Of a DNA stretch of 35,668 bases, positions 1 through 35,668 are shown piece after piece. Under the pieces are notes generated by a model that had not been told where the DNA came from, made no database searches, and worked only from the letters and a program-made list of their open reading frames with translations. The position numbers and the translations under genes are program-made. Positions within the stretch are counted from its first letter, which is position 1. Each line of letters opens with the position of its first letter. Source of the DNA: a virus; IMG/VR virus record IMGVR_UViG_3300020027_000024, positions 1 through 35,668 of that record; one strand, given 5' to 3'.

Positions 1-1403
1 AAGACGACGCTGCCGGCGCCAAAGCCGCTAGGCTTGTTCCAGGTGTCGTCGGCATCGAAGCGCTGGAAATCACCGGGCGATGCGCCGCCGCCGGTCGCGC
101 CCGGCAAATCGTCGAAATCGATCTTGCGCAGCTCGCCGGTCGATTCCTCGATTACTAGCTTGTCGCCGGTCCCGAATGCCGATGCGTCGGTCAAGGCGCT
201 GATCTTGGTGTAAGCCGGATCGCCAGTCGTGCCGGCATTGCGCAGCAGGATCGTATAGGCCCCGGCATCCTCCAGCTTCGCCATGGTGACGCCATTGTCG
301 GCAAGCTGTGTCGTGCCGACGCCGCCGGCCGTGATCGCGACGGATGGATTGCCGGAAACACCGTCGCCATTGGTGACGGTGATTGCCGTACCGCCCACAA
401 CCGAGCGCTGTAGCCAGGTATCGGCGGCAGAACGAACCGCAATACCGGTCGATGCCAAGCCCTCCAGCGCCGCGATATCATTGGCTAACGCAAAGGTAGG
501 GTTCCCAGCCACGCCTCCTGGATCGGTGATGGAAAGACCTGCAACGGGCGCTGCCAGCGTACGCTGCACCCATGTGTCCGTCGTCGTGCGGACGGCGATG
601 CCAGTCGCCCCAAGCCCTTCAAGCGCTGCGAGGTCATTCGCGAGGGCGAGCGTTGGATTGCCCGCCACACCGCCGCCATTCGTAACGCTGATGCCTGCCG
701 CCGGGCCCGTCAGCGTCCGGCTCGCCCATGTATCGGCCGCCGTCCGCGCAGCAAGGCCAGTGCCGCTGAGCGCCTCGACGGCAGCCAGGTCATTCGCCAG
801 CGCCAGTGTAGGGTTGCCGGAGACGCCGTCGCCGTTGGTCACGCCGATGCCTGCGGCGGGCCCGGTCAGCGTGCGCGTAGCCCATGTATCCGCTGCGGTC
901 CTTGCCGCCAGCCCCGTGGTGCTGAGCCCTTCTACCGCCGCCAGATCGTTGGCGAGAGCGAAAGTCGGATTACCCGCTATGCCAGCCGGATTGGTGATCG
1001 TGAGGCCGGCAGCCGGAGCCGCTAGAGTTCGCCCAGCGAAAGTATCCGCCGCGACTTGCGTCAGCAATCCATCGGTATTGAAAGCCGCCAGCGCCGTCAG
1101 CGTCGCGTCCGCCGCCTGCTTCCCCGCGATGTCACCGTCCAGTTCAGCCAGCGCGCCCTGCACATCCGTTGCCGCGATAGTGCCGGCCGGAACGTTGGTA
1201 ATCTCGCTGGCGTCGTAATCTCCGACCACACCAACGACGGCGCCAGACCTTCCCTCAAAGGTCGTGACGCCCCCACCGCCTCCGCCTCCACCCGATGTGG
1301 CCAGCGCCTCCAGACGCGCGAAATAGGCGTCCCACTCCAGGGTCAGGCGGTTGGTTTGCGGATCGATAATCTGCTTATTTTGCGGACGAATAATCCCGGC
1401 CAT
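1..1403 (-). CDS. Repeat-containing tail fibre protein (3' end outside window)
   Basis: The reading frame is open from an ATG at 1403 to the left edge, so 467 residues are visible and the C-terminus is missing. After a short N-terminal segment and a run of eight glycines (residues 38-45) comes GDYDASEIT...VPAGTI..TDVQGALAELD (61-89), a motif common in phage tail fibres and side-tail proteins. Residues about 103-357 are five tandem repeats, four of them exactly 52 residues long, each with LAND..A.E.L, a DTW segment and GNP. The last visible part has FDADDTW.KP, typical of fibre tips. It probably forms a trimeric shaft that contacts the host surface. The ATG overlaps the stop of the upstream small gene (TGATG). 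The repeats show what kind of protein this is; the receptor cannot be inferred. Confidence 0.85.
   Translation of the reverse strand, partial: MAGIIRPQNKQIIDPQTNRLTLEWDAYFARLEALATSGGGGGGGGVTTFEGRSGAVVGVVGDYDASEITNVPAGTIAATDVQGALAELDGDIAGKQAADATLTALAAFNTDGLLTQVAADTFAGRTLAAPAAGLTITNPAGIAGNPTFALANDLAAVEGLSTTGLAARTAADTWATRTLTGPAAGIGVTNGDGVSGNPTLALANDLAAVEALSGTGLAARTAADTWASRTLTGPAAGISVTNGGGVAGNPTLALANDLAALEGLGATGIAVRTTTDTWVQRTLAAPVAGLSITDPGGVAGNPTFALANDIAALEGLASTGIAVRSAADTWLQRSVVGGTAITVTNGDGVSGNPSVAITAGGVGTTQLADNGVTMAKLEDAGAYTILLRNAGTTGDPAYTKISALTDASAFGTGDKLVIEESTGELRKIDFDDLPGATGGGASPGDFQRFDADDTWNKPSGFGAGSVV
333..956 (-). repeat. Four tandem 156-bp units (52 residues) inside the tail fibre gene
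   Basis: Units run 956-801, 800-645, 644-489 and 488-333 on the minus strand. A fifth, shorter and more diverged unit precedes them. For example, the plus-strand string cccatgtatc occurs at 725 and 881, exactly 156 bases apart. The third base of codons varies between units, so this is a maintained protein repeat and not a fresh copy. Confidence 0.85.
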
Positions 1404-1588
1404 CAGCGGCGCTTCCAATCAGGCGTGAACGCCTCGGCTATGCTGTGCGTGCCATCTTGCGGCACAGGAGAACAGCAGCGAGGACAAGGCATGCCGGCGC
1501 CACCGCAATCGCAGCCATTCGGCCAAACCCTGTCCGGATGATCTTCGCAGACCTTGCCGCCATCCAAGCAGGCCAAGCATTTAGCCAT
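1403..1588 (-). CDS. Small cysteine-rich phage protein
   Basis: 61 residues with eight cysteines, including CLAC, CDCGG and CPRCC, consistent with one or two zinc knuckles. It sits between the tail fibre gene and the DNA stabilisation gene with TGATG junctions at both ends, so it is translated as part of the late operon. I recognise the general type (small Cys-rich proteins next to phage tail genes) but no defined function. It could be a structural accessory or a nucleic-acid-binding peptide. Confidence 0.7.
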   Translation of the reverse strand: MAKCLACLDGGKVCEDHPDRVWPNGCDCGGAGMPCPRCCSPVPQDGTHSIAEAFTPDWKRR

Positions 1589-3036
1589 CAGCGCGTTGGC
1601 CTTGCGTGTAGCGCCGCCGAGTTGATCGCCTTAAGCACCGCCGCCGAGGCGCGAATGCGCCAAATTCGCCCCTTCTTCGTACAGCGCCCCCACTTGTTGA
1701 GCCGGATAGTCTGCTGGAATTCCCCCTGCCGCCCGATGATCGCCCGGCGCTCGCCGCCGAAGGTCTTGCCGCCATCGTCGCTGATGCCGACCATGATTTC
1801 CGGGTCGGCGTTCCATGCGTCGGACGAATTGAGCCCGACGCCGGACACCATGTCGAGTTCGAAACCGTCAGCAATCAGCCGCTCAGGGAAGCGGTGCGAA
1901 TGCGGGCACCAGATCTCCAGCACGTGGTCGTTGCCGTTCTCGGTGAAGTCGTCCGGGTTGAGCGCATAGAGCCGCCCGTTCCCCTCATCCCCCATGATGT
2001 ACCGGCCATTGAACAGGATTGACGAATTCACCCGCCAGCGGTCGTTCGGATAGGATTTGCGCTCATACCAGGCGCGGTCAAAGCCTGCCTTCTTGGCGAA
2101 GGGCAGGTCCAGGCACCAGGTGAAGTTCGCCCCCTTGAGCGTATAGGTCTCGTGCCCCTGGAACGAATGCACCGATCCGACCATCAGCGCCTGATCGGCC
2201 ATCGACAAGCCCGCGATGGAGCGCTCGACCGCATGATTGGAAACCCGGTCAGCGCCGCCGTCGCGGCCATAGCGCACGATCAGGTTCTGATCGACCCAGA
2301 TCAGCGCCTTTTCGAATTTCGCCGCCGTATGCGGGCCGGTCAGCCCGTATTCGATGTCCTGCTGCACGGGAGAGAACGGGAAGGGCTGACCGGCGAGCGA
2401 TGGATCTGCTTGCCAGATTTCCAGGCTCTTGGTTCCGAAGGCGTAGAAGAACCCCGCATTGACCATTACCCGCACGAGGCCGTCAGCGTTCGAATTGATA
2501 TCGCCGAAGGCCAGCGCGTTGATGGAGGTGCCATTATCGGCATCGGAGGCGTAAACGCGCCCCATGGCGTTGATGCCGTAAAGAAACCGCCCCCTCAGAT
2601 AATCGATGCTGTTCGGCGCGGGCAGGTCCGGATCGGTATTGAGCGTCAGCACGCCCGCTTGCAGCACATAATATTGCCCGGCATTGGTGACGATGCCGAT
2701 CTGCGGCGGTGAGGCGCGATTGAGCGCCATGAACACCCGGCCGCTTCCCACCAGATTGGCCAGCACCGTGCCGTTGGCACCCTGATCGAACGAGACGATC
2801 TGATTACCGAGCACCGCGATAAGCTGGTTCGCGGACAATTCGATCATGCCACGCTCAGCGCCGGTAAACGCCCCATTGTCCCAGCGCGTCAGCCCCGGCG
2901 CGCCATAGAGCGCGAAGGGCGACTTGGCGTCCTCGCCGCCGAACTCAGGGTAGCCGTTAATCAGCCGCGCGGTCGCAACTTGAGCGTCGCGGCCGATGGT
3001 GGAGGCAGCGGGCAGGACGAGGGGCAGGGGTGGCAT
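1588..3036 (-). CDS. Packaged DNA stabilisation protein, P22 gp10-like
   Basis: 482 residues, close to the length of P22 gp10 (about 470). The N-terminus has the family-typical stretch ARLINGYPEFGGEDAKSPFA followed by a GxPGLTRW motif, and the body has gp10-like features such as YGLTGPHTAAKFEKALIWVDQN and a GRDGG segment. In P22, gp10 plugs the tail below the portal after packaging and contributes to the tail hub. Its position next to a gp4-like gene repeats the P22 order 4-10. Start ATG 3036 abuts the stop of the preceding small gene. Confidence 0.85.
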   Translation of the reverse strand: MPPLPLVLPAASTIGRDAQVATARLINGYPEFGGEDAKSPFALYGAPGLTRWDNGAFTGAERGMIELSANQLIAVLGNQIVSFDQGANGTVLANLVGSGRVFMALNRASPPQIGIVTNAGQYYVLQAGVLTLNTDPDLPAPNSIDYLRGRFLYGINAMGRVYASDADNGTSINALAFGDINSNADGLVRVMVNAGFFYAFGTKSLEIWQADPSLAGQPFPFSPVQQDIEYGLTGPHTAAKFEKALIWVDQNLIVRYGRDGGADRVSNHAVERSIAGLSMADQALMVGSVHSFQGHETYTLKGANFTWCLDLPFAKKAGFDRAWYERKSYPNDRWRVNSSILFNGRYIMGDEGNGRLYALNPDDFTENGNDHVLEIWCPHSHRFPERLIADGFELDMVSGVGLNSSDAWNADPEIMVGISDDGGKTFGGERRAIIGRQGEFQQTIRLNKWGRCTKKGRIWRIRASAAVLKAINSAALHARPTR

Positions 3037-3228
3037 CTATTCACCCACCTCGATCACGGAATAATTGACCGGTTTCGTGATGGTCCAACTGATGGTGGAC
3101 ATATTCGAGCCGGCAAACTCGACTGCTTCCTTCAGCGTCTCGAAATCCTGCCATCTCCAATTTTCATAGCAGCCGTAATTCGTCCACACCGTGAACGGAC
3201 CAACCGGATTTGTCATTTCCTCAGCCAT
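3037..3228 (-). CDS. Hypothetical phage protein
   Basis: 63 residues, acidic, with several aromatic residues (WTNYGCYENWRWQDF) and an EVGE end. The ATG at 3228 is preferred over a TTG three bases upstream because it forms the TGATG overlap used throughout this operon. It lies between the two predicted tail-completion genes, which suggests a structural or assembly role. No family recognised. Confidence 0.65.
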   Translation of the reverse strand: MAEEMTNPVGPFTVWTNYGCYENWRWQDFETLKEAVEFAGSNMSTISWTITKPVNYSVIEVGE

Positions 3229-3923
3229 CAATACGGCCGCGAGCCATAGTCCGGCACGAAGCGCACCACGTCCTCGCGGTCGAAGCTCATGGCGTCGTCA
3301 AGCAGCCCTTGCGAGCGCCCGATAATGCGCTTGGCCACCTCGCCCTCCACCCCGTAATCGTCGAGCAGCCGCGCCGCGAAGGCGTAGATGAGGGTGTCGT
3401 AATTCTCCTGGGTGATATCGATGTCATTACTCAGGTCGTCGATATCGTCCATGCGCTTCTGATAGGTCGCGGTGAGCACCTCGGTGGTGACGGTGGTGAG
3501 CAGCGGCCAGACATAGACGGTCGGCGCAGATCGCTGCGCGTCGAAATAATACTGGGTCGGAATGCCGGTCGACGTCTTCAGCGGCAGGTCGAAATATTCC
3601 TCGCGCGTGAACAGTCGCATGGGCAGATCGCGCAACTGAGCGTCGCGGTAGCGCATCGACATGATGCGCAAGGGATTGAGCGTCAGGCTCAGATCGTAAG
3701 AGGCGGTGTTGGCGAGCAGCGGGATCGTGCCCTCTTCCGTCTTCCACAGATGCGGCCCGTGTCGCTGCCAGCCCTTGAGCATGGTGTTCAATTCGATGCG
3801 GCAGTCCTCGGCCTCATCGGCGTCGAGCACCTGCGCCACGCCCAACACGGCCATTTTGCGCAAGGTCGCGGTGATCACCTCACGCGCGTTGAGGCTAAAG
3901 TCGCTCGAGCCTGACAATGCCAT
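3228..3923 (-). CDS. Tail accessory / head-completion factor, P22 gp4-like
   Basis: 231 residues. The N-terminal region (ATLRKMAVLGV..V.DADEAEDCRIELNTMLKGW) matches the helical start of the P22 gp4 / T7 gp11 tail-adaptor superfamily, in which a conserved D/E-A-x-x-x-x-x-LN-x-ML-x-W pattern recurs. The central part has YDLSLTLNPLRIMSMRYRD, also typical. The protein would form the ring beneath the portal. The ATG at 3923 overlaps the upstream TGA; a GTG three bases earlier is less likely. Confidence 0.75.
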   Translation of the reverse strand: MALSGSSDFSLNAREVITATLRKMAVLGVAQVLDADEAEDCRIELNTMLKGWQRHGPHLWKTEEGTIPLLANTASYDLSLTLNPLRIMSMRYRDAQLRDLPMRLFTREEYFDLPLKTSTGIPTQYYFDAQRSAPTVYVWPLLTTVTTEVLTATYQKRMDDIDDLSNDIDITQENYDTLIYAFAARLLDDYGVEGEVAKRIIGRSQGLLDDAMSFDREDVVRFVPDYGSRPY

Positions 3924-4171
3924 CACAAATCCTCGGGCTGGACTTCGTTTGTGTCGAGAAAGTGCGGCGGGCCGGGCGGGTTAGCGAAGGGCACGGTCTG
4001 ATCGTCGCGCACGCCGCGCACGAAGTCTTGCGGGTGGCGAGGGTCGAAGCATTTCGAGCAAACGCGCAAGCCCGTCCACTCCTGGCGCGCCTCGCTCCCG
4101 TAGATCGTCCAGCCGCAGCGCTGGCAATTGTAGAGCCAGTCGCCCGGCCGCGTCGTGTGGCGAAGGGGCAT
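3923..4171 (-). CDS. Zinc-ribbon phage protein of the structural cluster
   Basis: 82 residues from the ATG at 4171, which overlaps the previous stop as TAATG; a longer reading from 4195 would lack this junction. It has CQRCGW and CSKCF, four cysteines spaced for one zinc ribbon, and an RHPQDFVRGV..DQ stretch that I recognise from small proteins next to head-tail genes of many phages. Role unknown, probably in assembly. Confidence 0.7.
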   Translation of the reverse strand: MPLRHTTRPGDWLYNCQRCGWTIYGSEARQEWTGLRVCSKCFDPRHPQDFVRGVRDDQTVPFANPPGPPHFLDTNEVQPEDL

Positions 4172-4545
4172 TAGTCCGGCTTCTTCTTCATCCAAAGCAC
4201 GATGGTGTAGATCGTGTCCGCCTCAGAGGTGAACAGCACATCGCCGGTCCACCCATTGGATTGAGGGTTTTGCAACCCGCCAATATCGACGAATTCAACA
4301 TCGCCGGATGTCTCGGAAGGAAACTGCCAGGCGAGATCATCCGTGTCCGCGTCCCATAAGACGCTGACGCCTGTCGTCCCGGCGCTCACGCCCCATTTCG
4401 CCTTCATGATGCGCAGACGAGCGCAGGGCGGGTCGAGCGCCGACACGTCAACTTTCAGCACGCCGTCTTCGGCGTCCCCGTCACTGGTGAAAAGGATGAC
4501 GACATTGCTGATGCCGTCCTCCAACACCTGGATAGCTGCAACCAT
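4171..4545 (-). CDS. Hypothetical late protein, possibly structural
   Basis: 124 residues, predicted mostly beta from alternating hydrophobic residues, with no signal peptide or membrane segment. It has a mid-protein W-D-A-D-T-D-D-L-A-W stretch and a lysine-rich end. Its location between the capsid genes and the tail accessory factor suggests a virion decoration or fibre-attachment protein. That is inference from position only. Confidence 0.6.
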   Translation of the reverse strand: MVAAIQVLEDGISNVVILFTSDGDAEDGVLKVDVSALDPPCARLRIMKAKWGVSAGTTGVSVLWDADTDDLAWQFPSETSGDVEFVDIGGLQNPQSNGWTGDVLFTSEADTIYTIVLWMKKKPD

Positions 4546-4558
4546 CGATCAGTGCTCC

Positions 4559-5065
4559 CTATGCGCGTCTGCGAGCGCCGATGTAGCCGTAGGCACCAAG
4601 CGCGGCGATCGTGAACGTTGCCTGGGCCACCAGGAACACCGTGGTCGTGGCGGCGAGCGATAGGCGTATCATCCCGACAGGCCCCCCAAAGATCACGTTC
4701 GGCACCTGCCCGGCGACAAGCATGTTCTTGAAAATAGCCCCGGCGCCCGGAGCGGTCGGCAACGCCGCCGTTGTCGTATTGATGGCGCCCTGGTGGATTG
4801 TAATGTTTGCGGTTGTGGTCGGATTGAACCACACGTTCCCCCAAACATCCCAATCGCCAGCGGTCAGCGAAATGGAAGTGACATTGGCGGCGGTGGCCGT
4901 CGTGAGTGCCACGGCAGCACCAACGAGCACCGTGGATTCCACCAATTGCCCTACGGCAGCCGCTTCGCCATTCAGCCTAATCCCGACAACGCCATCCGTA
5001 TCGACGACTTCAAACGTGCCATGCCCGCTGGTGCCGCCGATCTTCTCAAGCACTTTCTCAGCCAT
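4559..5065 (-). CDS. Hypothetical structural-cluster protein, beta-rich
   Basis: 168 residues, rich in Ala, Thr, Val and Gly, with alternating hydrophobic residues that suggest a beta-sandwich. A GGGGAT-type ribosome site lies a few bases before the ATG at 5065. The C-terminus is hydrophobic and then basic (GYIGARRRA). It is the first gene downstream of the capsid gene. A decoration or fibre-base protein is plausible; no family recognised. Confidence 0.6.
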   Translation of the reverse strand: MAEKVLEKIGGTSGHGTFEVVDTDGVVGIRLNGEAAAVGQLVESTVLVGAAVALTTATAANVTSISLTAGDWDVWGNVWFNPTTTANITIHQGAINTTTAALPTAPGAGAIFKNMLVAGQVPNVIFGGPVGMIRLSLAATTTVFLVAQATFTIAALGAYGYIGARRRA

Positions 5066-5142
5066 ATTCAGATCCCCATGAAAGCATTCAAGCTGAGAGC
5101 CTCCGGACTTACCGAAGCGCCCTCAGTATTCGACGTTAAGTC

Positions 5143-6054
5143 TTAAGCTCCCGGCGAAGCAAACCCGCCCCGGAAGTCGGTCTGTCCAACCGAAAATCTC
5201 ATGTAGGACGCTGCTTTCAGGTTCTTGCTGTTGAAATCGTTGTCCTTGTCGAAGTCCATTTCGGCACGGTTTTCGAACGTCCACCCCGCCGGAGCATTGG
5301 TCTTGACGAACCATGCCTCGGTGTCGGTCAGATACGGATTGACGATCGGAGCCTTGCCGAGCAGACCGGCCGTGCGCACCGCGTTCACCGCATTGTTGGC
5401 GGTGTCGTTCTGATACTCGGATTTGAGCACCCGGATTGCCTCGAACATGAGGTTGTTCGGGATGACCAGATCCACCGGCCGAAGCGCGATGTTGAGGCCG
5501 CGGCTATTCTTCGCGTCCATGATCTGGATCAGCAGATCTTCCAAGGACGATTCCGCGAAGTCAGCGCCCGGCGTCAGAACGTTCGATTGGCTGCCGCTGG
5601 CGGTCGGATGCGTGGCGGAGAACGCCACCTGTCCATCGCCATAGACGAAGCCTGCCGTGAAGCCTCGGTTGAAGAAATTCGCGGCAACGATCTGGCGCGT
5701 GGTCTCCATGGAGAAGGCGAGGGCCGTGGTCCGGCGCCGCCCGACGATCTCATAAAGATTGTCCTGCTGCTCCTCGAAGGTCCACATGTAGCCCAGCGCA
5801 TAGGCAACGTGCGTATAGCGCGTCGTTGGCCCCTGGCTCTCGCTGTCGAAGGAGATATCGCCGCCTTCGGGCTTGACCGGCGCGAGGCCGAACCCGGTGA
5901 CTTCAACGTCTTCCTCATAGGCTTTGCTGGAACTCTTCACTTCGAAGATTTCCGCGTGGAATTTCGGGTGCTTGGCATATTCCCGGCCCCACCAACGTTG
6001 GATTCCGGGCCATAGAGCTTTCGGGTGATTGCCCGTAGTGATTACACCTGGCAT
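5143..6054 (-). CDS. Major capsid protein
   Basis: 303 residues. The sequence has features of HK97-fold capsid proteins from podophages: an N-terminal WPGIQRWWGREYAK segment, a P-domain-like stretch with YTHVAYALGYMWTFEEQQ, a family-typical HPT...N.L..GADFAESSLEDLLIQI, and NNLMFEAIRVLKSEYQNDTANNA..V near the middle. It forms the icosahedral shell. The scaffold gene lies upstream in the same operon, with accessory head proteins between. I rely on pattern and position; a profile search for capsid families would settle it. Confidence 0.8.
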   Translation of the reverse strand: MPGVITTGNHPKALWPGIQRWWGREYAKHPKFHAEIFEVKSSSKAYEEDVEVTGFGLAPVKPEGGDISFDSESQGPTTRYTHVAYALGYMWTFEEQQDNLYEIVGRRRTTALAFSMETTRQIVAANFFNRGFTAGFVYGDGQVAFSATHPTASGSQSNVLTPGADFAESSLEDLLIQIMDAKNSRGLNIALRPVDLVIPNNLMFEAIRVLKSEYQNDTANNAVNAVRTAGLLGKAPIVNPYLTDTEAWFVKTNAPAGWTFENRAEMDFDKDNDFNSKNLKAASYMRFSVGQTDFRGGFASPGA

Positions 6055-6068
6055 TTAAGCAACTCCCC

Positions 6069-6503
6069 TCAAGAGCCGGCGACGAAGCGCCAGCCTTTCT
6101 CTGTGATTTTGCGGAATAGTGCGGATGAGCCGACGTCGACGGAGGCGTTCTCGTCGGTGAAGGTGAAGCTGTCGCCTTCTGGCGTAAAAACGCGCCCCGT
6201 GTAGCCGGTGAAGTACAGCTCGACGAGGTCGCCCACGGCAGCGCCGACAGGCAGGATGACGCCCTGTTGCACGTCCTTGAACTTCTTCTTTTCGGTGGCC
6301 TGCACCTGATCTTTCGCCGCGACATCGCAGACCGTCCAGAACGAGCTAGCCTCGATCTGGGTGGCCCCGGCGAAAGTCGTGCCGCTGGCCTGGATCTGCT
6401 GCACCTCGCCCCATGGACCGGACGATTTGACCGCCTTGAACTTCGTAGGCGCGGGGGGTGCCGCCTTGGGATCATCCAAGGCGGGTTTGATATTTTCAGC
6501 CAT
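6069..6503 (-). CDS. Hypothetical head-associated protein
   Basis: 144 residues. The first 25 are Ala/Pro/Lys-rich and probably disordered; the remainder looks beta-rich and contains FYT/GYTGR-like turns. It lies 14 bases upstream of the capsid gene, a place where head decoration or cement proteins are often encoded. No family recognised, so decoration is inference. Confidence 0.6.
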   Translation of the reverse strand: MAENIKPALDDPKAAPPAPTKFKAVKSSGPWGEVQQIQASGTTFAGATQIEASSFWTVCDVAAKDQVQATEKKKFKDVQQGVILPVGAAVGDLVELYFTGYTGRVFTPEGDSFTFTDENASVDVGSSALFRKITEKGWRFVAGS

Positions 6504-6514
6504 TGGAGGGTTCC

Positions 6515-7135
6515 TTAAATGCCGGTGCCGGGATAAATGCCCATCTCGGTGTGCAGATTGATGCGCACCTCGACCTTGGCTCGCGTGAGTGTGGTGTCGT
6601 TGTCGACGCGGTTCACAGCCTTCAGGATGTTGACCTGATGGGTAGCGGCGGCGCTCAGTGTCGCCGAATTCAACTCCACGCCTGAAAGACCCGTGAAAGT
6701 CGATCCGGCCTGCGTGTAAATGAGAGCACCATTGAACCCGATGTCTGCCGCAGCGATCGCTCCATCAGCCTGAAGTTCGAACACCACGAACGGATCGCAG
6801 CACACGAAAGCAATGCGCTCGGTCAACGTTGGCCGATAGACGAGATTGAGATTGTCCGGGCTGGCTGCGAACGCCACGATGACGCCGGTAAGTTGCCCAG
6901 TTGCCACCGTCGCCTTGGTGATGGCCGGCAGCGTGCCGATTGCAAACTCGCCAACGCCCGGCGCCTGCACGCGCGCGGCATTCGAGCCAGCAGCCAATTT
7001 GATCACCGGGTCACCGATGAACAAAGCACCGGACGTGTCCGCTGCGATGTACATGGGCTGCACAGAACCGTTCATGGGCAGCCCAAGCAGATGCCGCACG
7101 GGCTTAAGCCCGAACGGCGAATTGCTATTTGCCAT
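6515..7135 (-). CDS. Phage structural protein of the capsid cluster
   Basis: 206 residues starting MANSNSPFGLKPVRHL, a start I recognise from conserved proteins encoded beside the capsid gene in many phages of alpha- and gammaproteobacteria. The body looks like a jelly-roll or decoration fold (GDPVIKLA, GVIVAF, YRPTLTERIAFVCCDPFVVFELQADG). The V-C-C-D-P-F..FE motif is the most characteristic part. It is probably a virion decoration or minor head protein. Confidence 0.7.
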   Translation of the reverse strand: MANSNSPFGLKPVRHLLGLPMNGSVQPMYIAADTSGALFIGDPVIKLAAGSNAARVQAPGVGEFAIGTLPAITKATVATGQLTGVIVAFAASPDNLNLVYRPTLTERIAFVCCDPFVVFELQADGAIAAADIGFNGALIYTQAGSTFTGLSGVELNSATLSAAATHQVNILKAVNRVDNDTTLTRAKVEVRINLHTEMGIYPGTGI

Positions 7136-7184
7136 TCAAGTTGTCCTTAGAAAGCGGCTGCCCGGAGAAACCGACTGCGGCCGA

Positions 7185-7715
7185 TTATGGTTGGTAGTTT
7201 TCCTTGATCGTGATCCCGGCTTCCGGGACATAGGCGCCATCGCGCTCTATCGGCTGACCATCGTTGCCCGGCGTCTTGCCGCGCTTGATCTGCTTCATCA
7301 TCTCGTCCAGCCGCAGCTTCTCTTTCCGCTTATCGGCCTCGTCATATTCCTTCAGCTTCTTGCACAGGAAAAAGCGCAAAGGCTTGCCGAACTGGTCGAC
7401 GCCCGCATGGCGTTCGATGCGCGTTCCGGCACCGGTCTGCCGGCCATCCTTGGCCAGCTCGTGGTCTTCCACGAAATCCCAATCGTCGTGCACCGTCTTG
7501 TTCTCAAGACGCCCCGGCCGATCCGCTATCCAGTGGTAGCGATAGAGAGGATCGTTCTTCATGTGATCGGGGATCGACAGCCGCAAATGCGAGTTGACGC
7601 CCATGTCCTGACGCCTGCGGCGCACGGCCTTGGTTTCTTCCGCACGGGCGCGCGGCGGCATGGTCGGCTCTTTCGGCGGCCGGCCTGGACCGCGCCTGAT
7701 TTCAAGATCGGTCAT
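7185..7715 (-). CDS. Hypothetical basic phage protein
   Basis: 176 residues from the ATG at 7715, chosen because it overlaps the upstream stop (ATGA). It opens with GRPPKEP, an AT-hook-like patch, then RVRRR-type basic runs and a long charged helix (KKLKEYDEADKRKEKLRLDEMMKQIKRG). The DWDFVEDHELA..GR stretch recurs in proteins next to scaffold genes of related podophages. DNA or scaffold binding is possible but not shown. Confidence 0.65.
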   Translation of the reverse strand: MTDLEIRRGPGRPPKEPTMPPRARAEETKAVRRRRQDMGVNSHLRLSIPDHMKNDPLYRYHWIADRPGRLENKTVHDDWDFVEDHELAKDGRQTGAGTRIERHAGVDQFGKPLRFFLCKKLKEYDEADKRKEKLRLDEMMKQIKRGKTPGNDGQPIERDGAYVPEAGITIKENYQP

Positions 7716-7930
7716 CTTCCCCACCATCTGCCAATTTCAACAGAACCCTCAATGAGGGTCACCATCCTGTCATGCAGGCGTTCGCTTCTATCGATCGTCA
7801 CGCGCAACGTTCTTCCGCGCTTAATCTCTTTGGCCCGCACCTCAATCTCATAAAGCACTTCCCAGCCCCTATCTGCCCTCTGCGCCGGCCATTCCAGTCG
7901 CACAGGCACGACAACCGTCCGCATCTGCAT
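7712..7930 (-). CDS. Hypothetical small late protein
   Basis: 72 residues, basic, with no cysteines or membrane segment. Its ATG abuts the stop of the scaffold gene and its stop overlaps the next start by four bases, so it is co-translated with the head genes. No family recognised. Confidence 0.6.
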   Translation of the reverse strand: MQMRTVVVPVRLEWPAQRADRGWEVLYEIEVRAKEIKRGRTLRVTIDRSERLHDRMVTLIEGSVEIGRWWGR

Positions 7931-8782
7931 CTATTGGCTCCAATAGGCTGCGGCGGCGTCCGCCTTGTCCTTGTACAGGCCCTCTTTAATGTGGCCCTCC
8001 ATCACCCGGCGCTCTTCGCCCGGAATATCCGTGAAGCCCTTGCCCTTCGGGGCGGCAGCGGTGCGCTGCCCAGCCTCCACCGCGCTATGGCCGTTCTTGG
8101 CCGCAGGGGTCTTGCTGAACTTCTCGGGAAAGCGCCGGATTATCTCGGCGCGCGTCTTGGCGAGGTTTTCGGCTATCGTCAACCCCGGCTCGTCTTCCAT
8201 GAGCTGCTCGTGGATGCCCTCGGCCGCCCGGTTCAGCATCTTACTTTTGGTAAACCAGGGGTTTTCGCTCACCCATCGCTCAACATCAGGATGCGGCGCC
8301 TTGGCCTTCGCCGGCTCTTCCTTGGCGGTAGGCTTCCCGGCCTCCTGCTCCGCTTCGTAAAGCTGCTGCTCCATCTGGTTTTGGCGGTCATATTCCGCCG
8401 TGTCCCCAACTTCGACAGCAGCGCGGCGAGCGGCCTCGATCTCGCCGTACATCTTCTTGCGCTGGACCTTGTTCAGCGTCTCCATCTTCGTAAGGCGCTG
8501 TTCGAACGCGGTCTGATCGGCCGTGCGCTGCTGCTCCAGCTTGCGAAGCTGCCGCTCGGTCTGCCCAAGCTGCTTGCGCAAATACGCCGGATTGCCGCGC
8601 TTCACATATTCGTCGGCGTCGATCCAATCCGAGGGATCGCCGCGAAACTCGGCCTTCGGCGCCCAGCCCTGCTCACGGGCGGTGGTTTCGACCTGCGACG
8701 GCTCATCGCCGCCGTCTTCACCTTCGGCCGCCTGGGCCTCGTCCTCGCCCTCTGGGGCGTCGTCTTCATCTGCCATGGGCAT
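7931..8782 (-). CDS. Scaffolding protein (predicted)
   Basis: 283 residues with the composition of a phage scaffold: a very acidic N-terminus (residues 3-30 nearly all D/E/A/G), a long charged coiled coil (about 65-150), an Ala/Lys linker and a basic C-terminal region. It is encoded upstream of the capsid gene, as in P22. Residues 174-222 align without gaps to a neighbouring membrane protein (8832-9170). Two in-frame ATGs exist, at 8782 and 8776. No Shine-Dalgarno lies in the clear: the only G-rich stretch (GCGGG) is the 3' arm of an intrinsic-terminator hairpin ending two bases before the first ATG, so translation may be controlled by that hairpin. Confidence 0.75.
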   Translation of the reverse strand: MPMADEDDAPEGEDEAQAAEGEDGGDEPSQVETTAREQGWAPKAEFRGDPSDWIDADEYVKRGNPAYLRKQLGQTERQLRKLEQQRTADQTAFEQRLTKMETLNKVQRKKMYGEIEAARRAAVEVGDTAEYDRQNQMEQQLYEAEQEAGKPTAKEEPAKAKAPHPDVERWVSENPWFTKSKMLNRAAEGIHEQLMEDEPGLTIAENLAKTRAEIIRRFPEKFSKTPAAKNGHSAVEAGQRTAAAPKGKGFTDIPGEERRVMEGHIKEGLYKDKADAAAAYWSQ

Positions 8783-8783
8783 T

Positions 8784-8805
8784 AAAAAACCCGCGATAAG
8801 CGGGT
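8784..8805 (-). terminator. Intrinsic terminator directly before the scaffold start
   Basis: On the minus strand the RNA reads ACCCGC-UUAUC-GCGGGU followed by six U residues, with the first scaffold ATG two bases later. The stem is 6 bp and GC-rich. It lies in the 49-base gap between the membrane protein stop and the scaffold start, within a run of co-directional late genes, so full expression of the capsid genes needs read-through or a promoter I cannot see. Confidence 0.75.
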
Positions 8806-8831
8806 CGTCCTCTCAAGTTTGGTCCGTCATC

Positions 8832-9170
8832 TCAATGCAGCGTCTGAAACTCGCCCGGATATTTCTTCCGCACGATCGCTTCGACCTGCGCTAGATTCTG
8901 CTGCAACGTCAGGTTCGGCTCATCGCGCATCAGCCGCGCGTGCTCGACTTGAGCCATTTCATTCAAGAAGCTGTTTTCCAGATACCATTTATTGTGCATC
9001 GCCCATTTGTGGACGATCACAACCTCGCCCCATCGGTCCTGAGCGGGCGTAAGCTGCTTGATGCGGCGCCCCTTCCATCGCATGCCCAGCTCAGTGGCGA
9101 ACGCGCCAATCAGGAAACTGCAAATGACCAGCAGGGCATAGGTCACGATGATGAAGATCAGGTCGCGCAT
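8832..9170 (-). CDS. Membrane-anchored protein with a scaffold-like C-terminal segment
   Basis: 112 residues. Residues 4-26 form one hydrophobic N-terminal membrane helix followed by a basic patch (RWKGRRIK), suggesting the remainder faces the cytoplasm. Residues 60-108 align without gaps to residues 174-222 of the scaffold encoded next door: 19 of 49 positions are identical, including LMxDEPxLTxxxNLA. It may be a partial duplicate of the scaffold fused to a membrane anchor. The function is unknown; tethering of head assembly to the membrane is a hypothesis. Its start overlaps the upstream gene by 13 bases. Confidence 0.7.
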   Translation of the reverse strand: MRDLIFIIVTYALLVICSFLIGAFATELGMRWKGRRIKQLTPAQDRWGEVVIVHKWAMHNKWYLENSFLNEMAQVEHARLMRDEPNLTLQQNLAQVEAIVRKKYPGEFQTLH

Positions 9171-9349
9171 GGCAAGCCAATCGTTATCGTTATTACGGCC
9201 TCATCCAAGGCAGCCGACGCCGTGATTCTCGATCCCGTGACTTGGGGGCCTTCGGAGAAATCATCACCATCTTCCGCTGACCACACTCGCCACTCCCAAG
9301 GTCGGGGGCTGCCAGGGAATATGCACTCAACTTCAATCCTAAATTTCAT
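9158..9349 (-). CDS. Hypothetical small late protein
   Basis: 63 residues, starting at ATG 9349 two bases after the stop of the GroES-like gene. It carries a PRPWEWRVWSAEDGD stretch, is slightly acidic and has a single cysteine near each end. It overlaps the membrane protein by 13 bases. No family recognised. Confidence 0.55.
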   Translation of the reverse strand: MKFRIEVECIFPGSPRPWEWRVWSAEDGDDFSEGPQVTGSRITASAALDEAVITITIGLPCAT

Positions 9350-9351
9350 CC

Positions 9352-9915
9352 CTAAAACTCCAGCACCGCCACGATATCCTTATCGTTCAGCAGCCGGTAT
9401 TCGCGCGGCTCTTCATGGCCACGCTCATTGACCACCGGCTTGCCGGCCACCAGCATCCCGGCATAGCGCGCGAATACGATCCGCTCGCCAATCACGGGCA
9501 AGCGGCTGGTGGCCGGCCAGTCGTGATAGCTGAACGCGGCTGGCGACATGGCGATAATGCGGCCCGTCACGCTCCCATGCGCATACATCGCGGCATAAGC
9601 TTCCGGCACGGCGATATTGGAGCGCCGCGCACGGATCTGCGTTTCGCTCTCGTCCGGCAGCACCAGCACCTTGAACTCAGTCGGGACGATGCCGCTATCG
9701 TTAATGCGCACGAGGTCCTCGGCGACGATGTTGGGGTCAGCTTCATCGGGCATTATCGCACCAAGGGCGCGGTGATATGCGTCGCTCTCTTCCTTTGTGC
9801 ATGGCTCCAGCATGTTTTTCAGATAAACAGGCTGAAACGATCCAGCCTCGGCCGCGTCGCTTTGGGCGTTACCCCATGTCGCGACGGGAATCGTCTCGGG
9901 GGTCGTTTCATTCAT
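9352..9915 (-). CDS. Phage-encoded GroES-like co-chaperonin (predicted)
   Basis: 187 residues. The C-terminal 110 match the GroES (Cpn10) fold in order: TEFKVLVLPDESE (79-91) like the first strand, a variable segment where GroES has its mobile loop (92-112), GSVTGRIIAMSPA (114-126), PVIGERIVFARYAG (140-153, compare GroES GD-x-V-x-F-xx-Y-x-G), and YRLLNDKDIVAVLE (173-186, the GroES ending ..DILAV-E). The first 78 residues are an extra N-terminal region. Known phage co-chaperonins, such as T4 gp31, let host GroEL fold the capsid protein; this gene lies in the head operon near scaffold and capsid. Sequence match by eye; a profile search would confirm. Confidence 0.72.
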   Translation of the reverse strand: MNETTPETIPVATWGNAQSDAAEAGSFQPVYLKNMLEPCTKEESDAYHRALGAIMPDEADPNIVAEDLVRINDSGIVPTEFKVLVLPDESETQIRARRSNIAVPEAYAAMYAHGSVTGRIIAMSPAAFSYHDWPATSRLPVIGERIVFARYAGMLVAGKPVVNERGHEEPREYRLLNDKDIVAVLEF

Positions 9916-10088
9916 GCGCCAGTGTCTCCCTCAGCCCGGCACTTGTCGCCGTAAGCCTTCGCGCGAGCATCGGACTCCGCTTTCAATTCATCGTAACCAG
10001 GATCGCCGAGCCGATAAGTCTTGCCATGCGCATCAATCGTGCCCTCCTCCTTGAGGGGTGCTAACCCGAAACCGCGTCCTTCCGTCAT
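9912..10088 (-). CDS. Small hypothetical late protein (58 codons)
   Basis: 58 residues with ATGA overlaps at both ends, to the GroES-like gene downstream and to the gene upstream, which strongly supports translation. It contains GKTYRLGDPGYDELKAESDARAKAYGDKC, a charged helix with one cysteine. No family recognised. Confidence 0.65.
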   Translation of the reverse strand: MTEGRGFGLAPLKEEGTIDAHGKTYRLGDPGYDELKAESDARAKAYGDKCRAEGDTGA

Positions 10089-10324
10089 TCCTGCATCTCC
10101 ATCGTCTTTTCGATGTCTGTGATATCTATGCCGCGCACCCAGTCGAGCGTCTCATAGCGCTCCCGGCACGACGTCCAGTCCTCATCCGCTGCAACGCCTT
10201 CCCAGGCGCGAAGCTCATAGGTGCGCTTGGTGCGCGCCATCTCCGCTTTCAGGAATGTGTCCATGAACCATTCGGTGACCAGCGAGGCGCGCCACTGCTC
10301 GAAGTCCTCGGGGGAGGGTTTCAT
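10085..10324 (-). CDS. Hypothetical late protein
   Basis: 79 residues, acidic and helical, with FEQWRASLVTEWFMDTFLKAEMA in its first third and a C-terminal IDITDIEKTMEMQE. It is linked to both neighbours by ATGA overlaps. The composition resembles small phage assembly proteins; nothing more specific can be said. Confidence 0.65.
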   Translation of the reverse strand: MKPSPEDFEQWRASLVTEWFMDTFLKAEMARTKRTYELRAWEGVAADEDWTSCRERYETLDWVRGIDITDIEKTMEMQE

Positions 10325-10497
10325 TTCACATTCGCCAGCAAGGCGCAGTCGATGGTGACAGCGTATTCGTCATCGCCAACCATGCCTGGCAATTCGGCTC
10401 GCTTCCCCACGATCAGCAGCCGCCCATCAGTCAGCTCATAAACGGCCGGACACGTTGCCGGAACGCAGCGCAAATGCTCCGGGGTCAGATTCTTCAT
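10321..10497 (-). CDS. Small hypothetical late protein (58 codons)
   Basis: 58 residues, start ATG 10497, overlapping both neighbours by four bases (ATGA). It has three cysteines and a hydrophobic centre (GRLLIVGKRAELPGM). The junctions are the main evidence that it is real. Confidence 0.65.
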   Translation of the reverse strand: MKNLTPEHLRCVPATCPAVYELTDGRLLIVGKRAELPGMVGDDEYAVTIDCALLANVK

Positions 10498-10754
10498 GCC
10501 GCCTCGCCTCGCTCCTCATGCAATCCACCAGCAAATCCGCATGGCCCGTAATAGCGCATCACGCTGCACGGAAGAGTCTCAGCAACATTCCCAGTCGTCG
10601 GATCAATCCACCCGCAAGCGGCGAGGCAATTAAGCTGTTTTTCATACCATTCAGTGGTCGCGCCGGGCGCGCAGCGCAGATAACTCTGTGCTTCACAATG
10701 CTTGCAATTGATGCAGAGCGGCATCGCCTTCATGCCGAATGGATCGTCATTCAT
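10494..10754 (-). CDS. Cysteine-rich late protein
   Basis: 86 residues with seven cysteines, including CINCKHCE, and others spaced through the protein, so one or two metal sites are likely. It starts four bases before the portal gene ends (ATGA). Short Cys-rich proteins after portal genes occur in several podophages, but their role is not known to me. Confidence 0.65.
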   Translation of the reverse strand: MNDDPFGMKAMPLCINCKHCEAQSYLRCAPGATTEWYEKQLNCLAACGWIDPTTGNVAETLPCSVMRYYGPCGFAGGLHEERGEAA

Positions 10755-13069
10755 GCCGCCTCGCCTCTCTCAGCAGCCTCTTGCTGCTTTTCCTTCAGCG
10801 CCATCTCGCGCTCCGCAAGCGCCGCCTCATGCGCCGTCTTGGCGTTCTGCAAGCGCTGCGTTTCGGTGGCCAGCGCCTGATCCTGGTCCAGATGCCCGGA
10901 CATCACCGCCGCATGGTCCATCGCCGTTTGCTGATGGATCGATTGCGTTTCGACCGAGGTCTTCTCGGCAATCGACAGATCCTTCATCGCCGATGCCTTC
11001 TTCTTCTGCACTTCGGCCTCGGCATTGGCCTGCATCAGCGGATCGGGGCCTTCCGGCGTCGGCTTGATGAGCTGATCGATGTCCTCGATGTTCGCCGCTA
11101 TGAAAATGCGGCGCAGGCCCTGCTCCGTATTCATGTTCGGGTGGCCCATATTGGACTCGATAATCTGCGCCTTGGCCATCTTCTGCATGTCCGTGACCTG
11201 GCTCGGATCGGCAACCGGCACGATATCGCAGTTCTCATATTCGTAATCGCCGGCCATAGTCGGGCGCTCGAGATGCACGGCGAGCTGCGGCGGAAGTTCC
11301 TGAGGGGCACCGCCTCCGCCAGCCCCTCCACCGGGCTGTTGCGCCTGGGGGGCTTGGGCGGCAGCACCTGCGGAGGATGCCGTCGCGGTACCGCCGCCCA
11401 TTGCCTCACCGGCCATCGCTCCGGGAGCTTGCGGGGCGCCGCCACCTCCGGCGCCAGTTCCTGGCTCCATCGGCGGGCCGCCATTGTGGCCCATCATCAA
11501 TTGCTGCTTGAACTGCTCGACGGCCTGCAACACCTGCGGCGATGGCGACCAGTCGATAATGCGTTGGTATTCTTCCTCGTCCGGATAACGCCGGTTGAGC
11601 TCATAGAGCAGCCTGAATTCCCGCGCGAGCGAGCGGAACAACCGCTTGATGATCGAGGTAAAGACCTTCAGGCCCTGCTCAATCAGCGCCAGGAGCGTCG
11701 TCGGCTGCATGGTCTGCGCATGCGCGTCGCCGGTGAGCACGTCCTGGACGCTGGCGATCTGCTTGCCCGCGTCGATCAGCAGCCCAAGCAGTTGAAACAG
11801 TGTGGATGACGGGCCTGGGAAATTATGCGGCACGATGGCATCGCGGATATTCTTGCCCGGCACATTGAGCTGCGTCCACTCGTTCATCGCAATGCGGATT
11901 TGCGCCTTTTTCAGGTTCATGCCAGAGCCGAGAAACCCGCCGCCTGAATTCTGAAGGTGCGCCGCGTCGATCATCAAGTTGAGCGAGGTGTTGACCCCTT
12001 CGCCGATCGCGCGCAGCAGGCGCCCGAAACCGATGCCGTAGAAGCCGCCATTGGGATCCGGCAGGAAGGGGAAGTGCACGAAGTAATCGCGGCGCGGAAT
12101 GCGCACGATCACGCCGTCCTCACGCACCCTGGTCTTTTGCAGGTCGTAGTTAGACACGACCCGCACGCACTTGCCTGAATCCTTGTGCACCGTGACGATC
12201 CAGGGCTCGCGCAGTCCATCGCCGTCCAGGTCCTCGAAGCGATGCTGCTCGAGGAACACATGCGGCGCGTCGCTGTCGCTCGGGCTGTCCGTCTTGCCGT
12301 CAGGGCGCGCTATGCCAGGCGTGCCGCCGGCCGATCCATATTCGAATTCAAGGAACGTCTCGCCGCGAATGCGCTCCTCGATCTGATAGGGGTAAAGCTC
12401 GATTTCGTGCGTAATGCGCGGCACATCGCGCAAGCTCTTGGTGTTCTGATTGACCACCACGTTCATGGCCGAGATGAAGTCGGAGCAGTTCTTGCTGTTC
12501 TCGACGTCGCGATAGACCTTCTTGAACCCGTCGCCCAGCACCGGCAGCTGGTGGCACATGGTGTCGGTTTCGTCTTCCCAGCCATCCATTTCCTTCAGGA
12601 TCTGGTAGGACATGTGCGTCGAGACGCGCTCGGCCCGCGCCTGCTTCAGCCCCATGGGATCGGGGCCGATGACCTTGATCTTCACGATTTTATCGCCCGG
12701 CACCATCGCCGGATAGGACCGCGCCCCGAACTGCAAGGCGGAGTTGGTGAGGATCGGGTATTTGATGTTCGAAGCTTTTTCGAACGGGTAGTTCTTCACC
12801 TCGGATTTCTGCAACACGGCATCCATGGACAGCCGCGCCTCTTCCTCCCAATCCGAGCGTGACGCCTTGTCGATGGTGTATTCGTCGATGACGCGCGAGG
12901 CCATGGCGCTCAGCACATCCTCGGCCAGCTCCCCGGCGATATTGGCGCTCTCGTCCCACTTCTGAAGCTGTTCGAGCGGGTGCGGCTTTTGCTGCTGCTC
13001 TTCGGCAGGCACAGCTTCGCCCTCGCCGATCTCCTGATCGTCGATAGGATAGATTTGGGGGAGAGCCAT
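10751..13069 (-). CDS. Portal protein, P22-like
   Basis: 772 residues; P22 portal has 725. It begins MALPQIYPIDD, has an acidic/Gln-rich first 45 residues, then conserved portal-type text such as YPFEKASNIKYPILTNSALQ, GDGFKKVYRDVENSKNCSDF, PRITHEIELYPYQIEERI and DYFVHFPFLPDPNGGFYGIGFG, followed by a wing/crown region and a Gly/Ala/Pro-rich linker (about 530-600). The end is a long helical barrel-like segment rich in A/E/K/Q. It forms the dodecameric channel for DNA entry and the base of the tail. Its first ten codons are nearly copied by the small upstream gene (13069-13335). The ATG overlaps the upstream TAA. Confidence 0.9.
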   Translation of the reverse strand: MALPQIYPIDDQEIGEGEAVPAEEQQQKPHPLEQLQKWDESANIAGELAEDVLSAMASRVIDEYTIDKASRSDWEEEARLSMDAVLQKSEVKNYPFEKASNIKYPILTNSALQFGARSYPAMVPGDKIVKIKVIGPDPMGLKQARAERVSTHMSYQILKEMDGWEDETDTMCHQLPVLGDGFKKVYRDVENSKNCSDFISAMNVVVNQNTKSLRDVPRITHEIELYPYQIEERIRGETFLEFEYGSAGGTPGIARPDGKTDSPSDSDAPHVFLEQHRFEDLDGDGLREPWIVTVHKDSGKCVRVVSNYDLQKTRVREDGVIVRIPRRDYFVHFPFLPDPNGGFYGIGFGRLLRAIGEGVNTSLNLMIDAAHLQNSGGGFLGSGMNLKKAQIRIAMNEWTQLNVPGKNIRDAIVPHNFPGPSSTLFQLLGLLIDAGKQIASVQDVLTGDAHAQTMQPTTLLALIEQGLKVFTSIIKRLFRSLAREFRLLYELNRRYPDEEEYQRIIDWSPSPQVLQAVEQFKQQLMMGHNGGPPMEPGTGAGGGGAPQAPGAMAGEAMGGGTATASSAGAAAQAPQAQQPGGGAGGGGAPQELPPQLAVHLERPTMAGDYEYENCDIVPVADPSQVTDMQKMAKAQIIESNMGHPNMNTEQGLRRIFIAANIEDIDQLIKPTPEGPDPLMQANAEAEVQKKKASAMKDLSIAEKTSVETQSIHQQTAMDHAAVMSGHLDQDQALATETQRLQNAKTAHEAALAEREMALKEKQQEAAERGEAA

Positions 13070-13072
13070 TAG
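13041..13072 (-). repeat. 32-bp direct repeat, portal copy
   Basis: Minus-strand sequence from the C before TAATG through codon 9 and the first two bases of codon 10 of the portal gene. The partner lies at 13307-13338, 266 bases upstream. 29 of 32 bases are identical and the three differences are silent. Confidence 0.85.
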
Positions 13073-13335
13073 CTTTTGGACGGCCTTACTTCTAATTCGC
13101 CACTTGGCTTGCGGATGATTGTTTCACCCTCGCCAGCACGCACGACGCCGTCGCTCGTTGCCACGTCGCAGCACGCAAATACTTTGCCAGCCCACACGCC
13201 AAACTGCGGCGGAAGCGGCCCAGCCTCGTACGTCGTGATGGCTCCGCTTGCGACGGCTTCGGCAAACCAACTTGGCCATGCGAACCCAGGGGCGACGCGA
13301 ACGGATTCGATGGGGTAGATTTGGGGGAGGGCCAT
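13069..13335 (-). CDS. Small gene whose N-terminus copies the portal start
   Basis: 88 residues. Residues 1-9 are MALPQIYPI, identical to the portal protein encoded immediately downstream; the remaining 79 are unrelated to it and contain a VFACCDVATSDGVV segment. The DNA of the copied part differs from the portal copy at three third-codon positions, all silent. Both start codons overlap the preceding stop as TAATG. It looks like an inserted gene that brought or regenerated the portal translation-start region. Function unknown. Confidence 0.65.
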   Translation of the reverse strand: MALPQIYPIESVRVAPGFAWPSWFAEAVASGAITTYEAGPLPPQFGVWAGKVFACCDVATSDGVVRAGEGETIIRKPSGELEVRPSKS

Positions 13336-13338
13336 TAG
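13307..13338 (-). repeat. 32-bp direct repeat, upstream copy
   Basis: Partner of 13041-13072; it forms the start of the small gene 13069-13335. The pair brackets that gene, as expected if the gene entered by recombination or duplication at the start site of the portal gene. Confidence 0.85.
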
Positions 13339-13466
13339 TCGTTCAGGTCAGCTTCAAGCTGAGTTGCGGCCTTGCGGAGTAATTCACGGTCGTCATCATC
13401 AAGATGAGTGAGGGAAACCAGCTCACGCAGCTCTCGGATCATCTCGCGGATTTCAGCTACGTCCAT
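13335..13466 (-). CDS. Short coiled-coil protein
   Basis: 43 residues from the ATG at 13466, one base after the terminase stop; a longer frame from 13550 would overlap the terminase by more than 80 bases and is rejected. Almost entirely charged helix (IREMIRELRELV, DDDDRELLRKAATQLEADL), with heptad-like leucines. Possibly a small oligomeric assembly factor; no family recognised. Confidence 0.6.
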   Translation of the reverse strand: MDVAEIREMIRELRELVSLTHLDDDDRELLRKAATQLEADLND

Positions 13467-13467
13467 C

Positions 13468-14205
13468 TCAATACCCCGTCTCTGCTGACCGGCCGCGATT
13501 GCGCTGCCATGGGTCGTCGTCTTCATGATCTTCCGGCGGCAGGCACGCATACAGCATCCCGGTCATGACCAGGTAGCGCATGTCGTCCATGCCGTGGTCG
13601 TTCTCTTTCACGACCTTGCCCTTCTCATCACGCCGGTAAATCCGGTATTCGCTCTGCCAATTGACGCAGTTGCGGAACACCTTGAGACGCCCGGACGACA
13701 TGCGGCGATAGCAAGCCAGAATGCCTGCCTCGACGCTGTTGTCAGCCTCGACAAGATTGAGCCCAAGCGCGCGATATTCGTCGATGAGCTTCGATCCGTC
13801 CTTCTGATTGCTGCCGGCCGAGGCGGGATCGATCGCGCCCCATATCCAGGCGCCGCGCTGCTTGATCGCATCGGCGTGAACCTGTGGCGGCTGCTGGCCC
13901 ATGTAATGTTCGGAATAAATATAGACCACGTCGCTTTCGCGATCCCACGCGCCCCAGTGCGCCGATGTGATCTTCCACCCGACATCGAGCCCGTAAGCCT
14001 TGGGCCAATAGTCCGGGATTTCGAATGGATCGACGACGATCTGCTTCTCGTCAATCGGATAGATACGTCCCGAGCCGAGCATGGGCACGCCCTCGGCACG
14101 CGCATCACGCTCATGCAGCGGAAAGGCGTCGAGCAACTCGTCCTTTTGCTGGCGCGAAAGGTGCGGCACGTCATTCCACCCGATCTGAACGCAATATCGG
14201 CTCAA
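13468..14205 (-). CDS. Large terminase subunit, nuclease half (second fragment)
   Basis: 245 residues from a TTG at 14205 that overlaps the TGA of the ATPase half. It starts in the linker: the frame continues upstream as AKREE, and WNDVPHLS is typical of P22-type large terminases just after the ATPase domain. RNase H-like nuclease features follow: YGLDVGW, AIDPASAG..QKDG, and HGMDDMRYLVM with late acidic residues. The two halves together would have about 496 residues, like P22 gp2 (499). Either the protein is made as two chains, or a frameshift joins them, or one base is wrong in the GC-rich junction. Confidence 0.85.
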   Translation of the reverse strand: MSRYCVQIGWNDVPHLSRQQKDELLDAFPLHERDARAEGVPMLGSGRIYPIDEKQIVVDPFEIPDYWPKAYGLDVGWKITSAHWGAWDRESDVVYIYSEHYMGQQPPQVHADAIKQRGAWIWGAIDPASAGSNQKDGSKLIDEYRALGLNLVEADNSVEAGILACYRRMSSGRLKVFRNCVNWQSEYRIYRRDEKGKVVKENDHGMDDMRYLVMTGMLYACLPPEDHEDDDPWQRNRGRSAETGY

Positions 14206-14960
14206 TTCTTCACGCTTGGCGCGGCGGCGGGCGCCATATGCGGCATGTAGCGCAGCACCACGTTGGACAGCCCCTCAAGCGGCGTGAAGGTGCATATCAT
14301 GCTGCCTGAAGTCGTCATGAGCCTAGCCATGCATTCGCTGTAGACATCTTCCGGCGGTTCCTCATCCATCCAAATCAAGTGCTTGGCCGTGCCCTGGAAT
14401 TTCTTCCGGCCCTGATCGTAGGACTTGAAGCCGAGGTAGCTAGTCCCACCGCTCGCATGCTTAACGCGCACCGTGTCGACCGCTTGCGCCGTACCCTGCC
14501 GATGCGTCGGATTGCCGATGATATTGGCGCCGGGGAGCAGTCCCGTGCCGTACTCGCCAAACGGCCCGAGCAAGATGAGCTGCGGAATGTCACGCGTCGT
14601 CTCGCCCGTATCACCCGCAACCCACGCATTGATCGCGTGATCGAAGCGCCGGCCAGGCCACCAATCCGGATAGAGCCCGGTGAGGTGCAATGCGGTCTCA
14701 TAGCCACCGAGCCCGAACGATTTGCCAACGCGATTGGCGGCGACCGCCGCGCGCTCATGATGCTCGATGCCAGCGGCGAAGAATTGAATATGCTTGGGAT
14801 ACAGCTCACGGCGAAGCGGACCTTCGTCGGGATAGATGGTGAAGAGCTTGCGGCGCTTGGCTCGATCAATGGACGCTTGAAGCGCCTCCATCGCCGATAT
14901 CAACGCCGAGCGCTCTGGCCTCTCGGAGAGCTGCAATAAACTGCTGTCTGATTTGATCAT
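14202..14960 (-). CDS. Large terminase subunit, ATPase half (first fragment)
   Basis: 252 residues. It contains a P22-type Walker A (AANRVGKS), a Walker B (HLIWMDEEP) and the coupling motif region CTFTPLEGLSNVVLRY. The motor ATPase cuts and packs DNA into the prohead. It then reads PHMAPAAAPSVKN and stops, where uninterrupted relatives continue into the nuclease domain. Start 14960 overlaps the small subunit gene by 95 bases; an alternative ATG at 14891 would cut this to 26. No clear ribosome site separates the two. Confidence 0.88.
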   Translation of the reverse strand: MIKSDSSLLQLSERPERSALISAMEALQASIDRAKRRKLFTIYPDEGPLRRELYPKHIQFFAAGIEHHERAAVAANRVGKSFGLGGYETALHLTGLYPDWWPGRRFDHAINAWVAGDTGETTRDIPQLILLGPFGEYGTGLLPGANIIGNPTHRQGTAQAVDTVRVKHASGGTSYLGFKSYDQGRKKFQGTAKHLIWMDEEPPEDVYSECMARLMTTSGSMICTFTPLEGLSNVVLRYMPHMAPAAAPSVKN

Positions 14961-15222
14961 CGCTCATGTCATCGTAATGATTAACGTTGACATCAAGCTC
15001 CTTCGGCATGATCGCTACCATAGAACGAAGAAACGCGGCTGGGTCTTCTTGAATAACTTGCGCTAGAACTTGAGCGCCGTTAGTTTCCCATGCTCGTTGC
15101 ATGTCCTCGATGAACTCACGCGCAAGTTCCTTGCGAGGAGAACCTTTCGGTCGACCATTTTTATTGCCTGCCCACTTCTCGCCAGCTAGAAACTGGCCCC
15201 TTGCGCCGCGTTCATCAGCCAT
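14866..15222 (-). CDS. Small terminase subunit (predicted)
   Basis: 118 residues from the ATG at 15222. It has GNKNGRPKGSPRKELAREFIEDMQRAW, EDPAAFLRSMVAIMPKELDV and an acidic C-terminus, a layout I recognise in small proteins directly before the large terminase (DUF5681-like GRPKGS families annotated as small subunits). The basic N-terminus would bind DNA and the rest would oligomerise. It recognises the packaging site and stimulates the large subunit. Named from family pattern and position. Confidence 0.7.
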   Translation of the reverse strand: MADERGARGQFLAGEKWAGNKNGRPKGSPRKELAREFIEDMQRAWETNGAQVLAQVIQEDPAAFLRSMVAIMPKELDVNVNHYDDMSDDQIRQQFIAALREARALGVDIGDGGASSVH

Positions 15223-15229
15223 AGACCGA

Positions 15230-15331
15230 TCAACACCCCGCCTTGCCCTTGCCGCCCTTTTTGCCACCAGCAGGAGGCATGGCAGGCTTGGCACCGCCTT
15301 TTTTGTCGGTCGCGGCTGGCTTGGTCTTCAT
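15230..15331 (-). CDS. Short lysine-rich peptide (33 codons)
   Basis: 33 residues: eight of the last 14 or so are Lys or Gly (KKGGKGKAG), with one terminal Cys. A perfect AGGAGG lies nine bases before the ATG, one of the strongest ribosome sites in the window, and an intrinsic terminator lies just upstream. The next gene begins eight bases after its stop. The ribosome site is the main evidence for translation. Similar basic short peptides near terminase genes are known but unassigned. Confidence 0.6.
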   Translation of the reverse strand: MKTKPAATDKKGGAKPAMPPAGGKKGGKGKAGC

Positions 15332-15353
15332 CGTGCGTGGCCTCCTGGGCATG

Positions 15354-15373
15354 AAAAAACCCGCTTTCGCGGG
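15354..15373 (-). terminator. Intrinsic terminator before the terminase block
   Basis: Minus-strand RNA reads CCCGC-GAAA-GCGGG followed by six U residues. The stem is capped by a GAAA tetraloop, so it is very stable. It lies 22 bases upstream of the short peptide gene and separates 15463-16074 from the packaging genes. Confidence 0.78.
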
Positions 15374-15462
15374 CTCGGGCATAATTCTGCAATTTGAGAT
15401 TTAACGTAATTCTGTGTCGTTTTGAAAGTCAAGGGGGAATCTGACATTCCATCATCCTACCA

Positions 15463-16074
15463 TCAAACCAACTGCCCCGCCACTCCAGCTACGGCCTCCA
15501 GAAACGCCCGGCGCTTGTTTCGAGCCCCGGCGATGAGCCGCTCGCCATACTGCGCCGCCGACAATGCCCCCTCAGAGCCGTTTTGGAGGGCCGTGAAGGC
15601 CGGGAGGATTTTCAGGCTGTCAGCACTCAGGCGAGAGCGTCTCCAGGCGTGTGCGGCCAGCTGTGCCATCCAGGCATCGGGGATCGAGGCCGACTGACCC
15701 CCGCCACCGCGTCCCAGATCCCAGCTTGCGGATTTCAGCCGTCCCGAAAGCATCTCCTCGCACAACGCCCATTCCTCCAGCGCGCGGGCTTCCTCATCGC
15801 TGACCATCCGATCGAGCTCGGTGAGCTGAACGTTCCCGGACTTGGCCATGTCCATGCGCAGCGCATACGGTGTGAGCGGGGGCTGCTGCCGGACAGGGCG
15901 ATGCGAGCGCTCACGAGCGGCACGGCGCCGATCGTTGCGCGATTGCCTGACCGAGAGCGGCGCCCCCAATGCGGCGATGCGAGCGCGGCGATGGCGAACG
16001 CGAGTGACGCCGTCGAGGATGGCGTTGAACCCGGCGGAGATGGCGTGGCGAAGTTCGTCGTCGGTGAGGGTCAT
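15463..16074 (-). CDS. Hypothetical basic protein upstream of the packaging genes
   Basis: 203 residues. The first 75 are very Arg-rich (RVRHRRARIAALG, RNDRRRAARERSHR) and the rest is helical, with WALCEEMLSGRL and SLKILPAFTALQNGSEGALSAAQYGERL. Start ATG 16074 overlaps the upstream stop (ATGA). It is the last gene before an intrinsic terminator that precedes the terminase genes; an antiterminator or late regulator would fit that place, but I see no diagnostic motif. Confidence 0.6.
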   Translation of the reverse strand: MTLTDDELRHAISAGFNAILDGVTRVRHRRARIAALGAPLSVRQSRNDRRRAARERSHRPVRQQPPLTPYALRMDMAKSGNVQLTELDRMVSDEEARALEEWALCEEMLSGRLKSASWDLGRGGGGQSASIPDAWMAQLAAHAWRRSRLSADSLKILPAFTALQNGSEGALSAAQYGERLIAGARNKRRAFLEAVAGVAGQLV

Positions 16075-16283
16075 GGGCGGCTCGGCAGGGCGGGCAATTT
16101 TACCCAGTGAGTTGGCTTCGGCGTAACGAAACGCATCGCTCTAAATATTCTCCACCAAAGCGGGACCTTAGGCCACGGATATTGATTTGATCTGGCCACG
16201 CATCCACACCCATGCTCTGCATCGAAGAAGCAAACGAATTCCGCATCGTCTGGAAGGGTTTTGATCGGCTGCCATTCTATCAT
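16071..16283 (-). CDS. DUF551-like phage protein
   Basis: 70 residues from the ATG at 16283, which has a GAGGAA ribosome site about seven bases upstream; the longer frame from 16337 lacks this. WQPIKTLPDDAEFVCFFD at the start and PTHWVKLPALPSRP at the end are the two hallmarks of the DUF551 family, common in phages. Function unknown. First gene after the AT-rich control region, so the first gene of the late transcript. Confidence 0.75.
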   Translation of the reverse strand: MIEWQPIKTLPDDAEFVCFFDAEHGCGCVARSNQYPWPKVPLWWRIFRAMRFVTPKPTHWVKLPALPSRP

Positions 16284-16469
16284 TCTAATTTCCTCTTTCT
16301 GACCTTTCGGCGGATTTGGCGTATTGGCTATACACACCCTATAAATTATGGAAAATTACGCTTATTTTCCATAACAAACATATACCCTCAATAAAAACCT
16401 CCAAAACTGACAGAACTAATAACTATATGATATATATATATATTATTAGATAGGTATTGGCTTTGGAGG
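16284..16469. promoter_or_regulatory. AT-rich early/late boundary region
   Basis: 186 bases without a gene, much more AT-rich than the flanking genes. It holds the two inverted repeats listed separately and a TA dinucleotide run. It separates the replication genes from the packaging genes, all on the minus strand, so a late promoter is expected here. I see no confident -35/-10 pair. Confidence 0.5.
16346..16374. promoter_or_regulatory. 11-bp perfect inverted repeat in the late control region
   Basis: TTATGGAAAAT at 16346-16356 is repeated inverted (ATTTTCCATAA) at 16364-16374 with a 7-base spacer. It is AT-rich and has no U-tract, so it is more likely an operator or regulator site than a terminator. 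It lies 63 bases before the DUF551 gene, where a promoter for the leftward late genes is expected. Confidence 0.55.
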
Positions 16470-16471
16470 TT
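16396..16471 (-). terminator. Possible long-looped terminator after the primase-helicase gene
   Basis: The 10-bp arms AACCTCCAAA (16396-16405) and TTTGGAGGTT (16462-16471) are inverted, 56 bases apart, and overlap the stop codon of the primase-helicase gene. On the minus strand the second arm is followed by TTTTATTG. The loop is very AT-rich (a TA run at about 16430-16443). It could be a terminator of the early transcript or part of a larger fold; the long loop makes this uncertain. Confidence 0.4.
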
Positions 16472-18797
16472 AGGTTTCGGCAGTTTTGGCATTTCTGGTG
16501 TAGACAAGCCGAATGGACGGCCTGCCGCCTTTGGGCGCCATAACCGCCACAACCTTGGCCAAGATGCCGGCATCTGCCAAAAGCCCGATGATCTTATCGA
16601 TGTCCTGAGATGGGATTCTGCCGTTCAATTTCCGCAGCAAATCACGCCTGGAAATCTCCCCGGCCTCACGCACCAAACGCTCGATTAATTTGTATTTTGC
16701 CTGGGCGTCATTATCGGACATACGCTCTCGCACATCGACCGTCATGATCTGCGCCGAGTGCATCGCAATGGCCTTGCCCCACTCCCAATCCTGCATGGCA
16801 AGCGATGCCGATCGGCCGGCCCGCGAGACCGCATGAATGGTTGCCAAGCGCACGGCCATCTCAGCCGTTCGGCTCATCAGCGCGACGATTTCGCTGTCTT
16901 CATTCTCGAATATTTCTTCATCGAATTGCTCATATGCAATCCGCACCGCATCGTCGCCCCACGGCATGATATCGAAGGCTGGCGCCTCCTGCGAAATATA
17001 GGCCATCTTGCCGCCATCCAGATTGCCTTCAGCCTCACGCATGAGGCGATGCAAGGCGGCAATAATGCTGCCGGGCAGATCTTTCTTTCCGGCATATTTG
17101 ATCGCGCCGCTTGCGCGCTTAGCGGCCTTGATGATCAGAAATCGATTGATGAAGCCATTGTCGACGGCAGCCCCGCTAAGCGAGGCATAGAATTCATCCA
17201 CAGTCGACGCGCCATAAATTGAAAATGCCGGGCTTTTAATTTTGTGGCCCTTGCGCGCCGCGCTGCACGACGTGGATATTTCGGCAAAACTGCGAGGCCA
17301 CGCCTCGCGCAAAATCGCCCCGATATTGGCCTGATGCGTTCCAGCCTTGCGCCCCATGATCGAGGCGAATAATTGCTGCCCGATTTCGTCGATTATCGCG
17401 ACGCTGCATGGATTATCGGCAATGGAATTTTCCAAAGCCACGTCGGATTTGAATTTCCCGGACACGACAAGAAACCCCAGGCCAGCAGCATCGAGAATTT
17501 CCCCAATGGCGCGCATGGGGCGATCCTTGCCGGCCGCCGTCTCGCCGATGCAGGCAATATAGAGATGCGTACCGGATTCAGTCGGACCGGCCAGATGACG
17601 CCCCAAAACCGTTCCGACAATGGCAATCGACGCCGCCAACGCCATCGAACGATTAGGGCGGCGCGAGGTGGTCTCGACGATCCAATCCGACATAGCGCCA
17701 AGCAGGCCGCCAGGATAAAGCCAATCTTGCGCTTCAGCGGCCGGAGCAGGCTTTTCGTAAAGCACCTCGCCGGTGTCGTTGTCGATCAGGTCGCCGCGCG
17801 CCGACCGCACGAGATTGCGCGCCTTCTCCCTGGCACTCTCGATAAACGCTCGCGCAATTCGCCCGCCCTCTTCGGCAAGCCTGTCGTCCTCATCAGTCCA
17901 CAGAAACCGCGTCGGTTTCCAGCCGGCCTCCTTGGCATTGTGATAGAGCGTGCCGATCGTGACGCCCGCGCCGCGAAAGGAGCGCCATTTCGTCGCCTGA
18001 GCCTCGTGGCTGAATTTCTGCGATGATGACGACCACTCGTCCCAGATCATCCGGCCTTGCGCGCCGTACCGATCTTTCAGCGCCATGCCGTTGAACAGCC
18101 AAACCCAATAATCATCGGCCGGCGTGGCGTCGAGCGCATCGCGCAATCGCGCGTCCTCATCGTCGATTGGTTCGATTGAACCATTGCGTAGCGGCGCCAC
18201 GTCGCGCGCTGGCGGCTTAAGGCTTTCGATGCGAGCCTTGAGCGCCGCGATCGTCTTGGGGGCTGGTGCGATGTTTGCCGGCGTTCCCGGCACATGCGCG
18301 CCGGTGATGGTCAGGTAGCGCTTGTCCGCATAGATCTCGATGCCGGCGAAGCGCACCAGATGCGCCCTGTCGATCTTGCCGCGCGCGAACATGCGCACGC
18401 CCCGGCCGCTCGGGGACATCTCCGCATAGGTCTCGGCCAATCCAATAATCTCAGCCGCCCACGGGGCGAACGCGCCGGTCTCTGGATCGAAGCAATTATC
18501 CAAATCGATGCCGGTCAGATCGTCATCAGGCGAAAGCGCATATCCAACGCCGGCAAGCCGGCGCTTTCGCGCGGCCGCAACAGCCTCATCGAACGATGCC
18601 CAGTTCTTTGGGTCGGTCGCGGAGCAGGGCAGGCCAGTACGCGGACTGAGCGGCGGCTTGTTCCATTTCCCCTTGATGGGGTCGAGCACATAATTCCAGG
18701 TCAGCCACTGCGGCGTGGCCGTCAATTCTCTCAATGCCGATAGGCGCGGCAACTCTCCTGCAAAACGATAGTCAGGCCTGGGTGGGGCCTCTGCCAT
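16470..18797 (-). CDS. Phage primase-helicase
   Basis: 775 residues from the ATG at 18797 (777 from a TTG at 18803, which has better ribosome-site spacing to a GAGG). The N-terminal primase-type domain has GVGYALSPDDDLTGIDLDNC (about 85-104) and SPSGRGVRMF (130-139). A PriCT-2-like linker follows (about 220-295, DYWVWLFNGMALK...GTLYHNAKEAGW). The ATPase part has GETAAGKD (420-427, Walker A) and VAIIDEIG (468-475, Walker B). A winged helix closes the protein (ISRRDLLRKLNGRI). It should prime and unwind DNA at the phage origin. It is the last gene of the early operon. Confidence 0.85.
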   Translation of the reverse strand: MAEAPPRPDYRFAGELPRLSALRELTATPQWLTWNYVLDPIKGKWNKPPLSPRTGLPCSATDPKNWASFDEAVAAARKRRLAGVGYALSPDDDLTGIDLDNCFDPETGAFAPWAAEIIGLAETYAEMSPSGRGVRMFARGKIDRAHLVRFAGIEIYADKRYLTITGAHVPGTPANIAPAPKTIAALKARIESLKPPARDVAPLRNGSIEPIDDEDARLRDALDATPADDYWVWLFNGMALKDRYGAQGRMIWDEWSSSSQKFSHEAQATKWRSFRGAGVTIGTLYHNAKEAGWKPTRFLWTDEDDRLAEEGGRIARAFIESAREKARNLVRSARGDLIDNDTGEVLYEKPAPAAEAQDWLYPGGLLGAMSDWIVETTSRRPNRSMALAASIAIVGTVLGRHLAGPTESGTHLYIACIGETAAGKDRPMRAIGEILDAAGLGFLVVSGKFKSDVALENSIADNPCSVAIIDEIGQQLFASIMGRKAGTHQANIGAILREAWPRSFAEISTSCSAARKGHKIKSPAFSIYGASTVDEFYASLSGAAVDNGFINRFLIIKAAKRASGAIKYAGKKDLPGSIIAALHRLMREAEGNLDGGKMAYISQEAPAFDIMPWGDDAVRIAYEQFDEEIFENEDSEIVALMSRTAEMAVRLATIHAVSRAGRSASLAMQDWEWGKAIAMHSAQIMTVDVRERMSDNDAQAKYKLIERLVREAGEISRRDLLRKLNGRIPSQDIDKIIGLLADAGILAKVVAVMAPKGGRPSIRLVYTRNAKTAET

Positions 18798-18799
18798 CG

Positions 18800-19156
18800 T
18801 CAAAACGGAGCCTCACCATTTTCGATAATCCGCCGCATGTGGCTCTGAAATCCGATGACGATCAGCCCGAGGAACTCCTCCCACTCCTCTTTCGACAGGG
18901 CCGCCAGATCGCTCTTGCCGATCCCGTCGAGCCAGGCCCCCGCATCGTCTCCAGCGGCAAGGGCGGCTTTGTGCTCATAGCCGTCCAGCGTCTCTTTGTT
19001 CATCATCCAGACTTTCTTCAGCAGGAGGGAGCAGGTGGTGTCGTGGCACGCCCAAAGGCCGGGCCTGAAGCGCGAGGGCTTGTAGCCCTGCTCCCAGGCC
19101 TGGCCGCGACAGACAGCGCAGATCAGATGAGAATCGGAGGCGAGGGGGTGGGTCAT
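18800..19156 (-). CDS. DUF6511-like zinc-ribbon phage protein
   Basis: 118 residues from the ATG at 19156, which overlaps the upstream stop (ATGA). Cysteines in CAVC and in CHDTTC form a probable zinc ribbon in the first 45 residues; the rest is helical with KEEWEEFL..IV.GFQ..MRRII. I recognise the pattern of a family found beside phage replication genes. It may be a replication accessory; function not known. Confidence 0.65.
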   Translation of the reverse strand: MTHPLASDSHLICAVCRGQAWEQGYKPSRFRPGLWACHDTTCSLLLKKVWMMNKETLDGYEHKAALAAGDDAGAWLDGIGKSDLAALSKEEWEEFLGLIVIGFQSHMRRIIENGEAPF

Positions 19157-19392
19157 AGGGCCCAAGCTCCGTGTCGTTTTTGGATTTCTCGAAGCTGCGC
19201 AACTCCCTTGAATTTGCCGCCATTCTCGCTGAACCAAAGTCGGATGGCTGCCTCGTACATCCTTCCGGCTAGCCGCTTTGTCGGGTTCTGCATGAGGTCT
19301 AGGCGTTGCGCGTCTAGCTCGACTTGGTCATACAGCTCCGCAAGGCCTTCCAGGAATTCGAAATCCGCTCGCGCTTGTTCGTAAGTAATCAC
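19153..19392 (-). CDS. Hypothetical helical early protein
   Basis: 79 residues from a GTG at 19392, with GGAGG close upstream and a GTGA overlap with the preceding stop; the longer frame from 19461 lies inside the neighbouring gene. ITYEQARADFEFLEGLAELYDQVELD and GRMYEAAIRLWFSENGGKF form amphipathic helices. No family recognised. Confidence 0.6.
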   Translation of the reverse strand: MITYEQARADFEFLEGLAELYDQVELDAQRLDLMQNPTKRLAGRMYEAAIRLWFSENGGKFKGVAQLREIQKRHGAWAL

Positions 19393-20099
19393 GCCGCCTC
19401 CTCCCTCGCCGGCATCTTCCGGCCGACATTGGCGCGGTTGCGCTTCAGCCGCTCGCGACAAGCGTCTCGCTGCTCAGGAGACAAATTGCGTTTGGGCCCC
19501 TTGGGCTTTTGTGGGTTGCTTGCCCTGTGATCGGCCCAGCGTTTTGCACTGGCAGCTCTTAGTTGCCTTCCACGGAGATTTTTTTGCTCGTCACTTAGTT
19601 GTTCTGCGATCTCTAGCGGCGTCATCCACGAGCAATTGCTTACTTCATAATTTCCATTTTTATCTATCCGCCCAAGAGCCTTCCCCAGAGGCCTTGGACC
19701 CATGTCTGCTAAGAAATCTTCGAATGAATAGAACCATCGATCGCAAACTGTAATTCCCCGACCGCCATAGCTTTGATAACGATCATTTCCAGGATCAAAG
19801 CATCTATTCCTCATTGCAATCCAACTGGTGTATTCTTTTGATTTCAAAAGACCGTGCTTAAATTTAGTTTCTCTTGATTTCTCCCGCCTAAAGCATCCGC
19901 AACTAGTAGTCTTGCCGTGAATAATGCTATTGTGACTTACAACGCAATGGGTTGCGCACTCGCATACACAGTTCCAATAATGATGTATTACTCCACATGG
20001 AATTTTTCTTACCCCCGCATAACTCTCAACCTTGAGCCGCCCGAACGTTTCACCTTCTAAGTCGGTGAACTGCCGCCAAGTCGGCTTCTCACGCTGCAT
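19389..20099 (-). CDS. HNH/AP2-like endonuclease-type protein, probable mobile gene
   Basis: 236 residues from the ATG at 20099 (an ATG at 20120 is possible). The N-terminal part (FGRLKVESYAG...CVCECATHCVVSHNSIIHGKTTSCGCFRRE) is the AP2-like metal-binding half. It is followed by KEYTSWIAMRNRCFDPGNDRYQSYGGRGITVCDRW, FEDFLADMG..P.G..LGRIDKNGNYEVSNC. This combination is seen in homing-type nucleases of phages. The gene is clearly more AT-rich than its neighbours. The C-terminus is a basic tail (KPKGPKRNLS). It interrupts the early operon between helicase and small genes and probably arrived by homing. Confidence 0.7.
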   Translation of the reverse strand: MQREKPTWRQFTDLEGETFGRLKVESYAGVRKIPCGVIHHYWNCVCECATHCVVSHNSIIHGKTTSCGCFRREKSRETKFKHGLLKSKEYTSWIAMRNRCFDPGNDRYQSYGGRGITVCDRWFYSFEDFLADMGPRPLGKALGRIDKNGNYEVSNCSWMTPLEIAEQLSDEQKNLRGRQLRAASAKRWADHRASNPQKPKGPKRNLSPEQRDACRERLKRNRANVGRKMPAREEAA

Positions 20100-21717
20100 T
20101 AGCGGTTCGATCTGCTTCATTTGGGAATTTCTCTCCGATGATTTCAAAAAACTTGCCGCTCGGACGCACCAGGATTTCGCGCGGCCAAGTCAGCTCTTCG
20201 GCTCGGCTAAGCGCCTCTTTCACTGTCGCCGGGATCGGCATTCGACCGCCTGACTTGCGCCAGAAGTGCTCAGCCTTGCCGCGTGCGTAGCCCTCATGTT
20301 CGAAGCAAATCCAGCGCCTGTGGACGGCCACCCCGCATTGATAATCGATGCGAAATGTTGGTGGTTTTTCTGGCTTAGAATGAAAATGAAATTCGATATC
20401 GAGAACTCTCAGCCACCTTGGCGCGGCCTGCTTCATGATGACGGACGTGCCATCGGCGCTTCCCTCGTGCTTGTCCTTCTCGCTGCGGGGCCATTCATGA
20501 TTGCAATGCGGGCAGACGAGCGTCGACAGCCCCACGAGGCTGTTGCAGGATGGGCATTCCTTGGCCCTGACGCTGTCGACCTTGACGCGCCCTGAATCGC
20601 GCTTGGACCGATCGGCAATCTGAATGTCGTCTATGGGCCCGTGGCGCCTGATGTTGCCTGCCCAGTCCAGGACGAGGCAATCGGCCTTGCCATCCGCCTT
20701 CCGCGTCCCGCGCCCCGTCCCCTGGACATATAGGCCGGTGCTCAGTGTCGGCCTCATCCAGCCGATCAGATCGACGTGGGGCACGTTGAACCCCGTGGTG
20801 AGCACGTTGACGTTGACGAGGCAGCGGATCTGGCCGGCGCGATAGGCGGCGATGATGCGGTCTCGCTCGCCGCTCGGCGTTTCGCCGCTGACGACTTCGA
20901 CGCCGCCAACGGCATAGGAGCGGATTTCCTTGGCCACTTCCCAGGCATGCGAGACGCCCGTTGCGAAGATCAGCCACGCTCGCCGATCCGCGCCCAACCG
21001 CACCAGCTCGGCGCACGCTACACGCACGCAGGTTTCATCCATGGCGGCCGCTTGCAATTCGAGCGGCACGAACTCGCCGCCGCGCACCGCGACCTTGCCG
21101 ACATTGATTTCCGTGAGGGTGGCTTTGGAAATCAGAGGGCTGAGGAACCCATCGCGCACGCCCTCGCCAATGCCGTAAGAAAATACGACCTTGTCGAAGA
21201 GCGCGCCCTCGCCGCCATCAAGCCGGCCAGAGTCGAGCCGGAAGGGAGTCGCGGTCAATCCGAGCAGCCGCATATCAGGCACGAGCGCGCGGCAATCGGC
21301 GATGAATTTGCCGTACATGCTTTCGGACGAGCGCCCGAGAAGGTGGCATTCGTCAATGATCAGCAGATCGAAGCCGCCGAGCTGCGCGACCTTATTGTGC
21401 ACCGACTGAATGCCGCAAAAGAGGATCTTGGCCCGCGTGTCGCGCCGCCCGATCCCCGCCGAAAAAATCCCAACCGGAGCCCCCGGCCACGCGCGGATCA
21501 TCTCCTGGCAGTTTTGCTGAATCAATTCCTTCACATGCGCGACGATGCCGATACGCAGCGATGGATATTGCTCGACCAGCTCCTTGCACAGCGTGGCAAT
21601 GATCAAGCTCTTGCCGGTGCCCGTCGCGGCCTCGATCAGGGCGTTGCCGCCGCCCTCGTCCCAATAGGCGTAGACGGCATCGATGGCTTGGCGCTGGTAG
21701 GGGCGGAGGCTATGCAT
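20089..21717 (-). CDS. SF2 DNA helicase (DECH box)
   Basis: 542 residues. Helicase motifs appear in order: LRPYQRQA (Q-like), ATGTGKS (31-37, Walker A), IDECH (121-125), GLTATP (153-158), TTGFNVPHVD, and QGTGRGTR (motif VI). A four-cysteine zinc ribbon (CPSCN ... CPHCN) follows the helicase core, and the C-terminal 130 residues are extra. Phage helicases of this type open DNA at replication or recombination. It overlaps the methyltransferase remnant by eight bases. Confidence 0.88.
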   Translation of the reverse strand: MHSLRPYQRQAIDAVYAYWDEGGGNALIEAATGTGKSLIIATLCKELVEQYPSLRIGIVAHVKELIQQNCQEMIRAWPGAPVGIFSAGIGRRDTRAKILFCGIQSVHNKVAQLGGFDLLIIDECHLLGRSSESMYGKFIADCRALVPDMRLLGLTATPFRLDSGRLDGGEGALFDKVVFSYGIGEGVRDGFLSPLISKATLTEINVGKVAVRGGEFVPLELQAAAMDETCVRVACAELVRLGADRRAWLIFATGVSHAWEVAKEIRSYAVGGVEVVSGETPSGERDRIIAAYRAGQIRCLVNVNVLTTGFNVPHVDLIGWMRPTLSTGLYVQGTGRGTRKADGKADCLVLDWAGNIRRHGPIDDIQIADRSKRDSGRVKVDSVRAKECPSCNSLVGLSTLVCPHCNHEWPRSEKDKHEGSADGTSVIMKQAAPRWLRVLDIEFHFHSKPEKPPTFRIDYQCGVAVHRRWICFEHEGYARGKAEHFWRKSGGRMPIPATVKEALSRAEELTWPREILVRPSGKFFEIIGEKFPNEADRTANAA

Positions 21718-22400
21718 TGGCCATCTCCGCAGCGAGGATGGCCATGCCTATGGCTTCTGTAATTTGCGGAAGAACCGCATTCCCCAGAGCTTCTATTCGA
21801 GATCGGTCCATCCTGCGGGATAACCGAGAAGAAACTCGAACTGCTCCGGCGTAATTGGCCGCCCCCCAAAGGTCGCGACATATCTCCGGCAACTTGGCCA
21901 CTTCTGCATCGAGGGCGCGGTGAAGTTCGCTTTTAGAGTCGGGGTATGCAACGAGCCACCAACGATTTCTTTGATGGTCAGCCCCGCAATCAGCAGCCGA
22001 TATACGGCGTTGATACGTTCGATAGCCAAGAACTCGCAAGTCTGAAGCCGCGTTGGAGATGGCGCGCCGCTTCTTGGACATTTTCGACGATGACGTAGGC
22101 TGGGCTGCATCGATCGATGAGACGCAACATTTCCGGCCAGAGATCCGTGGCAATCCGCCTGCCGCGCGAGGCCGTGCTGAAGGGCTGGCAGGGATAGCCT
22201 CCACAGATGACATTAGGGGCAATTCGATCCCCCGTGAGCTTTCGAATGTCGTCATGGATAGGCACCTCAGGCCAATGTTTGCGCAGCACGCGGCGGGCGA
22301 ACGGCTCGATCTCGCAGAAGGCGACGGTGCGCATGCCGGCACGCTCCAGCCCCAGCGAAAAACCGCCAATACCGCTGAATAGGTCGAGCACCTCATGCAT
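21710..22400 (-). pseudogene. DNA cytosine (C5) methyltransferase, broken by frameshifts
   Basis: The first frame (from ATG 22400) has motif I DLFSGIGGFSLG, catalytic motif IV GGYPCQPFS (Cys71) and motif VI ENVQ, then runs to a false end at 21990. The expected continuation lies in another frame (SDLRVLGYRTYQRR..AADCGADHQRNRWWLVAYPD), then a third frame supplies RPITPEQFEFLLGYPAGWTDLE, and the second frame resumes for RIEALGNAVLPQ, the motif X region. The switches fall near 22040-22085, at a run of six C/G at 21862-21867, and near 21795-21815. A functional product from this sequence is unlikely. Such phage enzymes normally protect against host restriction. Confidence 0.8.
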
Positions 22401-22629
22401 GAGGCGCCACCGGCCGATAGCTCTGCGGCTCGGCTAGCTGCCCCGGCAGTGCATCCTCATTCGAGACGAGCAGCCCGAAGGCGATCAAACGACGAAACCG
22501 CAGGCGCGTGATCTGCCGCTCGCTTTCCAGGAATGGGGACCCCCTGGCATCGAGCCCGACAAAGCCGTTTGCGGAGACGAGATCCAGCGCGGCCAGATCA
22601 TGCGGGGTGATTTTCTTGGGCTTCCTCAC
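22393..22629 (-). CDS. Small hypothetical early protein, possibly winged-helix
   Basis: 78 residues from a GTG at 22629 that overlaps the preceding TGA (GTGA). RKPKKITPHDLAALDLVSANGFVGLD and RQITRLRFRRLIAFGLLV could form a small helix-turn-helix or winged helix. It overlaps the methyltransferase start by eight bases. No family assigned. Confidence 0.55.
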   Translation of the reverse strand: MRKPKKITPHDLAALDLVSANGFVGLDARGSPFLESERQITRLRFRRLIAFGLLVSNEDALPGQLAEPQSYRPVAPHA

Positions 22630-23552
22630 TGGCCACCCCCATCCACCCACTCAGAGCCATCGGCCATCTCGTAGGTGATGGTGCGCGCGACCGGATCGGC
22701 ATCGATCTGCTTGCCTGGAACGAGGCCCGGAAGGAATAGATGATCCCAGCATCCTGCTTTCTGCACAGCACGATTGAGCTGTCGCTTATGTAATTCGCAC
22801 TGCCAGCCGCCATCCACCGGAGTGCTCGATATGCACGTCCGGCAATTGCGCCGCGGCATCGCCCCCTCGTGGCACAGCGCCTTCGCCGGGCAATAGGTGC
22901 AATGGAAGGCGGCCTTGCTTTCGGGGTTCTCGTGCAATTTGGAAGGCGGGGAGTGGGCGGCAATTATCCGCTCAGCACCGGCGAGGAGCTGCATGCAGAA
23001 CACGGTGTCGTGCTCGATGCGCTGAATGTGCAGCTCGTCCGTGTCCTTGTTGTGCGCCATATAGAGCGCGCGGGGAAGGTCGAGCAGGTGCATGTAGATT
23101 TGCATCTGGACGTAATGAGCTGGCTTGGATTTTTGAACGCCGTGCTTGACGACCGCGCGCCAGCTCTCCGCCTTGTGCGTCTTCGTCTCGACGACGTGCT
23201 GAGTGACGGGTGCCTCTGGGATGCCGACGACCTTGCCATCGATCTTGCCGCGCACATGCCCCTGGCAGGCGGTAACGCGCTCCTGCTCGCCTGAAACCTT
23301 GCAGCCGATGGCGCGAAGCTCCTCCAGCATGCGAAGCTCTTCTCGATCGCCCGTCTCGAACAGGCGCAGCATGCGCCCCTGCTTGGGCGGCTCGGTGAAG
23401 GCCCAACGGAATTTGTACCAGAGGTACCGATGGCACTCGTGCCCCAGCTCGGATACAGAAATGCCGTCGCCTTCGAAGGCATTCCGGCGGCTCTCATGCC
23501 AGGCGTAAATCGCATCGACGGTGTGGGAAATAGGGGCGGGAATTGTGGGCAT
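22626..23552 (-). CDS. Cas4-like / RecB-family exonuclease
   Basis: 308 residues. PD-(D/E)XK nuclease signs: a GKIDG aspartate (about residue 104), VVETKT (E-x-K, about 120) and QMQIY (QxxxY, RecB motif). Cysteines at ECHRYLWY near the N-terminus and C..C....C, then CRTC, in the second half would bind an iron-sulfur cluster as in Cas4 and AddB. With the adjacent DUF669 protein and RecA-like ATPase it makes a phage recombination module. A ribosome site (GGAGAGGG) precedes ATG 23552. Confidence 0.8.
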   Translation of the reverse strand: MPTIPAPISHTVDAIYAWHESRRNAFEGDGISVSELGHECHRYLWYKFRWAFTEPPKQGRMLRLFETGDREELRMLEELRAIGCKVSGEQERVTACQGHVRGKIDGKVVGIPEAPVTQHVVETKTHKAESWRAVVKHGVQKSKPAHYVQMQIYMHLLDLPRALYMAHNKDTDELHIQRIEHDTVFCMQLLAGAERIIAAHSPPSKLHENPESKAAFHCTYCPAKALCHEGAMPRRNCRTCISSTPVDGGWQCELHKRQLNRAVQKAGCWDHLFLPGLVPGKQIDADPVARTITYEMADGSEWVDGGGQ

Positions 23553-23608
23553 GACTATACGGCCCTCTCCGGCTATGATGGAAAACGTTCGACTTCCGAT
23601 TGCGTGAG

Positions 23609-23640
23609 CGGCTAGCCCCTAGGCCTATAGGGACTAGCCG
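23609..23640 (-). promoter_or_regulatory. Strong hairpin between the DUF669 and exonuclease genes
   Basis: A 13-bp stem closes a 6-base loop. In minus-strand RNA every position pairs (one G-U); in plus-strand RNA there is a C-A mismatch, so the structure fits the leftward transcript. No U-run follows, so it is not a simple terminator. RNA processing or translation control is possible. Confidence 0.5.
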
Positions 23641-23647
23641 TTTCCGT

Positions 23648-24160
23648 TCACGCCGCTTGGGTTTTCGACCACGGACGCCCGCCGGACGCCGCAGCCTTGG
23701 CAGCTGGCTTAGGAGCCGCCTTCGCGGCGGCAGGCTTGGCCGCCTGAGCAGGCTGAGCGCTACCCGCTTCCCAGCACTTCGTGATGGTGTTCTGCGGGCC
23801 GTAATTGCCCGTCTTGTCGATCCTGATCCCGACGCGGATGTTCAGCGGCTTGAAGTGCAGCTCTTCGGAATCCACAATCGCGCCGGTACCGCACGCATCG
23901 CACAGCCGCTTCAGCTGCTGCTGGGCAATGCGCTGAGCGTCGGGATTGGCGTTGACGATGTTCAGCCGGTCCCAGACGCGGCGGCTTTGCTGGTCGCCTG
24001 ACAGGATTTCGAACACCAGCTTGAGCATCTGCCCGTTGCCGGACTTGGTGTCGCTGATTTCGCTCTCGATGATCTGAGCGAGATAATCCCCGGCCGGAAG
24101 CGGCTCGAAGGCGTCTTCCTCGACTTCATCGGGATTGAAGGTCATGCCGAGATTGGCCAT
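23648..24160 (-). CDS. DUF669 protein, ssDNA-binding-like
   Basis: 170 residues. FEPLPAGDYLAQIIESEISDTKSGNGQMLKLVFEILSG at the start and RRVWDRLNIVNANPDAQRIAQQQLKRLCDA in the centre are typical of the DUF669 family, found beside phage recombinases. The C-terminal 40 residues are Ala/Lys/Pro-rich. It likely supports recombination by binding single strands. Not seen in complex here; inferred from family and neighbours. Confidence 0.78.
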   Translation of the reverse strand: MANLGMTFNPDEVEEDAFEPLPAGDYLAQIIESEISDTKSGNGQMLKLVFEILSGDQQSRRVWDRLNIVNANPDAQRIAQQQLKRLCDACGTGAIVDSEELHFKPLNIRVGIRIDKTGNYGPQNTITKCWEAGSAQPAQAAKPAAAKAAPKPAAKAAASGGRPWSKTQAA

Positions 24161-24172
24161 GATCGATACTCC

Positions 24173-24970
24173 TTACGCGGCCTTCTTACTGGCCTTGGGT
24201 TGGGATTTGGGTTGCGGCTGGGGGAAGAAGGGCGCGAGCGCGTCATAGCCTTCGCCCTTTTTGTAGAGCAGCTTTTCCGGCATGGAATAGCGGTTCTTCG
24301 CCACCCAGGCGGGGCGCCCGTCGCAGTAAATCCAGCGGGACGAGCCGCCGGACGCAGTGGTGCGTTTCTTGCCGAAGCCTTGGGCTTCCTCCTTGATCGA
24401 CGCCTCCTGATTGACGAGCAGGATCACATCCACCTCGTCCTGGATGAGCGCCAGACCACGCTTATGCAGGCGGATGTCCCAGCGCGGATATTCGGCGCCG
24501 GACGGGTTCGGAAACTGCACCACATGGGAGTGCGAGAGCAGCACGATCGCCATGCCCCGGTCGCGGCGCAGCGCATTGATGCCGTCCAGGAAATCGCGCC
24601 AGACGCGGTCCGCTTCGACGTAGCCCTTGCCGTAGCCGGGGGCCTCGATGGAGGCCCAGCCATTATCCGAGCAGGTCTTGGCCCAGATCATCGGCTCAAG
24701 CTTGTCGATGCTGTCGATGACGACGGTCTTGCGGTCGTGCTCCTCCGAATAGAGCGCGCTGACCGCTTCCAGCACCTGATCGTAATCGGCGAGCAGGCCG
24801 AACGTCGCCAGTTCCAAATCGCCCGGCGTGCCGTCTTCGACTTGCAGGAAAACCGGATCGGGGAACTCGCTCGCCAGAGTGGTCTTTCCGACCCCCGGCG
24901 GTCCATATATCAGCACGCGGGGCGGCAGCGTCGCCTTCCGCATGGTCAATCCTTCAATGGAAATTGCCAT
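24173..24970 (-). CDS. RecA-like ATPase (AAA_24 / Sak4 type)
   Basis: 265 residues with Walker A GPPGVGKT (23-30), a Walker B-like TVVIDSID, LLSHSHV and a Lys-rich tail. This layout is seen in phage nucleotide-binding proteins of the AAA_24 group, which includes Sak4-type single-strand annealing recombinases. A GGAGAAAA ribosome site is present. It lies next to an SSB-like and an exonuclease gene, which supports a recombination role. Confidence 0.78.
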   Translation of the reverse strand: MAISIEGLTMRKATLPPRVLIYGPPGVGKTTLASEFPDPVFLQVEDGTPGDLELATFGLLADYDQVLEAVSALYSEEHDRKTVVIDSIDKLEPMIWAKTCSDNGWASIEAPGYGKGYVEADRVWRDFLDGINALRRDRGMAIVLLSHSHVVQFPNPSGAEYPRWDIRLHKRGLALIQDEVDVILLVNQEASIKEEAQGFGKKRTTASGGSSRWIYCDGRPAWVAKNRYSMPEKLLYKKGEGYDALAPFFPQPQPKSQPKASKKAA

Positions 24971-25042
24971 GATTTTCTCCAGTTCATTACCCCCTCCTGT
25001 TGGTCCTCGGGATGAGCCCGCTGGAGTAGGGTCATGCCGTCC

Positions 25043-25237
25043 CTAGCCCCGCATGTGGGGCACGGACTCATCCCTCGGTGTGAATGTGCGCTTGGCCCGG
25101 GCGAACAGCCCATAGCGCCACATGGCGGACGCCACGGCGTCGCGGCTCTCGCCCATCAGCTCGGCAATGCGATCGGCGCTCAGGCCGCGCGCGGACAGGT
25201 CGGCAAGCAGCCGCTGCCGGTCAGAGGTCCAGCGCAT
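25043..25237 (-). CDS. Short GcrA-type HTH protein
   Basis: 64 residues: RWTSDRQRLLADLSARGLSADRIAELMGESRDAVASAMWRYGL resembles the N-terminal DNA-binding half of GcrA-type proteins, without the C-terminal zinc part. It overlaps the next upstream gene by 17 bases. A regulator or competitor of GcrA sites is possible. The full-length GcrA-like protein is encoded about 0.65 kb upstream. Confidence 0.6.
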   Translation of the reverse strand: MRWTSDRQRLLADLSARGLSADRIAELMGESRDAVASAMWRYGLFARAKRTFTPRDESVPHMRG

Positions 25238-25517
25238 GGAAGTGCCTCCCGCGCGGCTTGCGCCTGAAAGCCGGTAGGCCGATCAGCAGCCGCCAACGAG
25301 AAATCGTCGACCTGGAGCACCCAAGTTTCGTGGCCGCCTGCTGCTCGGTCAGCCGCTGATTGAATGCGAGCCGCACGGCAACGATCATCGCCTCGCGGTG
25401 GCCGTGCCATATGGGCAGCTTGGGCTTTTCCTCCGGCTTGGCCCGGAACAATTGCGCGCACAGCGTGCAGAACGAATGGTAGTGCGGCGGCTCTCCGCAT
25501 TCGGGGCAGGGTTTCAT
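25221..25517 (-). CDS. Zinc-ribbon plus helix-turn-helix protein
   Basis: 98 residues from the ATG at 25517 (ATGA with the upstream stop); a longer reading to 25676 is inside the neighbouring gene. CPECG and CTLC form a zinc ribbon; EQQAATKLGCSRSTISRWRLLIGLP is a clear HTH. Small regulator, target unknown. Confidence 0.65.
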   Translation of the reverse strand: MKPCPECGEPPHYHSFCTLCAQLFRAKPEEKPKLPIWHGHREAMIVAVRLAFNQRLTEQQAATKLGCSRSTISRWRLLIGLPAFRRKPRGRHFHALDL

Positions 25518-25891
25518 GGCGTCACCTTGATTACCGGGACGCCAGATGCTTCGGCCAATTCGACCATGTTCGCCGTACCGCGCCCGCCGGGGAAGGCGAT
25601 CACCAGATCGGGCTTGCCATGCTCCAGCATGCGACGGTTTCTGATAGGCCCGGCTGCCCTGCCGTCCCGCCTCCAATTGGCCGGAAAAACCAATGGCTTC
25701 AGATCTTCGCTTTCAGCCCAGAGGCCCGCGCCTTCATCAGCGCCCTTGGCTCCGCCATGCATCACCGCCGTGATCGGCCACGCCTTATGACCAAGCTGAT
25801 TTGTGATGTCACCGCGTGCGAAGCGGTTGAGATAGTTCAGGACGTCAGCGCTATCGAGATTGCGTCCGCCGCAAATCAGCACACGAGTCAT
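25514..25891 (-). CDS. DUF2493 / SLOG-fold protein (YspA-like)
   Basis: 125 residues from ATG 25891 (ATGA). RVLICGGRN at the start, VMHGGAKGADEGAGLWAE in the middle and AFPGGRGTANMVELAEASGVPVI at the end are the phosphate/nucleotide-binding loops of the SLOG superfamily (DUF2493). Such proteins bind or cleave small nucleotide ligands and occur in phages and in defence contexts. Substrate not predictable. Confidence 0.75.
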   Translation of the reverse strand: MTRVLICGGRNLDSADVLNYLNRFARGDITNQLGHKAWPITAVMHGGAKGADEGAGLWAESEDLKPLVFPANWRRDGRAAGPIRNRRMLEHGKPDLVIAFPGGRGTANMVELAEASGVPVIKVTP

Positions 25892-26388
25892 CCCGCCCTC
25901 CCTGACCTGACGCTCGCCCCCGCGTGGTGGGCGCAATAGCGCTTGTGACCGCTCTTGCCCGCCCCACAGAAGAGGTATGGAGCGCCGTCATTGACCGGCC
26001 AGCCGCACTGATCTGGGCGGCGCTCGGAGAGCGTGACCGGCTCGCTTTCGCACTTCACCGGAACCGGCGCGGGCTTGGGCAGCGATGGGGGCTTCACCTT
26101 GGGATTTTGCGATTGGAGACCCAGCGACCCGAAGCGGACTATGGTACGCGGCCGGGAGGGGCGACGCTCAGCGCGTGGCGGCCTAGGCTCTCTGATCTTT
26201 ATGTCGTCACACGACAGCACGCGGACGAGGCCGAGACGCGTGACGCGACCAATAATGGCGCTGCGTGAATGTCCGGGGAATGCGGACAGCATGATTTCCC
26301 CGGCGGATTTGCGTTCATCCACCCACAAGCGCGAAAGCGTGGCGTCTTCTTCCGGGGTCCAGTCAAAGCCCTTGCCGCGAGACCTCAT
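25888..26388 (-). CDS. Phage-encoded GcrA-family regulator
   Basis: 166 residues from ATG 26388 (ATGA with upstream stop; the GTG at 26397 is less likely). The N-terminal WTPEEDATLSRLWVDERKSAGEIM...SRSAIIGRVTRLGL matches the GcrA HTH, where W-T-x-E starts helix 1 and N/S-A-V-I-G-K/R-V-x-R-L-G-L is the recognition helix. A basic/proline linker follows, and the end CGWPVNDGAPYLFCGAGKSGHKRYCAHHA has the conserved GcrA cysteines and histidines. In Caulobacter, GcrA activates promoters methylated at GANTC by CcrM. A phage copy could redirect host cell-cycle transcription or control phage promoters. Confidence 0.8.
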   Translation of the reverse strand: MRSRGKGFDWTPEEDATLSRLWVDERKSAGEIMLSAFPGHSRSAIIGRVTRLGLVRVLSCDDIKIREPRPPRAERRPSRPRTIVRFGSLGLQSQNPKVKPPSLPKPAPVPVKCESEPVTLSERRPDQCGWPVNDGAPYLFCGAGKSGHKRYCAHHAGASVRSGRAG

Positions 26389-26744
26389 GCCACGCACTCC
26401 AAGGCCGGGAGGTCGTCGAGCACGAGGCGGTAGCCGGTTTCGTAGCGGATCGGAATTCCCACACCGAGTGGTTTAAGCGCTCGGCGAATGCGGCACAGAT
26501 GCACGCGGATAGTGTTTCGCTCATATTCAGGGCCCTCTTCCGCGCCCCAGAGCTTCGATGCGAGATGCTCCATTGAACAGGCGAGGGGATGCCGATCCAC
26601 CAGCGCGCGCAGGATCACGGCCTGATGCGGCGTCAGCTTCACCGTCAGTCCGAACCGCGTGGCGACATTGCTCTCGCGGCAGACGAGGAGGGTGAGCGGG
26701 GTGATTTGATTGCCGCATGTTGGGCACACCGAGGAGGAGGTCAT
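26385..26744 (-). CDS. Orphan OmpR/PhoB-type winged-helix protein with zinc knuckle
   Basis: 119 residues from the ATG at 26744. CPTCG begins a small metal site; LTPHQAVILRALVDRHPLACSMEHLASKLWG...RNTIRVHLCRIRRALKPLGVGIPIRYETGYRLVL is the trans_reg_C winged helix with its typical YETGYRL ending. There is no receiver domain, so it would not be controlled by a sensor kinase. Probable phage regulator. Confidence 0.75.
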   Translation of the reverse strand: MTSSSVCPTCGNQITPLTLLVCRESNVATRFGLTVKLTPHQAVILRALVDRHPLACSMEHLASKLWGAEEGPEYERNTIRVHLCRIRRALKPLGVGIPIRYETGYRLVLDDLPALECVA

Positions 26745-27250
26745 GCGGCCCTCCGATTGCCTTTGGCCAGCGTCATCCAAGTGATCGGAAGACCGCGTTC
26801 AATAGCAGCTCCGACAATTCGCCCCCAATGCCTCCCTGGGATCTGTTTCCGGCGAACCCAGGCATGAGCTGTCAGCGCTCTGACGCCTATGTCGCTTGCG
26901 AACGCCTGGACATGGGCAGCAGGGTCTACCTTCCTCCACTCGCCGATGATTTCACGCGGCAGGCGAACATCCCTGACGATGGGAGCGGCCCTTGGCCGGG
27001 CGGAAGAGGGCAAGCTCGGCGGACAGATGGTGAGCATTTCCTCGCGGAAATTGAACCACTCGCCCCTAACTCGGTCGCTGGCAAAGTGCCTATGCAGCCA
27101 CCGTTCCGTCGCGTCATCACCTTCAATGGTGCGGACGATCCGGAGAGACTCCAAGGTCCCGGTTTGCAAAAGCATCAGGCGCTTCGCCGGGTTGACCGAG
27201 TGGCCGATCTTCACGCTGCCGCGCTCATTTTGGATGAAATAGACGGGCAT
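26741..27250 (-). CDS. GIY-YIG-type (T5orf172/MUG113-like) protein with HTH tail
   Basis: 169 residues from ATG 27250, which overlaps the previous stop as TAATG; the longer frame to 27421 lies over the Cro-like gene. VYFIQNERGSVKIGHSVNPAKRLMLLQTGTLESL..V....G....E..LHRHF...RVRGEWF matches the T5orf172-like group of the GIY-YIG superfamily. The second half may hold an HTH (DIGVRALTAHAWVRRKQIP). Probably a nuclease or DNA-binding regulator of the early operon. Confidence 0.75.
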   Translation of the reverse strand: MPVYFIQNERGSVKIGHSVNPAKRLMLLQTGTLESLRIVRTIEGDDATERWLHRHFASDRVRGEWFNFREEMLTICPPSLPSSARPRAAPIVRDVRLPREIIGEWRKVDPAAHVQAFASDIGVRALTAHAWVRRKQIPGRHWGRIVGAAIERGLPITWMTLAKGNRRAA

Positions 27251-27522
27251 TAGGCGGCCCTCTTTTTTTCGCGCACAGCAGCGGCAGGCTTCTTCTTTCC
27301 GCGAATGATCGAGGCTCCGCGCGTCAGTTGCTGGAGGGTGATCGAAACACCAAAGCGCTGAGCAACGAGAAGAATGAGTTCGTCCCAATAAACCGGGGCG
27401 ATGTAGCCGCGCTGTTTCCACTTATGCGCGCGCCCATATGGGACATTGAGATCGTTCGCTAAATCCGAGACGCGAGGCCAAAGCGCCAAAATTTCAGCAT
27501 GGGTAACGAGTTGCTGTTTCAT
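27250..27522 (-). CDS. Cro-like early regulator
   Basis: 90 residues. VSDLANDLNVPYGRAHKWKQRGYIAPVYWDELILLVAQRFG is a helix-turn-helix region, and the C-terminus is basic (GKKKPAAAVREKKRAA). It is the first gene of the leftward early operon, divergent from the repressor and separated from it by the shared operator region, as Cro is from CI. The start follows GATGA with no strong ribosome site. Confidence 0.75.
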   Translation of the reverse strand: MKQQLVTHAEILALWPRVSDLANDLNVPYGRAHKWKQRGYIAPVYWDELILLVAQRFGVSITLQQLTRGASIIRGKKKPAAAVREKKRAA

Positions 27523-27528
27523 CTTGAG

Positions 27529-27558
27529 ACAATGGACCTACAGTCCACAAATTGTCAA
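27529..27558 (-). promoter_or_regulatory. Leftward early promoter
   Basis: On the minus strand a perfect TTGACA (27558-27553) is followed after 18 bases by CATTGT, a weak -10. OL1 lies within it. It would drive the Cro-like gene and the early operon. Confidence 0.55.
27533..27547. promoter_or_regulatory. Operator OL1, perfect palindrome
   Basis: TGGACCTACAGTCCA: arms TGGAC and GTCCA around a 5-base centre. It overlaps the spacer and -10 of the leftward early promoter. The same arms recur at 28312-28326 on the other side of the repressor gene, so these are the probable repressor binding sites. Confidence 0.8.
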
Positions 27559-27566
27559 GTCTCATG

Positions 27567-27581
27567 GTGACCCATAGTCCA
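27567..27581. promoter_or_regulatory. Operator OL2, imperfect
   Basis: GTGACCCATAGTCCA keeps the right arm GTCCA with a diverged left arm. It lies 34 bases from OL1 and covers the -35 region of the repressor promoter, so it could control repressor synthesis. Confidence 0.6.
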
Positions 27582-27596
27582 CGCGGATGCTATACT
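27567..27596 (+). promoter_or_regulatory. Repressor promoter, predicted leaderless transcript
   Basis: TATACT at 27591-27596 is a good -10; the -35 (GTGACC/TGACCC) is weak and overlaps OL2. The expected start of transcription is about 27603-27604, only four or five bases before the ATG at 27608, so the message would have no ribosome site, like lambda cI from PRM. Confidence 0.55.
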
Positions 27597-27607
27597 CTCC
27601 GTACATT

Positions 27608-28303
27608 ATGGATTGGCACGAAGTCGGAAAGCGCCTGCAACAGGCCAGGATTAAGAGCGGATTTGCGAAGCCCATCGACGCGATACGTCGGTTTGGATGG
27701 CCTCGGGATTCATATTACAAACGCGAAAGCGGCACACGCAAGATCATGCCGGAAGAGCTATCCACCTATGCCGCCGCCTACGGAGTCTCAGTCATTTGGC
27801 TCATGCACGGCATATCTCCGCAAAGTAACCATAATGCACAAAACATTCCCATAAAACCGCTCAATAATCTCGACAGACATGAAATCCCGCTGTTAGGTTC
27901 CGATACATTAGGACAATTAGACAATCTGATTAAAGGCGGGACTATTGTGTCCGACAAAAAGGTTGCGGTTCCTGAGTTTATCAAAACTGGGATCCGGGCC
28001 ATTGCTTATCTTATTCCAGACAATGACTTAAGCATGCTTGGAGAGCGCGGCGATACCTTCCCTCCTGGAACGATGCTGATCATCGATCCAGACAAGGAAA
28101 TTATCCCCGGCAACTATATTCTGGCGCTCCCTGACAATTTCGAATTGCCCGTGTTGCGCCGCTATGAGGCGATACGGTCGCCCTCACCAAAGACCCCCTT
28201 CACCCTTTCTGCCCTCAACCCCGCCTATCAGCCCATCGTCGTCAATAGCTCCGAATCCTGCCGAATCATCGGACGCTTAGTCATGGGGCTCCGCGCCTAC
28301 TAA
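27608..28303 (+). CDS. CI-like phage repressor with S24-type domain
   Basis: 231 residues from ATG 27608; an in-frame ATG at 27587 is rejected because it overlaps the -10 box. Residues 1-68 are an HTH (DAIRRFGWPRDSYYKRESGTRKI ... YGVSVIWLMHG). Residues 130-231 match the S24 domain of lambda CI: LSM with Ser142 where CI has its catalytic Ser, FPPGTMLIIDPDKE, ALNPAY and SESCRIIGRLV. Where CI has its catalytic Lys (EFTFKK) this protein reads ELPVLRR, with Leu183 or Arg184. No Ala-Gly or Cys-Gly cleavage site is visible in the linker. It should maintain lysogeny by binding the flanking operators. Confidence 0.85.
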   Translation: MDWHEVGKRLQQARIKSGFAKPIDAIRRFGWPRDSYYKRESGTRKIMPEELSTYAAAYGVSVIWLMHGISPQSNHNAQNIPIKPLNNLDRHEIPLLGSDTLGQLDNLIKGGTIVSDKKVAVPEFIKTGIRAIAYLIPDNDLSMLGERGDTFPPGTMLIIDPDKEIIPGNYILALPDNFELPVLRRYEAIRSPSPKTPFTLSALNPAYQPIVVNSSESCRIIGRLVMGLRAY

Positions 28304-28311
28304 AATTAAAA

Positions 28312-28326
28312 TGGACAGGCAGTCCA
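28312..28326. promoter_or_regulatory. Operator OR1, perfect palindrome
   Basis: TGGACAGGCAGTCCA, with the same arms as OL1. It lies nine bases after the repressor stop and just before the rightward promoter. Confidence 0.8.
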
Positions 28327-28335
28327 AAATTTCGC

Positions 28336-28364
28336 TTGAAAGCTGAATGGACTTATAGTACATA
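28336..28364 (+). promoter_or_regulatory. Rightward promoter of the accessory operon
   Basis: TTGAAA (28336-28341), a 17-base spacer, then TACATA. OR2 covers the -10. Repressed in the lysogen if the operators are used. Confidence 0.45.
28348..28362. promoter_or_regulatory. Operator OR2, one mismatch
   Basis: TGGACTTATAGTACA, with the left arm intact and one change in the right arm. It is 36 bases from OR1, nearly the same spacing as the left pair (34), and covers the presumed -10 of the rightward promoter. Confidence 0.7.
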
Positions 28365-28431
28365 AGCCCTGCACCCGACACCACGCCGGATGCGACGGGC
28401 TCAGCCTCCCCTCGGTCCGTTTCCTCAACTT

Positions 28432-28470
28432 GCTCGCCGAGTTGCTCCCCTGCTCTCGGCGGGCTTTTTT
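28432..28470 (+). terminator. Intrinsic terminator in the rightward leader
   Basis: The arms GCTCGCCGAG (28432-28441) and CTCGGCGGGC (28455-28464) pair over 10 bp with one G-U and are followed by six T. It ends the repressor transcript and would also stop transcripts from the rightward promoter before the first gene, unless read-through occurs. Confidence 0.8.
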
Positions 28471-28482
28471 CGAGATTTCATT

Positions 28483-28764
28483 ATGAGCAAGATTGCAGTT
28501 GCATTGATTACCCTCGGCCTCGCCGCTCCCGCCATGGCCGGCGACATGACGGTCGTCCAGGACGGCCACGTCTACACCTCCACCACCGCTGCCGCACCCC
28601 TCGACCTGGCATCGCAGATCAAGGGCAGCACGGCGCACGAGCGCCGGACCTACGACCGCGTCATCGCCGAAGGCGGCTGCAACGCCGACTTCATTCCCGT
28701 CGAATACGCCATTTATTGCGGCGCAGTGCCGTTTGGTTTCCCGCAGATGGGTTCCAAGGACTGA
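28483..28764 (+). CDS. Small secreted protein
   Basis: 93 residues. MSKIAVALITLGLAAPAMA is a clear type I signal peptide, with AMA before the cut and GDMTV after it. The mature 74 residues hold two cysteines that could form one disulfide (GGCNADF...IYCGAV). It would be periplasmic. It is the first gene after the rightward operators. A role in altering the host envelope is inference. The start at 28483 is chosen for its signal peptide; the longer frame is not plausible. Confidence 0.7.
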   Translation: MSKIAVALITLGLAAPAMAGDMTVVQDGHVYTSTTAAAPLDLASQIKGSTAHERRTYDRVIAEGGCNADFIPVEYAIYCGAVPFGFPQMGSKD

Positions 28765-28828
28765 CGCCGTACCGGCGGCTCATGCGGCCGCCGGACCTTC
28801 ACTCTGACGACGGAAGGGATGCGAGCAG

Positions 28829-29014
28829 ATGAACAAATACTCAATCACCACACGCTCCGGCGACTATTTCGAAATCTGGGCTCCGGACCTCAATGAGGCG
28901 CGCCACGTAGGGCAGCGCATCCTGGGCCGCCCGTGGGCCACCGTCTGCATTGCGCCCCTCGGAGACTTATTTAAGGGCATCCGCGACGATCTGGCGGAGA
29001 TCCTGACCAAATGA
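28829..29014 (+). CDS. Hypothetical small accessory protein
   Basis: 61 residues with a ribosome site (GGAAGGGATG) upstream. It has YSITTRSGDYFEIWAPDLNEARHVGQRILGR, a small alpha/beta type, and its last codons overlap the next start (ATGA). No family recognised. Confidence 0.6.
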   Translation: MNKYSITTRSGDYFEIWAPDLNEARHVGQRILGRPWATVCIAPLGDLFKGIRDDLAEILTK

Positions 29015-29226
29015 AAATCAAACTCATAATCAACCGGAACCGGCGAGATTTCACAGCAATATATGAATGCGAGCATTGCGCTCACGAGAGTAAGGGAAGC
29101 GGCTATGACGACGCTTACTTCCACCGCGATGTCATTCCGAAGATGAAATGCGAAGAATGCGGAAAGACCGCCGCAGATGACTATCGGCCCCTCGCGACAA
29201 AGTACCCTGAAGGTATGCAGGTTTAG
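29011..29226 (+). CDS. Zinc-ribbon accessory protein
   Basis: 71 residues with CEHC and CEEC around YDDAYFHRDVIPKMK, a pattern I know from small phage proteins (CxxC...GYDDxxFHxxVIPxMKCxxC). One zinc ribbon. ATGA overlap with the preceding gene. Function unknown. Confidence 0.7.
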   Translation: MKIKLIINRNRRDFTAIYECEHCAHESKGSGYDDAYFHRDVIPKMKCEECGKTAADDYRPLATKYPEGMQV

Positions 29227-29228
29227 TC

Positions 29229-29543
29229 ATGATGTCCCTTCTCGACACCCCCCGCTATCAGACGCTCGCCCCGGATGAGCGCATCGCTCTCCATGAGGCT
29301 GAGGACGCCGCGCACGACTTTGCCGTGCTGCTTTACGAGCAGGTGCGCAAATCGCTCCCCGACGATCTGAAGCGCTTCGCCCCGAACGCCGCTTTCGTCG
29401 GTCTGTTCACCGGCCTGTCGCGGCTGATCGCGGAAACGCAGGAACCACATCTTGGGCTGACGCTGGCCAAGGGGCTGGCGGAAATCACCGAACTTGAAGT
29501 GGCGCATTGGCAGACGGAGGGCGGTCATGCCATTCGCTCTTAG
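29229..29543 (+). CDS. Hypothetical accessory protein
   Basis: 104 residues, helical: LHEAEDAAHDFAVLLYEQVRKSLPDDLKRFAPNAAFVGLFTGLSRLIAE. Two adjacent ATGs (29229 and 29232) could start it. It overlaps the next gene by 17 bases. No family recognised. Confidence 0.6.
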   Translation: MMSLLDTPRYQTLAPDERIALHEAEDAAHDFAVLLYEQVRKSLPDDLKRFAPNAAFVGLFTGLSRLIAETQEPHLGLTLAKGLAEITELEVAHWQTEGGHAIRS

Positions 29544-29760
29544 AGAAGAGCTTGCCACGAAGCGAAGTGGCAAGGACGTTTGGTACCGGGGTTGGACGAA
29601 AATCGGACCTTGCTGCACCAGTAAACCGGAAGAACGTGCCCTCATGAAGGAGGGCGATGACTGGATGCAATCGCAAGCATTGCAACATTCTCTTTGCTTC
29701 TTCGAAATCGTTGAGCTTCCAGAAGGATGTGAAGGCGATTTTGACTGGAACAAAATATAG
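29527..29760 (+). CDS. Hypothetical small protein between duplicated start modules
   Basis: 77 residues from the ATG at 29527. The 14 bases GGAGGGCGGTCATG at its start recur exactly at the start of the next gene (29760-29773), so this gene lies between two identical ribosome-site/start modules. It has two adjacent cysteines (GPCCTSK) and a W-Y-R-G-W stretch. Function unknown. Confidence 0.6.
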   Translation: MPFALREELATKRSGKDVWYRGWTKIGPCCTSKPEERALMKEGDDWMQSQALQHSLCFFEIVELPEGCEGDFDWNKI

Positions 29761-29770
29761 GAGGGCGGTC

Positions 29771-30136
29771 ATGTCCGGACTTAAAGCAACACCTGCTCCG
29801 TGGCAAAGATTTGATGACGGCGGGTTGATAACTCTAAGCGGAGCCGATGCGAAAAAGCACGTTTATGGCTCCCCATATGCTGACGTTGTTTGGGGCCCCG
29901 CAGGACCCGGACACGGAATAATTGCGGATTGCTCGCCCGATGGTCAGGCAACCAGCGAACAATCTATAGCCAATGCCCATCTGATTGCAGCCGCGCCGGA
30001 GCTTTACGAGGCGCTTTCAGCCGTCATGGGCTGGATCAGCAATTGGGACCCAAACTTCTCTCAAGATGACGAGTGGCCCGACGATGCAAGCAAGGCCATG
30101 GCCGCTCTCGCTAAAGCTCGCGGGAAAGCGTCATGA
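29771..30136 (+). CDS. Phage protein with ANAHLIAAAPEL motif
   Basis: 121 residues, start ATG 29771 behind a GGAGGG ribosome site. The stretch SIANAHLIAAAPELYEALSAV is widespread in small phage proteins of unknown role. It is followed by an acidic helix and overlaps the next gene by four bases. Confidence 0.7.
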   Translation: MSGLKATPAPWQRFDDGGLITLSGADAKKHVYGSPYADVVWGPAGPGHGIIADCSPDGQATSEQSIANAHLIAAAPELYEALSAVMGWISNWDPNFSQDDEWPDDASKAMAALAKARGKAS

Positions 30137-30459
30137 GCTTCACCGTTGAATGCGCCTTCCGCCTCACGCCCAACGGCGTCGAGTTCCGTCTCGATGACGA
30201 TCCGCCCGAAGACGAGATGTGCGAGCTGCGTGTGAACTTCCGCTTCTATCAGTTCCACGCTCCGGAGCGCGACGTTGGCGTCGGACTTACATGGGATAGC
30301 AATTTGGAAAAAATTGAGTTCCGAGCGCCCGGAGAGCCATGGCGTGAACTCTATCAATTTCCATACAACACCGCGCGCGCATTTTTGAAAATCCATTGCC
30401 GCGAGGCGCTGGACGAAGCGGAGCGCGAAGCTGCGCTCGAAACTTATTACGGGAGTTGA
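30133..30459 (+). CDS. Hypothetical accessory protein
   Basis: 108 residues, start ATG 30133 (ATGA). It has a beta-rich N-terminal half (VECAFRLTPNGVEFRLDDDP, ELRVNFRFYQFH) and an acidic helical end. No family recognised. Confidence 0.6.
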   Translation: MSFTVECAFRLTPNGVEFRLDDDPPEDEMCELRVNFRFYQFHAPERDVGVGLTWDSNLEKIEFRAPGEPWRELYQFPYNTARAFLKIHCREALDEAEREAALETYYGS

Positions 30460-30464
30460 GTCAC

Positions 30465-30839
30465 ATGAGAGGGTTTTCCAACAAAGCCGCCGTTGCCCCC
30501 AGGGGCGTCAACACTCAGGGCGAAGACGAGCTGAGCAAGCTGGACTTCGCCCGCTACGCGCCGGAGCGGCCCTATGCGGTGGTCGCCTCCAACAAGGAGC
30601 CGGCGCCACGCGCCTGCAAGGACGAACTGTCCATGCTGCTCAATCTGGCTGGCAAGAGCTTCGGCCAGGGCTTCCGGTGTCTGTGGGCTATCCGCCGCGT
30701 CATCGCCGTGCGCATCCGGCTTCGCCTCAAGCTCGCCTATCACCGCGTCATGCAGATGCGCTTCCTGCCCTGGGTGCTGGCCGGCGGCGGGTGGGGCACG
30801 ACGCTGGGACTGATGCTGGTTCTGGGGGTGGTGAAATGA
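30465..30839 (+). CDS. Membrane protein, one C-terminal helix
   Basis: 124 residues from ATG 30465 with GGGAG upstream. Residues 100-122 (FLPWVLAGGGWGTTLGLMLVLGV) form a membrane helix preceded by basic residues (RRVIAVRIRLRLK). It overlaps the next small membrane protein by four bases, so the two may act together. Confidence 0.6.
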   Translation: MRGFSNKAAVAPRGVNTQGEDELSKLDFARYAPERPYAVVASNKEPAPRACKDELSMLLNLAGKSFGQGFRCLWAIRRVIAVRIRLRLKLAYHRVMQMRFLPWVLAGGGWGTTLGLMLVLGVVK

Positions 30840-30970
30840 CACGCAAGACTTCCCGCCTGCGCGCCATGGAGCGCGCCCGCGATCAGCGACCGTTAGTGTT
30901 TCGCGGCGCTCTTCTGGCGATCCCCATGAGCTTGCTGCTGTGGTGGATGCTTTACGAGGTGGTGAGATGA
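30836..30970 (+). CDS. Small membrane protein (44 codons)
   Basis: 44 residues: a basic N-terminus (TRKTSRLRAMERARDQR), then GALLAIPMSLLLWWMLYEVV as one membrane helix. ATGA overlaps on both sides support it. Confidence 0.6.
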   Translation: MTRKTSRLRAMERARDQRPLVFRGALLAIPMSLLLWWMLYEVVR

Positions 30971-31329
30971 CCTGGAACCCCGACGCCCCTCTCGACCTGC
31001 TAAACCGCGCCAGCCTCGTCTACATCGATCTTATGGGGCACGCGGCCTACTGCAATTGGCTTGAGCAGGAGCTGCCCCGCGTCAAGATCTACCTCAATTA
31101 TAAGACCTCGGTGATTTTTGCCGCGTCCACCGGGGCAAGCGGCGCCCGTGACCCCCAGCCTCCCACGGCAGAAGCGGGCGCCGCAGCTATATCGGACGAT
31201 CTGATTGACCTGATGGTGACCACCCTCCGGTGGTATGCGGACTTCCGCAATCACGACATGCTCTCGCCGGACTCGGGTCTGCGCGCGCGTCTGGCCCTGG
31301 AAAAATACGATGCGGAGAGGCCATCATGA
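30967..31329 (+). CDS. Hypothetical accessory protein
   Basis: 120 residues from ATG 30967 (ATGA). NRASLVYIDLMGHAAYCNWLEQELPRVKIYLNYKTSVIFAAS, then a Pro/Ala linker and LIDLMVTTLRWYADFRNH. It overlaps the next gene by four bases. No family recognised. Confidence 0.6.
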   Translation: MTWNPDAPLDLLNRASLVYIDLMGHAAYCNWLEQELPRVKIYLNYKTSVIFAASTGASGARDPQPPTAEAGAAAISDDLIDLMVTTLRWYADFRNHDMLSPDSGLRARLALEKYDAERPS

Positions 31330-31631
31330 CTCCCACCCGCACCCTCGCCGCCAGCCTCGCGCGCACCGTTGTCGATCAGATCGAAAGCTCTAAGTCGATC
31401 ATCACGCAGAACATCGAGGAAGCGATTCACGATGCGCTGCTGCTGGCGGAGGCGAAGGAACGCGGCGCCATAAGGGATTTGACGGCGCCATCTTCCGAGC
31501 TGGCCGAACTCCTCGGCAAGAACGTGATCTTCACGCGTCCCAACCCAGACGTGAGTCCTACGGTGCCCTGCTGGGGATCGCTCCTGAATTGGTGGCAGGA
31601 CGATCAGCGCCTCAGGGATGAGGACGAATGA
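31326..31631 (+). CDS. Hypothetical accessory protein
   Basis: 101 residues from ATG 31326 (ATGA). Helical start (TLAASLARTVVDQIESSKSIITQNIEEAIHDALLLAE), then a Trp-rich part (CWGSLLNWWQDDQRLRDEDE). Its last codons form the beginning of the 92-bp tandem duplication. Confidence 0.6.
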   Translation: MTPTRTLAASLARTVVDQIESSKSIITQNIEEAIHDALLLAEAKERGAIRDLTAPSSELAELLGKNVIFTRPNPDVSPTVPCWGSLLNWWQDDQRLRDEDE

Positions 31632-31784
31632 GCATCGATCGCCCCGGCCTCACCGTTTTCGTCGCCGGGAACCCCGCTCCCAAAGGCAGCAACGATCAGC
31701 GCCTCAGGGATGAGGACGAATGAGCATCGATCGCCCCGGCCTCACCGTTTTCGTCGCCGGGAACCCCGCTCCCAAAGGCAGCAA
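31600..31784 (+). repeat. 92-bp tandem duplication over the start of rusA
   Basis: Bases 31600-31692 recur exactly at 31692-31784. Each unit carries the last nine codons of the gene 31326-31631 and the first 21 or so codons of rusA. No differences between copies, so the duplication is recent. As 92 is not a multiple of three, the first rusA copy is out of frame after its repeat. Confidence 0.95.
31628..31723 (+). pseudogene. Truncated first copy of the rusA start
   Basis: 31 codons. The first 21 are those of RusA (MSIDRPGLTV...PKGS). After them the frame runs into the repeated end of the preceding gene (NDQRLRDEDE) and stops. It is a product of the tandem duplication and lacks the whole catalytic part. 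It keeps a start with ATGA coupling, so it may still be translated. Confidence 0.85.
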
Positions 31785-32130
31785 GAATCAGTTCGGCGCG
31801 GAGTCCTGCAAGCGCCTCCCTGGGTGGCGAAACGACATTCGCGCGGCGCTGATCGACGCCGCCGGGCAGCCACGCGAGCGCTTCGACGGCGCGGTACATA
31901 TCGACCTGGAATTCATCATGCCGCGTCCGTTGAGCACCCCGAAAAAGCGCACGCCGCCGGCCATCAAGAAGCCGGACATCGATAAGCTTGAGCGAGCTGT
32001 CTTGGATTCTGTGACATCGGCCGGCGTCTGGCGCGATGACGCGCAAGTCACCAGCGTTTCCAAGGTGAAACGCATTGCCGAAATCGATGAGACGCCGGGC
32101 TGCCGGATAAATTTGAGAAGTTTGCGATGA
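31720..32130 (+). CDS. rusA: RusA-like Holliday junction resolvase
   Basis: 136 residues. KKPDIDKLERAVLDSVTSAGVWRDDAQV contains the family acidic residues (Asp86, Asp88, Asp96 and Asp106/107, which match the KPD.DNL..A..D.LT.AG...DD.Q pattern). It resolves recombination intermediates and may debranch replicating phage DNA before packaging. This is the intact second copy; its start is a duplicated ATG at 31720. Confidence 0.88.
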   Translation: MSIDRPGLTVFVAGNPAPKGSKNQFGAESCKRLPGWRNDIRAALIDAAGQPRERFDGAVHIDLEFIMPRPLSTPKKRTPPAIKKPDIDKLERAVLDSVTSAGVWRDDAQVTSVSKVKRIAEIDETPGCRINLRSLR

Positions 32131-32336
32131 GTAAACGATACCGCCTGATGAAAGACGCGACCACGAATACCGAAGCTGTGGCCGGCACGGTCGTCTACAA
32201 GTGCGCAAAGCACGATTACGGGCTTGCCTCGGACGACACCCGAATGACCGGCGTGCGTCACATCTCAGTGACGCTGAATCCGGATGGTGGCTATCCTTTT
32301 TTCACCGTCCCGGCGAGCGATGTTGAGACGGCATAA
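32127..32336 (+). CDS. Hypothetical small protein
   Basis: 69 residues from ATG 32127 (ATGA with rusA). It has a charged start and a beta-rich remainder (RHISVTLNPDGGYPFFTVPASDV). No family recognised. Confidence 0.6.
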   Translation: MSKRYRLMKDATTNTEAVAGTVVYKCAKHDYGLASDDTRMTGVRHISVTLNPDGGYPFFTVPASDVETA

Positions 32337-32340
32337 TAAT

Positions 32341-32414
32341 TTCTCCGCGCCACTGAAACACGGGGCGAGCCGGAGCGTCCCACTGACGAAAGGCTGGATG
32401 CGAGGCGCGGAGAA
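32341..32414 (+). promoter_or_regulatory. Structured leader: long-range 11-bp stem
   Basis: TTCTCCGCGCC (32341-32351) and GGCGCGGAGAA (32404-32414) pair perfectly and enclose 52 bases with two copies of CACTGA. It lies in the 174-base gap before a lipoprotein gene and could be a leader or small RNA. It is not an intrinsic terminator. No known RNA family recognised. Confidence 0.45.
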
Positions 32415-32510
32415 CGTAAGCGCACATCGTGAAATCCGGCCGGCTCCGGCGAGTTTAAATACAGCGGAAGCCTAACCCAACTGATCCCGCTTACCAATTT
32501 GAGGATTTTT

Positions 32511-32900
32511 ATGAAGAGAAATCTATTACTCGCCAGCGCCGCTTGCTTGGCGCTCACCGCTTGCAGCGAAGCCGACACAGCATCGTACAATCTATCCACC
32601 GCAGCAGACCGCTTCGAAGTCCAGCGCCGCATCGTGTTCGTGAACGGCATCACGGATAAATATTTACTGACAGTCGAAGGGCGGTGCGCCTTGGGCAATC
32701 AGGACAAACCGCGCGAGCTAACTGTCACCTGCAAGACTGGCCCCGATCTCTACAAAAAACATTTTCTCGGCTTGTCGGATAACGTGACCTATGTGGCTGA
32801 GCAGATGGAGCCGAACAAGGTTGACCCGTTCCACTACCGCATCGCCTTCCGGCCAACAGAGATCATCCCCGACATTGATCTACAAACCCGATCCAACTGA
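32511..32900 (+). CDS. Phage lipoprotein, beta-sandwich type
   Basis: 129 residues with a GAGG ribosome site. The signal peptide ends LALTAC, a lipobox, so Cys18 is predicted to carry lipid. The mature part SEADTASYNLSTAADRFEVQRRIVFVNGITDKYLLTVEG...KKHFLGLSDNVTYVAEQ is a conserved phage lipoprotein family I recognise. Membrane-anchored phage lipoproteins often block superinfection; this is the likely role here but is not shown. Confidence 0.75.
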   Translation: MKRNLLLASAACLALTACSEADTASYNLSTAADRFEVQRRIVFVNGITDKYLLTVEGRCALGNQDKPRELTVTCKTGPDLYKKHFLGLSDNVTYVAEQMEPNKVDPFHYRIAFRPTEIIPDIDLQTRSN

Positions 32901-32905
32901 GCCCA

Positions 32906-33160
32906 ATGACCGCCGCCCCTCGCCCTCGCGACGTCCTGCCTTACCCACCGCTCGGCATGCGCGAGCCGATAGCTGCCGCCTATATAGGGGTGAGCACGAC
33001 CACCTTTCGCAAGATGGTGGAAGACGGCGTGATGCCGAAGCCGAAGCGCTATGGTGGTATGGTGGTTTGGGATCGCAGAGCGGTGGATGAAGCATTCACC
33101 GCGCTTGACGCGGTGAATGAGGCTGCGACAGGCTGGGAGAAAGTGGTCTTGGCCCCGTGA
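32906..33160 (+). CDS. Excisionase-like HTH protein
   Basis: 84 residues. PIAAAYIGVSTTTFRKMVEDGVMPKPKRYGGMVVWDRRAVDEAF is an AlpA/MerR-type winged HTH. Directly before the integrase gene with a GTGA overlap. It is probably the recombination directionality factor (excisionase). Confidence 0.75.
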   Translation: MTAAPRPRDVLPYPPLGMREPIAAAYIGVSTTTFRKMVEDGVMPKPKRYGGMVVWDRRAVDEAFTALDAVNEAATGWEKVVLAP

Positions 33161-34244
33161 GCGAAATGGTCCGCATCCATTTGCCCTATGTCACCAGCGA
33201 TATCGATGCGCGCGGCAACGTTCGATACTATTTCCGCAAACGCAAGCAACCCAAAATCCGCCTGCGTGGCAAACCTCACTCAGCCGAGTTTGCAGCCGCC
33301 TACAGGGCCGCGCTCACCGGCGAGGCAATCACGAAGGGACTCGTTGTCGCGCCCGCCAGTGGCACGCTGCATTGGCTGTGCTCAGGCTGTGCTCACGCTA
33401 TTTCGCGTCCACGAAATTCACTCGGATGGACATCAAGACCAGGAGCATTCGCCGCAACATCCTGGAAACGATTTGCCGGCAGCCGATGTCACCCACGGAC
33501 GCTACGCCGATCGGCACACTCGCCTTTGCCGGCATGCCGCCGCAGATCGTGCGCGGATTGCGCGATTTGAAAGCCGCGACGCCGGAGGCCGCGAACAACT
33601 GGCTCAAATCGATGAAAGCCCTGTTCACTTGGGCCTGCTCCACCGAGATAGCCTTGGCGCATGTGAATCCGGCCAAGGACATACCGAAATTCCAATCGGC
33701 CACCCAGGGTTTTCACCCGTGGTCGATCGAGGAAGTGCATCAATTTGAAACCGTGCATCCGATCGGCACCATGGCTCGCCTGGCGCTGGCGCTGCTGCTC
33801 TATACCGGACAGCGCCGCTCCGATGTGGTGCTGTTCGGACGCCAGCACATCAAGGACGGCCGGCTGCGCTTCGTGCAACAGAAGAACATCGGCTCGAAGC
33901 CAGTGGCGCTCACCATCCCCGTGCTGCCACAGCTTCAGGCCGTAATAGATGCCACGAAGTGCGAGCACATGACGTTCCTAATCAACGCATGGGGCCGCCC
34001 GTTCAGCCCAGGCGGTTTCACCCACCGCTTTCGCGACTGGGCCGATCAGGCGAAGTTGCCGCAATGCACCCCGCACGGACTGCGCAAGGCCGGCGCGACA
34101 ATGGCCGCCATGAATCGCGCGACGCCGCATCAGCTTATGGCGATATTTGGCTGGCGGGATATCAAGCAGGCGGAAGTCTACACCCGTGCCGCCGACCAGC
34201 AGAGAATGGCGGATGAGGGCATGCATTTGCTGGTGAGGCGATGA
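33157..34244 (+). pseudogene. Tyrosine integrase, broken by an 11-bp tandem duplication
   Basis: The start (GTG 33157, overlapping the excisionase stop) reads MSEMVRIHLPYVTSDIDARG.. in one frame to about 33373. The remainder, from about 33396, is in another frame and carries all catalytic residues: TGQRRSD (Arg), QQKN (Lys), HGLR (His-Arg), FGWRD and VYTRAA (Tyr). Between them GGCTGTGCTCA is repeated in tandem (33374-33384, 33385-33395). Removing one copy restores a single frame reading TLHWLCSRYFASTKFTR. Full length would be about 358 residues. As it stands it cannot make an intact integrase. Confidence 0.9.
33374..33395 (+). repeat. 11-bp tandem duplication inside the integrase gene
   Basis: GGCTGTGCTCA occurs twice back to back. 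The insertion shifts the frame and causes the break described for the integrase. Confidence 0.95.
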
Positions 34245-34248
34245 GAAA

Positions 34249-34442
34249 TGTGTCCCAGTTTTGATGCGACGCCTAAAAAGCTGGGACAATCGGCCAATAT
34301 TAACAAGTAAAATCAATAACTTAAAAATAGTCGCCTATTCGTGGTGGGCGTATGGATTAACAGCAGGATCAATGGCTTGCGAGGAATTGGGACACATTAA
34401 TTTGCCATAGCGCATAAGGGTTTTCCGGCTCTTGTGTCCCAG
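34249..34442. other. Candidate attP region with four TGTGTCCCAG-type sites
   Basis: TGTGTCCCAG at 34249-34258 and 34433-34442 (plus), and inverted copies CTGGGACA (34281-34288) and TTGGGACACA (34387-34396). They flank an AT-rich 98-base segment. Four oriented copies just after an integrase gene suggest arm-type integrase sites. The core site cannot be found without attB. An 8-bp inverted repeat (TTTTCCGG 34421-34428, CCGGAAAA 34462-34469) surrounds the last copy. Confidence 0.6.
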
Positions 34443-34486
34443 CAATGGCAGTTCTTTCCCACCGGAAAATTAGAGGATGCGTGTAG

Positions 34487-34906
34487 ATGAGCGAGTCATT
34501 AACAAACTTGCAATGCGGAGAATGCGGCGTTCATCACGCCATTCCGACGAAGATATTTGAAAGCAAGAGGGAAGCCGGTGGCTTCTGGTTTTGCCCCAAT
34601 GGCCATCAATGGGGCTTCAAGGAGGGAAAGCACGAGCGCGAAGCGATCCGGCGCGAACGCGATCTGCTGAAGCAGCAGCTGGCTCAAAAAGACGATGAGA
34701 TCGCTGGGATAACGCTCAAACTCCAAGGAGAGCGTAACCGCACCGCCGCTTATAAGGGCGAGATGACGAAGGTCAAGAACCGCGCCAAGGCCGGCGTCTG
34801 TCCGTGCTGCAACCGGACCTTCCAGAACATGGCGAGCCACATGAAAACGAAGCACCCGGGGTTTGATCCGAAGGTGGTCAATCTGGACGACAAGCGGTCG
34901 GCCTAA
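34487..34906 (+). CDS. Coiled-coil zinc-finger protein
   Basis: 139 residues: CGECG and a FCPNGHQWGF metal site, then a long charged coiled coil (KHEREAIRRERDLLKQQLAQKDDE), then CPCCNRTFQNMASHMKTKHPGF, a C2H2-type finger. I recognise this as a common phage/prophage protein; role unknown, DNA binding likely. GAGG lies nine bases before the ATG. Confidence 0.7.
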   Translation: MSESLTNLQCGECGVHHAIPTKIFESKREAGGFWFCPNGHQWGFKEGKHEREAIRRERDLLKQQLAQKDDEIAGITLKLQGERNRTAAYKGEMTKVKNRAKAGVCPCCNRTFQNMASHMKTKHPGFDPKVVNLDDKRSA

Positions 34907-35070
34907 ATCCGCCCCAGCAGCATCAGGATCAGCAGCACGATCAGCACGAGGCCGAGTCCGCCGCCCAAGCGCCAATCGCCGGTACCGTAGAACGGGCCGC
35001 CTCCGACCCCGCTGAAGCCGCCGGCAAGCGCGATGACGAGAATGATAATCAAAACCGTGCCTAGGCTCAT
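34903..35070 (-). CDS. DUF3309-like membrane peptide (55 codons)
   Basis: 55 residues: MSLGTVLIIILVIALAGG..., a Gly-rich centre, then GLGLVLIVLLILMLLGRI, so two hydrophobic segments. It resembles DUF3309, whose members are short and end LLLGRI. It is convergent with the zinc-finger gene, and the two stops overlap. Possibly part of a lysis region. Confidence 0.65.
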   Translation of the reverse strand: MSLGTVLIIILVIALAGGFSGVGGGPFYGTGDWRLGGGLGLVLIVLLILMLLGRI

Positions 35071-35102
35071 GATGGATTTCCTTCAATCTGAGGATGACGA
35101 AA

Positions 35103-35384
35103 ATGCAAGTGATCTGGCGAGATTGGCTCAGCCCGAAGGCCGTCCAGCAGCTTACCGAAATGGGAACGCTGCCGCGCAATGAGTTTGAATGGGACGAATG
35201 GATCGGTGCGCGCGGAGGCGACATTGCACAAGCCATTGCCGAAGAGCAGAACAAATTCGACTGCGCAAGCTTTGCCGAGGGCGGCAGGATCGAAATCATC
35301 GAACCTGATGAATATGCTGGTGCCTATGACATCAGTGTCGATTGGGAGCCATCGTTTTTCGCCAGCCGCGCAGAGGCGGATTAA
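35103..35384 (+). CDS. Hypothetical protein
   Basis: 93 residues from ATG 35103, which has GAGG nine bases upstream; the ATG at 35094 lacks one. It has an acidic C-terminus (EIIEPDEYAGAYDISVDWEP). No family recognised. Confidence 0.55.
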   Translation: MQVIWRDWLSPKAVQQLTEMGTLPRNEFEWDEWIGARGGDIAQAIAEEQNKFDCASFAEGGRIEIIEPDEYAGAYDISVDWEPSFFASRAEAD

Positions 35385-35388
35385 GCCA

Positions 35389-35472
35389 TCACCTGAACCA
35401 AACCAGCAGCACGATCACCGCAATCGCGGCCACGCTGAGGATTGTCAGCCACCCATCCACATCGATCGCCAT
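35389..35472 (-). CDS. One-helix membrane peptide (27 codons)
   Basis: 27 residues with one hydrophobic helix (WLTILSVAAIAVIVLLVWF). It is one of three adjacent tiny membrane ORFs on this strand. Tentative, as no ribosome site is clear. Confidence 0.35.
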   Translation of the reverse strand: MAIDVDGWLTILSVAAIAVIVLLVWFR

Positions 35473-35477
35473 CGGAA

Positions 35478-35552
35478 TCACCAGAACAGCACCAGCGCCG
35501 CAACGCTGCTCGCAACGGCAAACGCAATCGCGGCGATCTCCAGCCACCTCAC
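35478..35552 (-). CDS. One-helix membrane peptide (24 codons)
   Basis: 24 residues, start GTG 35552 overlapping the upstream TGA (GTGA); RWLEIAAIAFAVASSVAALV forms a short membrane helix. Tentative. Confidence 0.35.
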   Translation of the reverse strand: MRWLEIAAIAFAVASSVAALVLFW

Positions 35553-35668
35553 GGCGCGCCCCACTTTGCGAAGGTCGCGCCGAAAATCGCGAGCAGAACG
35601 GCGAACAGCACGCTCCACAGGGTAGCGATCGCGCTGCGCTTGATGGTCCTGATATCTCCCCGGGCCTC
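35549..35668 (-). CDS. Membrane protein C-terminus (start outside window)
   Basis: 39 residues visible. A basic segment (DIRTIKRSA) precedes a hydrophobic helix (LWSVLFAVLLAIFGATFA). The frame is open to the window edge, so the start is missing. A holin-type role is conceivable from position, but nothing beyond the helix supports it. Confidence 0.45.
   Translation of the reverse strand, partial: EARGDIRTIKRSAIATLWSVLFAVLLAIFGATFAKWGAP

Follow-up and report, generated by a model that had tools for sequence, protein, structure and literature searches.

The window, by which we mean the whole 35,668-nt stretch of viral DNA analysed here (IMG/VR virus record IMGVR_UViG_3300020027_000024, positions 1 to 35,668), carries its head genes on the minus strand, in the order large terminase (two ORFs), portal, small ORFs, GroES-like gene, a 63-aa ORF, a putative membrane protein, a scaffold-like protein, further ORFs and the major capsid protein. 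The features on which the argument depends are as follows.

10751..13069, minus strand: portal protein (phrog_1216, E 2.7e-16)
9352..9915, minus strand: GroES-like (Cpn10) protein (Pfam Cpn10 E 0.0067, below the cut-off; the relatives' gene at this place is annotated GroES or chaperonin 10)
8832..9170, minus strand: putative membrane-anchored scaffold-domain protein, 112 aa (ORF; homologues of the same architecture; dN/dS against the related phage L003)
9093..9161, minus strand: predicted N-terminal membrane helix of that protein, residues ~4-26, followed by basic residues (hydropathy, charge count, AlphaFold2)
8847..9014, minus strand: its copy of the scaffold NPWF-type domain, residues 53-108 (alignment, profiles, AlphaFold2)
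7931..8782, minus strand: scaffold-like protein, 283 aa, with an acidic N-terminus, a small N-terminal domain, a coiled coil (65-149), the NPWF domain, a linker and a C-terminal helix-turn-helix
8117..8284, minus strand: NPWF domain of the scaffold, residues 167-222 (alignment, AlphaFold2)
7934..8032, minus strand: C-terminal helix-turn-helix of the scaffold, residues 251-283, likely coat-binding and not copied (AlphaFold2, analogy with P22 gp8)
5143..6054, minus strand: major capsid protein, Mu gpT-like (phrog_4523, E 2.1e-8; PF10124, E 5e-4), the basis of the clade tree

The large terminase is seemingly split in two on the minus strand: ORFs at 13468-14205 and 14202-14960 share 4 bases, and both match terL families; MW202785 likewise has two large-terminase genes in its annotation. 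Further along, a GcrA-like cell-cycle regulator is encoded at 25888-26397 on the minus strand (PF07750, E 5e-16), and integrase and S24 repressor genes are present. Together these genes indicate a probably temperate phage with an alphaproteobacterial host, and the hosts of its group are most likely Alphaproteobacteria.

Spacing around the membrane gene is tight in several relatives: its start lies no more than a few bases from the stop of the GroES-like gene in L003, L008 and L069, and about 10 bases lie between its end and the scaffold start in L069 and L070. Directly 5' of the scaffold start in the window, positions 8783-8820 (minus strand) comprise an SD-like GAGAGGA, a GC hairpin, a U-run and the start codon. 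A hairpin occupies the same place in L003, L008, L015, L017 (twice), L060, L068 and L018, and the letters of its GC stem vary on both sides between phages. It would act either as a terminator or attenuator, or as a hairpin at the ribosome site that controls expression of the scaffold; lying with its U-run between the two genes, it suggests that the membrane gene and the scaffold may be expressed differently.

The two proteins and their common domain

Pfam and PHROGs assigned no function to the 283-aa protein, and a Foldseek search with it returned unnamed phage proteins only. We infer that it is the scaffold from its gene position (GroES-like gene, scaffold-like gene, further ORFs, capsid), its acidic N-terminus (pI 4.05) and its long coiled coil; the C-terminal helix-turn-helix and the location shortly 5' of the capsid gene are also scaffold features, and many distinct relatives occupy the same gene position. 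In the AlphaFold2 model, built with 46 aligned sequences, an unstructured acidic N-terminus, a small domain and the coiled coil (65-149) are followed by a compact helical domain (165-222, pLDDT about 96), then by a disordered linker and a helix-turn-helix at 255-282. Between the window (8306-8704) and L003 (6997-7395), the coiled-coil half of the scaffold gene is 75% identical in DNA, between flanks at 95-96%, a mosaic suggesting exchange of the N-terminal half.

The 112-aa protein has a single N-terminal membrane helix, as the original prediction held: mean hydropathy over 19 residues peaks at 2.78 at residues 4-22, and a scan found nothing comparable in the rest of the protein. AlphaFold2 draws an unbroken helix from residue 2 to 36 and places the helices of the domain at 42-59, 61-65, 67-83, 89-103 and 105-109 (mean pLDDT 84.6). 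The hydrophobic stretch is followed by the basic residues R31, K33, R35, R36 and K38. Seven of eight membrane proteins have 3 to 6 positive charges in the 15 residues after the helix, and in seven of eight the few residues before it are either free of positive charge or have a single one offset by a negative charge. By the positive-inside rule, this distribution of basic residues predicts an N-out/C-in orientation; the domain would thus face the cytoplasm, the compartment where heads are assembled. The coiled coil and the C-terminal coat-binding helix-turn-helix are absent from all nine membrane-protein sequences and from the AlphaFold2 model. Neither Pfam nor PHROGs gave a credible known family for the protein, Foldseek gave no significant fold match, and sequence searches found no credible relative of solved structure. 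Between the gene and its L003 counterpart, seven codons differ synonymously and two non-synonymously (dN 0.012, dS 0.100); on this single pair with few changes, the low dN/dS of about 0.12 indicates a gene that is maintained under purifying selection.

Residues 53-108 of the membrane protein align without gaps to residues 167-222 of the scaffold-like protein, with 21 of 56 positions identical and 35 of 56 similar (BLASTP E 4e-13). The match first noticed, 19 of 49 identities between residues 60-108 and 174-222, was correct and forms part of this longer one. The Smith-Waterman score of the domain pair is 127, against a mean of 28 and a maximum of 56 in shuffles, none of 5000 reaching it; the helix pattern is the same in both AlphaFold2 models, at a constant offset of 114 residues. 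What the proteins have in common is a discrete helical domain of ~57 residues, N-x-W-[FY] ... P-x-x-F, in which the positions W, N, W-[FY], A and P-x-x-F are conserved in both scaffold and membrane copies. The copied piece had been described as the C-terminal segment of the scaffold; this must be corrected, since about 61 scaffold residues lie beyond it, including the linker and the helix-turn-helix, which folds separately.

A comparison of profiles across related phages, proposed with the original prediction and run here, relates the two segments in both directions. A profile made only of membrane copies matches scaffolds of distant phages (best 2e-17), and one made only of outgroup scaffolds matches the membrane proteins at 2e-15 to 3e-6 (L015 only at 0.05); hhalign gives a probability of 99.6% over all 55 columns. 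Chance resemblance is ruled out by the shuffles, BLASTP and these two-way profiles. On such statistical grounds, the membrane protein and the scaffold domain are homologous. Unrelated proteins carrying the segment in the absence of a scaffold were also looked for: among all ORFs of 145 loci, only scaffolds and membrane proteins had the domain. The membrane-family profile found prophage scaffolds only in four bacterial genomes with related prophages, and just two of the same prophage scaffolds in 385 genomes of one bacterial class, while a degenerate second scan of viral contigs returned known members only. In records of isolated phages there was no close relative, the sole convincing match of the membrane protein being a scaffold (H1), and the L008 copy had no match there. 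In trees of the 55 columns, the membrane copies cluster in most bootstraps of a large tree, not in a smaller one; on the latter, an AU test does not reject a single clade of membrane copies (p 0.12-0.19), 55 columns being too few.

Distribution among related phages

Scans of viral contigs and genomes, with scaffold and capsid proteins as queries, recovered about 80 distinct scaffold domains with the common motif W-x3-N-x-W-[FY] ... [RK]-[FY]-P-[ED]-[KR]-F. Eight lineages of one clade, within which capsids are at least 67% identical, encode a protein with a TM helix and the domain between the GroES-like and scaffold genes: window/L003, L008, L015, L016/L017, L060/L067, L068, L069 and L070. The gene sits directly 5' of the scaffold gene, except in L003, where another ORF intervenes. 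A sporadic, one-off ORF is ruled out by its presence in eight lineages. Decay has gone furthest in the L015 copy (scaffold-based profiles give E 0.004-0.05), which is recognised more by position, TM helix and the membrane-family profile than by the scaffold profile. The idea that a scaffold segment was duplicated onto a membrane anchor is well supported, by the two-way profiles, the eight lineages, the constant gene place and the lack of domain matches beyond scaffolds and these proteins. The joining of a TM anchor to a scaffold domain is real and recurs, and it is apparently undescribed. Just 5' of the scaffold gene of L023, at about 5779-5866, lies a hydrophobic ORF of ~30 aa (MTAAIAVIALICGLVALAGYIGDRIGYHLL) without the domain, which might resemble the TM half before fusion.

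Within the same capsid clade, L009, L018/L019, L059 and L073 are without the membrane gene, as are all outgroups (capsid identity at most 57%). On the capsid tree, about four changes are required to explain where it occurs, and each half of the clade includes carriers. The pattern suggests an early gain followed by several losses, or local exchange. Besides being patchy, the gene diverges faster than the neighbouring capsid gene. From its absence in clade members and outgroups, it follows that this head type has no general need of the protein, the role of which would then be to improve or regulate assembly.

In three phages the scaffold domain itself has strongly diverged, with NPAI or NPAV for NPWF (L069 2961-3929, L070 3879-4820, L073 2236-3171). 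Despite this, the membrane copies of L069 and L070 keep N-x-W-Y; L073 is without the membrane gene. Complementarity, with the membrane copy replacing a decayed scaffold domain, is unsupported, given that L073 has the diverged domain and no membrane gene. Since the membrane copy is kept in L069 and L070 where the scaffold domain has diverged, a direct domain-to-domain contact with the scaffold is mildly disfavoured; from the pattern in the three phages, a third partner common to both copies (portal, capsid or GroES-like protein) is at least as likely.

Possible roles of the anchored domain

That the membrane protein places head assembly or the portal at the membrane, or recruits the scaffold, as originally proposed, is plausible by analogy. 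We suggest, at about even confidence, that it is a cytoplasm-facing adaptor of the inner membrane that tethers or nucleates head assembly there. A TM helix joined to a copy of the discrete NPWF domain of the scaffold would yield a membrane-anchored adaptor, which, its gene lying beside those of the portal, the GroES-like protein and the scaffold, would be made alongside these proteins. The surface with which the scaffold makes one of its contacts would be displayed by it at the inner membrane, candidates for that contact being the portal, the coat protein, the chaperonin complex and the scaffold itself. By bringing the partner of the scaffold, or the scaffold, to the inner membrane, it might tether or nucleate head assembly at that place.

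The main rival, which we regard as unlikely, is an accessory regulator: the membrane copy would compete with the scaffold for a partner of the latter and sequester that partner at the membrane, thereby adjusting the timing or stoichiometry of assembly rather than nucleating heads there. Consistent with this are the copying of a single scaffold domain, without coiled coil or helix-turn-helix, the non-essential status of the gene across the clade and, in several members, the hairpin and U-run ahead of the scaffold start; yet the position with portal, GroES-like and scaffold genes equally fits a positive role, and inhibition is itself putative. A generic small helical module, sharing its origin with the scaffold domain and not its partner, could instead do a job unrelated to heads. 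The small helical fold and a weak structural likeness to InvH, an unrelated type III secretion (T3SS) pilotin, would agree with such a module, which is nevertheless improbable in view of a domain seen only in scaffolds and membrane proteins, of the residues kept in both copies (W, N, W-[FY], A, P-x-x-F) and of a gene that always adjoins the scaffold.

Other membrane roles can be imagined for a domain that recognises head-assembly proteins, such as superinfection exclusion or action against the assembly of competing phages. Patchy presence and divergence faster than that of the capsid gene are typical of accessory functions, and the phage, with its integrase and S24 repressor, is probably temperate; but the gene lies inside the head cluster and not with prophage-expressed genes, no exclusion-protein family was matched, and we consider such a role quite improbable. 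For a lysis protein (holin, spanin or SAR-like) with a chance resemblance to the scaffold, small size and a single TM helix would be fitting. However, the profiles show that the resemblance is not due to chance, the predicted topology is C-in, gene order at the loci surrounds the protein with head genes and not with endolysin or lysis genes, and PHROG and Pfam profiles gave no holin or spanin match for any of the nine members, so that this reading is very improbable.

The membrane-anchored adaptor remains our preferred reading. A further step, that heads in this clade are started on the inner membrane by the anchored duplicate, which would make them a second, independent case of membrane-linked assembly in tailed phages, is one that we advance tentatively and with some doubt. 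Within a large scaffold family that is uncharacterised, the NPWF domain stands out as a functional part separable from the rest, and its membrane copy offers a natural minimal bait for the binding partner. The gene pair also makes the wider question of membrane-linked head assembly testable in another type of phage.

Comparison with known systems

The neighbouring scaffold-like protein is of the P22 gp8 type in its acidic N-terminus, coiled coil, C-terminal helix-turn-helix and gene placed shortly before the capsid gene. In the P22 scaffold, the C-terminal helix-turn-helix binds coat protein (PMC9965877). The membrane protein differs from that type in having the NPWF domain only, with neither coiled coil nor helix-turn-helix; the compact domain alone was copied, and by this analogy the coat-binding end of the scaffold is presumably absent from the membrane protein.

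Among solved structures, the best match of both domain copies is the T3SS pilotin InvH (PDB 6xfk, 6xfj), with Z 9.5 and rmsd 1.2 over 61 residues for one copy and Z 7.7 and rmsd 3.4 over 60 for the other. InvH is also a small, helical, partner-binding and membrane-attached protein; yet identity is 12%, and it belongs to another compartment and another system. We take the match as a lead rather than a relationship, the Z values falling in a range where helical bundles may match by common arrangement.

The closest functional parallel is with T4, which encodes its own GroES-like protein, gp31; to our knowledge, T4 gp40 is not built from a scaffold domain, whereas in the window protein the TM anchor bears what is recognisably a copy of a domain of the scaffold itself. 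Like gp40, the latter is a predicted integral membrane protein encoded with head genes, as judged by TM prediction and gene order. Since no family match was obtained with PHROG or Pfam and a portal function is here hypothetical, we do not class it as a gp40 relative. The T4 prohead starts on the portal gp20 attached to the inner membrane, and gp40, a membrane chaperone encoded by the phage, takes part together with YidC of the host (PMC4493910, PMC9958956). A 2011 review gives T4 as the only phage with a demonstrated association of prohead and membrane during assembly (PMC3185693). In the open-access literature, we found no paper on a membrane-anchored phage scaffolding protein in head assembly. 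The likeness lies in a membrane factor, encoded by the phage, that acts when prohead assembly begins on the inner membrane (PMC9958956, PMC4493910, PMC3185693), a role that is putative for the window protein. The protein would resemble T4 gp40/gp20 in effect while being built independently; if so, membrane-linked head assembly would have been reached through duplication of a scaffold domain and not through a dedicated portal chaperone.
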